Both the position numbers and the translations under genes were made by a program. A DNA stretch of 64,000 nucleotides from positions 372,001 to 436,000 of the forward strand of contig NZ_CP042828.1 in NCBI RefSeq assembly GCF_008000995.1. The letters run 5' to 3'. Below are positions 1-64,000 of the stretch, piece by piece (the first letter of the stretch is position 1; each line of letters begins with the position of its first letter). The notes under the pieces were generated by a model. The model was not told the DNA's origin. It saw only the letters and a list, made by a program, of their open reading frames with translations, and made no database searches. The stretch is from Ruania zhangjianzhongii (GTDB taxonomy: Bacteria; Actinomycetota; Actinomycetes; Actinomycetales; Beutenbergiaceae).

Positions 1-1807
1 CCAGACCGGTCAGTTGCTGCAGCACGGCATAGACCTCACCGGCCTGCACCGGCCGGCCGAACGGCCACCCGGCGTGATCCGGCCCGCCAGTGATCGGGTC
101 GAAGTAGGCGTTCAGCGCCTCCAGTGCCTGCCGTTCCAGCCGCTCCGCATTCGCGCGCGGGCGGGCCGCGATCCGGGCCACCACGGTCACTCCTTGGTAG
201 AACGGTGGCTCCACCAGCAGCCGGGCACCCACCGGGCGGCGCTCGCCCAAGTAGTCGGTGATCCGCTGCAGCGCCCGCTCCGAGGGCAGCAGGTCCTCCA
301 GCCGCAGCCGGCCCTGGGCATCCGGCACCGCCGCCGGCACTACCAGCAGTCGCACCCCGCCAGCGTCCTCAGCGGACTCGGCCACCACGCACCGGACCCG
401 GGCGATCCCGGGCGCCGCCCGGCGGGCGAGCACCTCGTAGTCCTCGGCGGTGACCGCCCGATCCAGTGTGCGCAGCGAGATCGGCCCACGCACCATTGCC
501 TGCTGCACCGTCTCCGGGGCGCGCCCGCCCAGACCGGCCCGTCGGTTCACCACCCGGTCCACCAACGGCACCAGGTCGCGCATCACCGTCACCGCCCGCG
601 GTGCCACGTTTCCCGCCGGGCCACCGCCGGTGCGGTAGGAGCGCACCCGCAGGGGCGCGCCCTTGGCCGGGACGGCGCCGTAGTGACGCAGCGTGCCGTC
701 GGCCTCTCGTACCGCCGGCGGCAGGATGAGCTGCCCGATGGCCCGGTCCAGCCGGAACACCGTGGACTCCGGCAGGCTGCCGGCGAACGTCTCCACCTCC
801 GCCCACTCCTGCCAGCCGTCACCGGCGGCCACCTCCAGCACCACCCCGCCGCCGGCGGTCACCGGGGCGTGCGCCAGCGTGAACACCTGCCCCGGGATGC
901 CCTCGGAGAGGCCGAGCACCTCCTCGGTCACCGTGCGGGCGTGCCCGGCGGGCACTGTGCCGCCCATGGTCACCGCGCTGGCCGCACTGATCGTGGGGGA
1001 GACGCTGTAGAACGGGAACCCGGGGTCCGGCTCGATCACCCGGCAGCGCAACCAACCGGCCCGCTCGCCGCCGATCACCGAGGTCTCATGCTCGGCCGGC
1101 ACGTGCAGCAGCACGTCCCCGGACCGGTTCAGCCCACCGGTGCCGTCATGGTCCACCTCACAACTGCGCCAGCCACCCTCGCACCACGCCTCCCAGCGCA
1201 GTGGGGGGAACCGTGGGTCCACGCCCTTGCCCTCCACCTGGGCATCCACGTGCACCGAGACGATGCAGCCCGGTGCGGCATCGTCCAGCCCCACCAGGAG
1301 GACGTCTCCGGGGACCGGTGGGCTGGTGAACACCGAGAACCGGTCGCCATCGCGGAGCTCGCTGCTGCGGTTGGTGGGCTCGCCGTCGTTCGGTTGGGTG
1401 GCGGTGTGCAGGAGCTCACGTGGCGGCACCACCAGATCCCGGAGCGTGGCAAAGACCACCGGGTCCTCATCCTCCTGCCGCGGTGTGCACGCCTGCGAGG
1501 CGGCAGGTACCCGCACGTCCTCGGTCTGCGGGGCGGACAGCCAGTAGGTCAGGTCCACCGTGGCGGCAGCCGGCGGGTGCAACTGCACCCCGATCAGGTC
1601 GAGGAAGGTGAGGTAGAGCCGGTCCGGTACCCGGTTCAGCCGGTAGGACAGCTCGTCCACCATGTGCGCGAACGTCTCCACCAAGGTCACCCCCGGGTCG
1701 GAGACGTTGTGGTCGCTCCATTCCGGGCAGGACACCTGGATGTAGCGCTTGGCGTCATCCACCAGGTCCTGGAAGCGCCGGTCGTCGAGGTCGGGGGCGG
1801 GCAGCAT
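1..1807 (-). CDS. eCIS baseplate J-like protein (Afp11 type), 3' end outside window
   Basis: The minus frame is open from an ATG at 1807 to the window edge (602 codons, no stop seen), so the C-terminus is missing. The N-terminus reads MLPAPDLDDRRFQDLVDDAK and continues with a WSDHNVSDPGVTLVETFAHM stretch, the usual opening of 'putative baseplate assembly protein' / baseplate J-like proteins of contractile injection systems. In that family the protein forms the wedge of the baseplate around the spike and links it to the sheath. The start lies 2 bp past the stop of the gp25-like gene, so the two are co-transcribed. The following genes, expected to include the second baseplate protein and the tape measure, lie outside the window. 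Family assignment is confident; the assignment to a particular Afp number is inference from order. Confidence 0.88.
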   Translation of the reverse strand, partial: MLPAPDLDDRRFQDLVDDAKRYIQVSCPEWSDHNVSDPGVTLVETFAHMVDELSYRLNRVPDRLYLTFLDLIGVQLHPPAAATVDLTYWLSAPQTEDVRVPAASQACTPRQEDEDPVVFATLRDLVVPPRELLHTATQPNDGEPTNRSSELRDGDRFSVFTSPPVPGDVLLVGLDDAAPGCIVSVHVDAQVEGKGVDPRFPPLRWEAWCEGGWRSCEVDHDGTGGLNRSGDVLLHVPAEHETSVIGGERAGWLRCRVIEPDPGFPFYSVSPTISAASAVTMGGTVPAGHARTVTEEVLGLSEGIPGQVFTLAHAPVTAGGGVVLEVAAGDGWQEWAEVETFAGSLPESTVFRLDRAIGQLILPPAVREADGTLRHYGAVPAKGAPLRVRSYRTGGGPAGNVAPRAVTVMRDLVPLVDRVVNRRAGLGGRAPETVQQAMVRGPISLRTLDRAVTAEDYEVLARRAAPGIARVRCVVAESAEDAGGVRLLVVPAAVPDAQGRLRLEDLLPSERALQRITDYLGERRPVGARLLVEPPFYQGVTVVARIAARPRANAERLERQALEALNAYFDPITGGPDHAGWPFGRPVQAGEVYAVLQQLTGL

Positions 1808-1809
1808 CG

Positions 1810-2217
1810 TCAGGCGCCTTCCTCATGGTCGGGGATCACGTAGAACGGGAAGACGAGGTTGCGCGGGTCGTTGGTGCCGCGCACCGCGTAGGCGATGTCG
1901 ATGTAGAGCAGACCGGAGTCCACCTCGTCGAAGCGCACGGTGACTGACGCGAGCTCGATCCGTGGCTCCCAGCGCTCCAGGGCCACCCGTACCGCGTAGG
2001 CGATGTCCCCGGCGGTGGAGGCATCCGCCGGGGCGAACACGAAGTGGTGCACCCCGCAGCCGAACTCCGGGCGCATCGGCCGCTCGCCCGGTGCAGTGGC
2101 CAGGATCAGCCGGATGCTCTGCTCGATCTCGGCATCGCCCGAGGCCAGGGCGATCGCTCCGGTGCGGCTGGTGCGCACCGGGAACGTCCAGCCCGAGCCG
2201 ATGAAGTCCGAGGTCAT
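1810..2217 (-). CDS. GPW/gp25-family baseplate protein (Afp9 type)
   Basis: This 135-residue protein has the T4 gp25 fold signature: an N-terminal stretch with IEQSIRLILATAPGERPMRP followed by EFGCGVHHFVF, a helix ending in ALERWEPRIEL, and a beta-rich C-terminus. gp25-like proteins join the baseplate wedge to the first sheath ring and act in triggering contraction. The length is normal for the family. The ATG at 2217 is preceded by GGGAG at suitable spacing. It sits between the VgrG-like spike gene (10 bp upstream) and the baseplate J-like gene (2 bp downstream), the expected eCIS order. Confidence 0.93.
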   Translation of the reverse strand: MTSDFIGSGWTFPVRTSRTGAIALASGDAEIEQSIRLILATAPGERPMRPEFGCGVHHFVFAPADASTAGDIAYAVRVALERWEPRIELASVTVRFDEVDSGLLYIDIAYAVRGTNDPRNLVFPFYVIPDHEEGA

Positions 2218-2227
2218 CTGCCGCTCC

Positions 2228-4045
2228 CTAGTTGATGTTCACGAGGGCACCGCGCACGGTGACCGGGCCGGAGGCGCTGAGCTCGGCCGAGGCCTTGCCC
2301 TTGACCGCAGCCACCGTCCCCTCGAGGGACGTGTTGCCGTTCGCCTTGACACTCGCGTTCGCCTGCGCCTCCAGGTCCGCATTCGCCTTCGCGGCGATCT
2401 TCACGTTCACCCCGCTGAGCTTCAGGTCGCCCTTCGCGGCGATCTCCACGATCTGGCCCGCGAGCTTGATGTCCTGCTGTGCGGTGATGCTGATCGTTCC
2501 TTGGGAGACGATCTCGATCCCGCCGTTGGGCGCCTGGATGATGGTGATCCGCTCTTTACTGTCCTTGTTGCGCACGTTCAGCTTCGTGCCGGAAGCGTCC
2601 TCGAGCACCTCCACGCTCATCCCGGTGCGGGAGGTGAAGCCGCGGCGGATCACCTTCCCGGTGCCGTCGACGTGCTTGTCGAACGCCGGTAGGGGTAGGT
2701 CCTTGCCGTTGTAGACGCCGCCGAGCACGTACGGCGACTCCACCCCGGTACCACCGAATGCCACCAGCACCTCGTCGCCCACCTCCGGCAGCAGCACCGT
2801 GCCGCGCTGTGCCCCCGCACCGGCCTGCACCACCCGGGCCCACCAGCTCTCCTCCGTGTCGGACAGGGTGGGCAGCTTGACCTTGACCCGGCCCTGGTTG
2901 TCCGGATCCTTGAGGTTGGTGACCAGGGCGGGCAGCATCCCGCGGGTGGCCGGCGGCGCCTCGATCGCTCCGGTCAGCACGCCGTAGGTGGACCGGTCTG
3001 CGGCATGTGCCACGGTGACGTCCGTGACGTAGCCGGCGATCTCGTCGAAGCGGTGCCGAGCGGCGGAGAGCACGTACTTCCCGTCGAACTTCTTGCCTGC
3101 ACCCTTGAGGGTGATTGCCGCGCCGGCGAACAGCTTTGCGTTCCCGCGCACCCGCGCCTCCAGCTCGGCGAACCCGCCCGCCCTGCTGCTCATCCGGGAC
3201 TCGGCCCGTGCTTGGACCGCCTTGATCTCGCTCTGCCCGGGAACGCTGATCACCTCGGCCGCTCGACCCGTGGCGAGTGCCTTCGGGGTGCTGGTCACCG
3301 AGGCGCTGGTGGAGTCGGCCTTGGCCGAGTGTGCGATGAACCGCTTCTCCTTCGGGCTCCAGCCGCGGGCCTCCACCTCCGGCACCTGGTCGCTGTCGGT
3401 GATGGTGCTGCGCAGGCCGAGCACCTGCTTGCCCACCTCGAGCACCAGCGGGTCGCCGGTGGCGGTGGGGGCACTCGAGGCCGTCGGCGGCATGCGCAGC
3501 TCGAGCGTCTTGCCCTTCATCGAGAGCACCGCACCGTGAGCGGTGGCCAGCCGGGTGACGAACTCCCAGTCGCTCACAGCGTCCTGGGTCAGCTGCGGAT
3601 AGACCGGCCCGATCTGGTCCACCTGGCAGGCCACACCCACGCTCCCGGCGATCGCGTTGACGATGTCGGAGATCTTCTGGTCCACGTAGGTGGCCATCTT
3701 CGCCCCGCCCTGCAGCTTGCGCCGCGCGTCCAGGGCGCGCACCACGGTCGTCATGCCGCGGGAGTCGATCTCCCGCTCCAGGCTGGTGACGGTCGCCTCG
3801 ATCAACGGTTCCGGGGTGCCGGGCGTGGAGGAGCCCACGGCGAGCGAGACAGGCTTCCCGATCGCCAGGCCCGCACCCTCCAGCACGGCGTCCTCCGGAT
3901 CGGAGAAGCGCAGCACCAGCAGACCCGGCAGGTGCACCGAGTCGTCCACGTACACCTCGGTGATCAGCGCGGCCCACTGCTCCGGCAGCACGGCACCGGC
4001 AACCTTGACCACCGGCCGGTAGAAGTACACCTCATCTGTGGGCAC
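2228..4045 (-). CDS. VgrG-like spike protein (Afp8 type)
   Basis: This 605-residue protein starts at a GTG behind a strong AGGAGG and overlaps the upstream LysM gene by 14 bp. The N-terminal two thirds resemble the gp27-like hub of phage late control D / VgrG proteins (for example QLTQDAVSDWEFVTRLA near residue 150). About residue 350 begins a gp5-type OB-fold domain (GMLPALVTNLKDPDNQGRVK, then ESWWARVVQAGAG and LLPEVGDEVLVAF). The C-terminus is an alternating repeat region (ITAQQDIKLAG, KGDLKLSGVNVKI) that would form the triangular beta-helix spike. It ends without an added effector domain. It is expected to carry the PAAR tip encoded at 22827 and to sit in the centre of the baseplate. Confidence 0.94.
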   Translation of the reverse strand: MPTDEVYFYRPVVKVAGAVLPEQWAALITEVYVDDSVHLPGLLVLRFSDPEDAVLEGAGLAIGKPVSLAVGSSTPGTPEPLIEATVTSLEREIDSRGMTTVVRALDARRKLQGGAKMATYVDQKISDIVNAIAGSVGVACQVDQIGPVYPQLTQDAVSDWEFVTRLATAHGAVLSMKGKTLELRMPPTASSAPTATGDPLVLEVGKQVLGLRSTITDSDQVPEVEARGWSPKEKRFIAHSAKADSTSASVTSTPKALATGRAAEVISVPGQSEIKAVQARAESRMSSRAGGFAELEARVRGNAKLFAGAAITLKGAGKKFDGKYVLSAARHRFDEIAGYVTDVTVAHAADRSTYGVLTGAIEAPPATRGMLPALVTNLKDPDNQGRVKVKLPTLSDTEESWWARVVQAGAGAQRGTVLLPEVGDEVLVAFGGTGVESPYVLGGVYNGKDLPLPAFDKHVDGTGKVIRRGFTSRTGMSVEVLEDASGTKLNVRNKDSKERITIIQAPNGGIEIVSQGTISITAQQDIKLAGQIVEIAAKGDLKLSGVNVKIAAKANADLEAQANASVKANGNTSLEGTVAAVKGKASAELSASGPVTVRGALVNIN

Positions 4046-4811
4046 CGGCCACCTCCTGACCGCCGACGGCCGGCATCAGTTCCTCAGCGGCCGGCAGCAG
4101 CACCGTGCTGCCCACCCGGACCCGGAACGGGTCGTCGATGTCGTTCGCGCGGGCCACCTCCCGCCACAGCGACGCCGTCCCGTACTCGGCGTAGGCCAGC
4201 GCGGCGAGCGTGTCCCCCTCGGCCACCCGGTGCGCCCGCCGCGGCACCAGCCCGCCGGAGGTGGGATTCTGCCGCGGTGTGTTCCCGGAGAGCTCCGCCA
4301 GGGTGAGGGTCACCACCGCCCGGATCGGCAGCCCGCCGGAGCTGAACAGCGTGTACCGGGCGCTCACCTGGGATACGTAAGCGAGGAAGCTGGTGATCCC
4401 GCCCCAGCGGAACATCACCCAGGGTGGAGAGTCCCGGTTCTGGGAGTGGGAGGAGGAGGTCGGCACACAGCAGCCGAGCAGCACCTCCACCTTGGTCACC
4501 ACCGAGTTGTCCTGGGTGTCCGAGGCATCCAGGAACAGCTCCAGGTCCAGCTGGGAGGGTTCGGGACCCTGGTACTGGGGAGGGCCGCTGCTCTCGTTGC
4601 CGGTGCCGGTGGCACGTGCCCACCGGGCTGCCTTGCCGAGGGTGAGCTCGGTGGGGTTGAACTGGAAGTCCACCCGGTCCAGCTCGCCGCCGGGCTGGGC
4701 GAGGGAGCCGTCCCGGGACGGCTCGTACAGCTGCAGGTAGGCCTTTTCGAACTTGGTAGGGGAGCGGCTCCCGCCGGTGGATGTGCTGACACTGTCGATC
4801 GCGACTGGCAT
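4032..4811 (-). CDS. LysM-domain tube/baseplate adaptor (Afp7 type)
   Basis: A 259-residue protein beginning MPVAIDSVSTSTGG at 4811, with AGGAGG six bases before the ATG; a longer in-frame upstream extension is open but lacks this site. The N-terminal part (VDFQFNPTELTLGKAARWAR) and middle match the conserved 'peptidoglycan-binding protein' of eCIS clusters. The C-terminus is a LysM motif (HRVAEGDTLAALAYAEYG, then WREVARANDIDDP and RVGSTVLLP). In T4-like tails the corresponding gp53/gp54-type proteins join tube to baseplate; here LysM is thought to be structural rather than wall-binding. It overlaps the VgrG-like gene downstream and follows tube 2 by 11 bp. Confidence 0.9.
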   Translation of the reverse strand: MPVAIDSVSTSTGGSRSPTKFEKAYLQLYEPSRDGSLAQPGGELDRVDFQFNPTELTLGKAARWARATGTGNESSGPPQYQGPEPSQLDLELFLDASDTQDNSVVTKVEVLLGCCVPTSSSHSQNRDSPPWVMFRWGGITSFLAYVSQVSARYTLFSSGGLPIRAVVTLTLAELSGNTPRQNPTSGGLVPRRAHRVAEGDTLAALAYAEYGTASLWREVARANDIDDPFRVRVGSTVLLPAAEELMPAVGGQEVAGAHR

Positions 4812-4822
4812 GGCGGACCTCC

Positions 4823-5260
4823 TCAGGCTCCCTGTGCGGCGATGAACCCGTGGTGGGCGACCTCGAGAGTCTCGGTGGCCACCTGCGGGGAGTCCGGGTT
4901 GAACGAGGGACCGGACCAGCGCACCGGGACCACCCCGTCCAGCCCCCAGTCGGCGACCACGGTGGCGTCCGGCGTCATCGCCTTGATCGTGGCGGTGCTG
5001 CGGGAGTAGCCCTGGGTGATCGAGGTGATCCACTCGCCGATCTTGCTGGTGTCCCGGCCCAGTGGGCGGGTGAGCTTGACCGTGGGGTAGCTGATCCGGC
5101 TCGGGAATTGCCAGGTGAACTGGTTGTTGCCGCCTTCCTGCCGGGTCTCCAGCACCACTTCGCAGCCGAGGCCCTCGCAGCTGGAGAACGCGCCCAGGTT
5201 GCGGTTGTCGATGCTGACCACGAAGTGCAGCGTGACGGCGGTGTCGACCTCGGCCAGCAT
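4823..5260 (-). CDS. eCIS tail tube protein 2
   Basis: This 145-residue protein belongs to the T4 gp19-like tail tube family: LHFVVSIDNRNLGAFSSCEG near the N-terminus, LETRQEGGNNQFTWQFPSR, then a central IGEWITSITQG and a closing YEV-like strand region. It is distinct in sequence from tube 1 at 9233-9682; eCIS particles commonly use several tube paralogues, with one forming the layer next to the baseplate. The ATG at 5260 follows GGAGG. It lies 3 bp after the stop of the long low-complexity gene and 11 bp before the LysM gene. Confidence 0.93.
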   Translation of the reverse strand: MLAEVDTAVTLHFVVSIDNRNLGAFSSCEGLGCEVVLETRQEGGNNQFTWQFPSRISYPTVKLTRPLGRDTSKIGEWITSITQGYSRSTATIKAMTPDATVVADWGLDGVVPVRWSGPSFNPDSPQVATETLEVAHHGFIAAQGA

Positions 5261-5263
5261 GGC

Positions 5264-8200
5264 CTACCTCCAGTCTCCGCGGCGGCCGCGGCGCTCACGG
5301 TCGAGCAGGAGCTCGTTGCGGATCCGGCGCATCATCGGGTCCAGCAGCTGCTGGGCCAGGGTGTCCAGCTCGGGCGGGCTGAGCTTCGCCGGAGTGGCAG
5401 ATGGTGCTGGTTCCGTCGGCGGTACCGGCCCTGCGGAAGCTGCGGTCGGCGCGCTCGGTGGGTCGTCCGGCGGCGGTGGCTCCTGCGGGAGCGGGGTGGC
5501 CGGGCGTTGCGGGAGTGAGGTGGCCGGGCGTTGTGGGACCGGCGGTAGCGGGCGGTGGTTGCCGAGGAACCCGCGGGCGCGTTGGGCCACGACCGTCAGC
5601 GGCGGCCCGGTGTCGGGCGCGGGGTCGCTCGGGCTCTGGACCGGTGGCCTGGTCGGCGCGAGCAGCGCCGAGCCGGGGTGCTCGGTCGTCGCTGCGCTGA
5701 GCGAGCGTGCCAGGCTGGCGGTCGGGGTGCGTGGTGCAGGTGTCGACGACGGCGTTCCCCGGCTGGGCAGCCTCGGCGCACCGGGCGGCGAGGGGCGCGT
5801 GAGGTGGGAGGCACCCCGTGGTGAGGTGGCGAAGGCCGCGGTCAGTCGTCCGGCTGGCGGGCGCGCGGTACCCAGCAGTGCCGTGGTGGTGCCGTGCCGC
5901 TGGAGGGCAGCCGATGACGGGAGTAGCTCGGGACCGGACTCGAAGGTGCCGACCGGTAGCCCGAGATCGGGGCTGGTGCGGCCGGCAGGCGAGAGGCTGG
6001 CGGTCGGGAGGCTGGCGGTGGGCACAGCGGAGGGATCTGTCCCAGTGGCGGGCGCCCTGGACGGACGTGGCCCAACGGCGGGCGCGCTGGATGGACGTGA
6101 CCCGGTGGCGGGTGCGCTGAATGGACGTGACCCGGTGGCGGGTGCGCTGGATGGACGTGACCCGACGGCTGGCCCGGTGGTCCCACGGCCGGCAGCGGAG
6201 GTCGCTCGTCCCGTTGCCACCGAGCCGGGTATCACTGAGCGTGATATCGGCGTCGACGCACCCCCGCGGGGGGCCGAGGGGGGCAGGGAACCCGTGGAGG
6301 TGGCGGGTGGCGCGGGCAGGGTGGGGGAGGTGGCCGTAGGGCCCGGGGACGGGACAGGCCCCCCGGGCCGTGGGAGAGGGCGAAGTGCCTCGGCCGCCTC
6401 CCCTGGCGGTCGCCGTTCGGCGGGAGGCTCGGGGTCAGCCGGCCCGGTGAGGCGAGCGGCAGTGGCGGCGCTCTGGGTAGCCCTGACCTGGAGTGCGGGG
6501 GTGTCGGCGGTGGGGCCGGTCGACAGAGTCGAAGAAGGACTCCCGGAATCCGCGCCGATGCCGAGAAGTGGCGCCGAGGAGGGTGAGGTTGGGCCGACGG
6601 CGCCAGTGGTGGTTGTGGCATGGGCAGGGTCCGGTCCGCTGGTTTCGGTCCCAGGAAGGGTCGACCGTTGTACCGGCATGTCGGCCGGCCGCGAGGGCAC
6701 TGAAGCCACCGTTGAGGTGGATGGTGCCGGCGTGCTCTCGGTCTGCTGGTCGGCAAGAAGAGGAGCGTGTCTCGGGTCGGTGGTCGGGACGGCCCAGTCG
6801 GCAGTGCCGGAGCCGTCGGGCGCAGGCGGTTCGCCGACCGACGCTGCGCTTCCTGCGCGCCCCCCGCTTCCCGCTTTCCCTGCAGTCTCCGCGTTCCCGG
6901 TGCTCCTGGTGCTCCCGGTACTCCCCGTCTCGCCGGCCCCTCTCGTCTCGCCGGCCCCACCCGGCGGTGCGCCGGCTGCCCCGTCCGCGCTTGGGGACGC
7001 CGGCGGCACCGGGAGGGACGGCGCACGGTCCAGGGGGCCCGCCGCACCCGCCGCACCCGCCGCACCCGCCGCACCCGCCGCACCCGCCGCACCCGCCGCA
7101 CCCGCCGCACCCGCCGTGTTCCTGGGGGCGCGATCGACCGGACGAGAGCTTGATGGTGAGCCGGTCGATCGGGGTGGGAGCGGCAGGGCGTGATGGGGCT
7201 GGCGCTGCACGATCGGCGCGCCCGGTCCTGGTCTGGTCTGGTGCGGTCCGGCCGACGAGAGCCGGGGCGACGGCTCCTGGTGCAGGTGGCCGGCCGGAGT
7301 CGTGGGCCCGCTTCCCGGAGCGGTCCCGGTTCCCCGGGCGACGCCGGGAACGACAGCACGGGGATCGTCAGGAGTGGCCGGGGCGGGGTGCACTGGGGTG
7401 AGCGCCGATGGTGCCGGGTCCAAGGGCGCCGAGCTGGCGGGCGGCGGGCCTGGCTGTGCGGCAGACGGGGAGGTGGCCGGGGCTGGTGGTGCGGATGCGG
7501 GCGTGCTCGATGGCTGCACTGACGTGCCGGGCTGCACCGATGGCCCTGTCTGTCCCGGCGGAATCCCAGACGCCGCTGAGGTGGGACCACCCGCCCTACG
7601 CGGCACCCCCTGCACTGACTGTCCCGGTGGCAGCGGGGCGCCAAGGCCGAGCCGGCGTTGAGCGGGCGCGGTCGACGGTCGCGGAGCACCGGAAGCCCCC
7701 ACAGACCCTCCGCTACCCGGGCGCCCGCTACCCGGGCGCCCGCCATCTGCTCGCCCATTATCCGCGCGCCCGGACTCCCGGCCTCCGGTGCCCCTGGAGG
7801 GGCCCGGCCCTGCCCGACCGGCGCCCGGGGCTGGCTGCGGGCCCGCGCCCCACGTGCCGGAGTCACCGCCGCCGGACGCGCCCGGCGGCCGCGGGAGCGA
7901 GACCTCGGTGTACCCGGACAGCGCTGCCCGCTGGGCGATGACGTCGGCGATCGGTGCGGAGTACGACGTCACCGGTGCCGGTATCGGCTCCGCCGCTGGA
8001 GTTGCGGATGCGGCTGCTGGTGCGGAAGAGATACTCGGCCCGAGCACGGGCCTGGCACCTTCTTCCGGTGTGGCCGCCACGGAAGCACCGGACCCGGTCT
8101 GCCCCGGTCCGGATGAGGGTCGCAGCGCCGCCAGGTCCTCGGCACCACCGAGGGCGTAGTGCACCCCCGGGAGCTCAGTCGGCGTGGGCGCGGTGAGTAA

Positions 8201-8629
8201 TGGGCCCCGGGCGTGGCGAGCCACGGCCACGGTGGCAGGCGCCGCCGACTGGGCCACTGGGCCTCCGCCGTCGGCATCGGCCACAGCGGAAGGCGCCGCC
8301 GACTGGGCCACTGGGCCTCCGCCGTCGCCATCGGCCACAGCGGAAGGCGCCGCCGACTGGGCCACTGGGCCTCCGCCGTCGCCATCGACCACACCGGAAG
8401 GCGCCGCCGACGAGACCAGGTGACCCAGCTGCCCCAGCAGCGGCATCGACCGGCCGGTCACCGTCCAGCCGGCGCCGGATGCGGTGTGCACCGGCTCGGC
8501 AGCGCTGAGCACGCGCTGCAGCGGCGGAAAATGTGCCCACCCCATCGGCTCCGGCCCACGCACAGGTGCAGCGACCGGAGGCGCGGAGGCGGCCTCCCGT
8601 ACCGGGCGTCGCTGCCAGGGCCAGCGCAT
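5264..8629 (-). CDS. 1121-residue low-complexity eCIS protein with folded ends
   Basis: The start is taken at MRWPWQRRPVR (8629), where TGATG overlaps the DUF6760 stop; the frame is open 207 bp further upstream but that part overlaps two genes. About 70 N-terminal residues (ending SMPLLGQLGHLVSSAAPSG) and about 40 C-terminal residues (LDTLAQQLLDPMMRRIRNEL then LLDRERRGRRGD) look structured. Everything between is proline, alanine, serine, threonine and glycine rich, with three internal tandem-repeat blocks, and is probably disordered. Proteins with similar ends occur at this place in actinobacterial eCIS clusters; their job is not known to me. A scaffold, ruler or tether is possible. No membrane segment, signal peptide or enzyme motif was seen. 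Confidence 0.8.
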   Translation of the reverse strand: MRWPWQRRPVREAASAPPVAAPVRGPEPMGWAHFPPLQRVLSAAEPVHTASGAGWTVTGRSMPLLGQLGHLVSSAAPSGVVDGDGGGPVAQSAAPSAVADGDGGGPVAQSAAPSAVADADGGGPVAQSAAPATVAVARHARGPLLTAPTPTELPGVHYALGGAEDLAALRPSSGPGQTGSGASVAATPEEGARPVLGPSISSAPAAASATPAAEPIPAPVTSYSAPIADVIAQRAALSGYTEVSLPRPPGASGGGDSGTWGAGPQPAPGAGRAGPGPSRGTGGRESGRADNGRADGGRPGSGRPGSGGSVGASGAPRPSTAPAQRRLGLGAPLPPGQSVQGVPRRAGGPTSAASGIPPGQTGPSVQPGTSVQPSSTPASAPPAPATSPSAAQPGPPPASSAPLDPAPSALTPVHPAPATPDDPRAVVPGVARGTGTAPGSGPTTPAGHLHQEPSPRLSSAGPHQTRPGPGAPIVQRQPHHALPLPPRSTGSPSSSRPVDRAPRNTAGAAGAAGAAGAAGAAGAAGAAGAAGPLDRAPSLPVPPASPSADGAAGAPPGGAGETRGAGETGSTGSTRSTGNAETAGKAGSGGRAGSAASVGEPPAPDGSGTADWAVPTTDPRHAPLLADQQTESTPAPSTSTVASVPSRPADMPVQRSTLPGTETSGPDPAHATTTTGAVGPTSPSSAPLLGIGADSGSPSSTLSTGPTADTPALQVRATQSAATAARLTGPADPEPPAERRPPGEAAEALRPLPRPGGPVPSPGPTATSPTLPAPPATSTGSLPPSAPRGGASTPISRSVIPGSVATGRATSAAGRGTTGPAVGSRPSSAPATGSRPFSAPATGSRPSSAPAVGPRPSRAPATGTDPSAVPTASLPTASLSPAGRTSPDLGLPVGTFESGPELLPSSAALQRHGTTTALLGTARPPAGRLTAAFATSPRGASHLTRPSPPGAPRLPSRGTPSSTPAPRTPTASLARSLSAATTEHPGSALLAPTRPPVQSPSDPAPDTGPPLTVVAQRARGFLGNHRPLPPVPQRPATSLPQRPATPLPQEPPPPDDPPSAPTAASAGPVPPTEPAPSATPAKLSPPELDTLAQQLLDPMMRRIRNELLLDRERRGRRGDWR
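6047..6180 (-). repeat. 30-bp degenerate tandem repeat in the low-complexity gene
   Basis: Four to five copies of a 30-bp unit encode a ten-residue repeat of the form PATGSRPSSA (variants PAVGSRPSSA, PATGSRPFSA, PAVGPRPSRA). The phase is a multiple of three, so copy-number change would keep the reading frame. Confidence 0.8.
7041..7112 (-). repeat. Eight perfect 9-bp units (GCCGCACCC) in the low-complexity gene
   Basis: Eight uninterrupted copies of the plus-strand nonamer GCCGCACCC are visible. On the coding strand they give a Gly-Ala-Ala triplet repeat, a short collagen-like Gly-X-Y run followed by GPLD. Perfect identity between units suggests recent slippage; in-frame length variation between strains is expected. 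Confidence 0.9.
8238..8399 (-). repeat. 54-bp tandem repeat, three units, in the low-complexity gene
   Basis: Three 54-bp units (boundary word CGGAAGGC at 8287, 8341 and 8395) encode an 18-residue repeat of the form DGDGGGPVAQSAAPSAVA with very few differences. The period is a multiple of three. It lies near the N-terminal end of the coding region, after the conserved head domain. Confidence 0.9.
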
Positions 8630-8787
8630 CAGACCTCCTGTGTCATCCGCCGGTTGATCGTGGCGATCTCGTGCACATAGCGCTGCCGCTGCCCGTGCTC
8701 CAGATCGAGAATGTCGTGCTGCGGCCAGTGGAAGTGATAGGCGACGTACGCGACCTCCTCGTACAGCCGCTCGGGTGCGTACGTCAC
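8629..8787 (-). CDS. DUF6760-type small eCIS protein (52 aa)
   Basis: A 52-residue protein starting at a GTG at 8787 and ending at 8629. The sequence begins MTYAPERLYEEVAYVAYHFH, contains WPQHDILDLEH and ends with a helical, basic segment (EIATINRRMTQEV). The Y-x-x-FHWP-x-x-x-I-L-x-LEH pattern matches the DUF6760 family, found almost only beside tail assembly genes in eCIS and tailed-phage-like clusters. The start overlaps the upstream stop (GTGA) and the stop overlaps the next start (TGATG), so translation is probably coupled. Its function is unknown; a small tail chaperone is a reasonable guess. Confidence 0.88.
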   Translation of the reverse strand: MTYAPERLYEEVAYVAYHFHWPQHDILDLEHGQRQRYVHEIATINRRMTQEV

Positions 8788-9233
8788 GATTCCCCCAGGC
8801 GACCGTCCGAGAGGTCGAGGGTGAACCGGTGCGCACAGGACGGGCAGCTGACCGCCGCCCTGGCGTGCCCTTCGGTGTTCACCCGCCGGTACAGGTCCTG
8901 CAGGAAGGCGACGTCCGAGGCGAACATGTTCTCCACCACTGAGGAGGTCACCGAACCCAAGGTGCCGAGCGAGGTGATCACCCGGCCGAGCAGCACCACC
9001 GTCGTGTAGGCCGCGTTCTCCTGCACCCGCGCGTCATACAGCGGGAGCAGCTCGTCGCGCGCGGTGGCCAGGCGCATCGTGCCCTCGCGGTGCACGGTGC
9101 CGTGGGAGTCCTGGTAGCCGCGCGGGAGCACGAAGTCGAACTCGGTGCGCAGTTCGGCCTGCGCCGCCGACGCGCCCGGCTGCTCGGTGGCAGCGGGCGC
9201 GTCGACCAGCTCTGGGGGTGAGCCGCGTCGCAT
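8784..9233 (-). CDS. Phage tail assembly-like protein of eCIS
   Basis: A 149-residue protein whose central part (FDFVLPRGYQDSHGTVHREG, then TMRLATARDEL and NAAYTTVVLLGRVITSLGTL) matches the tail assembly/chaperone family found after the tube gene in contractile systems. The C-terminus carries a CPSCAHRF motif: a single CxxC, not a full zinc-binding set. The ATG overlaps the tube 1 stop by one base (TGATG) and the stop overlaps the DUF6760 GTG, giving a tightly coupled tube, assembly, DUF6760 trio. A role in keeping tube or ruler subunits soluble before assembly is inferred from position. Confidence 0.8.
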   Translation of the reverse strand: MRRGSPPELVDAPAATEQPGASAAQAELRTEFDFVLPRGYQDSHGTVHREGTMRLATARDELLPLYDARVQENAAYTTVVLLGRVITSLGTLGSVTSSVVENMFASDVAFLQDLYRRVNTEGHARAAVSCPSCAHRFTLDLSDGRLGES

Positions 9234-9682
9234 CAGCTGAACTCCATCTCATCCCAGCAGACCGTGAACGCCTCCACCAGCGGGTCGGTCGAGCCGGCCT
9301 TCAGCGAGCCGGAGACCTCCACGTCCTTCACCCAGCAGTTCCGATAGGAGAGCTTCTTCACCACGGAGTTGTCCGAGGCGAAGATCGTCACCTCGGCCGT
9401 CTTCCGAGAGGCGCCGAGCTTGCCGCCCATCACCTCCTTGAGCCAGTCGGTGACGGTCTTCGAGTCGGTCAGGCCACGCTTGACCGTGAACTCGCCGGGC
9501 TTCTGCCGGCCCATCATCTGCCGGGTGATGAATTTCCCGTCCTTGGCCTGCTGCTGGAAGGCGATCTTGTCCACCTCCGTCTTCAGCCCGGCGACCTCCA
9601 TCACGTACGGCACCTCGACGCCGTCGATCGTCACGCTGAACCCGTAGCCCGCGGCGAGGTCCATGGCATCTGGCAATGGCAT
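9233..9682 (-). CDS. eCIS tail tube protein 1
   Basis: This 149-residue protein is a gp19-like inner tube subunit. Visible hallmarks are YGFSVTIDGVEVPYVMEVAG near residue 13, QQAKDGKFITRQMMGRQKPG in the middle, and the closing strands CWVKDVEVSGSLKAG and TVCWDEMEF. These hexameric rings stack inside the sheath. The ATG at 9682 has only a distant AAGGA. The gene begins 33 bp after the sheath stop and overlaps the assembly gene by one base. As first tube gene after the sheath it is likely the main tube subunit, with 4823-5260 as the variant. Confidence 0.94.
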   Translation of the reverse strand: MPLPDAMDLAAGYGFSVTIDGVEVPYVMEVAGLKTEVDKIAFQQQAKDGKFITRQMMGRQKPGEFTVKRGLTDSKTVTDWLKEVMGGKLGASRKTAEVTIFASDNSVVKKLSYRNCWVKDVEVSGSLKAGSTDPLVEAFTVCWDEMEFS

Positions 9683-9715
9683 TGTCTGTTCACATCCTTC
9701 TCATCGCTGGGGGGA

Positions 9716-11260
9716 CTACTCGTTCACCAGGCTGGCGCCGCCGGAGAACTGCGCGAGCTGGAAGATCACGAACTCGGCCGGCTTCACCGGGGCGACACCG
9801 ATCTGGCAGGTGACCTGTCCGGCGTCGATGGCTTCGGCCGGGTTCGTCTCCCGGTCGCACTTGACGTAGAACGCCTCGTCCGGGGTGAGCCCGAACAGGG
9901 CGCCTTTGCGCCACTCGTTCACCAGGAACGCGGCGATGGTGCGCCGGATCCGGGACCAGAGGGCGTCGTCGTTCGGCTCGAACACCACCCACTGGGTGCC
10001 GATCAGGATCGACTCCTCCAGGTAGTTGAACAGCCGCCGCACGTTCAAGTACCGCCAGGCCGGGTCGCTGGACAGGGTGCGGGCACCCCAGACCCGGATG
10101 CCGCGGCCGGGGAAGGAGCGCACGCAGTTGATCCCCACCGGGTTCAGCAGGTCCTGCTCGGCGCGGGTGATCGAGGTCTGCAGCGAGATCGCTCCGCGGA
10201 CCACCTCGTTCGCCGGCGCCTTGTGCACCCCGCGGGTGTCGTCGTTACGGGCCCAGACCCCGGCCATGTGACCGGACGGCGGCACAAAGCTGTTGGTGCC
10301 GCTGGCCGGGTCGAACACCTTGACGTAGGGCCAGTACAGGGCGGCGTACTTGGAGTCATACCCGGCGCCGTCCACCCGCCACTCCTTGATCTGCTGGGCG
10401 TTCAGGTTCGGTGGCGGGTCCAGGATCGCCATCCGGTCGCCCATCAGCTCGCAGTGCGCGATCATCGCCAGCTGCACGGCCTGGACCGCCTCCAGATCGA
10501 TCGCGCCCTGCTCGTAGGCGGCCATCAGATCTGGCACGGCGAGCATGGTGACGTCCTCGATGGCCTCCAGGCCGGCGAAGCCTGTGCGCGCGGCCGCATC
10601 ACCGACGTAGTCGTCGGTGCCCAGGCGCTGCGGGGTGGGCGGCTCACGCTCCGGTTCGGGGGCGACCAGCTCCACCTCGCCCTTGGTCGGCTTCATCACC
10701 GCGCTGCCCTGGGCTACCTGCTCGATGGTGATCAGCTTGGACTCCTGGCTCACCTTGGTGGCGACGTTGTCCGCGCCCTTCTTGGTGGTGACACCGTCGA
10801 AGGTCTCGGTCGGCTTACCGTCCACCTTGATCACCAGCTTGAACTTGTCCTCGCTGGCCTTCTCCTCCTCAGTGGCCTCCACGGCAACCGAGATCTTCTT
10901 GGTGCCCGAGTCCTTGGCGGTGATTGCGAACCCGGAGACGTCGGCCTTGGCGGGACCGGAGATCTGTTTGCGGGAGCCGCGCTTGCCCTCACCGTTCTCG
11001 GCGCCGATCCGCACGATGTAGCTGTTGCCGCCACCGTTCAGGAAGTAGCCGTAGACGGCGTGGGCCAAGTAGGACTGCGGGACGAACTCGCCGAAGGTCT
11101 CGGCGAACTGGGTCCAGTTCGACACCAGGGTGGGCGTGTTCACGGGTCCCTTCTCCGCGAGCCCGACGAATGCTGCGACGGCAGTGCCCACGCCTTCGAT
11201 CGGGCGACTTCCCGCCTCGACCTCCTCGACGTAGACACCGGGCGATAGGTAGGTCGGCAT
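9716..11260 (-). CDS. Contractile tail sheath protein
   Basis: A 514-residue sheath protein. The N-terminus reads MPTYLSPGVYVEEVEAGSRP, the classic opening of phage and eCIS sheath proteins (TPGVYxEE). The C-terminal domain has RRLFNYLEESILIGTQWVVF, EPNDDALWSRIRRTIAAFL and PAEFVIFQLAQF, the most conserved sheath segment, which builds the inner wall and the handshake strands. About residues 85-215 form a variable inserted domain. The ATG at 11260 follows GGAGAGGAA. A structured 229-bp spacer separates it from the DUF4157 gene, so it may also have its own promoter. Confidence 0.97.
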   Translation of the reverse strand: MPTYLSPGVYVEEVEAGSRPIEGVGTAVAAFVGLAEKGPVNTPTLVSNWTQFAETFGEFVPQSYLAHAVYGYFLNGGGNSYIVRIGAENGEGKRGSRKQISGPAKADVSGFAITAKDSGTKKISVAVEATEEEKASEDKFKLVIKVDGKPTETFDGVTTKKGADNVATKVSQESKLITIEQVAQGSAVMKPTKGEVELVAPEPEREPPTPQRLGTDDYVGDAAARTGFAGLEAIEDVTMLAVPDLMAAYEQGAIDLEAVQAVQLAMIAHCELMGDRMAILDPPPNLNAQQIKEWRVDGAGYDSKYAALYWPYVKVFDPASGTNSFVPPSGHMAGVWARNDDTRGVHKAPANEVVRGAISLQTSITRAEQDLLNPVGINCVRSFPGRGIRVWGARTLSSDPAWRYLNVRRLFNYLEESILIGTQWVVFEPNDDALWSRIRRTIAAFLVNEWRKGALFGLTPDEAFYVKCDRETNPAEAIDAGQVTCQIGVAPVKPAEFVIFQLAQFSGGASLVNE

Positions 11261-11418
11261 TTCCTCTCCTCACACGGCATCAAGCTGGTGGACGTCAGCC
11301 TGGCGCGGCCACGTGGCGGAGGTCAGGAGCCTGAGGACGGTAACGGGGGAAGGGGTTCTGGTACGAACGGGCAACCAAGGGCGGGTGATGTGGGCGGGCC
11401 AGCCCTCCGGCTTTTCCC

Positions 11419-11479
11419 CGCGAGTGGTCAGTTGCGCAGGGTGTGGCGGTGCGCAACCCTGCGGGAGCGCCCACTCGCG
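11419..11479. other. Intergenic region with nested and alternative hairpins
   Basis: Between the DUF4157 and sheath genes, an outer 9-bp stem pairs CGCGAGTGG (11419-11427) with CCACTCGCG (11471-11479). Inside it an 8-bp stem pairs GTTGCGCA (11431-11438) with TGCGCAAC (11450-11457). A competing 7-bp stem pairs GCAGGGT (11436-11442) with ACCCTGC (11456-11462); the two inner stems share bases and cannot coexist. There is no T-run. It may be a processing site, attenuator or stabiliser upstream of the sheath-tube mRNA; the function is inference. Confidence 0.5.
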
Positions 11480-11489
11480 AATTGGGGGC

Positions 11490-12353
11490 TCAGTCTTCCT
11501 CGAGCTCCTCACCGGCCGGTTCGACGGCGGAGCGTGCGATGGTCTCGGAGCCCTCGCCCAGGTCCTCCTCCTCGGCGGGCTGGAGCTCGGCGCTCGGGGT
11601 GCGCTGCGCGGCGGGGTCGGGGGTGCGCTGCGCGGCGGGGTCGGGGGTGCGCTGCGCCGGGCTCGGTGCCGTGGCCGTGGCCGGGTTGGCCGGGTTGGCC
11701 GGGTTGGCCGTGCTCGCGGCGGTGCCGGTGGTGCCGTGCGGGGCTGGCTGGGACATCACCGTGTGGGCGTTGCGCTCGGCCTCCTGCTCGAACCGGTCGG
11801 ACGGATCGGAGACTTTGATTCCGCCCCCGACCTCGGTGCCGGCCACCGGGCCGCTGCGCTGCTGCACCACATGGGTGAGCTCGTGCGCCAGCACGGTCCG
11901 ACCATGCTCGGAGTCCGGGCTATAACCGCTGGACCCGAACACGATGTCCTCGCCGACGGTGTAGGCATGGGCCTGCACCGACTTGGCCGACTCGCTCGCG
12001 GCTCCGCCGGTGTGCACCCGAACGTCGGAGAAGTCCTGACCCATCCGTGCCTCCATCTCCGTGCGCACCGGCTCGGCCAGCGGGCTGCCGGTGGAGGAAC
12101 CGAGCAGATCGAGCACGGGGGAGCGTTGCGGCTGGTCACCGGTGATCAACTCCTCAGTGGCGGCATTGCCGGCGGTGCGCTGCAGGTCGAGCAGCCCGTC
12201 AGCGCCCAGCACGTCCGCGCGTCGGTCGGTGATTCCCGCGCTCACCGGTCCGGTGGCGGGGCGCTGATGAGGATGCCCGCCGAGGCTCGGCTGCCGGGTG
12301 GGCTGCGACTGTTGGTCGCGGCGCTCGGGATGGTCGTGGTGGGTTGACTGCAT
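11490..12353 (-). CDS. DUF4157 (eCIS core domain) protein
   Basis: The start is set at [13 protein letters not shown] (12353), with GGGAG nine bases upstream; a 36-residue open extension lacks such a site. The product has 287 residues. A disordered N-terminus precedes the DUF4157 domain (about 88-180): [20 protein letters not shown], then [19 protein letters not shown] and [16 protein letters not shown], with the zincin-like HELTH at residues 157-161. The tail is low complexity with an AQRTPDPA repeat and a very acidic C-terminus. DUF4157 proteins are strongly linked to eCIS loci and may be cargo or loading factors; proteolytic activity is unproven. No signal peptide was seen. Confidence 0.88.
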
Positions 12354-12504
12354 AGTGGCTCCCGACTGGTCGGACCCGCCGCCGGGGCGGGCAGTCCTTG
12401 GGTCAGAGTGGCACCTGCCGGGCGGGCCGAGCCCCTGCCGTGGGTACGCCCTTCGGGCCACGCCCGTTGCCCGATCGGGCGGACTCGGCGGCTGCCGCCC
12501 TGCT

Positions 12505-12567
12505 CCGCGACTGGACTCAATCCGTTGCCCAGGTTCGACGTGGGCAACGGATTGTGGCCAGTCAGCG
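12505..12567. repeat. Hairpin-containing direct repeat, copy 1
   Basis: A perfect 14-bp stem, CAATCCGTTGCCCA (12518-12531) with its complement (12541-12554), encloses the loop GGTTCGACG. Flanking bases CCGCGACTGGAC on the left and GTGGCCAGTC on the right are shared with copy 2. The copy sits between the start of the DUF4157 gene and the stop of the DUF559 gene. There is no T-run, but it could work as a terminator; the direct-repeat arrangement also suits a cassette boundary. Confidence 0.85.
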
Positions 12568-12592
12568 GGTGGGGTGGACGGCTATGAGTGGG

Positions 12593-13507
12593 TCAACCTC
12601 GCCAGCCGCGGGAGCGGAGAGCCCGACCAAGGTGCTCGTTGATCACGTTCCGCCGGTTCGGCCAGTGGTACTTGCTGATCCGGAGGTGGATCCAGTCCTC
12701 GTCGTGCAGCTCCTGCTGCCGGGTCAGATCTCGACCGAATTGGACTGGGTCGGTGCGGTGCTGGTCGCCGTCATACTCCACGAGCACCTTGTACTCGAAG
12801 TACACCAAGTCTCCGAACCCGATGAGCTGCGCCTGGGAGTCGAAGATCTTAGGGTTCACCTGAGGTTCCGGGTAGCCCGCGTCCACGATCTCAAGGCGGA
12901 GTTCGGTCTCGCGCGGCGAGTCGGTGCCGGCACGAACGTCACGAAGCGCCGCTTGCACCTTGCGTTGCCCTCGCTGGCCCCGGTTGCCTTGGACGCGGCG
13001 GCGAAGTGTGTCCATCGTGCTGATCGGATACTGCCGGCGGACGAGGCTGTCACCTAGGATGATCAACTCTCGGACGCTGAGGTCCGCGGCGAGTTGGAGC
13101 CACGTACTCACGGGATCGATCGCGCGCAGTCCGCCTGCGATGCAGAGGAATGAGTCCCCCAGCAGCGTGACTTGGTGACCGATGATGCCTGCACCGCGCG
13201 GTGCGCGTCCGGGTGCGAGCACCGCCACGTGCAGATCGTTGCCCTCCAGCCGTCGCGGGAGGGTCAGCCGATGGATGCGAGCGGCGGTGCCATGGCAGTA
13301 GAACTGGTCCGCGTCCATCCGTACCTGCCGAGCGTCGCACAGGTCGAGAAAGGTCGGTTCGGTGCCGGCCGGCGTGCGCACGCCGGGAAAGGGCGAGTCC
13401 AGGTCGGAGGCACGAAGTCGTTGCTCTGTGACTCCGGCCGCCTGTGCGTCCTGCACGCTGAACGGCCTACCGCGCAGGCGATAGGGAAGCGGACCAGGTG
13501 CAGCCAT
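12593..13507 (-). CDS. DUF559-domain endonuclease-like protein
   Basis: A 304-residue protein of a common actinobacterial type. The N-terminal part (RGRPFSVQDAQAAGVTEQRL) looks like an AbiEi-type winged-helix segment. The C-terminal part is a DUF559/Vsr-like nuclease fold: ETELRLEIVDAGYPEPQVNP, then DLVYFEYKVLVEYDGDQHRT with the E-x-D-G-x-x-H core, and IHLRISKYHWPNRRNVI. Substrates of this family are unknown; DNA cleavage is inferred from the fold. No Shine-Dalgarno sequence precedes the ATG. It interrupts the eCIS cluster and is bracketed by near-identical hairpin repeats, with 25 bp on one side and 64 bp on the other, so it may be a later insertion. Confidence 0.85.
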   Translation of the reverse strand: MAAPGPLPYRLRGRPFSVQDAQAAGVTEQRLRASDLDSPFPGVRTPAGTEPTFLDLCDARQVRMDADQFYCHGTAARIHRLTLPRRLEGNDLHVAVLAPGRAPRGAGIIGHQVTLLGDSFLCIAGGLRAIDPVSTWLQLAADLSVRELIILGDSLVRRQYPISTMDTLRRRVQGNRGQRGQRKVQAALRDVRAGTDSPRETELRLEIVDAGYPEPQVNPKIFDSQAQLIGFGDLVYFEYKVLVEYDGDQHRTDPVQFGRDLTRQQELHDEDWIHLRISKYHWPNRRNVINEHLGRALRSRGWRG

Positions 13508-13571
13508 GTGTGCCAGTGTCGCGGTTCGGGCGACGACTCGGATCGTTCCTGTGGACAGCTGCTCACGGCGC

Positions 13572-13634
13572 CCGCGACTGGACGAGATCCGTTGCCCAGG
13601 TTCGACTTGGGCAACGGATTGTGGCCACTCGGCG
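13572..13634. repeat. Hairpin-containing direct repeat, copy 2
   Basis: A perfect 12-bp stem, ATCCGTTGCCCA (13587-13598) with its complement (13608-13619), encloses the loop GGTTCGACT. It matches copy 1 over about 63 bp in the same orientation with roughly six differences, starting 1067 bp away. It lies between the DUF559 start and the ATPase stop, so the pair frames the DUF559 gene exactly. Confidence 0.85.
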
Positions 13635-13696
13635 AACGAGGGGGCGCGGGCGCCCAGGGGTGGGGCTGGGGCGGGTCGGTGAGGGTGGGGAGAGAG

Positions 13697-15937
13697 TTAC
13701 GCCTGGAGCAGGGGCCAGTAGTCGCCGAACTCCTCGGCCAGGGTCAGCCGCCCGAGTTTGCGGTACTCCCGCTGCACGGCGGTGACCAGGTGCCGCATCT
13801 GAAGCGGGCCACCGTCCTCGGCGGCGAAGTAGGCCGCGCTGACCGCCGCCGCCCGGATCGCGCCGCCGCTGAGCGTGAACGAGCGTGCGCAGAAGTCCAG
13901 GTCCAGGTCCTCGGCACGCGGCAGTACCGATCCCAGGCACCGGTCCCAGAGCAGTCGGCGGTGCGCCACGTCCGGCAGCGGGAAGTCCACCACCACGTCC
14001 AGGCGCCGGGTGAATGCGTCGTCGATGTTCGCCCGCAGGTTGGTGGCCAGCAGCACTAGCCCGTCGAAGGATTCCAGCCGCTGCAGCAGATAGGCACTCT
14101 CGATGTTCGCGTACCGGTCGTGGGCGTCCTTGACCTCCGACCGCTTGCCGAAGATCGAGTCCGCCTCGTCGAAGAGCAGCACCGCGTTCACTCCCTGCGC
14201 TGCGGTGAAGATCTGCTCCAGGTTCTTCTCCGTCTCCCCGATGTACTTGTCCACCACCGTGGCCAGGTCCACCACGTACAGGTCCAGGCCCAGATCGGTG
14301 GCGAGGACCTCCGCCGACATCGTCTTCCCGGTTCCGGAATCCCCGGCCAGCAGCGCTGCGACCCCATGCCCGCGGCCGCCGCCGGGCCGCATCCGCCAGT
14401 CGCCGAGCACCCGTTCCCGGTGCCGAGCGCGCAGCGCGATCTCGGCCAGCCCGGTGATGATCGGCTTCGGCAGCACCAGGTCCGGCCAGCCGACCGCCGG
14501 GCTGATCCGCCGCGCCAGCCGCTCCAGGGCGGTGCCATTCTCCGCGCGGGCACCGGCGCGCAGGTGCTCGGCGCCGACCTGCCCGACTCCGTCAGCAGCT
14601 GCCTGTGCCCGCGCGGTGCGCGCTGCCCGGTACACCTGCTCCGGCCGCAGCCGGAACTGCGACGTCACGCCCTCCGTCCCACCCCGGCCCTCCGTCCCAC
14701 CCCGGCCCTCCGTCCCACCCCGGCCGTCCGCCCCGCTCAAGCCATCGCCCGCTCCGAGACTGTCACCCCCGCTCGGGCCATTGCCCGCCCCCAGCGCGGC
14801 AGCCCAGAGCGCCTCCCGCTCGGCCACAGTCGACGCCGGCACGCCCAGCCGCAGCGGGATCCGCCGACTCCACTGCGGATCCCAGGTCTCGGTGCCGACC
14901 AGGACCACCGGCAGGTCCGGCCCGAGCAGATCGATCAGCCCCGGCTCGGCGAGCAGCCCGTGCACCGGACCCAGCACCAGCCCCGCCCCGGCGAGCCGCG
15001 CCTCCCGCACCAGCAGCTCCAGCACCGTCCGCAGCTGCACCGGATCCACCCTGCCCGGCTGGGCCGGATCCACCCTGCCCGGCTGCGCCGGATCGACCCC
15101 GCCCGGCAGCACCGCGTTCACCACATCCCGCCCGTGCTCGCCCAGCGCCCGCGCCGCCAACAGCCGCGCCGAGGAGGTCGCCTCCTCGCGCAGGTACACC
15201 AGAGACTCACCCGCGCGCAGCGCCCGCACCAGCGGCGACGGGTCACCCCAGGCGATCGACGGCAGCTCCTCGATCAGGTGCGCCACCTGTGGGTGTGGAG
15301 TGTCGTCGCCGAGCAGGTGAGCCACCACCCGGTCCGGCACCTGCAGGGACCGCGAGGCCAGCGGACGGTCGGTATCGGTCAGCTCCACCAACCCGGCGGC
15401 CACCAGCGGCCCGCGGGTGATCCGCGCCCGGTCCACCCCCGACGCCAGAGACAGCCCGCACAGCTCGAACGCCGCAGCGGCACCGGGCCGGCGGCGGGTG
15501 ACGTCGTCGTTCAGGTAGCCCAGCAGGGCCTCGAACCGCGGGTCCAGCTCCGGCGCCAGCGCCGTGACCAGGAGGTCCAGGTCCACCTCGTCCACCCCGC
15601 AGCTCGCGCGCAGCGCCGCCAGCCGGGACCCTTCTCGCGCCACCAGCCCGAGCGAACCGGCAGCCACCACGCCGCGCGCTCCGGAGAGCAGATGGTCCAC
15701 CTGCTCCTCGCTCACGTACAGACCGCGGTAGGGGTCGTCCGGCTGGGGGTCCACGGCCCGTCGCCGGGCCACCAGGTCCCGGATCCGGCTCTCGACGGCG
15801 GACAGCCGGTCGAGCAGGTCGCTCACCTTGGTCTCGGTGCGCCCACCCGGGCCCATCCCAGTCTCACCGCTGCCACTTGCCGCTCGGCCATCCCCGGTCT
15901 CCCGACCAGCCGCCGTCCTCCGGCCGACCACGCTCAT
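13697..15937 (-). CDS. eCIS AAA+ ATPase (Afp15 type)
   Basis: A 746-residue protein starting MSVVGRRTAAG at 15937 through an ATGA overlap with the cap gene; the frame is open far upstream but that part lies inside the cap gene. Residues 1-500 form an N-terminal region with a winged-helix-like and degenerate ATPase portion. The C-terminal AAA+ domain has Walker A GDSGTGKT (Lys538), Walker B LLFDEADS (Asp590-Glu591), a sensor LLATNLRANIDDAFTRR and the arginine-finger region. Family members are needed for particle assembly, probably remodelling tail components, and act in the cytoplasm. Short Gly/Asp repeats (GRGGTEGRGGTEG) sit near residue 415. Confidence 0.93.
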   Translation of the reverse strand: MSVVGRRTAAGRETGDGRAASGSGETGMGPGGRTETKVSDLLDRLSAVESRIRDLVARRRAVDPQPDDPYRGLYVSEEQVDHLLSGARGVVAAGSLGLVAREGSRLAALRASCGVDEVDLDLLVTALAPELDPRFEALLGYLNDDVTRRRPGAAAAFELCGLSLASGVDRARITRGPLVAAGLVELTDTDRPLASRSLQVPDRVVAHLLGDDTPHPQVAHLIEELPSIAWGDPSPLVRALRAGESLVYLREEATSSARLLAARALGEHGRDVVNAVLPGGVDPAQPGRVDPAQPGRVDPVQLRTVLELLVREARLAGAGLVLGPVHGLLAEPGLIDLLGPDLPVVLVGTETWDPQWSRRIPLRLGVPASTVAEREALWAAALGAGNGPSGGDSLGAGDGLSGADGRGGTEGRGGTEGRGGTEGVTSQFRLRPEQVYRAARTARAQAAADGVGQVGAEHLRAGARAENGTALERLARRISPAVGWPDLVLPKPIITGLAEIALRARHRERVLGDWRMRPGGGRGHGVAALLAGDSGTGKTMSAEVLATDLGLDLYVVDLATVVDKYIGETEKNLEQIFTAAQGVNAVLLFDEADSIFGKRSEVKDAHDRYANIESAYLLQRLESFDGLVLLATNLRANIDDAFTRRLDVVVDFPLPDVAHRRLLWDRCLGSVLPRAEDLDLDFCARSFTLSGGAIRAAAVSAAYFAAEDGGPLQMRHLVTAVQREYRKLGRLTLAEEFGDYWPLLQA

Positions 15938-16650
15938 GTCGACCTCGGCGCACGAGCTCGCCCGCGCGCCCGCGCCTTGCCACCTCCGGACCCCGGTGAG
16001 GCGGACTCCGCCACCCGGGCTGCGCCGTCGCCGGCAGGAGGAGGCGGCCGGTGCACAGTGCGCCGTGGATCGGTGGAACCGGTGGTGGTGGCCTCGGTGA
16101 TCACCCCGAGGCCGTCGGCCGCCAGCGGTCCCACCGCGCGCGTCTCGGCCACCAGCGGGGCGGTGATCACCAGGTCGACCGACGGTTTCAGCTGCCCACC
16201 CAGCGAGGACCAGACGTCGGCAAAGCCGCGATCCTCCGGCGGCGGCAGCCCCACGGTCATCAGCGGCTGCGGTCGGGCAGCGGCGAGCGTGCCGCCCAGC
16301 CGGTCCGTGGGCAGCGCCTGGTACCGGCCGAGGGTGAGCAGCAGCGTGTCCAGCAGCCGGTGCTCGTCCTCCGGACGCTGCGTCCACGCCGTCACCAGGT
16401 AGGAGAGCTTGAACAGTCGGGGCGGTGGCTGCCGGCCGGTCACCTGACCGTCATGAGTCTTCGCGAACAGTCCGCGTTCGCGCCAGCGCAGGTCCTCCCG
16501 GATGTCGTACAGATACAGGTTCACTGTGGGGGCGTTGCGCCGGGCCGCCCAGTCGGTGGTCGGGGCCTCGAACACCACCTCGACGTCCGACCCGGCCAAG
16601 GCCTCCTCGGCCACGATCGTGCGCAGCAGGTCGTCGATCTCCGGGATCAC
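15934..16650 (-). CDS. Pvc16-type tail cap protein (DUF4255)
   Basis: A 238-residue protein with the Pvc16 N-terminal domain: MIPEIDDLLRTIVAEEAL, then APTVNLYLYDIREDLRWRER, LFKLSYLVTAWTQRPEDEHR and LLDTLLLTLGRY. In the Afp and PVC particles this family caps the distal end of the tube and sheath. The C-terminal 55 residues are a disordered Pro/Arg/Gly tail (PPPPAGDGAARVAESASP, then KARARGRARAP). The ATG at 16650 sits one base past the stop of the propeller gene, and its stop overlaps the ATPase start, so all three are one transcript. Confidence 0.93.
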   Translation of the reverse strand: MIPEIDDLLRTIVAEEALAGSDVEVVFEAPTTDWAARRNAPTVNLYLYDIREDLRWRERGLFAKTHDGQVTGRQPPPRLFKLSYLVTAWTQRPEDEHRLLDTLLLTLGRYQALPTDRLGGTLAAARPQPLMTVGLPPPEDRGFADVWSSLGGQLKPSVDLVITAPLVAETRAVGPLAADGLGVITEATTTGSTDPRRTVHRPPPPAGDGAARVAESASPGSGGGKARARGRARAPRST

Positions 16651-16651
16651 G

Positions 16652-19600
16652 TCAGCTCCGTCCCAGGAAGTTCGGCGGTGCCACGCTCTGCGGAACCACG
16701 AGCATCGTCGGCGGTGCCTCCAGGCCGAACACGGTGCCGGCCACCGAGGTCACCTGCAGGTCCCGACTGCCGAGCTGGTCGCCGTCGATGATCAGCACCG
16801 GGGCACGCAGGGTACCGTCCTCGCTGGCTGCCAGCGTGCGATGGGCAGCGGTGATGCCCTCGGACCAGCGCACGGTGATCTCCGCATCCGGCGGCAGATC
16901 GACCCCGTAGAGCAGGGTCACCTCGCCCGGTTCGGCCACTGCGGGCAGCAGTCGCAGCTCGGCCTGCACCGCCTCGAACGAGGCCGAGTCGGTGTTGTTC
17001 TGCGGTCGGGCATCGCGGGTGGTGCTGGTCGCGCTCGCGGTCATCTCGATCTGCCCGACGGCGGTAGGTTGCGCCACGAGGGTCACCTCCACCTGGCCTC
17101 CGCGCGGCAGGGTGCCGAGATCGCAGGCGCCGGTCAGCGGACAGGAACCGGCGTCCAGGAGGAGGACCCCGGTGGGCAGGGCGGTGCTCAGCTGCACCCC
17201 GCGGGCCGGAGCAGTGCCGCGGTTGGTGACGGTGATCTGGGCGGGTAGGCCGGTACCGCCCAGCCACGCCCGGTCGGCCTCCAGGCTGATCTGGACCTGC
17301 ACATCCGCTACGGGTCCAGGCTGGCCGGCCGGCGCCCCGGGCTCGCCGGGCCGATCGGTGGGACCGTCCCGGGGATCGCTCGGGTCATCGGGTGGAGCGG
17401 TCACGGTGAACGTGCGCGCGGCGCTGTCGTTGCCGGCCTCGGTGTCGATCGAGTTGGTGGCCACGGTGGCGGTGACCCTGGCCTCGCCCGGGTCGGCGAA
17501 GGTCACCGGGATGACCAGCTCCACATCGGCGCCGGCGGCGATCGGGCCGGGGAGCTCGCAGGTGAGGGTGCGGCCGTCCGCGGTGCATTCATCGGGCGGC
17601 GTACCGGGCTGCGCACCTCGCGGGAGGGTGATGGCGGCGAACGCGTCCCGCGCAGGGGAGGGGCCATTGTTCGCAATGGTCACCGTCACCGGGGTGGACG
17701 TGCCGGTGCTGAACCGGCCGCTGGCGGCCGGGATGGTCACGGCCACGTCGCTCCAGGGCTCGAACTCCGGGCGGGCGAGGTCGGTGGGGACGTCTGCGGC
17801 CTGGAACATTGTGGCTCGCTCGCCAGTAGCCAGCGTCACTGCGGCGATCTCGTCGACGAAGTCGCTGTTGCCGACTGCCGCGGCGATCCGCGCGCCGTCC
17901 GGGGACCACGCCGGGGAGTTCGCGGGTGGGCCGTCCGGCCCGTCCGGGATGAAGGCGTCCACGCCCGTGAGCGCGGCGATCGGTAACGGCACGTTGGCGT
18001 CCGGGTCCTGGGCGAGTGCGGTGCTGGCCTCGGCCAGGGTCAGTACCGCGATCCCGATCCCGCCGGAGGCGTAGTACCCGAACGCCACCCGGTCACCGCC
18101 GGGGGACCAGGCCGGCTCGAACCCCTGGACCGGGCCCTGGCAGAAGTCGCCACCGAAGCCGGGCCAGCAGACGCTGCCGTCCTCGGGCAGGGTCAGTGCG
18201 TGCGGGATGCCGGTGGTCAGCGGCAGGTACTGCAGCACCGGAGCATCGTCCCCGGGGCCCTGCCAGCCGTAGATCAGCGCGTCGCCGTCCGGGGACCAGG
18301 TGGGGCTGGTCATCCGGCCGGAGAGATAGTCCGTCTCGTCCGATCCGGCGCTGCTGGCCAGCCAGGCCGGGTCGAACGGTGAGGTGATGGCGTCGGTCGC
18401 GGGGTCCAGCAGCATGATCCGGCCGAGCTCTGCGCCGTCGTTCGCGGCCACCATCCGCACGAATGCGACCTGGGTGCCGTCCGGGGACCACACTGGTTCG
18501 GTGGCGGAGACCCGGTCGGCCCCGGTGAAGTCGGCCGGCAGCGCGCCGGGGGCGTCCTCGACCACCCGCAGGTGGACCAGGTCGCCGGACTCGCCGAGAT
18601 CCGGCTGCCGGGTACCCACCACATCGGCGATCACCAGGCGCTGGTCGTCGGTGTAGCCGTACTGGATGTCGGCGCTGCGGGTGAAGACTGCGCGGCTGCC
18701 GTCGGCGGAGTAGTCGATGCTGTCCTCGGTGGCAAGCAGCGGGCCCAGACCGGAGTCGGATCCGGCGATCGGATCGACCTCGTCCAGCACACTGGCGGCG
18801 AGCACCCGGTAGGCGGCAGCTGCGGGTTCGCCGGGCTCGGTGGTCACCGACTGGACGAGGTCGAGACTCTCGGTGTTGGTGGTCTCGACCGAGGGGTCGC
18901 CGGGGCGCTCCATGCTGAACGCGATCCGCTCGCTCGACCCAGTCGGCGGGGCAGCGACCACCATTGTCGCGGTCGCGATGTTCTCGGCGCTGTCTGGGTC
19001 CGGGGACGCCGAGGTGACGGTCGCGGAAACCGTGCCGGCTCCTGGGGAATCGAGCGTTAGGTCGATCTCGAGGGTGGCGGTCTCACCCGCGGCGATCGGG
19101 TCGAGCGCACAGGTGGTCACCTGCGCCACCGGCTCGCTGCACCCGGCCGGTACCGCATCGACAGTGGTCGATGCGGGCACCTCGAGCTGGACCTGACCCT
19201 GCCGAGACGGCGACGGACCCGCATTGGTGACCTCCGCCGTCGCCGTGATCGTTGTTCCGGCGGTGGGATTGCTGGGCAGGTTCAGCGTGATGCCGAGGTC
19301 GCTGTAGGGCTGAGAGGCGAGACCGAGCAGGGCGGTGTCATTGTCCTCGTAGACGGTCGCCGTCTCTGCGCCGGTGGCGATGCGGAAGATCTGCGACGAC
19401 TGGTCCGCCGTCGCGTACAGCGCAGAGCCGTCCGGGTCCCAGGCGAGGTCCTGCAGCGGCGGGAGCTCGATGTCGGTATCGATCGGCTCGGCGCCCTCGG
19501 CGAGCACCAGATCGTTAGAACCCGCAGGTGGGAGATCCTCCGGGAGGGTGAGCTGCCAGGCGCCACTGGAGGACTCGGGAGCGACGGCCACGATGCTCGG

Positions 19601-20482
19601 ATCCGGGGACCAGGCGGCGGTCCGTGCCTCGATCGGGACATTGCACGGGTCGTCGCCGCCGCAGCCCTCCTCGGACACGGTGACATGGTGCACGGTGTCG
19701 GTATCGAGGTGGTAGTACCAGAGAGAGCCGGTGCTGGAAGTGTCCGGGTCGGTGGGTCCGAAGGCATCCATCGGCTGCTCCCCGACGTTCCCGGTGACGA
19801 GCAGGCCGGAGCCGTCCGGAGACCAGGTAGGCGCCGCGGCCCAGCGCGAGTCCGTGTGGGTCACGGCGGGGCCGGCCGGGAGCGGGAGCTCGGTGAGGGT
19901 GCCCGAGTCCCAGTCGAGGATCTGCACCTGCGGTCCGTCCGCGCCGCGTTCACCCTCGGCGGGGTACTCCCGGACGAACGCGAGGTGCTGCCCGTCCGGT
20001 GACCAGGCCGGCTGGTAGTCCGCGGCGCCGGTGAGCGTCGGGTAGTCGAGCGCCCGGACGTCGCTCACGCCGGGGCCTTCGGCGGCGGGCAGGACATCCC
20101 CGATCATCAGGTGCCACTCAGCGCCGGCCGACTGCTGCGCGCTGAACACGATCTGGCTGCCGTTGGGGGAGAACGCCGGTTGGGTGGAGCTCAGCGCCTC
20201 GTCGTCGTCTCCGGCCGGTGCGATGACCGGAGTGTCAGTCCGTTCGAGTGCGTCATCCTCGTCCTCGACAAAGGCGTACAGGTCATAGTCCGGCTCATCC
20301 GCGCTCGGGGCAAAGGTGACTCCTGCTACCAGCCACGGCGTCTGCGTCTGCGGCGGGTCCAGTGCCAGCTGCGGCTGCACCGGCAGCATCGGCTCCGGCG
20401 CGGCGACGGCGGGCGTCGCGAGCATGGGCACCACCAGGGTGAAGGCCGCCACAGCGGGCAGCCCGGCGCCGGCTCTGCTCAC
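16652..20482 (-). CDS. Secreted PD40 beta-propeller / DUF11 protein in the eCIS operon
   Basis: About 1276 residues. A GTG at 20482 is preferred because GGAGG lies seven bases before it; an adjacent in-frame GTG at 20488 is almost on top of that site. Residues 1 to about 28 are a signal peptide (LPAVAAFTLVVPMLATPAVA). About nine PD40/TolB-like blades follow, each with W-S-P-D-G (for example PAWSPDGQHLAFVRE, PTWSPDGSGLLVTGN, PVWSPDGTQVAFVRM), broken by DUF11/CARDB domains with N-x-G-x-x-x-A motifs (VTNAGPSPSRQGQVQLEVP, IANNGPSPARDAFAAITLP, VTNRGTAPARGVQLSTALP). No LPXTG or membrane anchor ends the protein. It is one base from the cap gene, so it is expressed with the particle although exported. 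A role in docking the particle at the envelope is speculation. Confidence 0.85.
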   Translation of the reverse strand: MSRAGAGLPAVAAFTLVVPMLATPAVAAPEPMLPVQPQLALDPPQTQTPWLVAGVTFAPSADEPDYDLYAFVEDEDDALERTDTPVIAPAGDDDEALSSTQPAFSPNGSQIVFSAQQSAGAEWHLMIGDVLPAAEGPGVSDVRALDYPTLTGAADYQPAWSPDGQHLAFVREYPAEGERGADGPQVQILDWDSGTLTELPLPAGPAVTHTDSRWAAAPTWSPDGSGLLVTGNVGEQPMDAFGPTDPDTSSTGSLWYYHLDTDTVHHVTVSEEGCGGDDPCNVPIEARTAAWSPDPSIVAVAPESSSGAWQLTLPEDLPPAGSNDLVLAEGAEPIDTDIELPPLQDLAWDPDGSALYATADQSSQIFRIATGAETATVYEDNDTALLGLASQPYSDLGITLNLPSNPTAGTTITATAEVTNAGPSPSRQGQVQLEVPASTTVDAVPAGCSEPVAQVTTCALDPIAAGETATLEIDLTLDSPGAGTVSATVTSASPDPDSAENIATATMVVAAPPTGSSERIAFSMERPGDPSVETTNTESLDLVQSVTTEPGEPAAAAYRVLAASVLDEVDPIAGSDSGLGPLLATEDSIDYSADGSRAVFTRSADIQYGYTDDQRLVIADVVGTRQPDLGESGDLVHLRVVEDAPGALPADFTGADRVSATEPVWSPDGTQVAFVRMVAANDGAELGRIMLLDPATDAITSPFDPAWLASSAGSDETDYLSGRMTSPTWSPDGDALIYGWQGPGDDAPVLQYLPLTTGIPHALTLPEDGSVCWPGFGGDFCQGPVQGFEPAWSPGGDRVAFGYYASGGIGIAVLTLAEASTALAQDPDANVPLPIAALTGVDAFIPDGPDGPPANSPAWSPDGARIAAAVGNSDFVDEIAAVTLATGERATMFQAADVPTDLARPEFEPWSDVAVTIPAASGRFSTGTSTPVTVTIANNGPSPARDAFAAITLPRGAQPGTPPDECTADGRTLTCELPGPIAAGADVELVIPVTFADPGEARVTATVATNSIDTEAGNDSAARTFTVTAPPDDPSDPRDGPTDRPGEPGAPAGQPGPVADVQVQISLEADRAWLGGTGLPAQITVTNRGTAPARGVQLSTALPTGVLLLDAGSCPLTGACDLGTLPRGGQVEVTLVAQPTAVGQIEMTASATSTTRDARPQNNTDSASFEAVQAELRLLPAVAEPGEVTLLYGVDLPPDAEITVRWSEGITAAHRTLAASEDGTLRAPVLIIDGDQLGSRDLQVTSVAGTVFGLEAPPTMLVVPQSVAPPNFLGRS

Positions 20483-20547
20483 GTTCACTCCTCCCCGGCC
20501 ACGTCGTCATTGGTGGCCCACCCTGGTGCCCGCGCGCGAAGCGTGGC

Positions 20548-20628
20548 AGCAGCGCGTGGTCAGCGTTGCGGGCACCGACTCCGGCCCGAACGGGCAACGG
20601 GCACCAGGAGCCCGCTGTCGGCGCTGCT
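20548..20628 (-). terminator. Possible hairpin between the regulator and the propeller gene
   Basis: AGCAGCGC (20548-20555) can pair with GCGCTGCT (20621-20628) around several smaller stems, such as GCCCG/CGGGC near 20584-20595. There is no T-run. It could end or attenuate transcription from the regulator gene into the structural operon. Weak support. Confidence 0.3.
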
Positions 20629-21254
20629 CAGATCAGCCCTTCGCGGAGCGCATAGGCCACTGCGTGCGACCGGTTCCGCAACTGCAGTCGGGAGGTGACG
20701 TCGTGCAGCACGTTCTTCACCGTCCGCTCGGAGTAGCACAACGCCTTGGCCACCTCGGTGGTGTCGTATCCCTCGGCGATCAGCCGGAGCACTTCGATCT
20801 CCCGAGCGGCCAGACCGGTGAAGGTGAGCCCACGCGGTTCGAGCACCTGCCGCTGCAGCTGGCCGACCTGTGCCATCAACCGTCCGAGCAGGTCCGGAGG
20901 CACGGTGCCGGCACCGGCTGCCGCGGTCCGGATCACCTCCACCAGTCGGTCGGCACTGGCCTCGTCCCGGCGGATCAGACCGACCACGCCGGCCTCGATC
21001 GCGGTGACCAGATCGCCGTCGTCGATCTGAGAGATCACCAGCACCGTCCTGGAGATCCCTTTCCGCTGCACACTGCGTAGCTGACGCAACGTCTCCTCGT
21101 CGAGAACGTTGGTCACCACGACTGCCACTCCTGCGTTCTCCCGCTCGGCGGCGTCGACGAGCTGGAGCTCCGGCCGTACTCGCAGCTGGCTGACCACACC
21201 GGCTCTCGAGATCGGGTCTTTGGCGCTGATCCAGACCAAGATGCTGTCCATCAT
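20628..21254 (-). CDS. LuxR-family regulator with degenerate receiver domain
   Basis: A 208-residue response-regulator-like protein. Residues 1-120 have receiver layout (ILVWISAKDPISRAGVVSQL), but the usual phospho-acceptor aspartate is absent: the strand reads AVVVTNVLD where VVLLDL would be expected. Residues about 143-208 are a canonical LuxR HTH (LAAREIEVLRLIAEGYDTTE, then VAKALCYSERTVKNVLHDV). GGAGGAG precedes the paired ATG codons at 21254 and 21251. It stands at the head of the structural operon, divergent from the membrane/PAAR pair, and is the natural candidate regulator of the eCIS. Because no sensor kinase is nearby and the aspartate is missing, control by phosphorylation is unlikely. 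Confidence 0.9.
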   Translation of the reverse strand: MMDSILVWISAKDPISRAGVVSQLRVRPELQLVDAAERENAGVAVVVTNVLDEETLRQLRSVQRKGISRTVLVISQIDDGDLVTAIEAGVVGLIRRDEASADRLVEVIRTAAAGAGTVPPDLLGRLMAQVGQLQRQVLEPRGLTFTGLAAREIEVLRLIAEGYDTTEVAKALCYSERTVKNVLHDVTSRLQLRNRSHAVAYALREGLI

Positions 21255-21298
21255 TGCTCCTCCGCGCCCCCTGCATCACTGTGTTGAGTTAGGCACCG

Positions 21299-21327
21299 TT
21301 GCCCGATGTCCTGTACGGCAATATAAC
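21299..21327 (+). promoter_or_regulatory. Putative promoter for the membrane protein / PAAR pair
   Basis: TTGCCC (21299-21304) and TATAAC (21322-21327) are 17 bp apart, near the sigma-70 consensus, in a locally AT-rich divergent intergenic region. The start codon is 112 bp downstream. The imperfect palindrome GGGCAG-N6-CTGCCC (21364-21381) lies between promoter and gene and may be a regulator site. Confidence 0.5.
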
Positions 21328-21438
21328 GCGGTGCACTTTACGACTGCTTAGCGCGGACTTAACGGGCAGTGCGCGCTGCCCACAAAGACGGCTGCTCGGC
21401 CGTGAAGTCCACGTCCCGGCTGCCTACTCTCGAGCAGT

Positions 21439-22821
21439 ATGAGCACAGCGGCGCGCTTGGAACAGACCTCGGTGCAGCTCACCGCGGGTGGCAGCGAGAC
21501 GATCCCGCTGCAGATCCGCAACGACGGCACCATCGTGGAGGGGTATCGCTTCGAGGTGCTCGGCGTGCCCAGCGCCTGGACGAGTGTGGACCCGATCGAG
21601 ATCGCCGGTCTGTACCCCGGCACGCAGACGACGGCGGCGATCACCTTTGCCCCACCGCGTTCCGCGGAGATTCCGGCCGGGCCGCTCAACTTCGGCATCC
21701 GCGTGATCCCCACCGAGAACCCCGACGACGCTGTGGTCCCCGAAGGCATGGTCGAGGTGCTGCCGTTCCTGGACACCACCGCCGAGCTGATTCCGAGGAC
21801 CTCCCACGGCCGCCGCGGCGCCCGGCACCGCCTCGCCGTCGACAACCGTGGCAACGTGCCGGTGACAGTACGGCTCGAGGGCGCGGACGCCGCCGGTGCG
21901 CTGGATGTAGAGGCGAACCCGCCGTCGGTGACCGTGCAGCCCGGGCACGCGCTGTTCGCCGACGTCCGGGTGCGCCCGGTGGAGCGGTTCTGGCGCGGCC
22001 CGGACGTGACCCACCCGTTCACCGTCTCCGCCCTGACCGACGAGACCACCCCGGTGCTGCTGGATGGCACGTACGTGCAGGAACCGCTGCTGCCCGCGTG
22101 GCTGCCCAAACTGCTCCTCGCGCTGCTCGCCCTGTTGCTGCTGTCGGCGGCGCTGTGGTTCCTGCTGCTGCGGCCGGCGATCGTGTCCACCGCACAGGAC
22201 GCCGTCGCCGAACCGCTCCAGGAGGCCAACGACCGCGCGGCTGAAGCGGCGCAGGCCGCCCAGGAGGCGAGCGACCAGGCGCAGCAGGCGAACAATGCCG
22301 CACAGTCCGCGCAGGGAGCGGCGGGCCAGGCGGGGGATGCCGCAACCGAGGCGAACGATCTGGTCGGCAACCCGACCCTGGATGACCTGGTCACCCCGAT
22401 GTCGCAGCGGTTGCAGGTGAATGCCGAGGCCGGGCAGGTCGGTATGGACTTCTTCGAGGTGCCCGAGGATGCGACCCTCAAGCTCACCGACTTCGTGCTC
22501 TCCAACCCGCAGGGCGACCTGGGCCGGGTGGAGGTGCTGCTCGACGATGAGACGGTGTTCGACCTGGCGCTGGAGAACTTCCGGAACAGCGACTACCACT
22601 TCCAGGCGCCGATCGTGGCCGGGGAAGGGGCGCGGCTGAGCCTGGTGGTGCGCTGTGACGAGGTGGGCGTACCTCCGGCACAGAACCCTCCGCCGTCGGC
22701 CTGTGACACCGCAGTGCTTTGGGGCGGGAGCCTGCTCACCCCGACCGAGGACTCCGACGGCGAGGACTCCGAGGGCTCCGAGGATGAGGCCGAGGCTGAG
22801 CAGGTCGAGAGCGAGGGGTAA
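21439..22821 (+). CDS. Single-pass membrane protein of the eCIS locus
   Basis: A 460-residue protein with no signal peptide. Residues 1-215 are two Ig-like/CARDB-like beta domains (ETIPLQIRNDGTIVEGYRFE, then AGLYPGTQTTAAITFAPPR; HRLAVDNRGNVPVTVRLEG). A single membrane helix lies near 221-243 (LPKLLLALLALLLLSAALWF). Then comes an Ala/Gln-rich coiled-coil stretch (about 253-310: AAEAAQAAQEASDQAQQANN), a beta-rich domain and an acidic tail (EDSDGEDSEGSEDEAEAE). The beta domain before the helix would face the cytoplasm if N-in. In Streptomyces a bitopic membrane protein (CisA) partners the intracellular eCIS; this gene is a possible counterpart by architecture and place only. It precedes the PAAR gene by 5 bp. 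Confidence 0.82.
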   Translation: MSTAARLEQTSVQLTAGGSETIPLQIRNDGTIVEGYRFEVLGVPSAWTSVDPIEIAGLYPGTQTTAAITFAPPRSAEIPAGPLNFGIRVIPTENPDDAVVPEGMVEVLPFLDTTAELIPRTSHGRRGARHRLAVDNRGNVPVTVRLEGADAAGALDVEANPPSVTVQPGHALFADVRVRPVERFWRGPDVTHPFTVSALTDETTPVLLDGTYVQEPLLPAWLPKLLLALLALLLLSAALWFLLLRPAIVSTAQDAVAEPLQEANDRAAEAAQAAQEASDQAQQANNAAQSAQGAAGQAGDAATEANDLVGNPTLDDLVTPMSQRLQVNAEAGQVGMDFFEVPEDATLKLTDFVLSNPQGDLGRVEVLLDDETVFDLALENFRNSDYHFQAPIVAGEGARLSLVVRCDEVGVPPAQNPPPSACDTAVLWGGSLLTPTEDSDGEDSEGSEDEAEAEQVESEG

Positions 22822-22826
22822 CAGCG

Positions 22827-23141
22827 ATGCCGATGGGACCGGCGCTGCGGGTCGGAGACAACGCCCTGTGCCCACTGGTGACCGGCACCGTGCCGCACGT
22901 GGGCGGCCCGATCACGCCGGCGGCCGGGGTGATGACCGTGCTGATCGGCAAGATGCCCGCTGCCGTGGCGAACGGTCTGCCCGGCGGCATCCCGTGCGTG
23001 GGACCGCCGAACGGGATCGCGATGGGCAGTGTCACCGTGTTTATCGGGAAGCTCCCCGCTGCGCGGCTAGGTGACCAGAGCCTGCACGGTACGCCGATCG
23101 CGCCCGGGCCCGGGTGCCCGACGGTGCTCATCGGGGGTTGA
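22827..23141 (+). CDS. PAAR-domain spike tip protein (Afp10 type)
   Basis: A 104-residue protein consisting of one PAAR domain. The repeated segments ALRVGDNALCPLVTGTVPH, GGPITPAAGVMTVLIGKMPA, IAMGSVTVFIGKLPAARLGD and GPGCPTVLIGG are typical of the cone that sharpens the VgrG spike, with Cys and His residues suited to metal binding. No C-terminal effector is fused. It follows the membrane protein by 5 bp on the plus strand, apart from the rest of the particle genes, and should share their regulation. Confidence 0.95.
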   Translation: MPMGPALRVGDNALCPLVTGTVPHVGGPITPAAGVMTVLIGKMPAAVANGLPGGIPCVGPPNGIAMGSVTVFIGKLPAARLGDQSLHGTPIAPGPGCPTVLIGG

Positions 23142-23316
23142 GGGTCTGCGCCCTCCCGAGTTCTACACGTCCTCCACTGATGAACCGACACACTCTCGAT
23201 GGAGACTCCTGCCAATCCTCGACTGGCGGCGCTGTGGCTCGTGCTCATCACCGGCGCGGCCCGTGCCGTCGATGCGCTGCACGCCGCCCCGATCCCTTGC
23301 CGCCGTTCCGGATGCG

Positions 23317-23342
23317 CTATAGGCTCAGAGCAGTTCCTATAG
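23317..23342 (+). promoter_or_regulatory. Candidate GntR operator upstream of the TRAP operon
   Basis: The inverted repeat CTATAGG (23317-23323), 12-bp spacer, CCTATAG (23336-23342) is perfect. The same arms and the same spacer length occur at 31082-31107 ahead of the fuconate dehydratase gene. It lies 145 bp before the DctP start in a 346-bp gap (23142-23487) holding no other gene that I can support. Confidence 0.7.
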
Positions 23343-23487
23343 GGGCGGTGCACGATGAGGTGAATGCGTAGTGATTTCCTCGCCGCTGTTGGTGAGGGAC
23401 GCAGCACCGTCCCGGGACGTCGAGGACAAGACGAAGTGGCACGCGGATCGGGTCCCCCTGCGATCCGCACCGAGCAAAGGAGCTGAT

Positions 23488-24531
23488 GTGAGACGGACCG
23501 CTCGTAGTAACGGACCAGTGAAGAGCCGACGCCCAGCAGCGCTGGGCCTCGCAGTCACCGGCGGCCTTGTGTTGGCGGCGTGTGGTGGCGTCGGGGAGGA
23601 GGTGGACACGGACACTGCCGGACCCGATCCGGATGCCGAGGTCGTGCTTCGCTTCGCGCACGTGTATCAGCCGCAGCACCCCGTGGAAGCCTGCGGTGTG
23701 CCCGCCGTCCAGGAGCAGCTCGACGGCACCGGCGTGACGATCGAAAGTTATCCCGCGGGCCAGCTGGGTACCGAGGTGGAGCTCGTCGAGCAGGTGGTCG
23801 ACGGAAGCCTGGACATCGGCGTTGCCGGTCCCGCCTTCCTCGCGGAGTACTACCCGGACGCAGGTGTGTTGGACGGCGGCTACCTCTTCGAGGACGTCGA
23901 GGACTTCAACGCCAAGATCGACAGCCCGGTGATCACCCAGATCTGGGACGGGCTGTACGAGGAGTCCGGGATCGACGTCCTCTCCGTCTGGTACTACGGC
24001 ACCCGCCAGATCACGTCCAACGTGGAAGTCACGGTCCCCGCAGATCTCGAAGGACTGAAGATCCGGACCCCCGACGCACCGCTGTATCTGGATGTGATCG
24101 AGCTGATGGGCGGGACCGGGACGCCGATGGCACTCGGCGAGGTGTACACCGCACTTCAGCAGGGCACGATCGACGCGCAGGAGAACCCGGTGCCGACGAT
24201 CGCCTCGTCCGGGTTCCAGGAAGTGCAGGACTACATCAACATCACCAACCACATCGTGCAGTCGGTGGAGATCGTGACGACCGATGCGGTGACCGAGCAG
24301 CTGGACGCTGAGCAGCAGGAGGCCCTGCAGTCCGCGCTGGATGCTGGCTCCGAGGCCACGCAGGAGTGCATCGTGGCGCAGGCGGAGGAGACGCTGGACG
24401 AATGGCGGGACTCGGGAGAGATCACCGTGAATGAGGACGTCGACCAGGAAGCGTTCGAAGAGGCCGTCGCTGGCGGTCTGCCCGACCGGGTCGAGTGGGG
24501 TGACCTGTACGAGGAGATCCGGAACTCGTGA
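23488..24531 (+). CDS. TRAP transporter solute-binding protein (DctP family)
   Basis: A 347-residue lipoprotein. The GTG at 23488 is chosen because AAAGGAG sits six bases upstream; the frame is open 39 codons earlier without such a site. The N-terminus is a lipoprotein signal (GLAVTGGLVLAACGG, lipobox LAAC). The mature protein has DctP features: LRFAHVYQPQHPVEACGVPA, GQLGTEVELVEQVVDGSLD, DLEGLKIRTPDAPLYLDVIE with the arginine that binds the ligand carboxylate, and GEVYTALQQGTIDAQENP. It delivers a carboxylate, here probably a sugar acid, to the DctQM permease. Its stop overlaps the DctQ start (GTGA). Confidence 0.95.
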   Translation: MRRTARSNGPVKSRRPAALGLAVTGGLVLAACGGVGEEVDTDTAGPDPDAEVVLRFAHVYQPQHPVEACGVPAVQEQLDGTGVTIESYPAGQLGTEVELVEQVVDGSLDIGVAGPAFLAEYYPDAGVLDGGYLFEDVEDFNAKIDSPVITQIWDGLYEESGIDVLSVWYYGTRQITSNVEVTVPADLEGLKIRTPDAPLYLDVIELMGGTGTPMALGEVYTALQQGTIDAQENPVPTIASSGFQEVQDYINITNHIVQSVEIVTTDAVTEQLDAEQQEALQSALDAGSEATQECIVAQAEETLDEWRDSGEITVNEDVDQEAFEEAVAGGLPDRVEWGDLYEEIRNS

Positions 24532-25136
24532 CCGGGCCTGAGCCGGATGCGACCGGGGACGAGTCGTCCCAGGTCGACATCGATCCTGAGGGCGATCCGA
24601 CCACACCGGACCCTTTGGAAGAGAGGTCTCGGGCCTACCACGGCCTGGTGGTAGCGGAGCGGGCCCTCTCCGTGTTCTTGTTGGCGGCACTGTTCGTGAC
24701 CGTGCTGCTCCAGGTGTTCACGCGCTACGCGCTCGGCCTGCCGCTGCCCTGGACGGAGGAGATCGCGCGGTATCTGCTCATCTGGACCACGTTCATCGCT
24801 GCGGCCTATGTGGGTGCACGGCGGCTGCACATCTCGGTGGACCTACTGGTCGCCAAGCTGCGCCCGGCGGCGGCCACGGTGGTGGACGTGCTGGCGCAGG
24901 TCATCGTGGTGGCGATCTGCGCCGTCCTGGCCACGGGCGCCACGACGGCGGCCTATCAGTTGGCGGATGTCACGTCACCGGCCACCAACACGCCGATGTG
25001 GGTGGTCTACGGCTCGGCCGTGCTCGGGTTCGGCCTCATCGGCCTGCACGCGTGCTTCGGCATCTATATGGACCTTCGGTACAAGGACGCAAGGCCCGAA
25101 GCGTTCGAGGGCATCGAGCGAGGGAGTGCGTTTTGA
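24528..25136 (+). CDS. TRAP transporter small permease (DctQ family)
   Basis: A 202-residue protein starting at a GTG within the DctP stop. After a 40-residue hydrophilic N-terminus it has four membrane segments (ALSVFLLAALFVTVLLQVFT, then LLIWTTFIAAAYVGARRLH, VLAQVIVVAICAVLATGAT and WVVYGSAVLGFGLIGLHACF) and the family motif LPWTEEIARYLLIWTTF. It joins the binding protein to the large permease in the sodium-driven complex. The stop overlaps the TTG start of DctM. Confidence 0.94.
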   Translation: MTGPEPDATGDESSQVDIDPEGDPTTPDPLEERSRAYHGLVVAERALSVFLLAALFVTVLLQVFTRYALGLPLPWTEEIARYLLIWTTFIAAAYVGARRLHISVDLLVAKLRPAAATVVDVLAQVIVVAICAVLATGATTAAYQLADVTSPATNTPMWVVYGSAVLGFGLIGLHACFGIYMDLRYKDARPEAFEGIERGSAF

Positions 25137-26413
25137 CGCTGCTGCTCATGGTCGGGGCCCTCCTGCTCCTGCTCTTCATCAGGGTGCCGGTGGCGTTCGC
25201 GCTACTGGTGCCGGCGGTCGGGTATGTGCTCCTGGACGAGACCGCATCGACGAACACCGCTGTCCAGCAGACGCTCGCCGGTGTGAATCAGTTCCCCGTG
25301 CTGGCAGTGCCGATGTTCATCCTGCTCGGGAACCTGGCGAACCAGTCCGGCGCGACCGATCGCATCTATGACACTGCGATCGCGTTCCTCGGCCGCATTC
25401 GCGGAAGCCTGGGCTATGTCAACGTCGCGACCAGCTTCGGCTTCTCCTGGATGTCCGGTGCGGCGATCGCCGACGCTGCCGCGATGGGCCGGGTGCAGGT
25501 GCCGGCGATGATCAAGCGCGGGTACGACCCGCGGTTCTCCGTCGGCATCACCGGTGGATCGTCGATCATCGCGCCGCTGATCCCGCCCAGCATCCCGGCG
25601 ATCATCTATGCGGTCACTGCCGGGCTTTCGGTCGGGGCGCTGTTCCTGACCGGCATCGTGCCGGCGCTGGTGCTGATCCTGGTGCTGTGCCTCCTCGTCT
25701 TCTGGTTCACCCGGAAGCAGGAGCCGGCCAGCGGTCCGAAGCCGAGCTGGGCTGCTCGCGGGAAGAGCCTGCTCGCCGCGATCCCGGTGGCGGGGGCCGC
25801 TGTGGTGATCCTCGGTGGCATCCTCAGCGGGATCGTCACACCGACAGAGGCATCCGCAGTGGGCGTGCTGTACATCCTCATCCTGTCCGTGATCTACCGG
25901 CAGATGACGTGGAAGAAGCTGTACCACGTCGCGATCCGCACGCTCGAGACCACCGGATCGGTGCTCCTCATCGTGTGCGCCGCTGCGCTCTTCGGGTGGG
26001 TCCTCGCCAGGGAGCGGGCGCCGCAGGAGGTGTCCGAGCTCATCCTCAGCATCACGAACAATCCGATCGTCTTCCTGTTGCTGGTGAACGTCTTCCTGAT
26101 CCTCGTCGGCGCCCTGCTCGAGCCCACCTCCGCGATCCTCATCGTGGTTCCGGTGCTGGCACCGATCGCGGACACGTTCAGTATCGATCCGCTGCACTTC
26201 GCGGCGATCGTGATCTTCAACCTGATGCTCGGGCTGTTGACGCCACCGGTCGGACTTGTCCTCTTTGTGCTCTCCAGCGTCACCGGTATGTCCGTACCCC
26301 ATGTGGTGCGGGGCGTGATGCCTTTCTTCGCCGCGATGCTGGTCGTGCTGCTGGCGATCACCTATATCCCGGCGCTGAGCCTGTGGCTGCCTGGGGTGTT
26401 CGGGGTCGGGTAG
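25133..26413 (+). CDS. TRAP transporter large permease (DctM family)
   Basis: 426 residues from a TTG at 25133 that overlaps the DctQ stop (TTGA), preceded by GAGGGAG; the longer open frame upstream lies within DctQ. It is almost wholly hydrophobic, with about 12 membrane segments. Family motifs include VPMFILLGNLANQSG, then GYVNVATSFGFSWMSGAAIA, MIKRGYDPRFSVGITGGSS, IIAPLIPPSIPAIIYAV and FNLMLGLLTPPVGLVLFV. It forms the elevator-type transport subunit. Confidence 0.95.
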   Translation: MTLLLMVGALLLLLFIRVPVAFALLVPAVGYVLLDETASTNTAVQQTLAGVNQFPVLAVPMFILLGNLANQSGATDRIYDTAIAFLGRIRGSLGYVNVATSFGFSWMSGAAIADAAAMGRVQVPAMIKRGYDPRFSVGITGGSSIIAPLIPPSIPAIIYAVTAGLSVGALFLTGIVPALVLILVLCLLVFWFTRKQEPASGPKPSWAARGKSLLAAIPVAGAAVVILGGILSGIVTPTEASAVGVLYILILSVIYRQMTWKKLYHVAIRTLETTGSVLLIVCAAALFGWVLARERAPQEVSELILSITNNPIVFLLLVNVFLILVGALLEPTSAILIVVPVLAPIADTFSIDPLHFAAIVIFNLMLGLLTPPVGLVLFVLSSVTGMSVPHVVRGVMPFFAAMLVVLLAITYIPALSLWLPGVFGVG

Positions 26414-26460
26414 GCAGTCCTCGGCAGCGATGGAGAACCGACCGTGAGAGGAAGTAGAAG

Positions 26461-27564
26461 ATGGCACGAATCGTCAAGGTGAGCGCGCGGCTGGTGAACA
26501 TCCCGGTGGAGACCGAGCGCACGGACGCGATCCAGGCGTTCCTGGTGCAGGAGACTCCGTTCGTGGAGATCGAGACCGACGACGGTCTGGTCGGCCGCGG
26601 GTACAGCTACACCATCGGCACCGGAGGATCGGCGGTGCTCGCGCTGCTGCACGACGTGTTCCAGCCCCGGTTGATCGGAGCGGACGCCCGCGCCGTCGAG
26701 GCGCTCTGGCACACGCTCTGGTCCTCCACCCGGGCCACCACGCCAGGTACGTTGACCGCGTTGGCGCTCGCCGCCGTCGACACCGCCCTCTGGGACTTGC
26801 GTTGCCAGCGGAACGCGGAGCCACTGTGGATCGCTGCCGGGGGATATCGGCAGCAGATTCCCGCCTACGACACCGAGCACGGCTGGCTACACCTAAGCGA
26901 GGCAGAACTGGTCGACGGGATGCGTTCGCTGGTGGATGCAGGCTGGACTGCAGCCAAGATGAAGGTCGGCCGGGAGTTGCTGCCGGAGGACGTCCGCCGG
27001 GTGCGGCGGGTACGCGAGGCGGTCGGGGAGGACTTCACCCTCTTCGTCGACGCCAACCAGGGGTTCACCCGCTCCGAGGCGCTCCGCCGGGCGCGGGCGA
27101 TCGAGCCCTTCGATATCGCCTGGCTGGAGGAGCCGCTACCGGCCGACGACCGCGAGGGTCACGCCTGGCTCGCCGGGCAGACCGGGATACCGATCGCCGT
27201 GGGCGAGACCCTGAACACGATCGCGCAGTGCGTGGCGTACCTGAGCAGCGGCGCCGCGAGCATCATGCAGGTCGACGCCGCTCGGGTCGGGGGAGTGACC
27301 CCGTGGCTCAAGGTGGCCCATGCCGCAGAGGCGATGAATATCGACATCTGCCCGCACTTCCTGATGGAGCTGCATGTCAGCCTGGCCGGCGCCACCCCGG
27401 CGGGCACCTGGGTGGAGCACATCCCGCAGCTGCGGTCGGTGACCAGGACGGAGGTGCAGGTGGAGGCGGGCGTGGCCTATGTCCCCGATACTCCGGGTCT
27501 CGGGATCGACTGGGATATGACGAAGATCGACGAGTTCACGGTGAGCCCGATCCTGACCGTCTGA
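26461..27564 (+). CDS. Mandelate racemase/muconate lactonizing enzyme-family dehydratase
   Basis: A 367-residue enolase-superfamily enzyme. The catalytic K-x-K motif is in GWTAAKMKVGREL; metal ligands are in LFVDANQGF (Asp), AWLEEPLP (Glu) and IAVGETLN (Glu); the Asp-His dyad is in QVDAARVGGV and CPHFLMELHVS. These place it in the mandelate racemase subgroup, which includes acid-sugar dehydratases. A dehydratase role is inferred from its TRAP neighbours. It starts 47 bp after DctM, behind GAGGAAG, and ends one base from the convergent GntR gene. Confidence 0.88.
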   Translation: MARIVKVSARLVNIPVETERTDAIQAFLVQETPFVEIETDDGLVGRGYSYTIGTGGSAVLALLHDVFQPRLIGADARAVEALWHTLWSSTRATTPGTLTALALAAVDTALWDLRCQRNAEPLWIAAGGYRQQIPAYDTEHGWLHLSEAELVDGMRSLVDAGWTAAKMKVGRELLPEDVRRVRRVREAVGEDFTLFVDANQGFTRSEALRRARAIEPFDIAWLEEPLPADDREGHAWLAGQTGIPIAVGETLNTIAQCVAYLSSGAASIMQVDAARVGGVTPWLKVAHAAEAMNIDICPHFLMELHVSLAGATPAGTWVEHIPQLRSVTRTEVQVEAGVAYVPDTPGLGIDWDMTKIDEFTVSPILTV

Positions 27565-27565
27565 C

Positions 27566-28264
27566 TCAGAAGACCTGGTGCGGATCCTGTTCCCGGAGCG
27601 CGGGCATCGTGGTGTCGAACGCCGCGGCGAATCGTGCGTAGGCGTTGGTCAGGTGGGTGCGCATGGCGTGCTCTGCGGCGTCCGGGTCGCAGGCGTCGAT
27701 GGCGGCCTGGATGGCTTCGTGCTCGGCGAGCGTCAGCGAGCCGTCAGCGTCGGCGGAGTAGAGGCGGAAGGTGTGCAGGTGGGTGTGCGTCTGTTCGTGG
27801 GCGCCACGGATCACTTCGTTTCCGACTGCCTGCAGGATGAAGCCGTGGAACCGGGTGTCGTGTGTGACCAGCTCGCGCGGTACGTCGACGTTATCGCCCT
27901 GTAGTGCGCTGAACCGGCGGATCTCGTCCCCGAGCACCGGGCCGGGGTTCGACAGCCGGTTCACCGCGACCGAGCGGGCTGACCAGACCTCCACTAGCAG
28001 GCGAAACTCGAAGAGGTCGCGCAGGCCATCGAGGTCGAGCAGCGGTGTGGTCTGGTACCCCTTGCCGGGGACCCGTACGACCAGCTGGTCGCCCTCCAAC
28101 TGACGGATCGCCTCACGTACGGGGGTCTGGGAGACCCCCAGGTCACGGGCGACGGCGTCGATTCCGATCCGCTCGCCCGGCGCCATCCGATTCTCCAGGA
28201 TCTGGGTACGGAGCCGGTGGTAGACATCCTCCGAGGCGTTGCGCCGCAGCCTCTCGCCGGTCAT
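27566..28264 (-). CDS. GntR-family regulator with FCD domain
   Basis: 232 residues from ATG 28264, chosen because it overlaps the aldehyde dehydrogenase stop (ATGA); a start at 28306 is possible. The N-terminal winged helix is typical (SEDVYHRLRTQILENRMAPG, then AVARDLGVSQTPVREAIRQL). The FCD domain has the Asp/His metal-site residues (THDTRFHGFI, AGNE-like VGNEVI, and EHEAIQAAI). FCD regulators sense organic acids. As last gene of the fuconate dehydratase operon it is the best candidate to bind the CTATAGG inverted repeats at 23317 and 31082. Confidence 0.93.
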   Translation of the reverse strand: MTGERLRRNASEDVYHRLRTQILENRMAPGERIGIDAVARDLGVSQTPVREAIRQLEGDQLVVRVPGKGYQTTPLLDLDGLRDLFEFRLLVEVWSARSVAVNRLSNPGPVLGDEIRRFSALQGDNVDVPRELVTHDTRFHGFILQAVGNEVIRGAHEQTHTHLHTFRLYSADADGSLTLAEHEAIQAAIDACDPDAAEHAMRTHLTNAYARFAAAFDTTMPALREQDPHQVF

Positions 28265-29715
28265 CGGGGTTGCCAGCGCCCGTCGACTCGGCGAGCGATG
28301 CCCCACGAATTCTCCTCGCGCAACGCCGCCGGCAGCGCCTCGGTGGGGAAGTCCTGGAACGCGACCGGGCGGAGGAAGCGCCGGATCGCGGCGGTCCCGA
28401 CTGAGGTGGTGCCGGGAGCGGTGGTCGCGGGATGGGGTCCGCCGTGTTGTTGCGCGTAGGAGACGGTGACGCCGGTGGGCCAGCCGTTCCAGAGCACCCG
28501 GCCCGCCTTGGCCACCAGGAGGTCGACGAGCTCGGCCGGGCGTTCGCCGGATTCACCGTGGATCGTTGCGGTGAGCTGTCCGTCCAGCAGCGCCGCGAGC
28601 TCCGGGAGCCGGTCCTCCTCGCCGTACTGGATCACGAGGCCGGCCGGTCCGAACATCTCCGTGCTGAGCAGTTCCGGGTTGGCGCGGACCTCGTCGGCGC
28701 CGGTGAGGAGCAGGCTCGGGGCGGGGGCAGGGCCGTGCTCGCCGTCGATCAGCGTCTCGACGCCGTCGGTCGCCGCGACCGTGGCGACAGCACTTCCGTA
28801 GCCCTCGGCGAGGCGTTCGCTGAGCATCTCGAACCGTGGCGCAGCGGAGAAGGTCTCCTCGAGGGCGGTGCGCGCCGAGTCGTCGAGCTCCGGGACGAAC
28901 AGCAGGCCGGGCTTCGTGCAGAACTGGCCCATCCCCAGCGTCAGCGACGCCGCGTATCCGGAAATGATCTCCTCGGAGCGTTCCTCCCACGCACGCCGGG
29001 TGACGAAGACCGGATTGGTGCTGCCCAGCTCCCCGAAGAACGGGATCGGTTCGGGCCGCGCCGCTGCCCGCTCGCTGAGCAGCATGCCGACTCGGGTGGA
29101 GCCGGTGAAGCCGATCGCGCGGACCAGCGGATGGTCCACCAGCGCCTCACCAGCCTGGCGTCCAGTGACGGCGGCGAAGAGACCCTTCGGTGCAGAGGTG
29201 CCGGCCAGCGCAGCGACGACGATCTCCGCGGTCCGGGTGCCCAGGCGCTGGTGTGCCTCGTGGATCTTGTGCACCACGGCGCAGCCGGCCGCCAGTGCCG
29301 AGGCGGAGTCGCCGCCGAGCACGGAGAAGGCGAACGGGAAGTTGGACGCACCGAAGACGCCGACCACGCCGAGCGGCACGTTCACCCGCCGGAGGTCTGG
29401 TCGAGGTCCCATGCCCCAGTCCGGGTCGGCATGGTCGATCGTCGCCTCCAGGTGGTGGCCGGCGGCGATCTCTTCGCCGAGCAGGCGCAGCTGGAACGTG
29501 GTCCGGGTCAGTTCTCCGCGCAGCCGCGGCCCCGGCAGGTGGGTCTCCTCCTGCGCGAGCGGCACGAGCTCGTCGGCGGCGCCGTCCAGTGCGTCGGCGA
29601 TCGCGGTCAGCCACCCGGCGCGCACCGTCGGAGCGACGGCGGACGCCTCTCGATAGGCGGTGTGCGCGGACTGGACCAGCCCGTCCAACTCAGACGGCGT
29701 CGTCGTGCTCATCAC
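28261..29715 (-). CDS. NADP-type aldehyde dehydrogenase (ketoglutaric semialdehyde dehydrogenase-like)
   Basis: A 484-residue aldehyde dehydrogenase of the 2,5-dioxovalerate dehydrogenase / KGSADH type. Visible features are the cofactor region (VNVPLGVVGVFGASNFPFAF), IGFTGSTRVGMLLSERAAAR, catalytic Glu in PFFGELGSTNPVFV and catalytic Cys in LGMGQFCTKPGLL. These enzymes oxidise alpha-ketoglutaric semialdehyde or lactaldehyde-like products of acid-sugar breakdown. The substrate here is not certain; beside fuconate dehydratase both are plausible. It starts 4 bp after the fuconate dehydratase stop. Confidence 0.9.
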   Translation of the reverse strand: MMSTTTPSELDGLVQSAHTAYREASAVAPTVRAGWLTAIADALDGAADELVPLAQEETHLPGPRLRGELTRTTFQLRLLGEEIAAGHHLEATIDHADPDWGMGPRPDLRRVNVPLGVVGVFGASNFPFAFSVLGGDSASALAAGCAVVHKIHEAHQRLGTRTAEIVVAALAGTSAPKGLFAAVTGRQAGEALVDHPLVRAIGFTGSTRVGMLLSERAAARPEPIPFFGELGSTNPVFVTRRAWEERSEEIISGYAASLTLGMGQFCTKPGLLFVPELDDSARTALEETFSAAPRFEMLSERLAEGYGSAVATVAATDGVETLIDGEHGPAPAPSLLLTGADEVRANPELLSTEMFGPAGLVIQYGEEDRLPELAALLDGQLTATIHGESGERPAELVDLLVAKAGRVLWNGWPTGVTVSYAQQHGGPHPATTAPGTTSVGTAAIRRFLRPVAFQDFPTEALPAALREENSWGIARRVDGRWQPR

Positions 29716-29719
29716 CGGT

Positions 29720-31036
29720 TCACTCCTTCAGTGCTGTCGGCTTCGCACCGGCCCAACCGGGACCGGTCGGGAACTGCCAGGTGGCGACCGAGTCAGCGTA
29801 CATTTGCGCGCCGATCCCGGGCTCGGTCGGAGCGAGATACCGCCCGCCCTGCACCCGCACCGGAGTGACGAAGTGCTCGTGCAGGTGATCGACGTATTCG
29901 ATCGCCCGGCCGGCCATCGAGCCGGACAGGGCCGCGTAGTCGAAGAAGGAGAAGTGCTGGACGAGCTCGCACAGCCCCACACCGCCGGCGTGCGGGCAGA
30001 CCGGCACGCCGAACTTGGCGGCGAGCAGCAGGTTCGCGAGGTTCTCGTTCACCCCACCCACCCGGGTCGCGTCGATCTGCAGCACATCGATCGCCTCGGC
30101 CTGCAGCAGCTGCTTGAACACGATCCGGTTGGCGACGGCCTCCCCGGTAGCCACCTTGATCGGCGCGATACCCCGGCGGATCTCGGCATGGCCGAGGATG
30201 TCGTCGGTGGAGGTGGGCTCCTCGATCCAGTACGGGTCGAACTCCGCGAGCTGGCCGAGCCAGTCGATCGCCTCGCCCACCTCCCATCGTTGGTTCGCGT
30301 CGATGCTGATCCGGATGTCTGGGCCGACGGCTTCGCGCGCCAGCTGCATCCGCTCCCGGTCCTCGGCAATGTTCCCGCCGACCTTGAGCTTGATCATCTC
30401 GAAACCGTCGGCCACGGCCTCCTTGCTCAGCCGGACCAGCTTCTCGTTGCTGTAGCCGAGCCAGCCGGGGGTGGTGGTGTAGGCGGGGAAGCCGCGCTCG
30501 CGGAGCTCGGCGATCCGCTCGGCCTTGCCGGCCTCGCCGCGGCGGAGCAGCTCGAGTGCCTCGTCCTTGGTGAGCGCATTGCTCAGGTGGGTGAAGTCAA
30601 CAGCGGAGATGATCTCTTCCGGAGTCATCTCGGCCAGGAGCAGCCATAGTGGCTTGTCTGCCCGGCGGCACTTCAGGTCCCACAGGGCTCCGAGCAGGCC
30701 CCCGGCTGCCATCTGCTGGACCCCTTTCTCCGGGCCCAGCCAGCGCAGCTGGGAATCATGCACCAGCAGCCTGGACGCGCCGCCGAGATCTGCCAGCAGC
30801 GCCTCGGTGTCCATGCCGATCAGGAGTGCGCCGAAGCTCTCCATCGCGCGGCACACGATGTCGTTGCCGCGACCGACGGTGAAGACCAGGTTGTGCCCCT
30901 GCTCGCCGTCGGAGGTGGTCAGCGTCAGGTAGGCGGCGGAGTAGTCCGGATCGACGTTCACTGCATCAGAACCGTCCAGGTCCAGGGAGGTCGGGAAGCG
31001 CACGTCCCGGACGTCGACAGAACTGATGTGAGACAT
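29720..31036 (-). CDS. L-fuconate dehydratase (enolase superfamily)
   Basis: A 438-residue protein, the usual length for this branch. Diagnostic segments are [19 protein letters not shown], then [50 protein letters not shown], the K-x-K pair in [11 protein letters not shown], metal ligands in [21 protein letters not shown] and [11 protein letters not shown], and the Asp/His dyad in [10 protein letters not shown] and [11 protein letters not shown]. It dehydrates L-fuconate to 2-keto-3-deoxy-L-fuconate. It heads a minus-strand operon with aldehyde dehydrogenase and GntR. A related substrate cannot be excluded. Confidence 0.93.
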
Positions 31037-31081
31037 GCGTGCTCCTCGGGCTGGGGGTGGCCGCTCGCGTCCAAAATCTAC

Positions 31082-31107
31082 CTATAGGAATCGGTCATAG
31101 CCTATAT
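31082..31107 (-). promoter_or_regulatory. Candidate GntR operator upstream of fuconate dehydratase
   Basis: CTATAGG (31082-31088), a 12-bp spacer, then CCTATAT (31101-31107): the same arms and spacing as the site before the TRAP operon, with one base different. It is 46 bp before the start codon and overlaps the putative -10 element, a position suited to repression. Confidence 0.7.
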
Positions 31108-31128
31108 GTCTTGGTATTGCGCGAGCAA
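31101..31128 (-). promoter_or_regulatory. Putative promoter of the fuconate dehydratase operon
   Basis: On the minus strand TTGCTC (31128-31123) and TATAGG (31106-31101) are separated by 16 bp. The -10 lies within the right arm of the operator. Confidence 0.4.
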
Positions 31129-31217
31129 CTGCTCAGTCTGTGGGCGGCAGGCGTTCCGATGGTCATGGCTACATCGACTGACTCGGCTACCTCGCCAGCG
31201 CGACGGGAGGGACACGG

Positions 31218-32837
31218 CTAGCCGGTGTCTGGCCAATCTCGGTGCTTGGCTGGTGGGTCGAGGTTGGTGTTGATGGTGGTGCCGTTGGGGTGGGTGAAGA
31301 TCCATACCCCGTTTTGTCGGGTCATGGTGATGGTGCGGGCGTCGACGACGGTGTGGTGGTGGTAGCAGAGCAGGGCGCCGTTGGTGGTGTTGGTGGGTCC
31401 GCCGTTGGCCCAGTGGATGCGGGCGTGGTGGGATTCGCAGATTGCTGGTGGTGCGGTGCAGCCGGGCCAGGTGCAGCCTTGGTCGCGGGCGATGAGCGCG
31501 CGTCGTTGTGCTGGGGTGAAGAGTCGGCGGGTGCGGCCGAGGTTGATGACTTCGCCTTCGGGGGAGAACAGGACGCGGTAGAGGTCTCCGCAGGTGGCGA
31601 GTCGGCGTAGTAGTGCTGGTGGGACGGGGCCGGTGCCGTCGTCGAAGGTTGGTGGCTGGTTGTTGAGTTGGGTGGCCCAGTCGATGCCGATCAGGTTGTG
31701 TAGCGGGATGGTGTCCCAGCGGCTGTCACCGGGGGCGGGAGTGGAGCAGGGGGTTTGTTCTGTCGGCGCGGTGGTGTGTTCGCGTGCTTGGCGGAGGAGC
31801 CTGTCGAGGTCGGTGGGGTTGATCAGGACGCCGAGGTGGGGTCGGACGGAGGCGTGGGTTCCGGCCAGGCCTTGGTCGAGGGCGAGGTGGGCGAGGTCGG
31901 CGAGGGCTTGTGCGCGGCGCTGGTCGCCGGTGCGCTGGTCATCGGGCGCGGGTGGGGTGATGACGGCGTCCATGGCGGCGCGCACCAGGCGTCCGTTCTC
32001 TTCGGTGAGGAAGCCGGACAGGTGCCAGCCGTCCAGGGTGCGGGCTAGTTCGAGGTATTCGCGTTCTTTGGCTTGGCGGTAGCCGCGCTCATCGGCCTCG
32101 GGGTCGGCGACCTGGGCGAAGTGCTTACCGAGCCGGCGGATCTGGTCCACCCGCATGTCCTGGGCCTGCGCGAGGAGAAAGTCCTCCACCGTCTGAGCAG
32201 TGTTGTCGGTGGCTGCCTCCTCGCGCCCAGTCTCATCCACGGTTCCGTTCCCGGCCTCGTCGCCGGCCGCGTTCCCGGTCTCGTCCGCTTCCACGTCGGC
32301 GTCGGATTCACCTGCCCCCGGACTCTCCGCGGTCGTGGCATCCGTGGTGATGGGTTCGGCGAGGGCTGCGATGCGGGTTGGTGAGGTCAGGGCGGTGGTT
32401 GCTAGGGCGTCGATCTGGTCGGGCCCGATCTGTCCGGCTCGTAGGGCGGCGCCGAAGCGGGGGATGTCATCGCGTAGTTGGCGGGCCAGGCGCACACTGC
32501 GGCGCGCGTTGGCGTAGGAGATGCCATGGGTGTGGGCAACGTGCGAGGCATAGGTGCGGGGGTGGAACGCGGTGGTGGCCCACCGCCCGTCTGCTTCCTC
32601 CACGGTCAGCCATTGGTAGCGCTTGCCGGTCAGCCGGGTGCACAGGCGGTGCACTCGCACGCTCGCCACGCCGAGTTCGGGTCCGGTGTGCAGGTCACGT
32701 TCGTCCTGGAGGTCGCCGGCGGTGATCGCAGTGCCTAGGGCTTCCAGGGCCGCGAGGCGGGTGGGTAGATCGGCCTCGATGAGCTCGCCCAGGGGTGTGC
32801 CATGCAGGACGTCGGCACTCATCGTGGAGTCCGTCAC
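31218..32837 (-). CDS. DUF222 / HNH endonuclease (13E12-repeat family type)
   Basis: 539 residues from a GTG at 32837 with AAGGAGGTG upstream. The N-terminal half is the DUF222 domain (THGISYANARRSVRLARQLR, then RFGAALRAGQIGPDQIDALA). An acidic low-complexity insert lies near residues 170-210. The C-terminus has an HNH nuclease motif: FTPAQRRALIARDQGCTWPG, CTAPPAICESHHARIHWANG, GPTNTTNGALLCYHHHTVVD. Such genes are multicopy in actinobacteria and are thought to be mobile or intein-like in origin; their biological role is unclear. Coding-strand C and A are favoured more than in neighbouring genes. Confidence 0.9.
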   Translation of the reverse strand: MTDSTMSADVLHGTPLGELIEADLPTRLAALEALGTAITAGDLQDERDLHTGPELGVASVRVHRLCTRLTGKRYQWLTVEEADGRWATTAFHPRTYASHVAHTHGISYANARRSVRLARQLRDDIPRFGAALRAGQIGPDQIDALATTALTSPTRIAALAEPITTDATTAESPGAGESDADVEADETGNAAGDEAGNGTVDETGREEAATDNTAQTVEDFLLAQAQDMRVDQIRRLGKHFAQVADPEADERGYRQAKEREYLELARTLDGWHLSGFLTEENGRLVRAAMDAVITPPAPDDQRTGDQRRAQALADLAHLALDQGLAGTHASVRPHLGVLINPTDLDRLLRQAREHTTAPTEQTPCSTPAPGDSRWDTIPLHNLIGIDWATQLNNQPPTFDDGTGPVPPALLRRLATCGDLYRVLFSPEGEVINLGRTRRLFTPAQRRALIARDQGCTWPGCTAPPAICESHHARIHWANGGPTNTTNGALLCYHHHTVVDARTITMTRQNGVWIFTHPNGTTINTNLDPPAKHRDWPDTG

Positions 32838-33259
32838 CGTTGCTCACCTCCTTATGGGCTGCTCTGCCATGTGCTCGTACATCCATTCTACGAGAAAGTT
32901 GGTGTTGTGTGGGGTGGACACGCGTGCGTGTTGAATCTGTGGACCGTCCACCACTTATCCACAGAATCATGGTGATGGCCTGCTTTCGCCCGCAGAATGT
33001 CGGTACTACGTGGTAGCCGCAACCACGGACCTCCGTGTGTGTGGCGATGCTGCGCCGATTTTCGCTCACATCAACGTTCGCCAATCGTCGTTGCGCGAAT
33101 TGTTTTGTTAATTCCCGGAATGATTGGAAAGCTATCGCCCGATGCGCGCACGAGACTAACCGCCGCCGTCGATAGCGGAGTGGCGGCCACGATCGACAGC
33201 CATCACGGTCATCTCGATCGGCCACGGCCGGAACGTCCCCAGCCCGGCCTGACTGGAGA
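32838..33259. other. Intergenic stretch of lower GC
   Basis: About 420 bp between the HNH gene and the alcohol dehydrogenase remnant. GC content drops visibly around 33060-33140 (ATTGTTTTGTTAATTCCCGG is an example). I see no supported gene, RNA or clear terminator. The right part may be decayed sequence upstream of the remnant. Confidence 0.5.
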
Positions 33260-33628
33260 AGTAGCCGGGAACACGACGTCGTCATCGACACCATCTCTGC
33301 ACCCCACTACCTCGCCCCCTATCTGAAGGTGGTGGCGATGGACGGCACGCTGAGCCTCCTGGGATATCTGGGCCCAGTCAGTGCCGAGGTGATGGACCTG
33401 CTCCTTGGCCGGAAGAAGCTCAGCTCCGCTGGCAGCGGTGGGCGCCCCGCGACGGCCGAGATGCGCCAATTCTGCGCCGACCACGGTATTGGCGCTGACG
33501 TCGAAGTGCTCCCCTCCGCTCGCGTGGACACGGCACTCGACCGGCTGCGGCGAAACGACGTGCGCTTCCGCTTCGTACTCGACCTGTCCGACCTGGACGG
33601 GAGAACCGGCGAGCCGCCCGCGGCCTGA
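33260..33628 (+). pseudogene. C-terminal remnant of a zinc-type alcohol dehydrogenase
   Basis: The frame reads EHDVVIDTISAPHYLAPYLK, VVAMDGTLSLLGYLGPVSAE, RKKLSSAGSGGRPATAEMRQ, FCADHGIGADVEVLPSARVD and VRFRFVLDLSDLD. This is the last roughly 120 residues of a YahK/cinnamyl-alcohol-type NAD(P)-dependent alcohol dehydrogenase. The N-terminal catalytic domain and the nucleotide-binding glycine motif are absent upstream, so this is a decayed gene. An ATG at 33329 would allow a 99-residue product, but there is no reason to think it works. Confidence 0.75.
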
Positions 33629-33777
33629 GACGACCCCGACCCGGGGCGACCAGACAACGCCACGCATGCTCCGCCGTCGGGCAGCGATGCATTTTCAGTC
33701 ACTCAGGACTGACGGCGCGCCGTTGGCCTAGGATGGCTGCTGCCCGGTGCTGAGATCCGGCGAGGAGAGGTCCGCCG

Positions 33778-34986
33778 ATGCCCGCTTCCCGCCCGCGCGT
33801 GCTGGTCAGTACCGACATCGGCGGCACGGACCCGGATGACTTCCAGTCTATGGTTCACCTGCTGCTGTACGCGGACGTCCTGGACATCGAGGGGCTGATC
33901 GCCTCCCCCTACGGCAAGGGCCGGGCGGCGGACATCCACCGCGTGATCGACCACTACGCGCATGATCTCGACCAGCTCCGCCGGCACGCCGACTACCCCG
34001 ATCCGGCGGCCCTGCGCGCGGTCGTCAAACAAGGCTCCGAGCACCTGGCGGACCACACGGGCGCTACCGGCGCCACCGAGGGGTCGGAGTGGATCGTCCA
34101 ACGAGCGCGCGACGGCGATCCTCGCCTTCTCGAGGTACTGGTCTGGGGCGGTCTGGACGACGTGGCCCAGGCCCTGCACGACGCCCCCGACATCGCTGAC
34201 CGCCTCCGGGTGCACTACATCGGCGGGCCGAACACGATGTGGAGCGTCAACGCCTACGACTATCTCGAGCAGCAGCACCCCACGCTGCGGATGATCGAGT
34301 CGAACTCGACCTATCGCGGGTTCTTCGAGCAGCACCCGGAGGATCCGGAGGGCCCGGACAACGCGGAGTTCGTCCGCCGGCACGCAGCCGGGAACGGCGC
34401 CCTCGGGGCGTTCTTCGCCGCACAGCTGCCCGAGCTGAAGATGGGCGACTCGCCGACGGTCACCTGGCTGCTGCACGGTCCCCGGGACCCGGCGGTCCCG
34501 AGCTGGGGCGGGAAGTTCGTTCCGCTCTGGGCCGGTCGGAAGCGGACCTTCGACCGGCTGACGACGATCGATGATCTGGTCGAGGTCAATGCCGTGGTGG
34601 AGATCTCGCTGCTGAAGTCGGCGGACTACTCCGAGGCCGACCATGCCCGGCTGGTGGTGGACGAGCGGATGCAGGGACCGTTCCCGGCCGGGATCGACGA
34701 GGGAGAGCAGCTACGGTTCCGGCTGAGCGTGTACCACGCCGGCGTGGTGACCTACCGGGTGCAGAGCTCGCACGCGGAGCTGGACGGACTGGCCGGTTCG
34801 TTGACCGCAGTGCTTCCGAGCGTGGCCACCGCTGCGACGGCATCGACCCGGCACCCCCGGTGGTGGAGCGATGACCCCGACCCCGACCAGGCGATCGGGC
34901 CGTGGCCCGGGGCGCGGTGGATCAGCGCGTACCGCCAGGAGTTCCTCGGTGACTTCGCCAAGCGGCTGGGGTGGTGCGGCCCGTAG
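33778..34986 (+). CDS. DUF1593 nucleoside-hydrolase-like protein
   Basis: A 402-residue cytoplasmic protein without a signal peptide. The N-terminus has the ribohydrolase-like metal motif RVLVSTDIGGTDPDDFQSMV; DUF1593 segments follow (LIASPYGKGRAADIHRVIDH, EVLVWGGLDDVAQALHDAPD, LRVHYIGGPNTMWSVNAYDY). The C-terminal third is a beta domain (DSPTVTWLLHGPRDPAVPSW, then ADYSEADHARLVVDERMQGP). Family members are often glycan-locus hydrolases of undefined substrate. A strong GAGGAGAGG precedes the ATG. It stands alone and converges with the next gene. Confidence 0.85.
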   Translation: MPASRPRVLVSTDIGGTDPDDFQSMVHLLLYADVLDIEGLIASPYGKGRAADIHRVIDHYAHDLDQLRRHADYPDPAALRAVVKQGSEHLADHTGATGATEGSEWIVQRARDGDPRLLEVLVWGGLDDVAQALHDAPDIADRLRVHYIGGPNTMWSVNAYDYLEQQHPTLRMIESNSTYRGFFEQHPEDPEGPDNAEFVRRHAAGNGALGAFFAAQLPELKMGDSPTVTWLLHGPRDPAVPSWGGKFVPLWAGRKRTFDRLTTIDDLVEVNAVVEISLLKSADYSEADHARLVVDERMQGPFPAGIDEGEQLRFRLSVYHAGVVTYRVQSSHAELDGLAGSLTAVLPSVATAATASTRHPRWWSDDPDPDQAIGPWPGARWISAYRQEFLGDFAKRLGWCGP

Positions 34987-35001
34987 GCGTGCCGAGGCGG
35001 G

Positions 35002-35490
35002 CTAGTCGATCAGGCGCCGCAGGCCCAGCGGCGGGCAGCGGATTTCGCCACCCGGGAAGCGGCCGGTGGGGTGATCCAGGTGGACGATCGCGTTGTGGTG
35101 GGCCCAGCCGGTCACGGTGCCCGTCGCGCCCTGCAGGTACAGGGGGCGGATGCCCTCGGTGAGCGCAACGCGGTCACCAATCTGGAACTGTGCAGCCGCC
35201 TGGTTGGACGCGTCCCGCCTGCGGTCCTGGTGACGCTTGCTGATGGCCGCCTGCAGCGTGCCGAGATGCGCATCGAGCGTGCCGGTGGTGATCAGCCCGA
35301 CCATGACCTGGAGCTGAGCGGCCGCGTTGCCGGACTGGTCGCTGGCGCCGGACTGAGCACCCGCGGTGGCGGGGCTGGTGAGCTGGCCGGAGCGAGGCTC
35401 CGGACGCGGCCGGGTTCCGCTGCTGGGCCGGCGGTTACCGCCGCCTGAGGGACGTTGCCGATTGTGGTGGCGACGCTTCTTCTTGCTCAT
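35002..35490 (-). CDS. Hypothetical protein with a basic N-terminus and an SH3-like end
   Basis: 162 residues from MSKKKRRHHNRQRPSGG at 35490, with GGAG before the ATG. The first 50 residues are very basic and disordered, then comes a helical segment (AAQLQVMVGLITTGTLDAHL, then QAAISKRHQDRRRDAS), and the C-terminus looks like a KOW/SH3-type barrel (FQIGDRVALTEGIRPLYLQG, then GATGTVTGWAHHNAIVHLDH). Nucleic-acid binding is plausible from charge and fold. I do not recognise the family. Confidence 0.65.
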   Translation of the reverse strand: MSKKKRRHHNRQRPSGGGNRRPSSGTRPRPEPRSGQLTSPATAGAQSGASDQSGNAAAQLQVMVGLITTGTLDAHLGTLQAAISKRHQDRRRDASNQAAAQFQIGDRVALTEGIRPLYLQGATGTVTGWAHHNAIVHLDHPTGRFPGGEIRCPPLGLRRLID

Positions 35491-35679
35491 CGCTCCAGCG
35501 TGCCGGACCTTGGCTGAGGGCGTGAGGGTGGGTGTGGATAACCGGCGAAGGCGGCGCCCAGGGCGCGGACGTCCGGGGAGACGTGGATAGGGGTGATAGC
35601 CCGTCCTACCGCAATGCTGGGCGTACGGGCGAAGAGCCGGGCAGCTCACCGGCCGCGGCCTGTTGGTCCGAGCTCGTGC

Positions 35680-36600
35680 TCAGCCCGGGGTCACCGGCGC
35701 CACGCTGCCTGCCTGGTTCCGGATCTCGCTTGGGTCGCCGGTCGCCCACCCCACCACCGAGGTGCCCAGCTGGCCGAGCGGGATTGCCATCCTGCGCATC
35801 ACCGCAGTGTCCGCCCGCCGCAGCGGGCCGCGCAGCCGCAGTCCGAGCAGGTCCCGGGCGTAGCCGGGCAGAAGGCCGACTGCACCCGCGGCGAGCAGGG
35901 CGAAGCCGGGGCGGGCGGCGCGGGGGAGGGGTGGCTCGCGGAGCAGGAAGCGCACCACGTCCAGTGCGCCCGGGGATGCTTCCAGCTCGGGGCGGTAGTC
36001 CGCCAGTTGCACGTGCAGTTCGGTCACCGTGCGTGGCGGGTCGGTGATCCCGAGTCGGGTGGCCACATACGCAGTCTGGTCCACGTACCGGTCCGCCTCG
36101 GCCGGGGTGAGCGGCGTGCGAGCGTAGTGCTGGTGTGCAGTGAGGAAGCTGTCGATCTCCGCCACGTGCACCCAGGCGAGCAGGTGCGGATCGGTCGCCG
36201 AGTAGGGCCGGCCCTCGCGGTCGGTGCCGGAGACCGTCTCGTGGATCCGGTTGATCTTGTCCAGCATCCGCTCGGCGGAGTCCACGGGTCCGAACGTAGT
36301 CATCGCGAGGAACTCGCTGGTGCGCTGCAGTCGGCCCCACGGGTCGTCCCGGTAGCCGGAGTGCTCGCCCACACCGGCCATTGCCAGCGGGTGTAATGCC
36401 TGCAGGAGCAGTGCTCGGATACCGCCGGGATACATCGCGGCATGTCCCTGCACCCGGCAGATCGGGGCATCCGGGGCGAACCGCCGCTCGCCGGGCGCTA
36501 GCCAGATCGCCTTCGAGCGGCGCTCGGCCTGCGGCCCGGCGACCCGGTCGCGCAGCGAGCGCGCCAGTTTGGCGCGGGCGGCGGCGATGGGTGAGATCAC
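35680..36600 (-). CDS. Oxygenase MpaB family protein (DUF2236)
   Basis: A 306-residue protein of the MpaB/latex-clearing-protein-like family. Motifs are MYPGGIRALLLQALHPLAMA, then GVGEHSGYRDDPWGRLQRTS, RIHETVSGTDREGRPYSATD, LLAWVHVAEIDSFLTAHQHY and ADRYVDQTAYVATRLGI, with the conserved histidines that hold heme b in characterised relatives. The substrate is unknown. The start is a GTG at 36600 without a visible Shine-Dalgarno. It appears monocistronic, divergent from the beta-helix gene. Confidence 0.88.
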   Translation of the reverse strand: MISPIAAARAKLARSLRDRVAGPQAERRSKAIWLAPGERRFAPDAPICRVQGHAAMYPGGIRALLLQALHPLAMAGVGEHSGYRDDPWGRLQRTSEFLAMTTFGPVDSAERMLDKINRIHETVSGTDREGRPYSATDPHLLAWVHVAEIDSFLTAHQHYARTPLTPAEADRYVDQTAYVATRLGITDPPRTVTELHVQLADYRPELEASPGALDVVRFLLREPPLPRAARPGFALLAAGAVGLLPGYARDLLGLRLRGPLRRADTAVMRRMAIPLGQLGTSVVGWATGDPSEIRNQAGSVAPVTPG

Positions 36601-36749
36601 TTGATCACGATAACCCGAGCAGGGGTGTCAGGAGCTGGTCGCGCGGCGACACTGCTGGCATCCGTTGTCGGCGTCGCCGATCGGGAATGCAGTGCCAGCC
36701 GACGGTGTTATGTCATTCAGTGCACACATCATCGAAGGAAGGGGTGCCG

Positions 36750-37139
36750 ATGGCCAGGAAGAAGTACGAGGAGCTCGAACTCGACGACGGCACGATCGTC
36801 CGGTATCGCCGGCACGAGAACGGCGGCGGCATGGTCGCGACCCGTTCCGCCGTGGACCCGAGCGCACGCATCGAGGAGAACGCCTGGATCGACCAGGGCG
36901 CGAGCGTCGGCGCCGAGGCACGCCTGGGCGCCGGGTGTTGGCTGGAGCCAGGGGCGCAGGTCGGGGCCGGCGCCTATCTGGAGACCGCCGTGCGGGTGGG
37001 CCCGGGCGCCGTGGTGGGCGAGCGTGCGCGCATCGGCAGCCGCAGCCACATCGGCGCGGGTGCGCAGCTGCGCCCGGGCGCATTCGTCGGCCCGGACTCG
37101 GACATCCCAGCGGGCGGGCAGTACACCCGCGCCGCGTGA
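36750..37139 (+). CDS. Left-handed beta-helix (hexapeptide) protein
   Basis: 129 residues from MARKKYEELELDDGTIVRYR at 36750, behind GGAAGGGG. After a short N-terminal beta hairpin the protein is hexapeptide repeats (SAVDPSARIEENAWIDQGAS, then VGAEARLGAGCWLEPGAQVG and IGSRSHIGAGAQLRPGAFVG), as in acyltransferases. It is too short to hold a clear active site and lacks the usual catalytic histidine context, so a structural or regulatory role is as likely as acyl transfer. Confidence 0.8.
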   Translation: MARKKYEELELDDGTIVRYRRHENGGGMVATRSAVDPSARIEENAWIDQGASVGAEARLGAGCWLEPGAQVGAGAYLETAVRVGPGAVVGERARIGSRSHIGAGAQLRPGAFVGPDSDIPAGGQYTRAA

Positions 37140-37169
37140 GCGGGCATAGCCCCGCCCGCAGGGCTCTTC

Positions 37170-37209
37170 CGGTGTGATTCCGACGCACCCATGCGTTGGA
37201 ACCGCACCG
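37170..37209 (+). terminator. Putative terminator hairpin after the beta-helix gene
   Basis: TCCGACGCA (37179-37187) pairs with TGCGTTGGA (37192-37200) around a CCCA loop, with one G-T pair; an outer CGGTG (37170-37174) can pair with CACCG (37205-37209). No T-run follows. Confidence 0.45.
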
Positions 37210-37234
37210 CAGGGGCTCCTCGGTCCCGGCGGCC

Positions 37235-37251
37235 ATGACCTCAGAGGTCAT
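37235..37251 (+). promoter_or_regulatory. Palindrome upstream of the DUF1330 gene
   Basis: ATGACCTCAGAGGTCAT is a perfect 8-bp inverted repeat with a single central base, 74 bp before the DUF1330 start. It looks like a dimeric regulator site; no partner is evident in the window. Confidence 0.45.
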
Positions 37252-37324
37252 CGCCAGCCCGACTCCAGACTGCCACGCTGACCAGATCCGCAGCACCGCG
37301 GGCCTCCTCGGAAGGACAGTAGCG

Positions 37325-37705
37325 ATGAACGATGTGATGGCTCAGAACGTGGCGACACCCCGCGGCTACGCCGTGGCCCTGCTTCGCGACGTCGAGCTCG
37401 GCCCGGAGATCTGGCAGTACATGGAGACCATCGAGGCCACCTTCGCTCCGTTCGGCGGCGAGTGGGTCATCCATGGCACGTCGCCGCACGTCGTCGAAGG
37501 CGTCTGGCCCGGCGACCTGGTGATCATCGGCTTCCCGTCCCTGGACGCCGCGCGGGCCTGGTACGACTCCGCCGAGTACGCGGCGATCCTCGCCCTGCGC
37601 GCGGACCACTCCGAGGGCGCGGTCGCGCTGGTGGAAGGAGTGCCGGACGGCTACCGCGCCGCGAGCACCGTCGCCGGGATGAAGGCTGCGGCTGCAGTTG
37701 GGTGA
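37325..37705 (+). CDS. DUF1330 domain protein
   Basis: 126 residues from MNDVMAQNVATPRGYAVALL at 37325, with GGAAGGAC upstream. The sequence has the DUF1330 ferredoxin-like fold (WQYMETIEATFAPFGGEWVI, then WPGDLVIIGFPSLDAARAWY and DSAEYAAILALRADHSEG). Function is unknown; related proteins resemble dimeric monooxygenase or EthD-type folds. It is convergent with the helicase-associated gene and not evidently in an operon. Confidence 0.85.
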   Translation: MNDVMAQNVATPRGYAVALLRDVELGPEIWQYMETIEATFAPFGGEWVIHGTSPHVVEGVWPGDLVIIGFPSLDAARAWYDSAEYAAILALRADHSEGAVALVEGVPDGYRAASTVAGMKAAAAVG

Positions 37706-37766
37706 GTTGCTCGACGCTCACCACGTCAGGGTCGGCACTGTCTCGTGGGCGATGATGCGTCGCGGG

Positions 37767-40314
37767 TCAGAAGGGCGCCGGTGACACGGCCAGGATCTGA
37801 TCGAGGCGGAAGGTGCGGTCGCCCTGTTTGCTGTGGCAGTAGCCGGCCAAGTGCCCACCCAGCACCTCCAACTCTGACACCACCCGCATGCTCACTCCGT
37901 CAGCGGCCGAGCGGTAGCGGATCTGCACCGGTCGGGACTGCTGCACCGCGTCGGCGAGCTCGTGCACCTCCGCCGACGTCAGGTGCCGGGCATCGGCAGC
38001 GATCTGCTGCTCCAGGCCTCCCTCCTCGCCGGGAGTGTCGGGTGCGCCGGCTCCGGTGATCAGTCGCTGCGCGACCTCGGCAGCAGTCTCCGGCTCTGGT
38101 CGCGGCCGCGACGGCTGCTGTTCGCCACGTATCGAGGCAAGGAAATCCTCGACGGTCGCCTGAAAATCGTCCTCGGCGGGCTCGTCCACCTCGTCGAGAT
38201 CATCGAGTCCCGCGCCCGGACCGGACGTGTCGCCTGGCTCAGCCGGCTCGCCGGACTCGGCCATGCCGGCCGGGCGACGGAGCTGCACCACCGGAGCGCC
38301 GCCGTCGTCCATCTCCACCGGCAGGTACCCGGCCTTACGCAACGAGGCGAGCACCTGCTCCACCGGCCGATCGGAGACCGCCACGGTGGGCGCCACCATG
38401 CTCAGGCCCAGGGTGCGGACGCTCTTCGATGCCACCACCTCGGCCAGCAGCGGCTCATCGGCCGAGGTGATCACCGCCGCGGCAGGACGCACTTCCAAGT
38501 GCCCGTGCTTCCGGGCGACATCCCGCAGGAGGTACTCCAGCGCCTGCGGCAGGTCCTGGCCGGCCAGCCGGCGCAGCGCCACGATCAGATCCTCGACGGC
38601 GTAGCCCGAGTCGAGCGCGCCACGCACCGATCCTTCGCTCACCCGCCAGGTCCCCACCACTCCGTGGCCCTCCCGGGCAGCAAGAACGTCGAGCAGGTCT
38701 ACAGCGGCCGGGTCCGGACTTCCTGGGATCACGATCGTCAGGTCGGAACCGAACATCACCTGGTTGCTCTGCGCGGGCAGCACCTGGTCCAGCAGCTCGG
38801 TCGCGGCCTCGTTATCCCCCGTGGAGACTGCGGCGCCCAGCGGGGTGAGCGCGCCGTCGGCGAACAGGCCGAGCTGGTGCGCCTCGGCCCAGGTGTGCTC
38901 GATGGAGCCGGGCACCGTATTGGCAACCGGGTGATACCAGCGGAGCAGCGCGGCGACATCGTCGGCGGAGACGACACCCTCGCCGGGGAGGGTGGAGAGC
39001 AGCCGGCAGAGCACGAGACCGACCGGCAGCCCGGAGTCCGCCGGCGCCCGCCCGAACGCCGTCAGATAGGTCCCGTCCGGATCGCGCTCCAGGGTGGGCG
39101 CCAGGCTCATCGGCAGCCAGGCGGACACCAGGTCGGTGGCCCGCTGGGCGGGTGAGTTGTGCCGCCACCGGTCGAAATCGTCAGTGGTGGACAGCTGGGT
39201 GGGGCCGGTCTGGTTGATCAGGTGCAGCGTGGCGGCCAGGTATGAGGGTGAGCCGCAGAGTGGTCACCTCGGTGCCTAGTTGTTTGGCGTACCGGGCGAG
39301 CTCACGGGCGCCGACACCGCCACTCTTGTTCACCTTCAGGCCTTGCCGCGCGATCCCTTCGAGGATCGCCATCGCCGTGCCGAGGAACTCCGACAGCGCC
39401 GCCGCATAGCTGCGTTCCACCTGTTCCGCAGGTGCCGGGACGGTGGCCACCACCGGGGTGTCCGGGGCAAACGCGACCCGGAACTCTGGTGGCGCGAGCG
39501 CCAGGTACGCCTCGGTGGGCAGCTCGGCCTCGTAGACGAAACCGAATCCGGTGTAGCCGAAGGCCAGCCCCGCGGAGGCGGCCCACTGCCACATCGCCTT
39601 CTCTGCGGCGTAGGTGTGGGGGTCGAAGGTGTAATCGTCCTCGAAGTCCTCGGCGGTCAGGTCCGAGGAGGTGACGGTGCTTGACTCGGCCAGGCGCTTG
39701 GTCACGTGCGCGGTGAGTGCGGTGAAGACATCCTCCGGGGCGGTGCCGGCGATACGGCGCAGGGCTGCGGTATCGGCGAAGCAACGGCGCACCGCAGCGA
39801 TCCTCTCGGGCTTGCGCGCGGGTGCCTTCACTTCCCAGGCGCGCAGGATCTGCTGCAGCTTGTCAGTCGTCTCCTCTGCCAGAACGGCTCGCACCGGTCG
39901 GGACAGGGCCAGCGGTCCGACGATCAGCTGGTCCAGGCCGGGATTCACCCGGACATGTTCGCCGTCGAGCCAGACCAGGGCGGTTGCCGTTGCCACGCCG
40001 AGCCAGTGTTCGACCTGGGCGCGGTGTGCCTCCCGGACCGCGCCGCCGGTGCTGAGCAGCTCAGTCAGTCGGTCCAGGGTGGCGGCCTCACCGAGGGCGC
40101 TCGCGGTCTCTACCAGTTGCAGCAGCGGTGCGGGGGCGCTCATCACCGCCTGGCTGACCATCGACGGGTGCTGCAACCGCATCGCGAGCTCGTCCAGGTC
40201 CCGCACCTGTGCACCACGAAGGGTGAGCGGGCTGTGCTCGAGGACTGTTTCCAGCTGGTCGGAATCGAGGGTGTCGAGCCAGGCGCGCAGCGTGGTGCGA
40301 TCCGTCATGGACAC
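37767..40314 (-). pseudogene. Helicase-associated / WYL-domain protein split by a frameshift
   Basis: Two consecutive frames encode the halves of one roughly 850-residue actinobacterial protein. The N-terminal half (40314 to a stop at 39181) starts TTLRAWLDTLDSDQLETVLE. The C-terminal half is open from about 39240 to 37767 and includes the helicase C-like region (SNQVMFGSDLTIVIPGSPDP) and a WYL-like end (VQIRYRSAADGVSMRVVSEL). Dropping one base of the CC pair at 39240-39239 joins VTTLRLTLI to LAATLHLINQTGPTQLSTTD and restores one frame. The C-terminal half has no well-placed start of its own. It could be an inactivating mutation, a sequencing error or, less likely, programmed frameshifting. 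Full-length relatives are probable DNA-binding proteins. Confidence 0.82.
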
Positions 40315-40397
40315 CAGTGTGCGGCAACGGGCACATCGGTGGGAACGGGCTGTGGATGCTGCCCGGAGCGGTCAGTCGACGAGCAACTGCGGCTCGG

Positions 40398-40640
40398 TCA
40401 CTCGTGCTCCAGCCGTTCCAGGTGCAGTTCGTCGCGGGACCAGCGTGGTCCGGGCTCGCTGCTTCCCGGCTCCGATCGGGCGATCGCGAGGAAGGTATCG
40501 GCGGCGTATGTACTGCCGCTCGACGCGTAACGGGCGAGCTCTTCGCGCAGCACCGCGTTCACCGACGTGCCCTGGTGGGCCGCCCGCACCCGCGCGCGAC
40601 GAAGTGTGGTGTCGTCCACGGCGATCGTGAGCTTGGCCAT
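40398..40640 (-). CDS. Ribbon-helix-helix antitoxin-like protein, no partner seen
   Basis: An 80-residue protein with a CopG/Arc-type N-terminus (MAKLTIAVDDTTLRRARVRA, then AHQGTSVNAVLREELARYAS) and a short acidic-aromatic tail (PRWSRDELHLERLEHE) that in VapB/FitA-type proteins contacts a PIN toxin. The 83 bp downstream to the next gene cannot hold a toxin and none lies upstream. It may be a solitary regulator or the remnant of a toxin-antitoxin pair. Confidence 0.75.
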   Translation of the reverse strand: MAKLTIAVDDTTLRRARVRAAHQGTSVNAVLREELARYASSGSTYAADTFLAIARSEPGSSEPGPRWSRDELHLERLEHE

Positions 40641-40774
40641 CAGTCAACGATGACACGGGAGCAGTGCGACGGCGAGAGTGGTGAGGCGGGGTGTGGGTCG
40701 AGTTGTGCGGGTCGATGTGCGGGAGCCGCGGAGCTCTGCCGAAGTAAGCGCTAGAACGTTCTGCCGCGAAGTTC

Positions 40775-40802
40775 TGGACAAATCAGATTACAGCGCTGTA
40801 AT
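40775..40802 (+). promoter_or_regulatory. Promoter and LacI-type operator of operon A
   Basis: TGGACA (40775-40780) and TGTAAT (40797-40802) are 16 bp apart. The perfect 16-bp palindrome ATTACAGCGCTGTAAT (40787-40802) has the central CG of LacI-family operators and covers the -10. Further upstream AGAACGTTCT (40753-40762) is another perfect palindrome and TAAGCGCTA (40745-40753) is LacI-like. Repression by the LacI-type regulator encoded at the operon's end is the simple reading. Confidence 0.7.
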
Positions 40803-40889
40803 GTTTCGATGCAGAACCGGACAGACAGGGTCCGAGGTTGGACCGAACGGGGTGCGATGCGCGCGCCGGAAGAGGGAACAGAGGCGTTC

Positions 40890-42344
40890 ATGACATCGAG
40901 CACGCGGCCGAACATCGTCCTGGTGATGACCGATCAGCAGCGGGCCGGACTCACCGGCGGTGAGGGCGGCCCGGACACGATGCCCCGCCTCGACGCGCTC
41001 CTGGCCGACGGAGTCCGATTCGACCGCGCCTACACCAGCTCCCCGGCCTGCGTGCCGGCCCGCACCAGCCTGCTCACCGGCCGGTTCCCCAGCGCACACC
41101 ACGTGCGGCAGAACAGCACCGGCCGGCACGCCCAGTACGCCACCGACTTGCTCGATGTGCTCCGTGGCGCCGGCTACGCACTGCACTTCAGCGGCAAGCC
41201 GCATATGCATCCCGGGCCGGAGGACTTCGATACCTTCCACGGCCCGTTCCTGCACGACGGCGGTCCTCAGGCCGGGCAACAGCACGCCGCCTTCGATACG
41301 TGGTTGAGCGAGCTGGACCACTCGGTCTCGGAGGAGCCCACACCGTTCCCGGTGGAGAGCCAGCTGCCCTACCGGATCGTCGACGGTGCGATCGACGCGG
41401 TCGCAGACGAGGAGGATCAGCCGTTCTTCCTCTGGCTGTCCTTCCCGGAGCCGCACAATCCGTATCAGGTTGCTGAGCCGTACTTCAGCATGTTCGACGA
41501 GGCCGAGGTTCCCGAGCGGCTCGCCGGTCCGGAGGCGTTGGAGCGGCTCGGCTGGCGCTACCGCTGGCTGCACCGGCTGATCGAGGAGAAGCGGCCCGGC
41601 TTCGACCAGGAGTGGCGGCGCTACCGAGCGAACTACCTTGGCATGCTCCGCCTGATCGACGACCAGATCGGCCGGCTCCTGGACCACCTCGGCGAGAGGG
41701 CCGAGAACACCGTGTTCCTTTTCCTCAGCGACCACGGTGACTACTTCGGTGACTACGGGTTGCAGCGCAAGGGCGCCGGGATGCCGGACGCACTGATGCG
41801 CATCCCGCTCGCGATCAGCGGGCCCGGGATCACCTCCCAGCACCGCACCGAGCTCGTCTCCATGGTGGACCTGCTCCCCACGATCGCCGAGTGGCTGGAG
41901 GAGCCGATCCCCGCCGGAGTGCAGGGCCGGTCACTGGCTCCTCTGCTGCGGGGCTTGGAAGCCCCGGCCACCGAGTTCGGCAGCGTCCTCGGCGAAGCAG
42001 GCTACGGCGGCGTCTCCTACACCGAGCACGACCGCCCGCCGCTGCACTTCCCTTACGAGGGCTCCACCTTCGACGAGCTGAACAGCGTCACCCAGAGCGG
42101 TGAGATGCGCATGGTCGTCGAAGGCCGCTTCAAGCTGATCGTCGACGATCGCGGTGAGGACGTGCTCTACGACCTAGCCGACGATCCCGCCGAGACCGAG
42201 AACCTCAGCGACGACCCCGCCTACCGCGAGGTTCGCGAGGCTCTCTACCGCAGGCTCGTCCAGTGGCTGATGCGCGCCGCTGACGACCTGCCTGAAGGGC
42301 ATTACACCCCGAACGTCCGGGCCCACAACTGGCGTTGGGCCTGA
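40890..42344 (+). CDS. Sulfatase (formylglycine type), operon A
   Basis: 484 residues from ATG 40890, chosen because GAGG lies just upstream; the frame is open 27 codons earlier. The N-terminal metal site is RPNIVLVMTDQQRAG. The modification motif is SPACVPARTSLLTGRFP with Cys54 (C-x-P-x-R), the residue converted to formylglycine by maturase enzymes in related proteins. The second metal site is VFLFLSDHGDYFGDYG, followed by GAGMPDALMRIPLAISGPG. There is no signal peptide, so it should act on sulfated sugars after import. It heads the operon with an ABC importer. Confidence 0.93.
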   Translation: MTSSTRPNIVLVMTDQQRAGLTGGEGGPDTMPRLDALLADGVRFDRAYTSSPACVPARTSLLTGRFPSAHHVRQNSTGRHAQYATDLLDVLRGAGYALHFSGKPHMHPGPEDFDTFHGPFLHDGGPQAGQQHAAFDTWLSELDHSVSEEPTPFPVESQLPYRIVDGAIDAVADEEDQPFFLWLSFPEPHNPYQVAEPYFSMFDEAEVPERLAGPEALERLGWRYRWLHRLIEEKRPGFDQEWRRYRANYLGMLRLIDDQIGRLLDHLGERAENTVFLFLSDHGDYFGDYGLQRKGAGMPDALMRIPLAISGPGITSQHRTELVSMVDLLPTIAEWLEEPIPAGVQGRSLAPLLRGLEAPATEFGSVLGEAGYGGVSYTEHDRPPLHFPYEGSTFDELNSVTQSGEMRMVVEGRFKLIVDDRGEDVLYDLADDPAETENLSDDPAYREVREALYRRLVQWLMRAADDLPEGHYTPNVRAHNWRWA

Positions 42345-42396
42345 ACCCACGAGGAGTGCGGGTTGCGGCCCGCGCCCCAGAGACGAAGGAGTCTTC

Positions 42397-43902
42397 ATGA
42401 GTGCACGGCAAACCCCCACATCCAGCGTCCCCGAATGGCTTTCGCTCGATCGCCGACGGTTCCTCGGAGTCACCGGAAGCGGTGCGTTAGCAGCAGTCCT
42501 GGCGAGCTGTACCGGTGGTGGTCAGAGCGCATCGGAGGAGGACGGTGAAGGCGGAGGGGACGGCACGATCCAGTGGTGGGACCAGTTCCGCCCGTTGACC
42601 CAGATGCTCCAGGAGGACCTGTTCGACCCCTACATGGCCGAGCACTCCGGCGTCACCATCGAGCGGCGCCAGCTCGCCGCCGCCGACCTCGGGCAAGCAC
42701 TGCAGGTAGCGCGTCGGAGCAATCAGCTCCCCGATGTGCATACTCTGGTCGGGTTGGACTCGGCGCCAGCGGCGTTGGTCAGCGAGGACTGGTTCCAGCC
42801 GATCAGCGAGTTCGTCGATATCGAGTCCAGCCCGGTGGCCGACCAGATCTTCGACGGCATGCACCGGTTCGACGGCGCCGTCTACTCGGTGCCGCTGTTC
42901 TCCGCGCGCCAGCACCAGACCATCCCCTGGTATAACACCGAATTGCTCACCCAGGCCGGCGTCGACCCGGAGGACGAGCCGGTCACCTGGGATGACCTGC
43001 GCGCGGTGGCGCGCCAGGTGAATGACACTACCGACGCCTTCGGGATCTTCATCCCGGCGCAGAACCCCGGCTACCTCAGCACCGTGGTGAACCAGCTCGC
43101 GATGACCGCAGGTGCGCCCGGGGAGATCGACTGGCGCACGGGCGAGTACATCCAGGACTCCGACGCGTTCGTGGCGGCCGTGGAGTTCCTGCTGGCACTG
43201 CAACAGGACGGGCTGGTGCACCCGGCCTCTGCGGCGATGATCCCGCGGGACGCGCTCGCTCGCTGGGCAGCCGGCGAAGGAGCGATCTTTCCGTGGGGAC
43301 CGTGGTTCATCGGCGACCTGATTACCGAGTCCCCGGAGATCGTGGACCGCGGCCTGGGCTGCTGGTCCATCCCGCGACCGGACGCTGAGCGCCGGTCCGT
43401 GCGCGCCGCGCCGGCCGGTGGCGTGTTCTGGGTCTCGGTGGACTCCGGCCAGCCCGAGGTTGCGGCCGACATCCTCCTGCAGATGACCGGTGCGGAGTTC
43501 CAGGCAGCGCTGGCCGGTGCTATGGATCAGCCGCCGGCGCTGCTGGAGGCGGTCGAGACCGCTGATGTGCACCCCGCCTACCAGGACTGCGTCGCCCGGT
43601 TCGCCGAGGACGTCCGGATCGCACCGGCACCGGCGATCGGTCACCCGGAGGCCTGGCGGGTGATCGCCGAGATGCGCCCGATCGACCGCGACCTCGGCAT
43701 CATCCTGCAGTCCGCGCTCAGCGGGGAGGACATCGACGTCGCCAGCGAGCTGACCACCTACCGGGACGCGATCAGTGCCGAGCGGGACCGCGCCCTGGCT
43801 GCGGTCCAGGAAGAGGGCATCGACGTTGATCTCGATGCCTGGGTGTTCTCCAACTGGGAGCCCGAGTCCGACTACGCGATCGAGGACTACGACGCACGAT
43901 GA
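42397..43902 (+). CDS. ABC sugar importer solute-binding lipoprotein, operon A
   Basis: 501 residues. The N-terminus has a Tat-like motif and lipobox (LDRRRFLGVTGSGALAAVLA then SCTGGG). The mature protein follows the MalE/UgpB pattern (IQWWDQFRPLTQMLQEDLFD, then HSGVTIERRQLAAADLGQAL, VYSVPLFSARQHQTIPWYNT and AIFPWGPWFIGDLITESPE). It is anchored outside the membrane and binds the oligosaccharide for the two permeases that follow; the first overlaps its stop (ATGA). No ATP-binding subunit is encoded nearby, so a shared MsiK-type ATPase elsewhere is likely. Confidence 0.94.
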   Translation: MSARQTPTSSVPEWLSLDRRRFLGVTGSGALAAVLASCTGGGQSASEEDGEGGGDGTIQWWDQFRPLTQMLQEDLFDPYMAEHSGVTIERRQLAAADLGQALQVARRSNQLPDVHTLVGLDSAPAALVSEDWFQPISEFVDIESSPVADQIFDGMHRFDGAVYSVPLFSARQHQTIPWYNTELLTQAGVDPEDEPVTWDDLRAVARQVNDTTDAFGIFIPAQNPGYLSTVVNQLAMTAGAPGEIDWRTGEYIQDSDAFVAAVEFLLALQQDGLVHPASAAMIPRDALARWAAGEGAIFPWGPWFIGDLITESPEIVDRGLGCWSIPRPDAERRSVRAAPAGGVFWVSVDSGQPEVAADILLQMTGAEFQAALAGAMDQPPALLEAVETADVHPAYQDCVARFAEDVRIAPAPAIGHPEAWRVIAEMRPIDRDLGIILQSALSGEDIDVASELTTYRDAISAERDRALAAVQEEGIDVDLDAWVFSNWEPESDYAIEDYDAR

Positions 43903-44864
43903 CGGCTGACCCGACTCGCCTGGCTGAACCCCCAGGGGCGACGGCCCGCACCAGCGGTGGTGTGCTGCGCCGGCTGCGCAAGGACTGGTGGATCTACCTG
44001 TTCCTGCTGCCGACGGTGCTGGGCTACGGCGCGTACACGGTGTACCCGCTCGTCGCCTCGTGGTGGTTCGCCCTCCTGGACTGGCCCGGCTTCGCCGATC
44101 AGGGCACCTTCATCGGCATCGAGAACTTCGAGCTGCTGTTCGCCGACGGACTGTTCTGGAACTCCTTCCGGCACTCGCTGGTGTTCCTGGTGGCCGCCGT
44201 TCCCCTGCGGGTCGGTCTCGCCCTGTTCCTCGCCATCCTGCTGAACCGGAAACAGACACCGTTCAAGGGATTGCTGCGCACGCTGTTCTTCCTGCCGGTA
44301 GTCACCACCGGGGCGATCATCGGCGTCGCTTTCACGCTGCTGCTCGACGGCGGCGGGCCGATCAGCCTCGCGCTGGTCAAGTCCGGACTACTGGACTCGC
44401 CAGTCAACTTCGTCGCCGACACTGGCACCTCCCTGTTCGCCGGTGCTGCGGTCTGGGTCTGGAAATGGCTGGGGATCACGATGATCTACTGGCTCGCCGC
44501 ACTGCAGACGATCCCACAGGACGTGCACGAGGCAGCGATGCTCGACGGCGCTGGTCCCGGCCGGGAGTTCCGGTACATCACCTTGCCGCTGCTCGTGCCC
44601 TTCTTGGTGATCATCACCCTGATCGACACCGTCGGTGCGCTGAACGTGTTCGACCTGATGTACACGCTCACCGCAGGAGGGCCCGCCTTCTCCTCGGAGG
44701 TCATCGAGATCTTCATCTACCGGACGGCCTTCGGCGCCAGCGTCCCGCAGCTCGGCTACGCCTCGGCAGCGGCGGTGCTGTTCGGACTGATCACGATGGG
44801 TCTGGCCGTGGCGCAGGCAGTCGGGTTGCGCTGGGCGCGCCGGGCGACGGGAGGGATGAAATGA
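43899..44864 (+). CDS. ABC sugar importer permease 1 (MalF type), operon A
   Basis: 321 residues with six membrane segments (for example WWIYLFLLPTVLGYGAYTVY and FRHSLVFLVAAVPLRVGLAL). The EAA loop that meets the ATPase is EAAMLDGAGPGREFRYITLP. Start and stop overlap the neighbours by four bases each (ATGA). It forms the translocation pore with the next gene's product. Confidence 0.95.
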   Translation: MTADPTRLAEPPGATARTSGGVLRRLRKDWWIYLFLLPTVLGYGAYTVYPLVASWWFALLDWPGFADQGTFIGIENFELLFADGLFWNSFRHSLVFLVAAVPLRVGLALFLAILLNRKQTPFKGLLRTLFFLPVVTTGAIIGVAFTLLLDGGGPISLALVKSGLLDSPVNFVADTGTSLFAGAAVWVWKWLGITMIYWLAALQTIPQDVHEAAMLDGAGPGREFRYITLPLLVPFLVIITLIDTVGALNVFDLMYTLTAGGPAFSSEVIEIFIYRTAFGASVPQLGYASAAAVLFGLITMGLAVAQAVGLRWARRATGGMK

Positions 44865-45739
44865 GGCGCGCGGTGGCCGGCGGCCTCGCCCGCGCGCAAG
44901 GATGGCGCCGAGTGTTCGCTCGGCCCGGGAACACGATGACCTTCCTTGGCCTGCTACTGCTCGGCGTGATGTGGATCTACCCGTTCATCTGGCTGCTCTC
45001 GGCATCGCTGAAGACCCAGCCGGAGATCTTCGGCTCCGGTCTGGGTCTGCTGCCCGATCAGCCGATCTGGGAGAACTACGCCAGGGCCTGGACGACCGTC
45101 GGCTTCGACCGCTACTTCCTGAACACGGTGATCATCACCGGCGGCACCGTGCTGCTCATCGTGGTCCGTAGCGCACTCGCCGGCTACGTACTCGGCCGGT
45201 ACAAGTTCATCGGCAAGAAGGTCCTGATCGTCGTCTTCGTGGTGACCTTCTTCCTGCCGGAGGGGTACACGATCATCCCGGTGGTCCAGCTGACCGACCA
45301 GCTCGGCCTGCTGAACACCTATCTCGGGGTGATCCTCGGCCTCGGCGCAGGCGGCCAGGTGGCTGCGACGCTGCTGTACGCCGGGTACTTCAGTGGGCTG
45401 CCCAAGGAGCTCGAGGAGAGCGCCCGGATCGACGGCGCCGGACCGTTCCGGATCTTCGCCCAGGTGATGCTGCCGCTGTCCTGGCCGATCACCGCCACGG
45501 TAGTGATCCTGAACTTCCTGTTCGCCTGGAACACCTACCTGCTCCCGTTGGTATTCACTCTCAGCGAGCCGGCGATGCGCACCCTCGCGGTCGGGATGAC
45601 TGCGTTCGTCGGGGAGTACAGCACCGACTGGTCCGGCCTCGCCGCCGCGGCGATGATCTCGCTGGTCCCAGTGATGGCCGTGTTCATCGCGCTGCAGCGG
45701 AAATTCGTGGACAGCATCGCTGGAGCAGTCAAGCAATGA
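44861..45739 (+). CDS. ABC sugar importer permease 2 (MalG type), operon A
   Basis: 292 residues from ATG 44861, overlapping the preceding stop; the longer open frame upstream lies in permease 1. Six membrane segments are visible (GNTMTFLGLLLLGVMWIYPF, ILNFLFAWNTYLLPLVFTLS). The EAA loop is ELEESARIDGAGPFRIFAQV. It ends 31 bp before the secreted GH2 gene. Confidence 0.95.
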   Translation: MRRAVAGGLARAQGWRRVFARPGNTMTFLGLLLLGVMWIYPFIWLLSASLKTQPEIFGSGLGLLPDQPIWENYARAWTTVGFDRYFLNTVIITGGTVLLIVVRSALAGYVLGRYKFIGKKVLIVVFVVTFFLPEGYTIIPVVQLTDQLGLLNTYLGVILGLGAGGQVAATLLYAGYFSGLPKELEESARIDGAGPFRIFAQVMLPLSWPITATVVILNFLFAWNTYLLPLVFTLSEPAMRTLAVGMTAFVGEYSTDWSGLAAAAMISLVPVMAVFIALQRKFVDSIAGAVKQ

Positions 45740-45770
45740 GGCCAACCACCTACGCGCCTGGAGAGGCACC

Positions 45771-48700
45771 ATGTCGAGAAGATCAGCCAGGTACTCCGTC
45801 CGAGCAGGGGCGACCTTCGTCGCGGTGTGCGCACTGCTGCTTCCGATGACCGTAGCCAGTGCTTCGCCTGGCGCCGCACCGCAGCCGCCCGCCGACGAAC
45901 CGGACGGCGCAACGGTGACCGTGCGCGGTCAGGTGACCGACGCCACCACGGGCGACCCGATCGAGGGCGCGAGCGTGCACGCCTCTCGCACCGACGTCGT
46001 CGCCACCTCCCAGTCGGACGGCACCTTCGTGCTCGAGGAGGTGCCCGCGGAGGCGGCGCTGGTGATCGCCGCCAAGGAGGGCTACGCCTTCACCTCCACC
46101 ACGGTGAGAAACTCAGTGCTCCTGGAGCTGGAGCCCGATACCGATCCGGCTCGGGGGGAGTACCCCCGCCCGGACGCGGACCGCCGGCCGTTCACCGACG
46201 ACGCCTGGCTCTCCCTGAACGGCACCTGGTCGTTCGCCTTCGACCCGGAGGACGTCGGTGAGGCCGAGCAGTGGTACGACCCGGGCCATCGGCTCGGCCG
46301 GGCCATCCGAGTGCCGTTCGGCTATCAGTCCCTGGCGGCCTGGGGTGAGGAGGAACTCGCGACCACCGAGATCTTTCACGGCGCCTACGCCGACTACCGC
46401 GGCCCGGTCTGGTACCAGCGGTCCTTCACCGTGCCGGCCGATTTCCCCCGCGATGCACCTGTGCGTCTGCGCATCGGCGCCGCGGACTTTGGCGCCGCTG
46501 TCTGGCTGGACGGCGAACCGGTGCTGCCCTACTCCGGCGACGGCTACACCGAGATCAGCGCCGACCTGGGTGACCTGGAGCCTGGATCCACCCACACGCT
46601 GGCGATCCGGGTAGTCGCGCCGTCCACCGATGCCCAGACTCCCTACCCGCAGGGCAAGCAGACCGGTGACCCGCCGATCGAAGGAGCCAGCGAGGGGTGG
46701 TTCAGCGACGTCGGTGGCATCTGGCAGTCGGTGTGGATCGAGCCCTATCCCGGGGCACGGCTCACCCAGACCCACGTCACCCCGGAGCTGATCTTCGAGC
46801 CAGACTCCAGAACGCCGTCGGAAGCGTTCGTGACGATCGATGTGAGCGCCGAAGGCGTTCGCGGACGGCCAACGGTGACGGTGACGATCAAGGACCCGGA
46901 CGGGCGCACGGTGTTCGCCCGGGTCCGGGTGCCGCTGACCGATGGTCGCGGCAGCGTCCGGTTGCCGATCGAGAATCCGCACCTGTGGGATATCGACGAC
47001 CCCGCGATGTACACCGCGGACTTCAGGTTGCTGGACGAGGACGGGGTCCGGACGTTTTTCGGCATGCGCAGCATCGAACGAGACTGGGCTCCCGGGCAGG
47101 AGGGGGAGTACCAGTACCTGTACCTGAACAACCGGCCCCTCTACGTGCGCGGAGTCCTGGACCAGGGCTACAACCCGTGGGGGCTGTACACCTACACCGG
47201 CGTCACCGCCGGCCCCGACCTGCACACCGGGACCGTGGCAGACCCAGGGCGGGGGTCGATGGTGGGGGACCTGCAGAACGCCCGCGACCTCGGCTTCAAC
47301 GTGGTCCGGCACCACCTCAAGGTCAACGAACCGGCCTACTACCACTGGGCGGACACGCTCGGGCTGCTGATCTGGTACGACATGCCCAACGCCGGCTGGG
47401 AGTCCCAGGGTGACCCGCAGGCCGAGCGGCTCTACGAGGAGCTGCTGACCAACACCCTGCACCGCGATCACAACCATCCCTCGATCGTGATCTGGACCGT
47501 GTTCAACGAGGCCTGGGGACTGGCTGACCGGCCGTTCCAGCAACCGATCCCGCCCCAGGCGTTCGACTACGTCCGGCGAATAGTGGACCTGACCCGGGAG
47601 AACGATCCGTCCCGGCTGGTCGTGGACAACTCTCCGTGCTGTCAGAACGGGCACCTCGAGGGCAGTACCGATCTGAACGACTTCCACTTCTACCTGGACA
47701 CCTACGATGCCTGGAAAGACCTGCTCGACCGGTTCGCCGCTCAGCTGGAACCGGGCTCGAGCTGGAACTTCAACGACGGCGTCCAGGAGGGCCAGCCCTG
47801 GCTGAACTCCGAGTTCGCCGTGAAGAGCGGTCAGTTCCAGCACAACGTCAGCCTGTTCCGCAGCTACCCCGAGATGACCGGCTACGTCGGCGTGCAGCTG
47901 GCCGAGACCGAGCAGGAGGTGCAGAGCCCGTTCCGCTACGACCGGCAGCCCAACGCTGCCGAGTTCCTCGACCACGAGGGCAACGCCCGGACGATCGAGA
48001 TGTTCCAGCAGGACGACGCGATCGCTCTGATGACACCGACCTCGCACACCCTCGAACGTGGCGAGAGCATCGACGTGCCGGTCCGGATCAGCCACTACAG
48101 CGACCTGGACCTCTCCGGAGCGCAGCTGCACTGGCGGATCGGCGGCTACGACGACGCCGGCCGCTGGCACGGCGACGTGACCAGCGGCGCCCAGGGAATC
48201 GACGCGGAGCGGTACACGGTGACCGAGGCCGGCACGATCTCGGTGAGCACTCCGGAGCACCTGCGCAACGGATACGTCTGGTTCTGGATCGAGGTCGACG
48301 GCGAGACCGCCGCCGAGCAGTACCTCACCTTCGACACCCCGGGAGAAGAGAGCGAGGCAGGGTTCTCTCCCACGGACGTCGCCGACCATGCATGGACCGG
48401 TGGGGTCGCCACACACGGCAGCTCCGACTGGGTCACCGGGTACGGCCGCGGCCACTTCGACTACGACGTGACCGTGCCGGAGGAGGTCCGCAGCGGGCAG
48501 GCCGATGAGGCCACCCTGGTGCTCGAGGTGGCCTCGGCCCAGGCGGACGGGCGCTATGACCGCAACCTCATCACCAGCGCTCGCCGGTACCCGACGAACC
48601 TCACCGTCTCGGTCGGTGGCGAGGAGTTGCCGGCGGTCCTGCTGCCGGACGATCCGAACGGCCCGCTGGCCTTGGCCGGGCGGTCCCGAGGCACGCCGAC

Positions 48701-49838
48701 CGGCGACTTCGGCAACCGGTACGGGTACCGGATCGCGGTGCCGATCAGCGCCGAACAGCTCGGCACCGAGAACACGGTCAGAGTACGGCTCGCCAGTGAC
48801 GGCGGAGGGTTGTCGGTCTTCGGCGCCCAGTCTGGTCGTCACGGCCAGCCGCCGGTGCTGCTGAGCTCAGACGTGAGCGTCACCGATGAGCGGCCCAGTC
48901 ACGAAGGGGTGGACACTCGGCTGTCCGTCTACCAGACCGGCGCGCAGATCTCGCCGGCGACCGGGTCCGGCACTGCGGTCGTCTCGGTGGTCAACGACAC
49001 GGCCGAGCAGGTCGAGGACGTCGAGGTACGCCTCGACGCTCCGGCCGGCTGGACGGCCAGCGCCCAGGACCCGACGACGATCGGGGCCCTGGAACCAGGC
49101 GAGGGGCGGCACGTGGCGTTCTCGGTCGAGACCGACGCTGAGCTGTCCTCCGGGGAGGCGGTGGATCTCACTGCTACCGCGGGCTGGGGTGATCACGCCA
49201 TCCAAGCCGTGGGTTCCTCGACGGTGGTCTTCGACCCCGCTGCGTACTCCGAGGTCGGGGTGATCGATGGCTTCGACGCCGACAGCAGCGCCGAGTACAC
49301 CCTGCACTCACCGCCGGGGAGCCCGCTGCTTCCGGAGGTGAGCATCGATTCCGGCAGGCTACGGACCCAGGCGGACTCGCCCTACTTCGGGATGCTCGCC
49401 CACCAGGCCGGGCCGGTGGGATCACAGGCGGTGGTCGTCGTGGAGCACGGGAGGTTCGCCGACAACGGCATCACCCCGGACGCCCAGTTCAACGGGCTGC
49501 TGAAGGACGAGGACAACTACGTGATGGCCTGGACCGGGATCGGTGGGAACTTCGGCATCGATCTGATGATCGACGGCGAGCTCACGAACTCCTGCTGCAC
49601 CCCGTACCGGATCCAACCAGGGGACCGGTGGGCGTTCGTACTGGACGGCAACTCGATCGCCATCTGGATCGACGGTGGGCTGGGCTGGTCACGACTACGG
49701 GCCGCTACCACGCAGGGCCGGATCGACTTCACCGCACCGGGCGCGCTGGACGGTTGGCACTACGCTGTCGGGATGCGCAGCGGTGGGATGCAGAGCATCG
49801 CCTCCTTGGCGGGTCGCAGCCGAGCCAGCGATGAGTAG
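45771..49838 (+). CDS. Secreted multidomain glycoside hydrolase family 2
   Basis: 1355 residues. A signal peptide (RAGATFVAVCALLLPMTVAS) is followed by a carboxypeptidase-regulatory-like domain (about 45-110: VTVRGQVTDATTGDPIEGAS). GH2 sugar-binding, Ig-like and TIM-barrel domains follow (about 115-750). The acid/base is Glu580 in IWTVFNEAWG; the probable nucleophile is Glu681 in WLNSEFAVKSG. Downstream are beta domains (CARDB-like EDVEVRLDAPAGWTASAQDP) and a concanavalin/LamG-like C-terminus (MLAHQAGPVGSQAVVVVEHG, then DNYVMAWTGIGGNFGIDLMI). Beta-galactosidase or beta-glucuronidase type action on an exported polymer is likely; specificity cannot be read. Its stop overlaps the next start by 8 bp. 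Confidence 0.9.
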   Translation: MSRRSARYSVRAGATFVAVCALLLPMTVASASPGAAPQPPADEPDGATVTVRGQVTDATTGDPIEGASVHASRTDVVATSQSDGTFVLEEVPAEAALVIAAKEGYAFTSTTVRNSVLLELEPDTDPARGEYPRPDADRRPFTDDAWLSLNGTWSFAFDPEDVGEAEQWYDPGHRLGRAIRVPFGYQSLAAWGEEELATTEIFHGAYADYRGPVWYQRSFTVPADFPRDAPVRLRIGAADFGAAVWLDGEPVLPYSGDGYTEISADLGDLEPGSTHTLAIRVVAPSTDAQTPYPQGKQTGDPPIEGASEGWFSDVGGIWQSVWIEPYPGARLTQTHVTPELIFEPDSRTPSEAFVTIDVSAEGVRGRPTVTVTIKDPDGRTVFARVRVPLTDGRGSVRLPIENPHLWDIDDPAMYTADFRLLDEDGVRTFFGMRSIERDWAPGQEGEYQYLYLNNRPLYVRGVLDQGYNPWGLYTYTGVTAGPDLHTGTVADPGRGSMVGDLQNARDLGFNVVRHHLKVNEPAYYHWADTLGLLIWYDMPNAGWESQGDPQAERLYEELLTNTLHRDHNHPSIVIWTVFNEAWGLADRPFQQPIPPQAFDYVRRIVDLTRENDPSRLVVDNSPCCQNGHLEGSTDLNDFHFYLDTYDAWKDLLDRFAAQLEPGSSWNFNDGVQEGQPWLNSEFAVKSGQFQHNVSLFRSYPEMTGYVGVQLAETEQEVQSPFRYDRQPNAAEFLDHEGNARTIEMFQQDDAIALMTPTSHTLERGESIDVPVRISHYSDLDLSGAQLHWRIGGYDDAGRWHGDVTSGAQGIDAERYTVTEAGTISVSTPEHLRNGYVWFWIEVDGETAAEQYLTFDTPGEESEAGFSPTDVADHAWTGGVATHGSSDWVTGYGRGHFDYDVTVPEEVRSGQADEATLVLEVASAQADGRYDRNLITSARRYPTNLTVSVGGEELPAVLLPDDPNGPLALAGRSRGTPTGDFGNRYGYRIAVPISAEQLGTENTVRVRLASDGGGLSVFGAQSGRHGQPPVLLSSDVSVTDERPSHEGVDTRLSVYQTGAQISPATGSGTAVVSVVNDTAEQVEDVEVRLDAPAGWTASAQDPTTIGALEPGEGRHVAFSVETDAELSSGEAVDLTATAGWGDHAIQAVGSSTVVFDPAAYSEVGVIDGFDADSSAEYTLHSPPGSPLLPEVSIDSGRLRTQADSPYFGMLAHQAGPVGSQAVVVVEHGRFADNGITPDAQFNGLLKDEDNYVMAWTGIGGNFGIDLMIDGELTNSCCTPYRIQPGDRWAFVLDGNSIAIWIDGGLGWSRLRAATTQGRIDFTAPGALDGWHYAVGMRSGGMQSIASLAGRSRASDE

Positions 49839-50949
49839 CCCCGCCCTGGCGAGGCTCGCGGACGAACGGTTGACCGCCGTCGAGCCGAGCACCCTCGGCG
49901 TCCGCTACCCGCGGACCGTGGGCCGCAACGCCCGACTAGGCAGTCACGGCTCCGGCTTTTCCACCACCGCCATCACGCTGCGCACCCACTCCGGGCATAG
50001 TGGCTGGGGTCTGGTGGAGGGCGGCGCCGGCGAGTTGCAGCAGTGGGTGGGCCGGCCGGTTGGGGAACTGTTCGACTCGGCCGTGGGTGTCCTGGACGCG
50101 GCCGCCGCTCCGCTCGACTTCGCGCTGCACGACCTGGCCGCGCGCATCCTCGCTCAGCCCGCGCACGAACTGCTCGGCGGGCACGGCGAGCCGACGGTGT
50201 CCTGCTACTCGGGTGCGATCTACTTCGACGACCTCGACCCTGAGGACACCCCACGCGGGATCGCGGCCGTACTGGCGAACTGTGCTGCAGACTGGGCCGC
50301 CGGCTATCGGGCCGTCAAGCTGAAGATCGGTCGCGGGTACCGGTGGATGGACAGGCGCGCCGGGTTCGCGCGGGACATCGAGGTCACCCGCGCGGTGCGC
50401 GAGGCCTACCCGGCCGCGCGGATCCTGGTGGATGCCAACAACGGCTACACCCCCGCTGAGACCGTGGAGTACCTCCGGGCGGTCAGCGACTGTGGGTTGT
50501 TCTGGATCGAGGAGCCGTTCCAGGAGGAGATGGCCGGCCTCGGACTGGTGCGCGAGTACCTCCGGGAGTCCGGCTCGACCGTGCTGGTAGCGGACGGGGA
50601 GTTCGAACCGGACGAGCAGCAGGTCCTTGAGCTGGCTCGCCTCGGGCTCGTCGACGTACTGCTGATGGACGTGATCTCGTACGGGCTGACGGCCTGGCGG
50701 CGGGTGATGCCGATCCTTGCCGAGATCGGGGTAGCGGCCTCGCCCCATGCCTGGGGCCAGCCGGTGAAGACGGCCTACGCCGCACAACTGGCCGCGGGAC
50801 TGGGCAACGTGCTGACCGTGGAAGGCGTACCCGGGCGTACCGACGGGGTCGATGCCGAGGCGTTCACCGTGCACGACGGTGCCATTACTGTCCCGGACAC
50901 AGTCGGATTTGGTCTGTCCCTGACCGGTCGACGGCCTCACGCGGAATGA
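49831..50949 (+). CDS. Mandelate racemase-family enzyme, operon A
   Basis: 372 residues from ATG 49831, overlapping the GH2 stop. Enolase-superfamily residues are visible: K-x-K in YRAVKLKIGRGYRW, metal ligands in RILVDANNGYTP, LFWIEEPFQEEM and VLVADGEFEP, and a histidine in AASPHAWGQPVKTA. The QxD-type motif seen in other members is replaced by VLLMDVISYG. It probably dehydrates or isomerises a sugar acid released from the glycan. The substrate is not identifiable. Confidence 0.87.
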   Translation: MSSPALARLADERLTAVEPSTLGVRYPRTVGRNARLGSHGSGFSTTAITLRTHSGHSGWGLVEGGAGELQQWVGRPVGELFDSAVGVLDAAAAPLDFALHDLAARILAQPAHELLGGHGEPTVSCYSGAIYFDDLDPEDTPRGIAAVLANCAADWAAGYRAVKLKIGRGYRWMDRRAGFARDIEVTRAVREAYPAARILVDANNGYTPAETVEYLRAVSDCGLFWIEEPFQEEMAGLGLVREYLRESGSTVLVADGEFEPDEQQVLELARLGLVDVLLMDVISYGLTAWRRVMPILAEIGVAASPHAWGQPVKTAYAAQLAAGLGNVLTVEGVPGRTDGVDAEAFTVHDGAITVPDTVGFGLSLTGRRPHAE

Positions 50950-50968
50950 ACCGGGTAGCCTGACCGCC

Positions 50969-52015
50969 GTGGCACAGGACCGGAGGTCACCGCAGCCTCG
51001 CCTCACCGATGTCGCCGAGATCGCCGGCGTCTCGATGAAGACTGTCTCCAACGTGATCAACGGCAACGTTCGCGTCGCCGAGAGCACCCGCGAGCGGGTG
51101 CTGGCAGCAGTGCAGACAGTCGGTTACCGGCCCAACCTGTCCGCGCGAAACCTGGCGCGAGGGCGCTCCGGGGTGATCGCCCTGGTGGTGCCGCGGTTGG
51201 AGATGCCCTACTTTGCCGCCCTCGCCGGGCGGGTGATCGACCACGCGGAGGCGCGCGGGTGGTTCGTGCTGATCCACGAGACCGGTTGGGACCGGGCGGC
51301 CGAGCGCGCCGCGCTCGAGGCGCAGTTCCCGCAGCGGATCGACGGCCTGATCGTCAGTGCACAGCAGTTGCAGCTCTCTGATCTGCAGGAGCGGACGGCC
51401 ACCACACCGCTGGTGCTGCTCGGTGAACGCACCTTCGGCGATGCCGCCCACCACGTGGCGATCGATAACGCAGCCGCCGCGCAGCTGGCGGTGGAGCACC
51501 TGATCGCCCAGGGCCGCCGCAGGATCGCGATGGTCGGCTCCTCGGAGAACATCGGTGACGACCCGCGGATGCGCGGCTACCTCCAGGCGCTCGAGGCGGC
51601 CGGTCTGGCGGCGGACCCGGAGCTGATGCTGCCGATCCGGGAGAACTCCGGTGAGGAGGGCGAGCTGGTGGTCCGCACCCTGCTGGAGTCCCAGGTGGAG
51701 CCCCCGGACGGGATCTTCGCGGCCACCGACTGGGTGGCGCTCGGCGTGATGCGGGCACTGCACCTGCACGGTGTGCACGTGCCGGACGAGGTGGCCCTCG
51801 TCGGGTTCGACGACATCCCGTACGCCCGGGCGGTGACGCCGTCGCTCACCACGATCGCCCCGGACCGGTCCGCGCTTGCCGAGCTGGCGCTGCGCATGCT
51901 CGAGGCCCAGATCAACGCCACCGGCGGCCTGGCCGATCCGGTGGACGAGACCGTGCCGTTCGAGCTCGTCGTCCGGGAGAGCACCACCCAGATCGGCGGC
52001 GCCGGCACCTCCTGA
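50969..52015 (+). CDS. LacI-family regulator, operon A
   Basis: 348 residues from a GTG at 50969. The N-terminal helix-turn-helix is RLTDVAEIAGVSMKTVSNVI, followed by the hinge (VGYRPNLSARNLARGRSGVI) and a periplasmic-binding-like sugar domain (VALVGFDDIPYARAVTPSLT). It ends operon A, 19 bp after the mandelate racemase-family gene. The TTACAGCGCTGTAA palindromes at 40788 and, with one change, at 61137 are its most likely targets. Confidence 0.94.
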   Translation: MAQDRRSPQPRLTDVAEIAGVSMKTVSNVINGNVRVAESTRERVLAAVQTVGYRPNLSARNLARGRSGVIALVVPRLEMPYFAALAGRVIDHAEARGWFVLIHETGWDRAAERAALEAQFPQRIDGLIVSAQQLQLSDLQERTATTPLVLLGERTFGDAAHHVAIDNAAAAQLAVEHLIAQGRRRIAMVGSSENIGDDPRMRGYLQALEAAGLAADPELMLPIRENSGEEGELVVRTLLESQVEPPDGIFAATDWVALGVMRALHLHGVHVPDEVALVGFDDIPYARAVTPSLTTIAPDRSALAELALRMLEAQINATGGLADPVDETVPFELVVRESTTQIGGAGTS

Positions 52016-52067
52016 CCAACCAGGGCCGGCCCGCCGAATGTCGCCGCATGGTGCGCGGCGGGTGCGT

Positions 52068-53081
52068 TCAGCGTGCCGCGACCGCCCGGGTAGTGGCGTC
52101 CAACGCAAGCCGCGTCGCCGCGAGCCCGTCCCGCCCGGTCGGCAGGGCGTGCTCCTCACCGTGCAGCGCGGCGGCCAGGTCCAGGTACATCCCATCGAAC
52201 GACTTCTCCGGTGCCCAGTCGAGCTCGTGCGTCCCGGCGCTGTCGACGAGCACGAAGTCTCGCTCCTCGCGGCGGTAGCGGATGACGCCGTCGGTCCCGA
52301 TCACCTCGTAGCCGAACGACAGCAGCCTCGTCGGCGAGCGGTGGCTGTAGGCGAAGCTCACCTCGACGAGGACGTGGGCGCCGCCACCGGACAGGTGGGT
52401 GGTCAGGTGTTCGGGGGCGTCCACGCCGTCGAGGTCGTCGAACCAGATCCCTCGCGCATGCTCGACATGGAGTTCGCTGCCGAGCCACCACCGCGCCAGG
52501 TCGATCTGATGCACACCACAGTCGACCAGCGGCCCACCCTCAAGCATCCGTCCGATCCGGCGCTCGTTCACGCCGGTCCGTGCCTGCCGGTCCTCGAACG
52601 CCCCGTGCAGGTCCCAGAGGTAGACCATCCGCAACGACCGGACGTCGCCGACCGCTCCCGTAGCCACCAGTTCCTGGATCCGCCGCGCGACCGGCGAGAA
52701 CCGGTACGTGAAGCCGACCCAGAGCGCCGCGCCGGCCGCCTCCATCTGCTCGATCATCGCGACCGCCGCCTGCTCGTCCAGCGCGATCGGCTTCTCGCAC
52801 AGCACCGGCACACCGCACCCTGCCGCCCACGCGACATGCTCCGCGTGCACGCCGGCCGGTGAGGTGATCACCAGCGCGTCGAGGTCGGGCATCTCGTCCA
52901 ACGAGGTGCAGCGTGCCACCTCCGCCGGGACCGGTGCTGCCGCGAGTCGATCGGTCGACACGTCGCACACTCCGACGAGCTCGAGTCGCTCGGCTCGCAG
53001 GAGGGCCGGGAGGTGGCCATAGCGCGCCACCTCCCCGCATCCGACCACACCGATCCTGCGCGGGCGCGCGGAGATCGTCAT
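52068..53081 (-). CDS. Gfo/Idh/MocA-family oxidoreductase
   Basis: 337 residues. The N-terminal Rossmann fold begins RRIGVVGCGEVARYGHLPAL; CEKPIALDEQAAVAMIEQME holds the conserved E-K-P; the C-terminal domain has VDCGVHQIDLARWWLG with the catalytic-type histidine. These enzymes oxidise or reduce sugars or inositols with NAD(P). It is the last gene of operon B and overlaps the sulfatase stop by four bases, which suggests it acts on the desulfated sugar. Confidence 0.93.
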   Translation of the reverse strand: MTISARPRRIGVVGCGEVARYGHLPALLRAERLELVGVCDVSTDRLAAAPVPAEVARCTSLDEMPDLDALVITSPAGVHAEHVAWAAGCGVPVLCEKPIALDEQAAVAMIEQMEAAGAALWVGFTYRFSPVARRIQELVATGAVGDVRSLRMVYLWDLHGAFEDRQARTGVNERRIGRMLEGGPLVDCGVHQIDLARWWLGSELHVEHARGIWFDDLDGVDAPEHLTTHLSGGGAHVLVEVSFAYSHRSPTRLLSFGYEVIGTDGVIRYRREERDFVLVDSAGTHELDWAPEKSFDGMYLDLAAALHGEEHALPTGRDGLAATRLALDATTRAVAAR

Positions 53082-54367
53082 CGAGCGACTCCGGAGGCGT
53101 CGGGGACCGGTGCGGGGATGGGGCCGCGGAGCAAGGGGTCCTCGGTCAGGGTCATAAAAGTGTCGAGGCGCTCGCGGAGGTCGCCCAGTACCTCGACGAG
53201 AGCGGGATCGTCGACGGCGTTGGTGGACTCGGTCGGATCGGCGGTGAGGTCGTAGAGCTCCTCGCTCGCTCTCGGTGCCAGGTGTGCATCGCCCATCCCG
53301 CGTCGCGTGCTCGAGGACTCGAGGTCGGGAGGCAGCGCGAGCTTGGGCCGAGGCTCGAAGTTGCGGATGTACTTGTAGGAGTCGGTCCGGATCGCTCGGA
53401 TCGGGTCGTAGTCCGCGTGGTACGTCTTCTCCAGGAACACCTCGTGCCGCCGCAGTGGCGAGTCGTCCCGGAGGGTGTCGGCGAAGCTCGTGCCCTGGAC
53501 GTCGTCGGGAATGTCCGCTCCGGCCAGCTCGAGCAGCGTCGGAACCAGGTCGACGTGGCTGACCAGCCCCGGTTCGCGGCGCGGCTGCGGGGCGGCGGAT
53601 CGCGCCGGCATCCGCATCATCAGGGCGACGTGCACCCCAGGGTCGTACAGCGTGCTCTTGGCGCCTGGGAAGGGGGCGCCATGATCAGTGGTGAAGATGA
53701 CCACGGTGTTCTCGTCCAGACCGCTGCGCTCCAGTGCCGCCAGGATGTCGCCCAGACCGCGGTCTGCGACGGCGATCGACCCACCGAACGCTGCGAGGTC
53801 CTCCCGGGTGAACTCGTTGTCCGGGAGATAGTCCGGCACGTCGACCTCATCGAGGGGAGCCGGTGGATACCGGTCGGCGGGCCAGTCCCGGTGCACCTCG
53901 AGCATCCCGCACACCAGTAGGAACGGATCGTCGCCGGAGCCCTGATCGTCGAGCCACGACGATGCGGCCTCGGCGACGTCCGCGGCATGCGGGCGTCCGC
54001 GGGACAGATGTTCGTCGAAGCCCAGCCGGCCGACGTCGCGGGTCTCGTGCTGGAGGCCGGCGAGAACAGTGCGGTACCCGGCGGCCCGGAGCTGCGCCGG
54101 TAGCGGGCGCTCGCCCTCGCCGTACTCCCAGCCGCGATGCGTCAGTCCCTGCAGTCCGTTGCTGTGCGGGTAGCGACCGGTCCAGAGTGCACCGCGGGCC
54201 GGGCTGCACAACGGGCTGGTGCTGAAGCACTGCTCGAACAGCGTCGACTGGCTGGCGAGTGCCTCGGTGTGCGGTGCCTCGACGCGATGACCGTAGGACG
54301 GCAGATAGGTCCCGAGGTCATGCCAGTGCACGATGAGGATGTTCGGTGGGCGCATGGCTGTGCTCAT
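53078..54367 (-). CDS. Sulfatase (formylglycine type), operon B
   Basis: 429 residues. The N-terminal metal site is atypical (RPPNILIVHWHDLGTYLPSY: HD in place of the usual DD or DQ). The modification motif is STSPLCSPARGALWTGRYP with Cys54 (C-S-P-A-R). The second metal site is VVIFTTDHGAPFPGAKSTLY. The protein resembles heparan N-sulfatase-type family members in layout. There is no signal peptide, so it is cytoplasmic. It overlaps both neighbours by four bases. Confidence 0.93.
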   Translation of the reverse strand: MSTAMRPPNILIVHWHDLGTYLPSYGHRVEAPHTEALASQSTLFEQCFSTSPLCSPARGALWTGRYPHSNGLQGLTHRGWEYGEGERPLPAQLRAAGYRTVLAGLQHETRDVGRLGFDEHLSRGRPHAADVAEAASSWLDDQGSGDDPFLLVCGMLEVHRDWPADRYPPAPLDEVDVPDYLPDNEFTREDLAAFGGSIAVADRGLGDILAALERSGLDENTVVIFTTDHGAPFPGAKSTLYDPGVHVALMMRMPARSAAPQPRREPGLVSHVDLVPTLLELAGADIPDDVQGTSFADTLRDDSPLRRHEVFLEKTYHADYDPIRAIRTDSYKYIRNFEPRPKLALPPDLESSSTRRGMGDAHLAPRASEELYDLTADPTESTNAVDDPALVEVLGDLRERLDTFMTLTEDPLLRGPIPAPVPDASGVAR

Positions 54368-55989
54368 CCTTGGCTCTGCTCGTATGCCTCAGTCAGTTCA
54401 TCGCGGATCTTGTCGCCGCCGTCGCGCTTCCAGCGTTCCACAGCATCGGTCCAGGAGGACACCGGTTCGCGTCCCTCCAGGATGTCTGTCTGTGCACTGC
54501 CGAGCGCGCTTCCGATCTGGGACCCCTTGCGTGATTCGGTCTCGCTGAACAACGCCGACGCGGGGTTGCCGATCGCAGTCGGGACTAGGGCGGTCTGAGT
54601 ATCGAACTGTGCTTCGGCCACTTCGGGCTTGCCGGGCACGTAGTTCACCCACGGTCCTTCGGCGACGTACTTGAGACCGAGCTGGGTCTCGCTCTGGCCC
54701 TTCTCGGTGAGTACCGGGTCGCCATCGACCATCGTGTGGTGCTCGCCGTCGAGCCCATAGTTCTTGAACAGGTGCTCCTCGCTGCCGAACGGAGCCGCCA
54801 GGTAGTTCAGAACCTCGAGTAGCGCGGGGGCCCGGTCGGCGGAACCGATACTGATGCCGGTCAGGTTGTGAGTCGCCGGTCCCAGCCAGATCGGCATGGT
54901 TCCGCCGCCGTCGACCTTGGGCGGAACCATCACGCCGAGACGCATCTGGCCGGCATTAGGCCGGGCCGCCAGACTCGACCAGGCGGCGTACGTGCCCTCG
55001 AAGAACAGCGTGCGGCCGCCGACGACCCACGCCTGCCGTTGCTGGTTGTCCGACGACGTGGTGTCCGGGTGCACCACACCCTTCTCCACCAGCTCCCGGC
55101 CCTTCTCCAGAGCGTCGAGCTGGCGCTCGTCCTCGTTGGTGCTCACCAGCATGCCGTCAGAGCCCAGCTCCCAGCCGTTCGCGATGCCATGGGCTTGCCG
55201 GATCAGCTGCATCGGAACGTTCGACAGCGCCCAGGTGTTGCCCCCGGTCAGCTCCTCGAAGATGGTCACCAGATCGGCCCAGCTCTGAACCTCGGGATCG
55301 AGACCTTGCTCCTCGAGCACGTCATCTCGCCGGTAGAGCGCCGGGCTGCTCTGTGCGCCACGTGCGATCGGGACGCCGTAGATCCGACCGCCGTAGATGG
55401 AGTACTGCCAGCTCTCGGTCGGGATGTTGGCGAGGAAGGGGTAGTCCTGGATGGCGTCCCCACTGAGGAGGTCGGTGAGATCGGCAGCACGCTCCTGCAG
55501 CAGGGACGGCAGCCCGGGGATGCCACCTGGGAAGTAGGTGAACAGGTCCGGAAGCTGATCGCCGGCGACCGTCGTCTGAAAGCGGTCGGTGAAGTCGCCA
55601 CTCGGTACCAGGGAGACGTCCAGGGTGAACCCGAGGCGCTCGTTCAGCGCTTGCCAGTAGGCGTTCTGGTCCATGGACGGCGGCACCGGGGTGTTGGTCA
55701 CGGCGAAGACGCCGACGTCCTCGCCGTCTCCCGGTGGACCGTCGGTCACGGCAACGGGATCGGCCGGGTAGTGCAGCACGGTGTCGCTGACGCCGTCCTC
55801 GCCCTTGAAATCGGGTTCGAAGCCGGTGTACGGGATATAGGTGGGCAACTCGACGCTGTTGTTCTCCGCCTGTGAGCCGGCTCCACCCCGGCCCTCGTTG
55901 CTGCAGCCGGTGAGCCCGAGGGCGGCGAGGCCACCCATGGCGAGAGTGCCCTGCAGCAGACGGCGTCGGGCGATGATGGGTTCAGACAT
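54364..55989 (-). CDS. ABC importer solute-binding lipoprotein, operon B
   Basis: 541 residues, of the long LplA/YtcQ-type binding proteins. The N-terminus has a twin-arginine-like start and lipobox (IARRRLLQGTLAMGGLAALG then LTGCSNEG). The mature part includes VPPSMDQNAYWQALNERLGF, PDLFTYFPGGIPGLPSLLQE and a C-terminal helical region. AAGGAGCACC precedes the ATG. It lies 64 bp after the permease gene and overlaps the sulfatase start. Confidence 0.93.
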   Translation of the reverse strand: MSEPIIARRRLLQGTLAMGGLAALGLTGCSNEGRGGAGSQAENNSVELPTYIPYTGFEPDFKGEDGVSDTVLHYPADPVAVTDGPPGDGEDVGVFAVTNTPVPPSMDQNAYWQALNERLGFTLDVSLVPSGDFTDRFQTTVAGDQLPDLFTYFPGGIPGLPSLLQERAADLTDLLSGDAIQDYPFLANIPTESWQYSIYGGRIYGVPIARGAQSSPALYRRDDVLEEQGLDPEVQSWADLVTIFEELTGGNTWALSNVPMQLIRQAHGIANGWELGSDGMLVSTNEDERQLDALEKGRELVEKGVVHPDTTSSDNQQRQAWVVGGRTLFFEGTYAAWSSLAARPNAGQMRLGVMVPPKVDGGGTMPIWLGPATHNLTGISIGSADRAPALLEVLNYLAAPFGSEEHLFKNYGLDGEHHTMVDGDPVLTEKGQSETQLGLKYVAEGPWVNYVPGKPEVAEAQFDTQTALVPTAIGNPASALFSETESRKGSQIGSALGSAQTDILEGREPVSSWTDAVERWKRDGGDKIRDELTEAYEQSQG

Positions 55990-56053
55990 GGTGGTGCTCC
56001 TTGTCGGTCGTGGCCGTCAGGCGGCCGGATCGGGGGTGTCTTCTGGTGCGGGG

Positions 56054-57001
56054 TCAGCCCTTGACGGCGCCAGTGAGCATGCCCTTGGCGAAGTGGCGCT
56101 GCAGGAACGGGTAGACGATCAGCACCGGCACGATCGAGATGACCAGAATCGCCATCTGCAGTGAGGTCTGCGGCGGGAGAGTCACCTCCGCGCCGAGGTC
56201 CTGGATGCCGATCTGGTTGCCGTCGACGACGTAGGTGCGCAGGACCAGCTGCATGGGCCACTTCGAGGTGTCGGAGATGTACAGCAGGGCGTTGAAGAAG
56301 GCATTCCAGTACCCGACGCCGTAGAACAGCCCGATCACGGCCAGCACCGGCTTGGCCAGAGGTAGGCCCATGTACCGGAACATCTGCCACTCGCTCGCGC
56401 CGTCGATGCGGGCGCTGTCCATCACCTCCTGCGGGAGGCCGACGAAGAAGGCCCGGACGACGATCACGTTGAAGGCCGAGACCGACGTCGGGATGATCAG
56501 CGCCCACAGACTGTTCAGCAGCCCGAGCTGCTGGACCACCAGGTAGCTCGGAATGATGCCGGGGCTGAACAGCAGGCTCACCAGGACCAGCACCAGCAGC
56601 TGACGGTTGCCGACGCTGCCGCGACGGCTGAGCGCCCAGCCCAGCATCGCCGTCATCGTGAGGCTGATCAGGGTGCCGACCAACGTCACGAACATGCTGA
56701 CGCCCAGCGCCTGCGTGACGACCCCGCCGGCGAAGACGGAGCGGTAGGCGGTGAGATCGATGCCCTCCGGGAACAGGACGAAGCCACCCGCCTCGACCAC
56801 CTGCTCCGGCGTGGCGAGCGATGTCGAGATGATCCCGAGGAACGGCAGCACCACCAGGAGGCAGGCGATGCCGAGCACGATGGCTTTGATGAAGGTCTCG
56901 ACCGGTCCGGGCCGAGGCACCCCGTCGATGAGGGCGCCGCTGCGCCGACGCCGCTTGCGCTGCTGCCGGGCACTGGGCGCGTCGGTGTGAGTCGCGGTCA
57001 T
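56054..57001 (-). CDS. ABC importer permease (YtcP/LplC type), operon B
   Basis: 315 residues from MTATHTDAPSARQQRKRRRR at 57001, which overlaps the previous stop (ATGA); the open extension upstream lies within the other permease. Six membrane segments; the EAA loop is EVMDSARIDGASEWQMFRYM. It pairs with the following LplB-type permease. Confidence 0.94.
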   Translation of the reverse strand: MTATHTDAPSARQQRKRRRRSGALIDGVPRPGPVETFIKAIVLGIACLLVVLPFLGIISTSLATPEQVVEAGGFVLFPEGIDLTAYRSVFAGGVVTQALGVSMFVTLVGTLISLTMTAMLGWALSRRGSVGNRQLLVLVLVSLLFSPGIIPSYLVVQQLGLLNSLWALIIPTSVSAFNVIVVRAFFVGLPQEVMDSARIDGASEWQMFRYMGLPLAKPVLAVIGLFYGVGYWNAFFNALLYISDTSKWPMQLVLRTYVVDGNQIGIQDLGAEVTLPPQTSLQMAILVISIVPVLIVYPFLQRHFAKGMLTGAVKG

Positions 57002-58026
57002 GCCTTGTACACCCCTTCCTCGCCGAAGATGTGAGCCACCTTGTTCGCGACCAGCACGAGCACCAGCCCGACCAGTCCCTTCACGAGACCGACAGCGGCC
57101 GAGACGCCCCACGCACCGCCGACCACGCCGTTGTTGTAGACGTAGGTATCGAGCACTTGGGCGACGTCTAGCCCGACGGCCTGCTGCTGCAGCAAGAGCT
57201 GTTCGAAGCCGACGGACAACGAGTCACCGAGCTTGAGGATGAACAGCAGGATGATGATGGGGCGCATCCCCGGCAGCGTCACGTGCCAGGTCTGCCGCCA
57301 CCGGGTCGCGCCATCCATCGCCGAGGCCTCGTACAGCGACCGGTCGATCTGGGAGAGCACCGCGAGGAAGAGGATCGTTGCCCAGCCGGTGTCCTTCCAG
57401 ATGATCTGAGAGGTGATGAGGGCGTAGAACACATCGCTGTTGCCGATGATGTCGATGTTTTCCCAGCCGCGGGCACGGAGCCAGTTGTTCAGCATCCCGG
57501 CACCGCCGAGCATCTGCTGGAAGATCGCCACGACGATCACCCAGGAGAGGAAGTGCGGCAGGTAGAGCACCGACTGCACGGCCTGCTTCACCCGGTTGGA
57601 CACCAGGCTGTTCAGCAGCAGCGCCAGCACAATCGGTGCCGGGAACACAAAGAGGGTTTGCAGCGCTGTAATAAAAAGCGTGTTTCGCAGCGCTCGCAAG
57701 AACTCCGGGTCGCCGTTGAACAGGATCGAGAAGTTCTCGAAGCCCACCCAGAGCGAGCGGTCGATGCCGAGGTAGGGCTGGAAGTCCTGGAAGGCGATGA
57801 CGTTGCCACCGAGGGCGATGTACTGGAACACCACGATCACCGTCATGGCCGGTAGCGCCAGCAACAGGACCGTGCGGTCTCGCACGATACGGCGCCACAG
57901 TGGCATCCGGCGGCGTGGTTCGCCAGCTGCGGGGGTCTTTGCCTGAGCGAGCTTCTTGGGGCGGTTGGTGGTGGTCGTCACGAGGCGGCCACCGGAGAAT
58001 GGGGTTGCGCCACGGCGGGGCAGCAT
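56998..58026 (-). CDS. ABC importer permease (LplB type), operon B
   Basis: 342 residues from ATG 58026 (MLPRRGATPFSGGRLV); AAGGAG lies about 16 bases upstream, and a GTG at 57981 is an alternative. The frame is open to 58122, but that would cross the operator region. Features are LLLALPAMTVIVVFQYIALG, six membrane segments and the EAA loop YEASAMDGATRWRQTWHVTL. It is the first gene of operon B, divergent from the LacI gene at 58137. Confidence 0.92.
   Translation of the reverse strand: MLPRRGATPFSGGRLVTTTTNRPKKLAQAKTPAAGEPRRRMPLWRRIVRDRTVLLLALPAMTVIVVFQYIALGGNVIAFQDFQPYLGIDRSLWVGFENFSILFNGDPEFLRALRNTLFITALQTLFVFPAPIVLALLLNSLVSNRVKQAVQSVLYLPHFLSWVIVVAIFQQMLGGAGMLNNWLRARGWENIDIIGNSDVFYALITSQIIWKDTGWATILFLAVLSQIDRSLYEASAMDGATRWRQTWHVTLPGMRPIIILLFILKLGDSLSVGFEQLLLQQQAVGLDVAQVLDTYVYNNGVVGGAWGVSAAVGLVKGLVGLVLVLVANKVAHIFGEEGVYKA
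57658..57671. promoter_or_regulatory. LacI-type palindrome inside the operon B permease gene
   Basis: TTGCAGCGCTGTAA, identical to the site at 61137-61150 and one base from the operon A palindrome. It lies in coding sequence (residues ITALQ), about 355 bp into the first gene of operon B. It could be an internal roadblock operator or chance. Confidence 0.35.
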
Positions 58027-58076
58027 GACCGGTGCACAGCACTCCTTCGAGCTAGTGGGTCTGGTCGACACGTCAT

Positions 58077-58113
58077 AGTGATCGTTCACTTCACGATAAG
58101 GTGATCGTTCACT
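58077..58113. promoter_or_regulatory. Tandem LacI-type operators between operon B and its LacI gene
   Basis: GTGATCGTTCACT occurs at 58078-58090 and again at 58101-58113, 23 bp apart. Each extends to an imperfect palindrome of the form GTGANCGNTCAC with the central CG of LacI-family sites. They lie in the 110-bp divergent spacer, suited to control both operon B and the LacI gene. Confidence 0.65.
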
Positions 58114-58136
58114 CTGAGTCAACTAGGATGCGAACA

Positions 58137-59135
58137 ATGGAGCACCGACGCCCGACTCTTCGGGAGGTGGCGAGCCTCGCTGGAGTCTCGCACCAGACGG
58201 TCTCGCGGTACCTGCGGCACGAAGGCGGGTTGCGTGACAAGACCGTCGAGCAGGTCGAGGCCGCGATCAGCGAGCTCGGCTATCGGCCGAATCTGGTCGC
58301 GCGGTCGATGCGGACCCGCCAGACCGGTCTGCTGGCCATCGTGCTGCCAGGCTGGGCCGGTGCTGAACGCACGATGGCCGCTGCCTCCGAAGAGGCGCGT
58401 GCAGCGGGCTACCGGGTCGAAGTGGTGATCGCCGTCGGGGAGGATCCGGCCGCGCTGGGGACGCATGCCCGGGACCTGTTGGCAGCCGGTCTGGTGGACG
58501 GCGTCCTGTCCGTCACCCCGATCCCGCCCGCACCGCCGGACGATGAGCTGCTGGTCCAAGTAGGCGAGTACGACACGCTGCTGCGCGCCGTCGATGCGGT
58601 CGCTGATGACACCACCACGATGGAGGATCTGGTGGAGAAGCTTGCCGGGATGGGGCACCGTCACCTGCTGCATATCGGTGGTCCCGAGGACTGGCTCTCG
58701 GCCCGACTTCGTCTCGAGGGATATCGCAATGCCGTCGCCCGGCTGGGCCTGGTCTCGCACGGAGAGCTGCCGGGGCCGTGGCTGCCCGCGCGAGGCCTCG
58801 AGGTGGTCTCGGCGTTGCCGGAGGACAGCCCCGTCACTGCGGTGGTCGCGGCCAGCGATCACATTGCCATCGGAGCGGTCCGCGCGGCGCTGCAGCGCGG
58901 CTGGTCTGTACCGGAGCGGCTGAGTGTCACCGGGTGGGACGACTTGTGGCTAGCCCGGTTCGTGACGCCCGCCCTCTCCACAGTCGTGGTGGATCGCGAG
59001 AGCGCGGGGCGGCACTCGATGCGTCGGCTGATCGCTGCCGTGCGCGGTGAGCCGGAGCCCGAGCCGCCCAGCGGTCCCCTCACCCAGATCACGTTTCGCG
59101 AGACGACTGCGCCGCCGGCAGACCAGGCGCCGTGA
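58137..59135 (+). CDS. LacI-family regulator, operon B
   Basis: 332 residues from ATG 58137, with AGGA upstream; ATG 58128 is an alternative. The helix-turn-helix is TLREVASLAGVSHQTVSRYL, the hinge YRPNLVARSMRTRQTGLLAI, and the sugar-binding domain includes GHRHLLHIGGPEDWLSARLR and VTGWDDLWLARFVTPALSTV. It is divergent from the operon B importer and probably binds the tandem sites in between. Confidence 0.93.
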   Translation: MEHRRPTLREVASLAGVSHQTVSRYLRHEGGLRDKTVEQVEAAISELGYRPNLVARSMRTRQTGLLAIVLPGWAGAERTMAAASEEARAAGYRVEVVIAVGEDPAALGTHARDLLAAGLVDGVLSVTPIPPAPPDDELLVQVGEYDTLLRAVDAVADDTTTMEDLVEKLAGMGHRHLLHIGGPEDWLSARLRLEGYRNAVARLGLVSHGELPGPWLPARGLEVVSALPEDSPVTAVVAASDHIAIGAVRAALQRGWSVPERLSVTGWDDLWLARFVTPALSTVVVDRESAGRHSMRRLIAAVRGEPEPEPPSGPLTQITFRETTAPPADQAP

Positions 59136-59200
59136 GGGCCTGCACCTCACCATGACCGGGCCTCCGTGTCGCGAACGCGTGCCTCCTCCTCTCCCCCGTT

Positions 59201-59262
59201 GGAACGCCCTTAGCGCATTCGAACCTGTTTACGGGGTGGTTTGAGTGCGCCGAGGGTGTTCC
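59201..59262. terminator. Long imperfect inverted repeat between convergent genes
   Basis: A 25-bp arm (59201-59225, starting GGAACGCCCT) and its partner (59238-59262, ending AGGGTGTTCC) match at 20 of 25 positions; all mismatches are transitions, several of which allow G-U pairs. The loop is 12 nt. It lies between the ends of the LacI gene and the convergent GH2 gene, as a bidirectional terminator would. Confidence 0.6.
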
Positions 59263-59280
59263 GATGTGGTTGTGGGTGGG

Positions 59281-61089
59281 TTATTGCTGTTCGTAGGCGG
59301 CGGGTTGTTGTTGGGCGGTGCGGATGCGGGTGGTGTTGAGTTTCTGGGTGCGGTCGAAGTGGTAGATGCCGTTTTGTTCTTGGAAGGTGTCGGTGAGTTG
59401 GGTGTAGCAGTAGCCGAACATGTGGGGGTTGTTGAGTAGTACTGCGGTCAGGCCGGTGAAGCGTTGGTGGAACTCTTCTTCGGTGGCTACGCGTTGGCCG
59501 TAGCCCCAGGAGGCGTCGCGTTGTTCGCCGCTGGCGTGGGCGGCGGCGAGTTCGGCGTTCCACCAGATGCCGCCGTATTCGGAGACGAAGAAGGGTTGGC
59601 CGGCATAGGGCAGGGAGAATTCGCCGTCGGCGGGTTTGTTGCGCTGCGGGTGGCCGTGGGCGAGGCCGGCTTGTTCGGCGGCGAAGGCTGTGGGGTCTTG
59701 TTCGTAGGAGTGGGAGTCATAGACGTCGGTCTCGGCGACGCGGTGGGAGTAGCCGGAGGCGTCGATGACTGGTCGGGTGGTGTCGGCGGCTTTGGTGGCG
59801 AGGAACATGCCGCGGGTGATGTCGTCCAGGACGGTGATGCGGTCGTGGATGACTTGGTGGGTCTCGTTCAGGGGGCACCAGCCGATGATCGCGGGTTGGT
59901 TGTAGTCGCGTTCGAGGACTTCCAGCCATTGGGTGGTGAAGGAGGCGGTGGGTTGCTGGTTGTGCCCGCGGGTTCCTTGTCCGGACACGCCCCAGTCGCC
60001 GAACTCGCCCCAGAGGAGGTAGCCGAGGCGGGCGGCGTGGTAGAGGTAGCGTTCCTCGGCGACTTTCTGGTGGATTCGGGCGCCGTTGAACCCGGCCGCG
60101 ATGCCGAGTTCGATGTCGCGGACCAGCGCCTCATCGCTCGGGGCCGTCATCAGCGTCTGGGGCCAGTAGCCCTGGTCCAGGACCAGGCGTTGGAACACCG
60201 GTTTGCCGTTCAGTAGTAGGTGTTGGCCGTCGATGCTGACCGAGCGCAGCCCGGCGTAGCTCTCGACGGCGTCCATCACCTGGTCTGTCTCGTCCAGCAG
60301 TTCGATGTGGAGGTCGTACAGGTGTGGGTCGGTCGGGGACCACAGGCGCACGCTCTCGGCCGGGATGGTGAGCTGTAGGGCGGGGGCGAGGTCTAGATCC
60401 GCCCGGACCTGCGCCGTCGTGATCTCGATCCCGTTCGCGCTCAGGGTGGCGCGCAGGCGGTACCCGGCCCGGTTGGCGCTGACCGGTGCCTCGATACGGA
60501 AACACTCGCCGCCGACATCGGGGGTGATCCGCGGGCGCTTGAGGTGCACGGGTGGGACTGGTTCGGCCCAGACGGTCTGCCAGATTCCGGTGGTGCGGGT
60601 GTACTGGCAGTGCGTGTTCGAGTACCAGGTGGCCTGTTTGCCGCGGGCCTGGACCTCTTCGCGCAGGTCCCGGGCCCGTACGGTGATGGTGCCGCGGCCA
60701 TCGGTGAGGGTGTCGGTGATGTCGGCGGTGAACGGGGAGAACCCGCCACGGTGGCGGACCACTTCGGTGCCGCCCACCCACACCGTGGTGTCGTGATCGA
60801 CCGCGCCGAAGTGCAGCAGCACCCGCTGCCCGGCCCAGTGCTCGGGCACCGCGATCTCCCGCCGGTACCAGACCGCCTGCAGGAAGTCGGTCTCCCCGAT
60901 CCCGGAAGCCTGCGACTCCGGAGCGAACGGCACCAGGATGCTCCGAGTCAACGGCGCCTCGACCAGGCCCCGCTCCAGACCCGAATCACCCTGATCGACC
61001 TCGAAGTCCCACCAACCATTCAAGTTCAACCACTCCGAACGCACCATCTGCGGACGCGGATACTCGGGTCGAGGGATCTGGTTGGACAT
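59281..61089 (-). CDS. Cytoplasmic glycoside hydrolase family 2
   Basis: 602 residues from MSNQIPRPEYPRPQMVRSEW at 61089, with GGAG upstream. The GH2 sugar-binding domain (LNLNGWWDFEVDQGDSGLER, then VLLHFGAVDHDTTVWVGGTE), Ig-like domain and TIM barrel are present. The acid/base is Glu409 in WCPLNETHQVI and the nucleophile Glu504 in FFVSEYGGIWW. There is no signal peptide, so it cleaves imported oligosaccharide; beta-glucuronidase or beta-galactosidase activity is likely. The 3' third favours C- and A-ending codons (CAA, GAA) more than neighbours. The promoter carries the same palindrome type as operon A. Confidence 0.92.
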   Translation of the reverse strand: MSNQIPRPEYPRPQMVRSEWLNLNGWWDFEVDQGDSGLERGLVEAPLTRSILVPFAPESQASGIGETDFLQAVWYRREIAVPEHWAGQRVLLHFGAVDHDTTVWVGGTEVVRHRGGFSPFTADITDTLTDGRGTITVRARDLREEVQARGKQATWYSNTHCQYTRTTGIWQTVWAEPVPPVHLKRPRITPDVGGECFRIEAPVSANRAGYRLRATLSANGIEITTAQVRADLDLAPALQLTIPAESVRLWSPTDPHLYDLHIELLDETDQVMDAVESYAGLRSVSIDGQHLLLNGKPVFQRLVLDQGYWPQTLMTAPSDEALVRDIELGIAAGFNGARIHQKVAEERYLYHAARLGYLLWGEFGDWGVSGQGTRGHNQQPTASFTTQWLEVLERDYNQPAIIGWCPLNETHQVIHDRITVLDDITRGMFLATKAADTTRPVIDASGYSHRVAETDVYDSHSYEQDPTAFAAEQAGLAHGHPQRNKPADGEFSLPYAGQPFFVSEYGGIWWNAELAAAHASGEQRDASWGYGQRVATEEEFHQRFTGLTAVLLNNPHMFGYCYTQLTDTFQEQNGIYHFDRTQKLNTTRIRTAQQQPAAYEQQ

Positions 61090-61123
61090 GACGTCTCCAT
61101 CGTTGAAGCGAAAGTGTGGTGGC

Positions 61124-61151
61124 AATCTAGCAAGAATTGCAGCGCTGTAAA
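61124..61151 (-). promoter_or_regulatory. Promoter and LacI-type operator of the second GH2 gene
   Basis: On the minus strand TTTACA (61151-61146) and TAGATT (61129-61124) are 16 bp apart. The site TTGCAGCGCTGTAA (61137-61150, plus-strand reading) covers the -35 and differs by one base from the perfect palindrome at operon A. The start codon is 35 bp past the -10. Confidence 0.65.
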
Positions 61152-61163
61152 AACAGTACGGCA

Positions 61164-63032
61164 CTACCCGTCAGCCGGCGTCAAGCAGTCGTGAAGGTTG
61201 GCCAGCTCGCGCTCGAGGACAGGCGGCAACGGCCCGAGCGGTGCAGGCGAACGGCCCTCGATGATCGCCTCCGTCAGTACCGCCAGCGCGGCCCGAAACT
61301 CGGCCTCACCGTGTGTGCCGAAGAGTTCGAGACACCGGGCCGGCACCTGCTCGGGTGCCTCGTGCTCCAGGAACCAGCACAGCGCGAGCGTGCGGTAGGC
61401 CAGCTGCTGGGTCGCTGCGATCACCGGCCAGGAGTGCTCGGCCAGTCGACGTTGTGCAGCCGAGGCGGACACGGCCACGTGGTAGGTGTCGTCGAGCACG
61501 AAGGTCCCGTGCTGCAGGTCCCGGCGCACTGCCCGGGCTCGTTCGGAGGTGACGTCGCCCGTGGCTACGTGCGGGGCCAGGGTGTCGAGCCTGCGCAGCA
61601 GCCGGACCATCAGGCTGGGCAGCGCGGGGGCGGATCGCGGCCGGATCGTCAGGCAGACCAGCAAGGCCACAGTGCAGCCGACCGCGGTGTCGATGCCACG
61701 CGCCAACACGAACGCCCCTACATCGGGTACCCGGTGCCCACCGCTGGCCAGGACCAGCGCTGCCGAGGTGATGAACACGACGGCGAGCGAGTAGGTGCGC
61801 AGCACCAGCATCTCGATCGTGAACTGCAGCACCAGCACGACGAGCGCCAGCATGACGCCCTCGGGGTGCAGCAGCAAGATCCCGGCCGCCAGCAGTAGAC
61901 CGATCCAGGTTCCGGTGATCCGTTCCACCGCGCGAACGGCAGTCCGCTTCCAGTCGAAGCCCTGGTGGAGGATCAGCACTGCGGCGGCCACCGCCCAGTA
62001 GGAGCGCTCCAGGTGAAACTGGGTCCCGATCACGCCGACGACCGCTGCCGCGACGCCCACTCTGAGTACTGCGGTCCGGATCGAGGCACCCGGTGCCAGC
62101 GCATCGGTCAGCGCGGCCAGCGGCCCCGGGTGGCCGAGCGGGACCACCCCTGGTGCCATCCCCGGGGGTAGTGCGTCCGCAGGCACCTTGCCCTTGCCGC
62201 GGGCGAGCGCCTGCAGCGTACGTACTTCCTCGAGTAGCGACTCCGGTGCAGGATCGCCGCGAGCGCCGGCGTGGACGGCATCGGCGAACAGTGCGTGCAG
62301 CCGGCGGTTGACCGCCCGCAGCGACGCCAGCGTCTCGGTTGACCGCACCCGGGAGGGCTGTTGGTTGACCAGCACGGTCCACGCCCGGTGCAGGGCCCGG
62401 GCCGCCGCATGCCGAGCGGAGGACTGCTGATCGGTGCCGAGGGCCTGAGCGTGCGCTGCCACGGCATCACCGGCTGCTAGCACCACTGTGCGCTCCGGGC
62501 CGCGGGGCGTGGCGACGGCACCGATCAGGCTGAGCAGCCAGGCAAAGCCGCCACCGGCCAGCACCAGCAGACCTGCGGTCAGTGGGTCACCCGCCTGGTT
62601 GAGACCACTGCTCGCCGCGGCGGTGGCGAGCAGGAACATGTAGGGGCCCGGCGGACCGATCTGGAAAGCGTTGCCGAGCCAGGTGGCAATCATCGCGATC
62701 AATGCCAGGGTGATCGTCACGGCCACGCTGCCGAGCGGATAGACCGCCAAGCCCACCGTCGTCGCGGTAGCAAACCCGAGCGCGATCAGCGCGAGCTCAC
62801 GGGCACGGCTCAGGTACGGCCGGCCCCCTCCGTACAAGGCGGTGAAACCACCGGTGGCGGCCACCATCCCTGCCTCGGGATGACCCAGCAGCCATCCGAC
62901 CAGGATCGGTACAGCCATGCAGACTCCGGCCCGCAGCGCGAACAACCACCGGCGCGGCGGTGCGCTGCCCGGCCGGAGAAGTCCGCGAAACTGCTGACCG
63001 ACGCCCGGCGGGCCAGGGGGTGGAGTGGACAC
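61164..63032 (-). CDS. FUSC-family membrane protein
   Basis: 622 residues if GTG 63032 is used; a longer start at 63095 would overlap the lactate dehydrogenase gene and neither has a clear ribosome-binding site. Two blocks of membrane helices (ALRAGVCMAVPILVGWLLGH to LLSLIGAVATP; then TAVLRVGVAAAVVGVIGTQF to CTVALLVCLTIRP) are separated and followed by soluble regions, the FUSC/YccS layout. WAVAAAVLILHQGFDWKRTA is the family motif. Relatives are linked to export of aromatic acids or envelope stress; the substrate is unknown. Confidence 0.87.
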   Translation of the reverse strand: MSTPPPGPPGVGQQFRGLLRPGSAPPRRWLFALRAGVCMAVPILVGWLLGHPEAGMVAATGGFTALYGGGRPYLSRARELALIALGFATATTVGLAVYPLGSVAVTITLALIAMIATWLGNAFQIGPPGPYMFLLATAAASSGLNQAGDPLTAGLLVLAGGGFAWLLSLIGAVATPRGPERTVVLAAGDAVAAHAQALGTDQQSSARHAAARALHRAWTVLVNQQPSRVRSTETLASLRAVNRRLHALFADAVHAGARGDPAPESLLEEVRTLQALARGKGKVPADALPPGMAPGVVPLGHPGPLAALTDALAPGASIRTAVLRVGVAAAVVGVIGTQFHLERSYWAVAAAVLILHQGFDWKRTAVRAVERITGTWIGLLLAAGILLLHPEGVMLALVVLVLQFTIEMLVLRTYSLAVVFITSAALVLASGGHRVPDVGAFVLARGIDTAVGCTVALLVCLTIRPRSAPALPSLMVRLLRRLDTLAPHVATGDVTSERARAVRRDLQHGTFVLDDTYHVAVSASAAQRRLAEHSWPVIAATQQLAYRTLALCWFLEHEAPEQVPARCLELFGTHGEAEFRAALAVLTEAIIEGRSPAPLGPLPPVLERELANLHDCLTPADG

Positions 63033-63051
63033 GATCGGACGATACGCGCGA

Positions 63052-63987
63052 TCAGAACCCGAGGCTGCGTGCGACCGCGCGGATCTCCTCCGCACTGGCG
63101 CGCAGCCCCGCGATCTCGTGGTCGGTCATCGGCACGTGCAGCTGGCGCTCGATCCCGCTCGCACCGACGACCGACGGCATGGACAGGCAGACGTCCTCGA
63201 TGCCGAGATGGCCGTCGACCCTCGCGGATACCGGCAGCACACGGTGCTCATCACGCAGGACGGCTTCGAGGATCCGGCCTGCAGAGACGCCGATGGCGTA
63301 GTTGGTCGCCCCCTTGCCGGCGATGATCTCGTAGGCGGCGTGGACGACGTCGGAGGCCATCTGGTCACGTTCGGCCTCGTCGATCAGGTCGGTGACCGGG
63401 ATCGCTCCCGCCGTCGCGGTACTCCACAGCGGGATCTCGCTGTCCCCGTGCTCGCCCACGATGTAGGCGTGCACGTTCTGCACGGCGATCCCGCAGCGCG
63501 AGGCGATCAGGCCGCGCAGCCGCGCCGAGTCCAGCACAGTGCCCGACCCGAACAGCCGCTGCGGTGCCAGACCGGTCAGCTTCTGCGCCACGTAGGTGAT
63601 GACGTCGACCGGGTTGGTCACCATGACGATGATCGCCTCCGGAGCAACCTCCACCAGCTGCGGCATCAGCGTCCGCATCAGCGCCGTGGTCGAGGCTGCG
63701 AGGTCCACCCGGGTCTGGCCGGGCTGCTGCTTTGCACCCGCCGTGACCGCGATGACGTCGGCGCCGGCGCAGACTCCGATGTCGTCAGAACCCTCGACGT
63801 GCGCCGCCGGGACGAACTGTAGCCCCTGGCGCAGGTCCAGCGCCTCCGCGCGCACCTTGGTGGCATTGACGTCATACAGCGCGACCGATCGCGCCAGGCC
63901 GCGGATCAGGGCGGCGTAGGCGAGCGTCGAGCCGACCGAGCCGGCCCCGACGATCGCGAGCTTCGTTCCCGTGCTGCTCTCGATCAC
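63052..63987 (-). CDS. ldh: L-lactate dehydrogenase
   Basis: 311 residues from a GTG at 63987. The NAD-binding motif is KLAIVGAGSVGSTLAYAALI; the substrate loop AGAKQQPGQTR carries the Gln that marks lactate rather than malate dehydrogenases; the catalytic Asp-Arg-His set is in LDSARLRGLIASR and YIVGEHGDSEIP. The length is normal. It interconverts pyruvate and L-lactate with NADH. It lies 19 bp before the FUSC-family gene and may share its transcript. Upstream sequence is outside the window. Confidence 0.94.
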   Translation of the reverse strand: MIESSTGTKLAIVGAGSVGSTLAYAALIRGLARSVALYDVNATKVRAEALDLRQGLQFVPAAHVEGSDDIGVCAGADVIAVTAGAKQQPGQTRVDLAASTTALMRTLMPQLVEVAPEAIIVMVTNPVDVITYVAQKLTGLAPQRLFGSGTVLDSARLRGLIASRCGIAVQNVHAYIVGEHGDSEIPLWSTATAGAIPVTDLIDEAERDQMASDVVHAAYEIIAGKGATNYAIGVSAGRILEAVLRDEHRVLPVSARVDGHLGIEDVCLSMPSVVGASGIERQLHVPMTDHEIAGLRASAEEIRAVARSLGF

Positions 63988-64000
63988 CCGTCCATGCTGT

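What the first reader, a model, noticed from the sequence alone, without database searches (positions are those of the whole stretch)
12505..13634. DUF559 gene framed by two near-identical hairpin repeats inside the eCIS cluster
Two 63-bp direct repeats, 1067 bp apart, each with a 12-14 bp perfect stem and a 9-nt loop, enclose exactly one endonuclease-like gene between the ATPase and DUF4157 genes. This looks like a mobile cassette with palindromic ends, or a gene that carries its own terminators when duplicated. No transposase is present.
Basis: seen in the sequence. Interest (0 to 1): 0.72.

Follow-up and report, generated by a model that had tools for sequence, protein, structure and literature searches.

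The report
Nuclease gene flanked by mobile palindromes
A DNA-cutting-enzyme gene in an actinobacterium sits between two copies of a 60-letter palindrome that is also scattered around the genome, and related bacteria carry related enzyme genes that are mostly framed by private palindromes of their own, which suggests a previously unrecognised type of selfish or domesticated mobile DNA.

Summary
Two 63-bp repeats (90% identical), long imperfect palindromes, frame one gene; its homologs have an AbiEi-like N-terminal part and a DUF559/MTES_1575 nuclease C-terminus. But it belongs to the nuclease. Of 121 full-length homologs (window excluded) 89 have a strong repeat shared by their two flanks, against 0 of 77 neighbouring ORFs. 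Genes in one genome have different palindromes (own pairs 29 of 43, cross pairs 1 of 64). Two other palindromes searched in 19 genomes are dispersed (14 and 23 places) and occur only in their own genus. At shared addresses the palindrome-gene-palindrome unit occurs in both orientations, as diverged alleles, or not at all; 9 related eCIS clusters lack it. This works like REPIN/RAYT systems, but no HUH transposase domain is present. Best reading: a nuclease with its own dispersed palindromic substrate. That the nuclease spreads the palindromes is inferred, not shown. No structure could be predicted.

The parts
12505..12567 (-). downstream palindrome (copy 1), imperfect, ~26-nt arms, 9-nt loop
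   Evidence: family found at 14 genomic sites
12593..13507 (-). nuclease gene, 304 aa: N-terminal part that is AbiEi-like in homologs, C-terminal DUF559/MTES_1575 domain (match at residues 238-295)
   Evidence: AbiEi models hit 13 of 22 aligned members, at residues ~9-190 in the 8 of 10 single members that matched; this protein itself has no AbiEi match
13572..13634 (-). upstream palindrome (copy 2), 90% identical direct repeat of copy 1
12505..13634 (-). whole unit palindrome-nuclease-palindrome (~1.13 kb) between eCIS ATPase and DUF4157 genes
   Evidence: the 9 related clusters seen with both neighbours lack it
13697..16387 (-). neighbour: AAA ATPase of the eCIS cluster (not part of the element)
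11490..12461 (-). neighbour: eCIS_core (DUF4157) gene (not part of the element)

Best explanation
The unit is a nuclease-palindrome element that works like a REPtron. A two-domain protein (AbiEi-like, probably DNA-binding N-terminal part plus DUF559/MTES_1575 nuclease, a Vsr-like PD-(D/E)XK type) is encoded between two copies of its own ~60-bp palindrome. Inferred mechanism: the N-terminal part recognises the gene-specific interior of the palindrome; the nuclease cuts at or near it, perhaps at the recurrent outer CGA...TCG and perhaps when it is extruded as a hairpin; repair or recombination then copies palindromes to new intergenic sites, flips the unit between its two ends and occasionally swaps the allele. 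Shown: palindrome-gene-palindrome anatomy, gene-specific palindromes, genus-restricted dispersed copies, inverted, diverged and empty alleles. Inferred: recognition, cleavage and dispersal by this protein.
For: Flank-repeat test (best 5'/3' flank score at least 20): 38 of 61 loci, window included, against 0 of 40 neighbouring ORFs and 0 of 610 shuffles; 40 of 74 in named genomes, against 0 of 36 ORFs; with the CDS end included, 89 of 121 full-length homologs, against 0 of 77 ORFs, and 3 of 3 plasmid-borne homologs looked at. Specificity within a genome: own pairs 29 of 43, cross pairs 1 of 64; five genes with five palindromes in G028. Dispersal and genus restriction: 14 host sites; 14 in G027 and 7 in its congener, 0 in 17 other genomes; 23 places in G046 and 2 weak in its congener, 0 in 17 others. 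Common form: 133 hairpins at 88 of 142 loci, median length 58, interquartile range 54-62; CGA/TCG near the outer ends in 52 of 133 against a mean of 5.7 (largest 13) in 200 shuffles. Paired changes between copies. Inverted unit at shared addresses. Absent from the address in G000 and G005 and from 9 of 9 eCIS clusters with both neighbours. One dispersed host copy is missing at the syntenic place in 5 of 5 congeners where the place was found (host palindrome scores 25 in the host, 6-7.5 in them). Profile matches to solved structures over the C-terminal domain: 3hrl E 4e-4, 3r3p 'mobile intron protein' E 0.08.
Against: No transposition, excision or cleavage was observed. No target-site duplication was identified, and the junctions of the dispersed copy are blurred by divergence. 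32 of 121 full-length homologs score under 20 in the flank test, 28 of them under 17, although some of those have clear hairpins, e.g. L053 on both sides. Short homologs mostly lack repeats (2 of 12 under 285 aa). 15 of the 77 homologs outside the window, mostly the weakest, were not fetched. 3 of 77 control ORFs reach 17. Few plasmid (8 of 72,556, query L170) and phage records (1 of 50,697, query the window protein) match, so there is little sign of horizontal spread. Loci of one genus are not independent. Outside the genus the host's model gave only weak hits, some of them not palindromic. In the G027/G045 copies the number of pairs with two-sided change does not exceed shuffles. A RAYT elsewhere in these genomes was not searched for.
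Confidence: 0.68

Rival explanations
1. The palindromes are bidirectional transcription terminators. The gene carries its own, and copies arise by ordinary recombination because intergenic 3' ends tolerate them.
For: Strong hairpins. Of 37 classifiable dispersed copies 18 lie between convergent genes, 17 between tandem and 2 between divergent genes, i.e. mostly at 3' ends.
Against: Terminators need no gene-specific sequence, yet own pairs match and cross pairs in the same genome do not (29 of 43 against 1 of 64). One copy lies upstream of the gene's start. No T run: the terminator scan finds 0 sites in 12300-13900. Copies keep the same primary sequence over up to 23 places. Neighbouring ORFs show nothing alike (0 of 77).
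Confidence: 0.15
2. The palindromes are operators of an AbiEi-like regulator, and the dispersed copies mark its regulon.
For: N-terminal similarity of many members to AbiEi models (13 of 22). AbiEi antitoxins bind inverted repeats upstream of their own operon (recalled, from no call).
Against: A copy also lies at the 3' end of the gene, often overlapping the stop codon. Classed dispersed copies avoid divergent promoter regions (18 convergent against 2 divergent; binomial p 2e-4). ~60-bp palindromes are longer than an operator needs.
Confidence: 0.08
3. The palindromes are REPs/REPINs of an unrelated enzyme (e.g. a RAYT elsewhere), and the nuclease gene is a passenger caught between two copies.
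For: REP-like size and intergenic placement. No search for a RAYT in these genomes was made.
Against: A passenger would not carry a different private palindrome for each paralog in one genome, nor be the gene found between such repeats in 89 of 121 homologs.
Confidence: 0.06

Closest known systems
REPIN/REP sequences with their RAYT (REPtron)
   Same: Gene flanked on both sides by palindromic repeats; the same palindromes dispersed in intergenic DNA; abundance tied to the cognate gene; orthologous genes with different flanking palindromes ('orthoswitch'); terminal signature with variable stem (passages of PMC3686654; outline, abstract and passages of PMC3116915; single-copy, vertically inherited genes: passage of PMC8049555).
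   Different: Enzyme matches DUF559/MTES_1575 nuclease models with an AbiEi-like N-terminal part, and no Y1 transposase model. Recurrent end signature is CGA...TCG (52 of 133), not GTAG. 7-23 places instead of hundreds. The unit is found inverted at shared addresses.
Vsr-like (EDxHD) homing endonucleases (family name recalled)
   Same: Nuclease domain related by profile to 3r3p, annotated 'Mobile intron protein' (E 0.08), and 3hrl (E 4e-4). Empty and occupied addresses.
   Different: No intron or intein was seen around it; flanked by its own palindromes; multi-copy palindromes without the gene; one phage record of 50,697.
AbiE (type IV) toxin-antitoxin
   Same: AbiEi-like N-terminal similarity in many members.
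   Different: C-terminus is a nuclease domain; the 1.13-kb element has no room for an AbiEii partner; palindromes at both ends.
MITE-type dispersed palindromes (Correia, ERIC; recalled)
   Same: Short, intergenic, palindromic, non-coding copies.
   Different: Here a candidate autonomous partner is identified and carries the same palindrome at both ends.

Membership tests
REPIN/RAYT (REPtron) | gene flanked on both sides by palindromic repeats | tested here: met
   repeat shared by both flanks in 89 of 121 full-length homologs, 0 of 77 control ORFs; hairpins at 88 of 142 loci
REPIN/RAYT (REPtron) | same palindromes dispersed in intergenic DNA of the genome | tested here: met
   14 host sites; 14 and 7; 23 places; 7 of 44 copies looked at overlapped an ORF call or lay at a contig end
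REPIN/RAYT (REPtron) | enzyme is a Y1 HUH tyrosine transposase | tested here: not met
   no Y1_Tnp among the 11 Pfam families matched by 22 members at E up to 1; instead MTES_1575 in 20 and DUF559 in 16
REPIN/RAYT (REPtron) | conserved GTAG/GTGG-type tetranucleotide next to the palindrome | tested here: inconclusive
   no dedicated search for the tetranucleotide; the recurrent end motif seen is CGA...TCG, 52 of 133 hairpins
REPIN/RAYT (REPtron) | enzyme cuts and moves the cognate repeat | not testable with these tools
   needs biochemistry
DUF559/MTES_1575 nucleases (Vsr-like, PD-(D/E)XK type; the type is recalled) | sequence profile match | tested here: met
   window protein below the curated cut-offs (26.4 of 38.2 bits; 16.1 of 20.6); 20 and 16 of 22 members match at E up to 1; the NCBIfam vsr model matches 1 of 22 at E 0.07
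DUF559/MTES_1575 nucleases (Vsr-like, PD-(D/E)XK type; the type is recalled) | conserved acidic/His motifs | tested here: met
   E200, G247, H250 and D260 invariant, D233 and E244 nearly so, in 22 sequences; two loose motifs in 135 of 142 proteins
DUF559/MTES_1575 nucleases (Vsr-like, PD-(D/E)XK type; the type is recalled) | fold | not tested
   structure prediction machine busy at every attempt
AbiE toxin-antitoxin | AbiEi antitoxin plus AbiEii nucleotidyltransferase pair | tested here: not met
   the gene fills the space between the palindromes and the next genes are eCIS genes; the window protein itself hits no PADLOC model at E up to 0.1. No separate AbiEii search was made
Intrinsic terminators | hairpin followed by a T run | tested here: not met
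   0 terminator-like sites in 12300-13900 (the scan allows loops of 3-8 only); no T run next to either copy

The most novel reading that the evidence does not exclude
A Vsr-like PD-(D/E)XK nuclease is, on its own, the mobilising enzyme of a hitherto undescribed class of palindromic mobile DNA in actinomycetes. It recognises a private palindrome through a fast-evolving DNA-binding domain, cuts constant CGA/TCG ends, copies the palindrome to new sites and inverts its own gene cassette: a second, independent invention of the REPIN/RAYT way of life.
Probability: 0.5. Interest if true: 0.93.

Novelty: new variant of a known kind. Interest (0 to 1): 0.84.

Why it matters
REP-like palindromes with a known partner have, as far as I know, been explained by one enzyme class, the HUH RAYTs. 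A non-homologous nuclease with the same genomic life-style would show that short palindromes plus a domesticated nuclease are a recurrent way of persisting in bacterial genomes. It would suggest a function for a widespread, so far nameless family (DUF559/MTES_1575 with AbiEi-like N-terminal part), explain dispersed intergenic hairpins in these actinomycetes, and supply many natural nuclease-palindrome pairs from which DNA recognition rules could be read. All of it is testable in vitro.

Tried and rejected
Repeats tied only to this gene: rejected, 12 other host sites. Paralogs in the host: none by protein search; the MTES_1575 model finds two more, distant, domains in much larger open frames, at none of the 14 palindrome sites. 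Plasmid or phage carriage: few records; the three Arthrobacter plasmid loci fetched do have the flank repeat (3 of 3). Association with the eCIS itself: rejected, 0 of 13 related stretches hold the gene, 9 of them with both neighbours in view. Clean junctions of dispersed copies from the L206/L221 pair: flanks too diverged. Genus-wide search of G027 for empty sites: only 2 genomes held. Literature: among them all 14 papers of the library that hold 'DUF559' (listing with abstract starts only); none of the listings links it to palindromes; subscription papers and most preprints are not in that library. A first motif count with too strict a pattern (79 of 142) was replaced by a looser one (135 of 142). 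My notebook gives 5 tandem host copies and 38 classified in all; re-reading one search gives 4 and 37, which this report uses.

Full report
Observation. The window holds two 63-nt direct repeats at 12505-12567 and 13572-13634, 90% identical, 1067 apart. Each is one long imperfect palindrome: inner perfect stems of 14 and 12 bp with 9-nt loops, and outer arms that extend the pairing to 26-27 nt. Folding is far stronger than in shuffles. They enclose a minus-strand gene, 12593-13507, 304 aa. Its C-terminal part matches MTES_1575 (26.4 bits, cut-off 38.2) and DUF559 (16.1 bits, cut-off 20.6), both below the curated cut-offs. Neighbours are an AAA ATPase and an eCIS_core gene.

Host. The window is C2:372001-436000 of a 5.1-Mb genome. 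A genome that the tool places in the same genus (G007, locus L053) is 100% identical over 2635 bases to a record named Candidatus Ruania gallistercoris (L125; Ruaniaceae, Micrococcales), so the host is probably a Ruania; this is inference.

Dispersed copies. A BLAST of the 63-mer and then a covariance model built from ten copies find the palindrome at 14 host sites at E below 1e-5, the two flanking ones included (four of the 14 were not in the model). No other copy of this gene is in the host by protein search; the MTES_1575 model finds two more distant domains in much larger open frames, at none of these sites. Ten proteins next to six of the 12 other sites were scanned: nine match ordinary families (pyruvate dehydrogenase E1, CtaG, FtsK/SpoIIIE, transglutaminase, LacI, TetR, AsnC and the like), one none.

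Link with the nuclease. In a search of 58 relatives plus the host, the model hit 10 of 59 genomes at E up to 0.1. The relatives' hits are differing sequences, mostly palindromes, and at least two are not. In 4 of the 9 relatives hit (G001, G002, G034, G054) a hit lay beside a homolog of the same gene, which had not been selected for. I therefore looked at the homologs themselves. One search lists 77 homologs outside the window; 62 were fetched and analysed, 15, mostly the weakest, were not. With the window that makes 63 loci, of which 61 had usable flanks (L050 and L077 dropped): the best local alignment between the 350-bp 5' and 3' flanks, direct or inverted, scored at least 20 in 38 of 61, against 0 of 40 neighbouring ORFs and 0 of 610 dinucleotide shuffles. 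A second set of 80 named loci (best 80 of 576) gave 40 of 74, against 0 of 36 ORFs (dropped for short flanks: L141, L145, L150, L158, L179, L187; L125 repeats L053). Because the 3' palindrome often overlaps the stop codon, the last 90 nt of the gene were then added: 41 of 61 and 51 of 74. Pooled, without the window and L125, this is 89 of 121 full-length homologs (285 aa or more), 2 of 12 shorter ones, and 0 of 77 control ORFs, of which 3 reach 17. Three Arthrobacter plasmid loci also pass (3 of 3). Loci of one genus are not independent, so these are counts, not probabilities.

Each gene has its own palindrome. In genomes with two or more homologs, a gene's own 5'/3' pair scores at least 20 in 29 of 43 cases, while 5' of one gene against 3' of another in the same genome does so in 1 of 64. 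G028 has five genes with five unrelated palindromes. Across lineages the interiors differ but the form is constant: 133 hairpins at 88 of 142 loci, median 58 bp (interquartile range 54-62), commonly ~50-160 bp upstream of the start and from ~50 bp before to ~60 bp after the stop, with CGA near the left and TCG near the right outer end in 52 of 133, against a mean of 5.7 and a largest value of 13 in 200 shuffles of the ends.

Dispersal in other lineages. The palindrome of the G027 gene occurs at 14 places in G027 and 7 in its congener G045, and in none of 17 other genomes. That of the G046 gene occurs at 23 places in G046, some partial and several near contig ends, weakly at 2 places in its congener G028, and in none of 17 others. 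Copies keep pairing through paired changes. In the G046/G028 set (18 sequences; the partial copy L233 left out) 9 pairs have two-sided changes and the covariation score is 0.163, against at most 0.083 for slid versions. In the G027/G045 set (19 sequences; L208 and one flanking copy left out) it is 0.139 against at most 0.071, although there the number of pairs with two-sided change (7) does not exceed shuffles (7.0). Of 44 dispersed copies looked at (12 host, 12 G027, 5 G045, 15 G046; 6 further G046 places not fetched and the 2 of G028, both tandem, not counted), 37 could be classed: 18 between convergent, 17 between tandem and 2 between divergent genes; 7 overlapped an ORF call or lay at a contig end (genes called by a simple GC3 rule). 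This argues against operators and leaves a terminator side-function open, though no T-run terminator is found around the host pair.

Mobility and inversion. At one address in the host's genus (between a TetR gene and a class-V aminotransferase gene) the unit is present in G001, G002, G003 and G007 in one orientation and in G004 and G006 in the other. G003 and G006 share flank blocks of 89-94% identity but carry inverted alleles only 61% identical at DNA level. The host (G000) and G005 have an alcohol dehydrogenase or a transporter gene there and no hairpin inside the interval. Promicromonospora MEB111 (L198) is inverted relative to P. kroppenstedtii (L175) and P. iranensis (L195, L199). Against L199 the flank homology stops 20 and 6 bp outside the palindromes of L199 and 0 and 43 bp outside those of L198; against L175 it stops 4 and 41 bp outside on one side and runs through the palindromes on the other. 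G027 and G045 are likewise inverted, with homology on the left running through the palindrome. Of 13 relatives' eCIS stretches none holds the nuclease gene; 9 show both ATPase and DUF4157 genes (4 close, 5 distant), 4 show no DUF4157 gene in the stretch. The four close clusters also have no hairpin of the kind. One dispersed host copy (C2:1327937) is missing at the syntenic place in 5 of 5 congeners where that place was found (6 fetched); the spacer is shorter in three and filled with other sequence in two, and the host palindrome consensus scores 25 in the host and 6-7.5 in them. The exact junction is not readable.

Protein. In 22 aligned homologs E200, G247, H250 and D260 are invariant and D233 and E244 nearly so; two loose motifs are present in 135 of 142 proteins. 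Profile search of solved structures gives an endonuclease-like protein (3hrl, E 4e-4) and a mobile intron protein (3r3p, E 0.08) over the C-terminal domain; calling these Vsr-like and PD-(D/E)XK is recalled knowledge. PADLOC AbiEi models match 13 of 22 members; in ten members scanned singly, eight match, at residues ~9-190, i.e. N-terminally. The window protein itself has no such match. Structure prediction was never available.

Mechanism. The pattern is that of REP/RAYT systems as described in PMC3686654 (passages), PMC3116915 (outline, abstract and passages) and PMC8049555 (passages): repeats flank the gene, abundance depends on the cognate gene, orthologous genes can have different repeats, and the genes are single-copy and vertically inherited. 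It is not a member, since no Y1 HUH domain is found. I infer that this nuclease recognises and cuts its palindrome and that repair spreads or flips it. Shown: anatomy, specificity of pairing, dispersal, inversion, absence alleles. Not shown: binding, cleavage, transposition, target duplication.

Verdict.

Noticed in passing
L067, L073, L074, L078 (second homolog in G002, G006, G003, G001): A second orthologous nuclease at another address has longer inverted flanks (about 70-143 bp) with a recurring GGGCCGAATAATTGACCC-like motif, possibly two fused palindromes.
   Followed up: partly
L206:2850-3060 (G027): A dispersed palindrome lies just downstream of what reads like a tRNA-type 3' end (GGTTCGATTCCCGCC...CCA, perhaps tmRNA; recalled, not checked with the tRNA tool).
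   Followed up: no
G046 contigs C29, C37, C43, C62 and the end of C11: Several palindrome copies lie within about 100 bp of contig ends, as if assemblies break at them.
   Followed up: no
window 14669-14740: Four head-to-tail 18-bp units, the last diverged (GCCCTCCGTCCCACCCCG), inside the AAA ATPase gene.
   Followed up: no
window 11608-11713: 24-bp and 9-bp tandem repeats inside the DUF4157 gene.
   Followed up: no
L058 (G013): Nuclease gene with ~187-bp direct repeats on both sides, each of which appears to hold two palindrome-like units in tandem.
   Followed up: no
L280 (G000:C2:1341200-1346600) and L281 (G005): The address that holds the cassette in six congeners holds an alcohol dehydrogenase or an MFS gene in these two: a variable locus.
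   Followed up: partly
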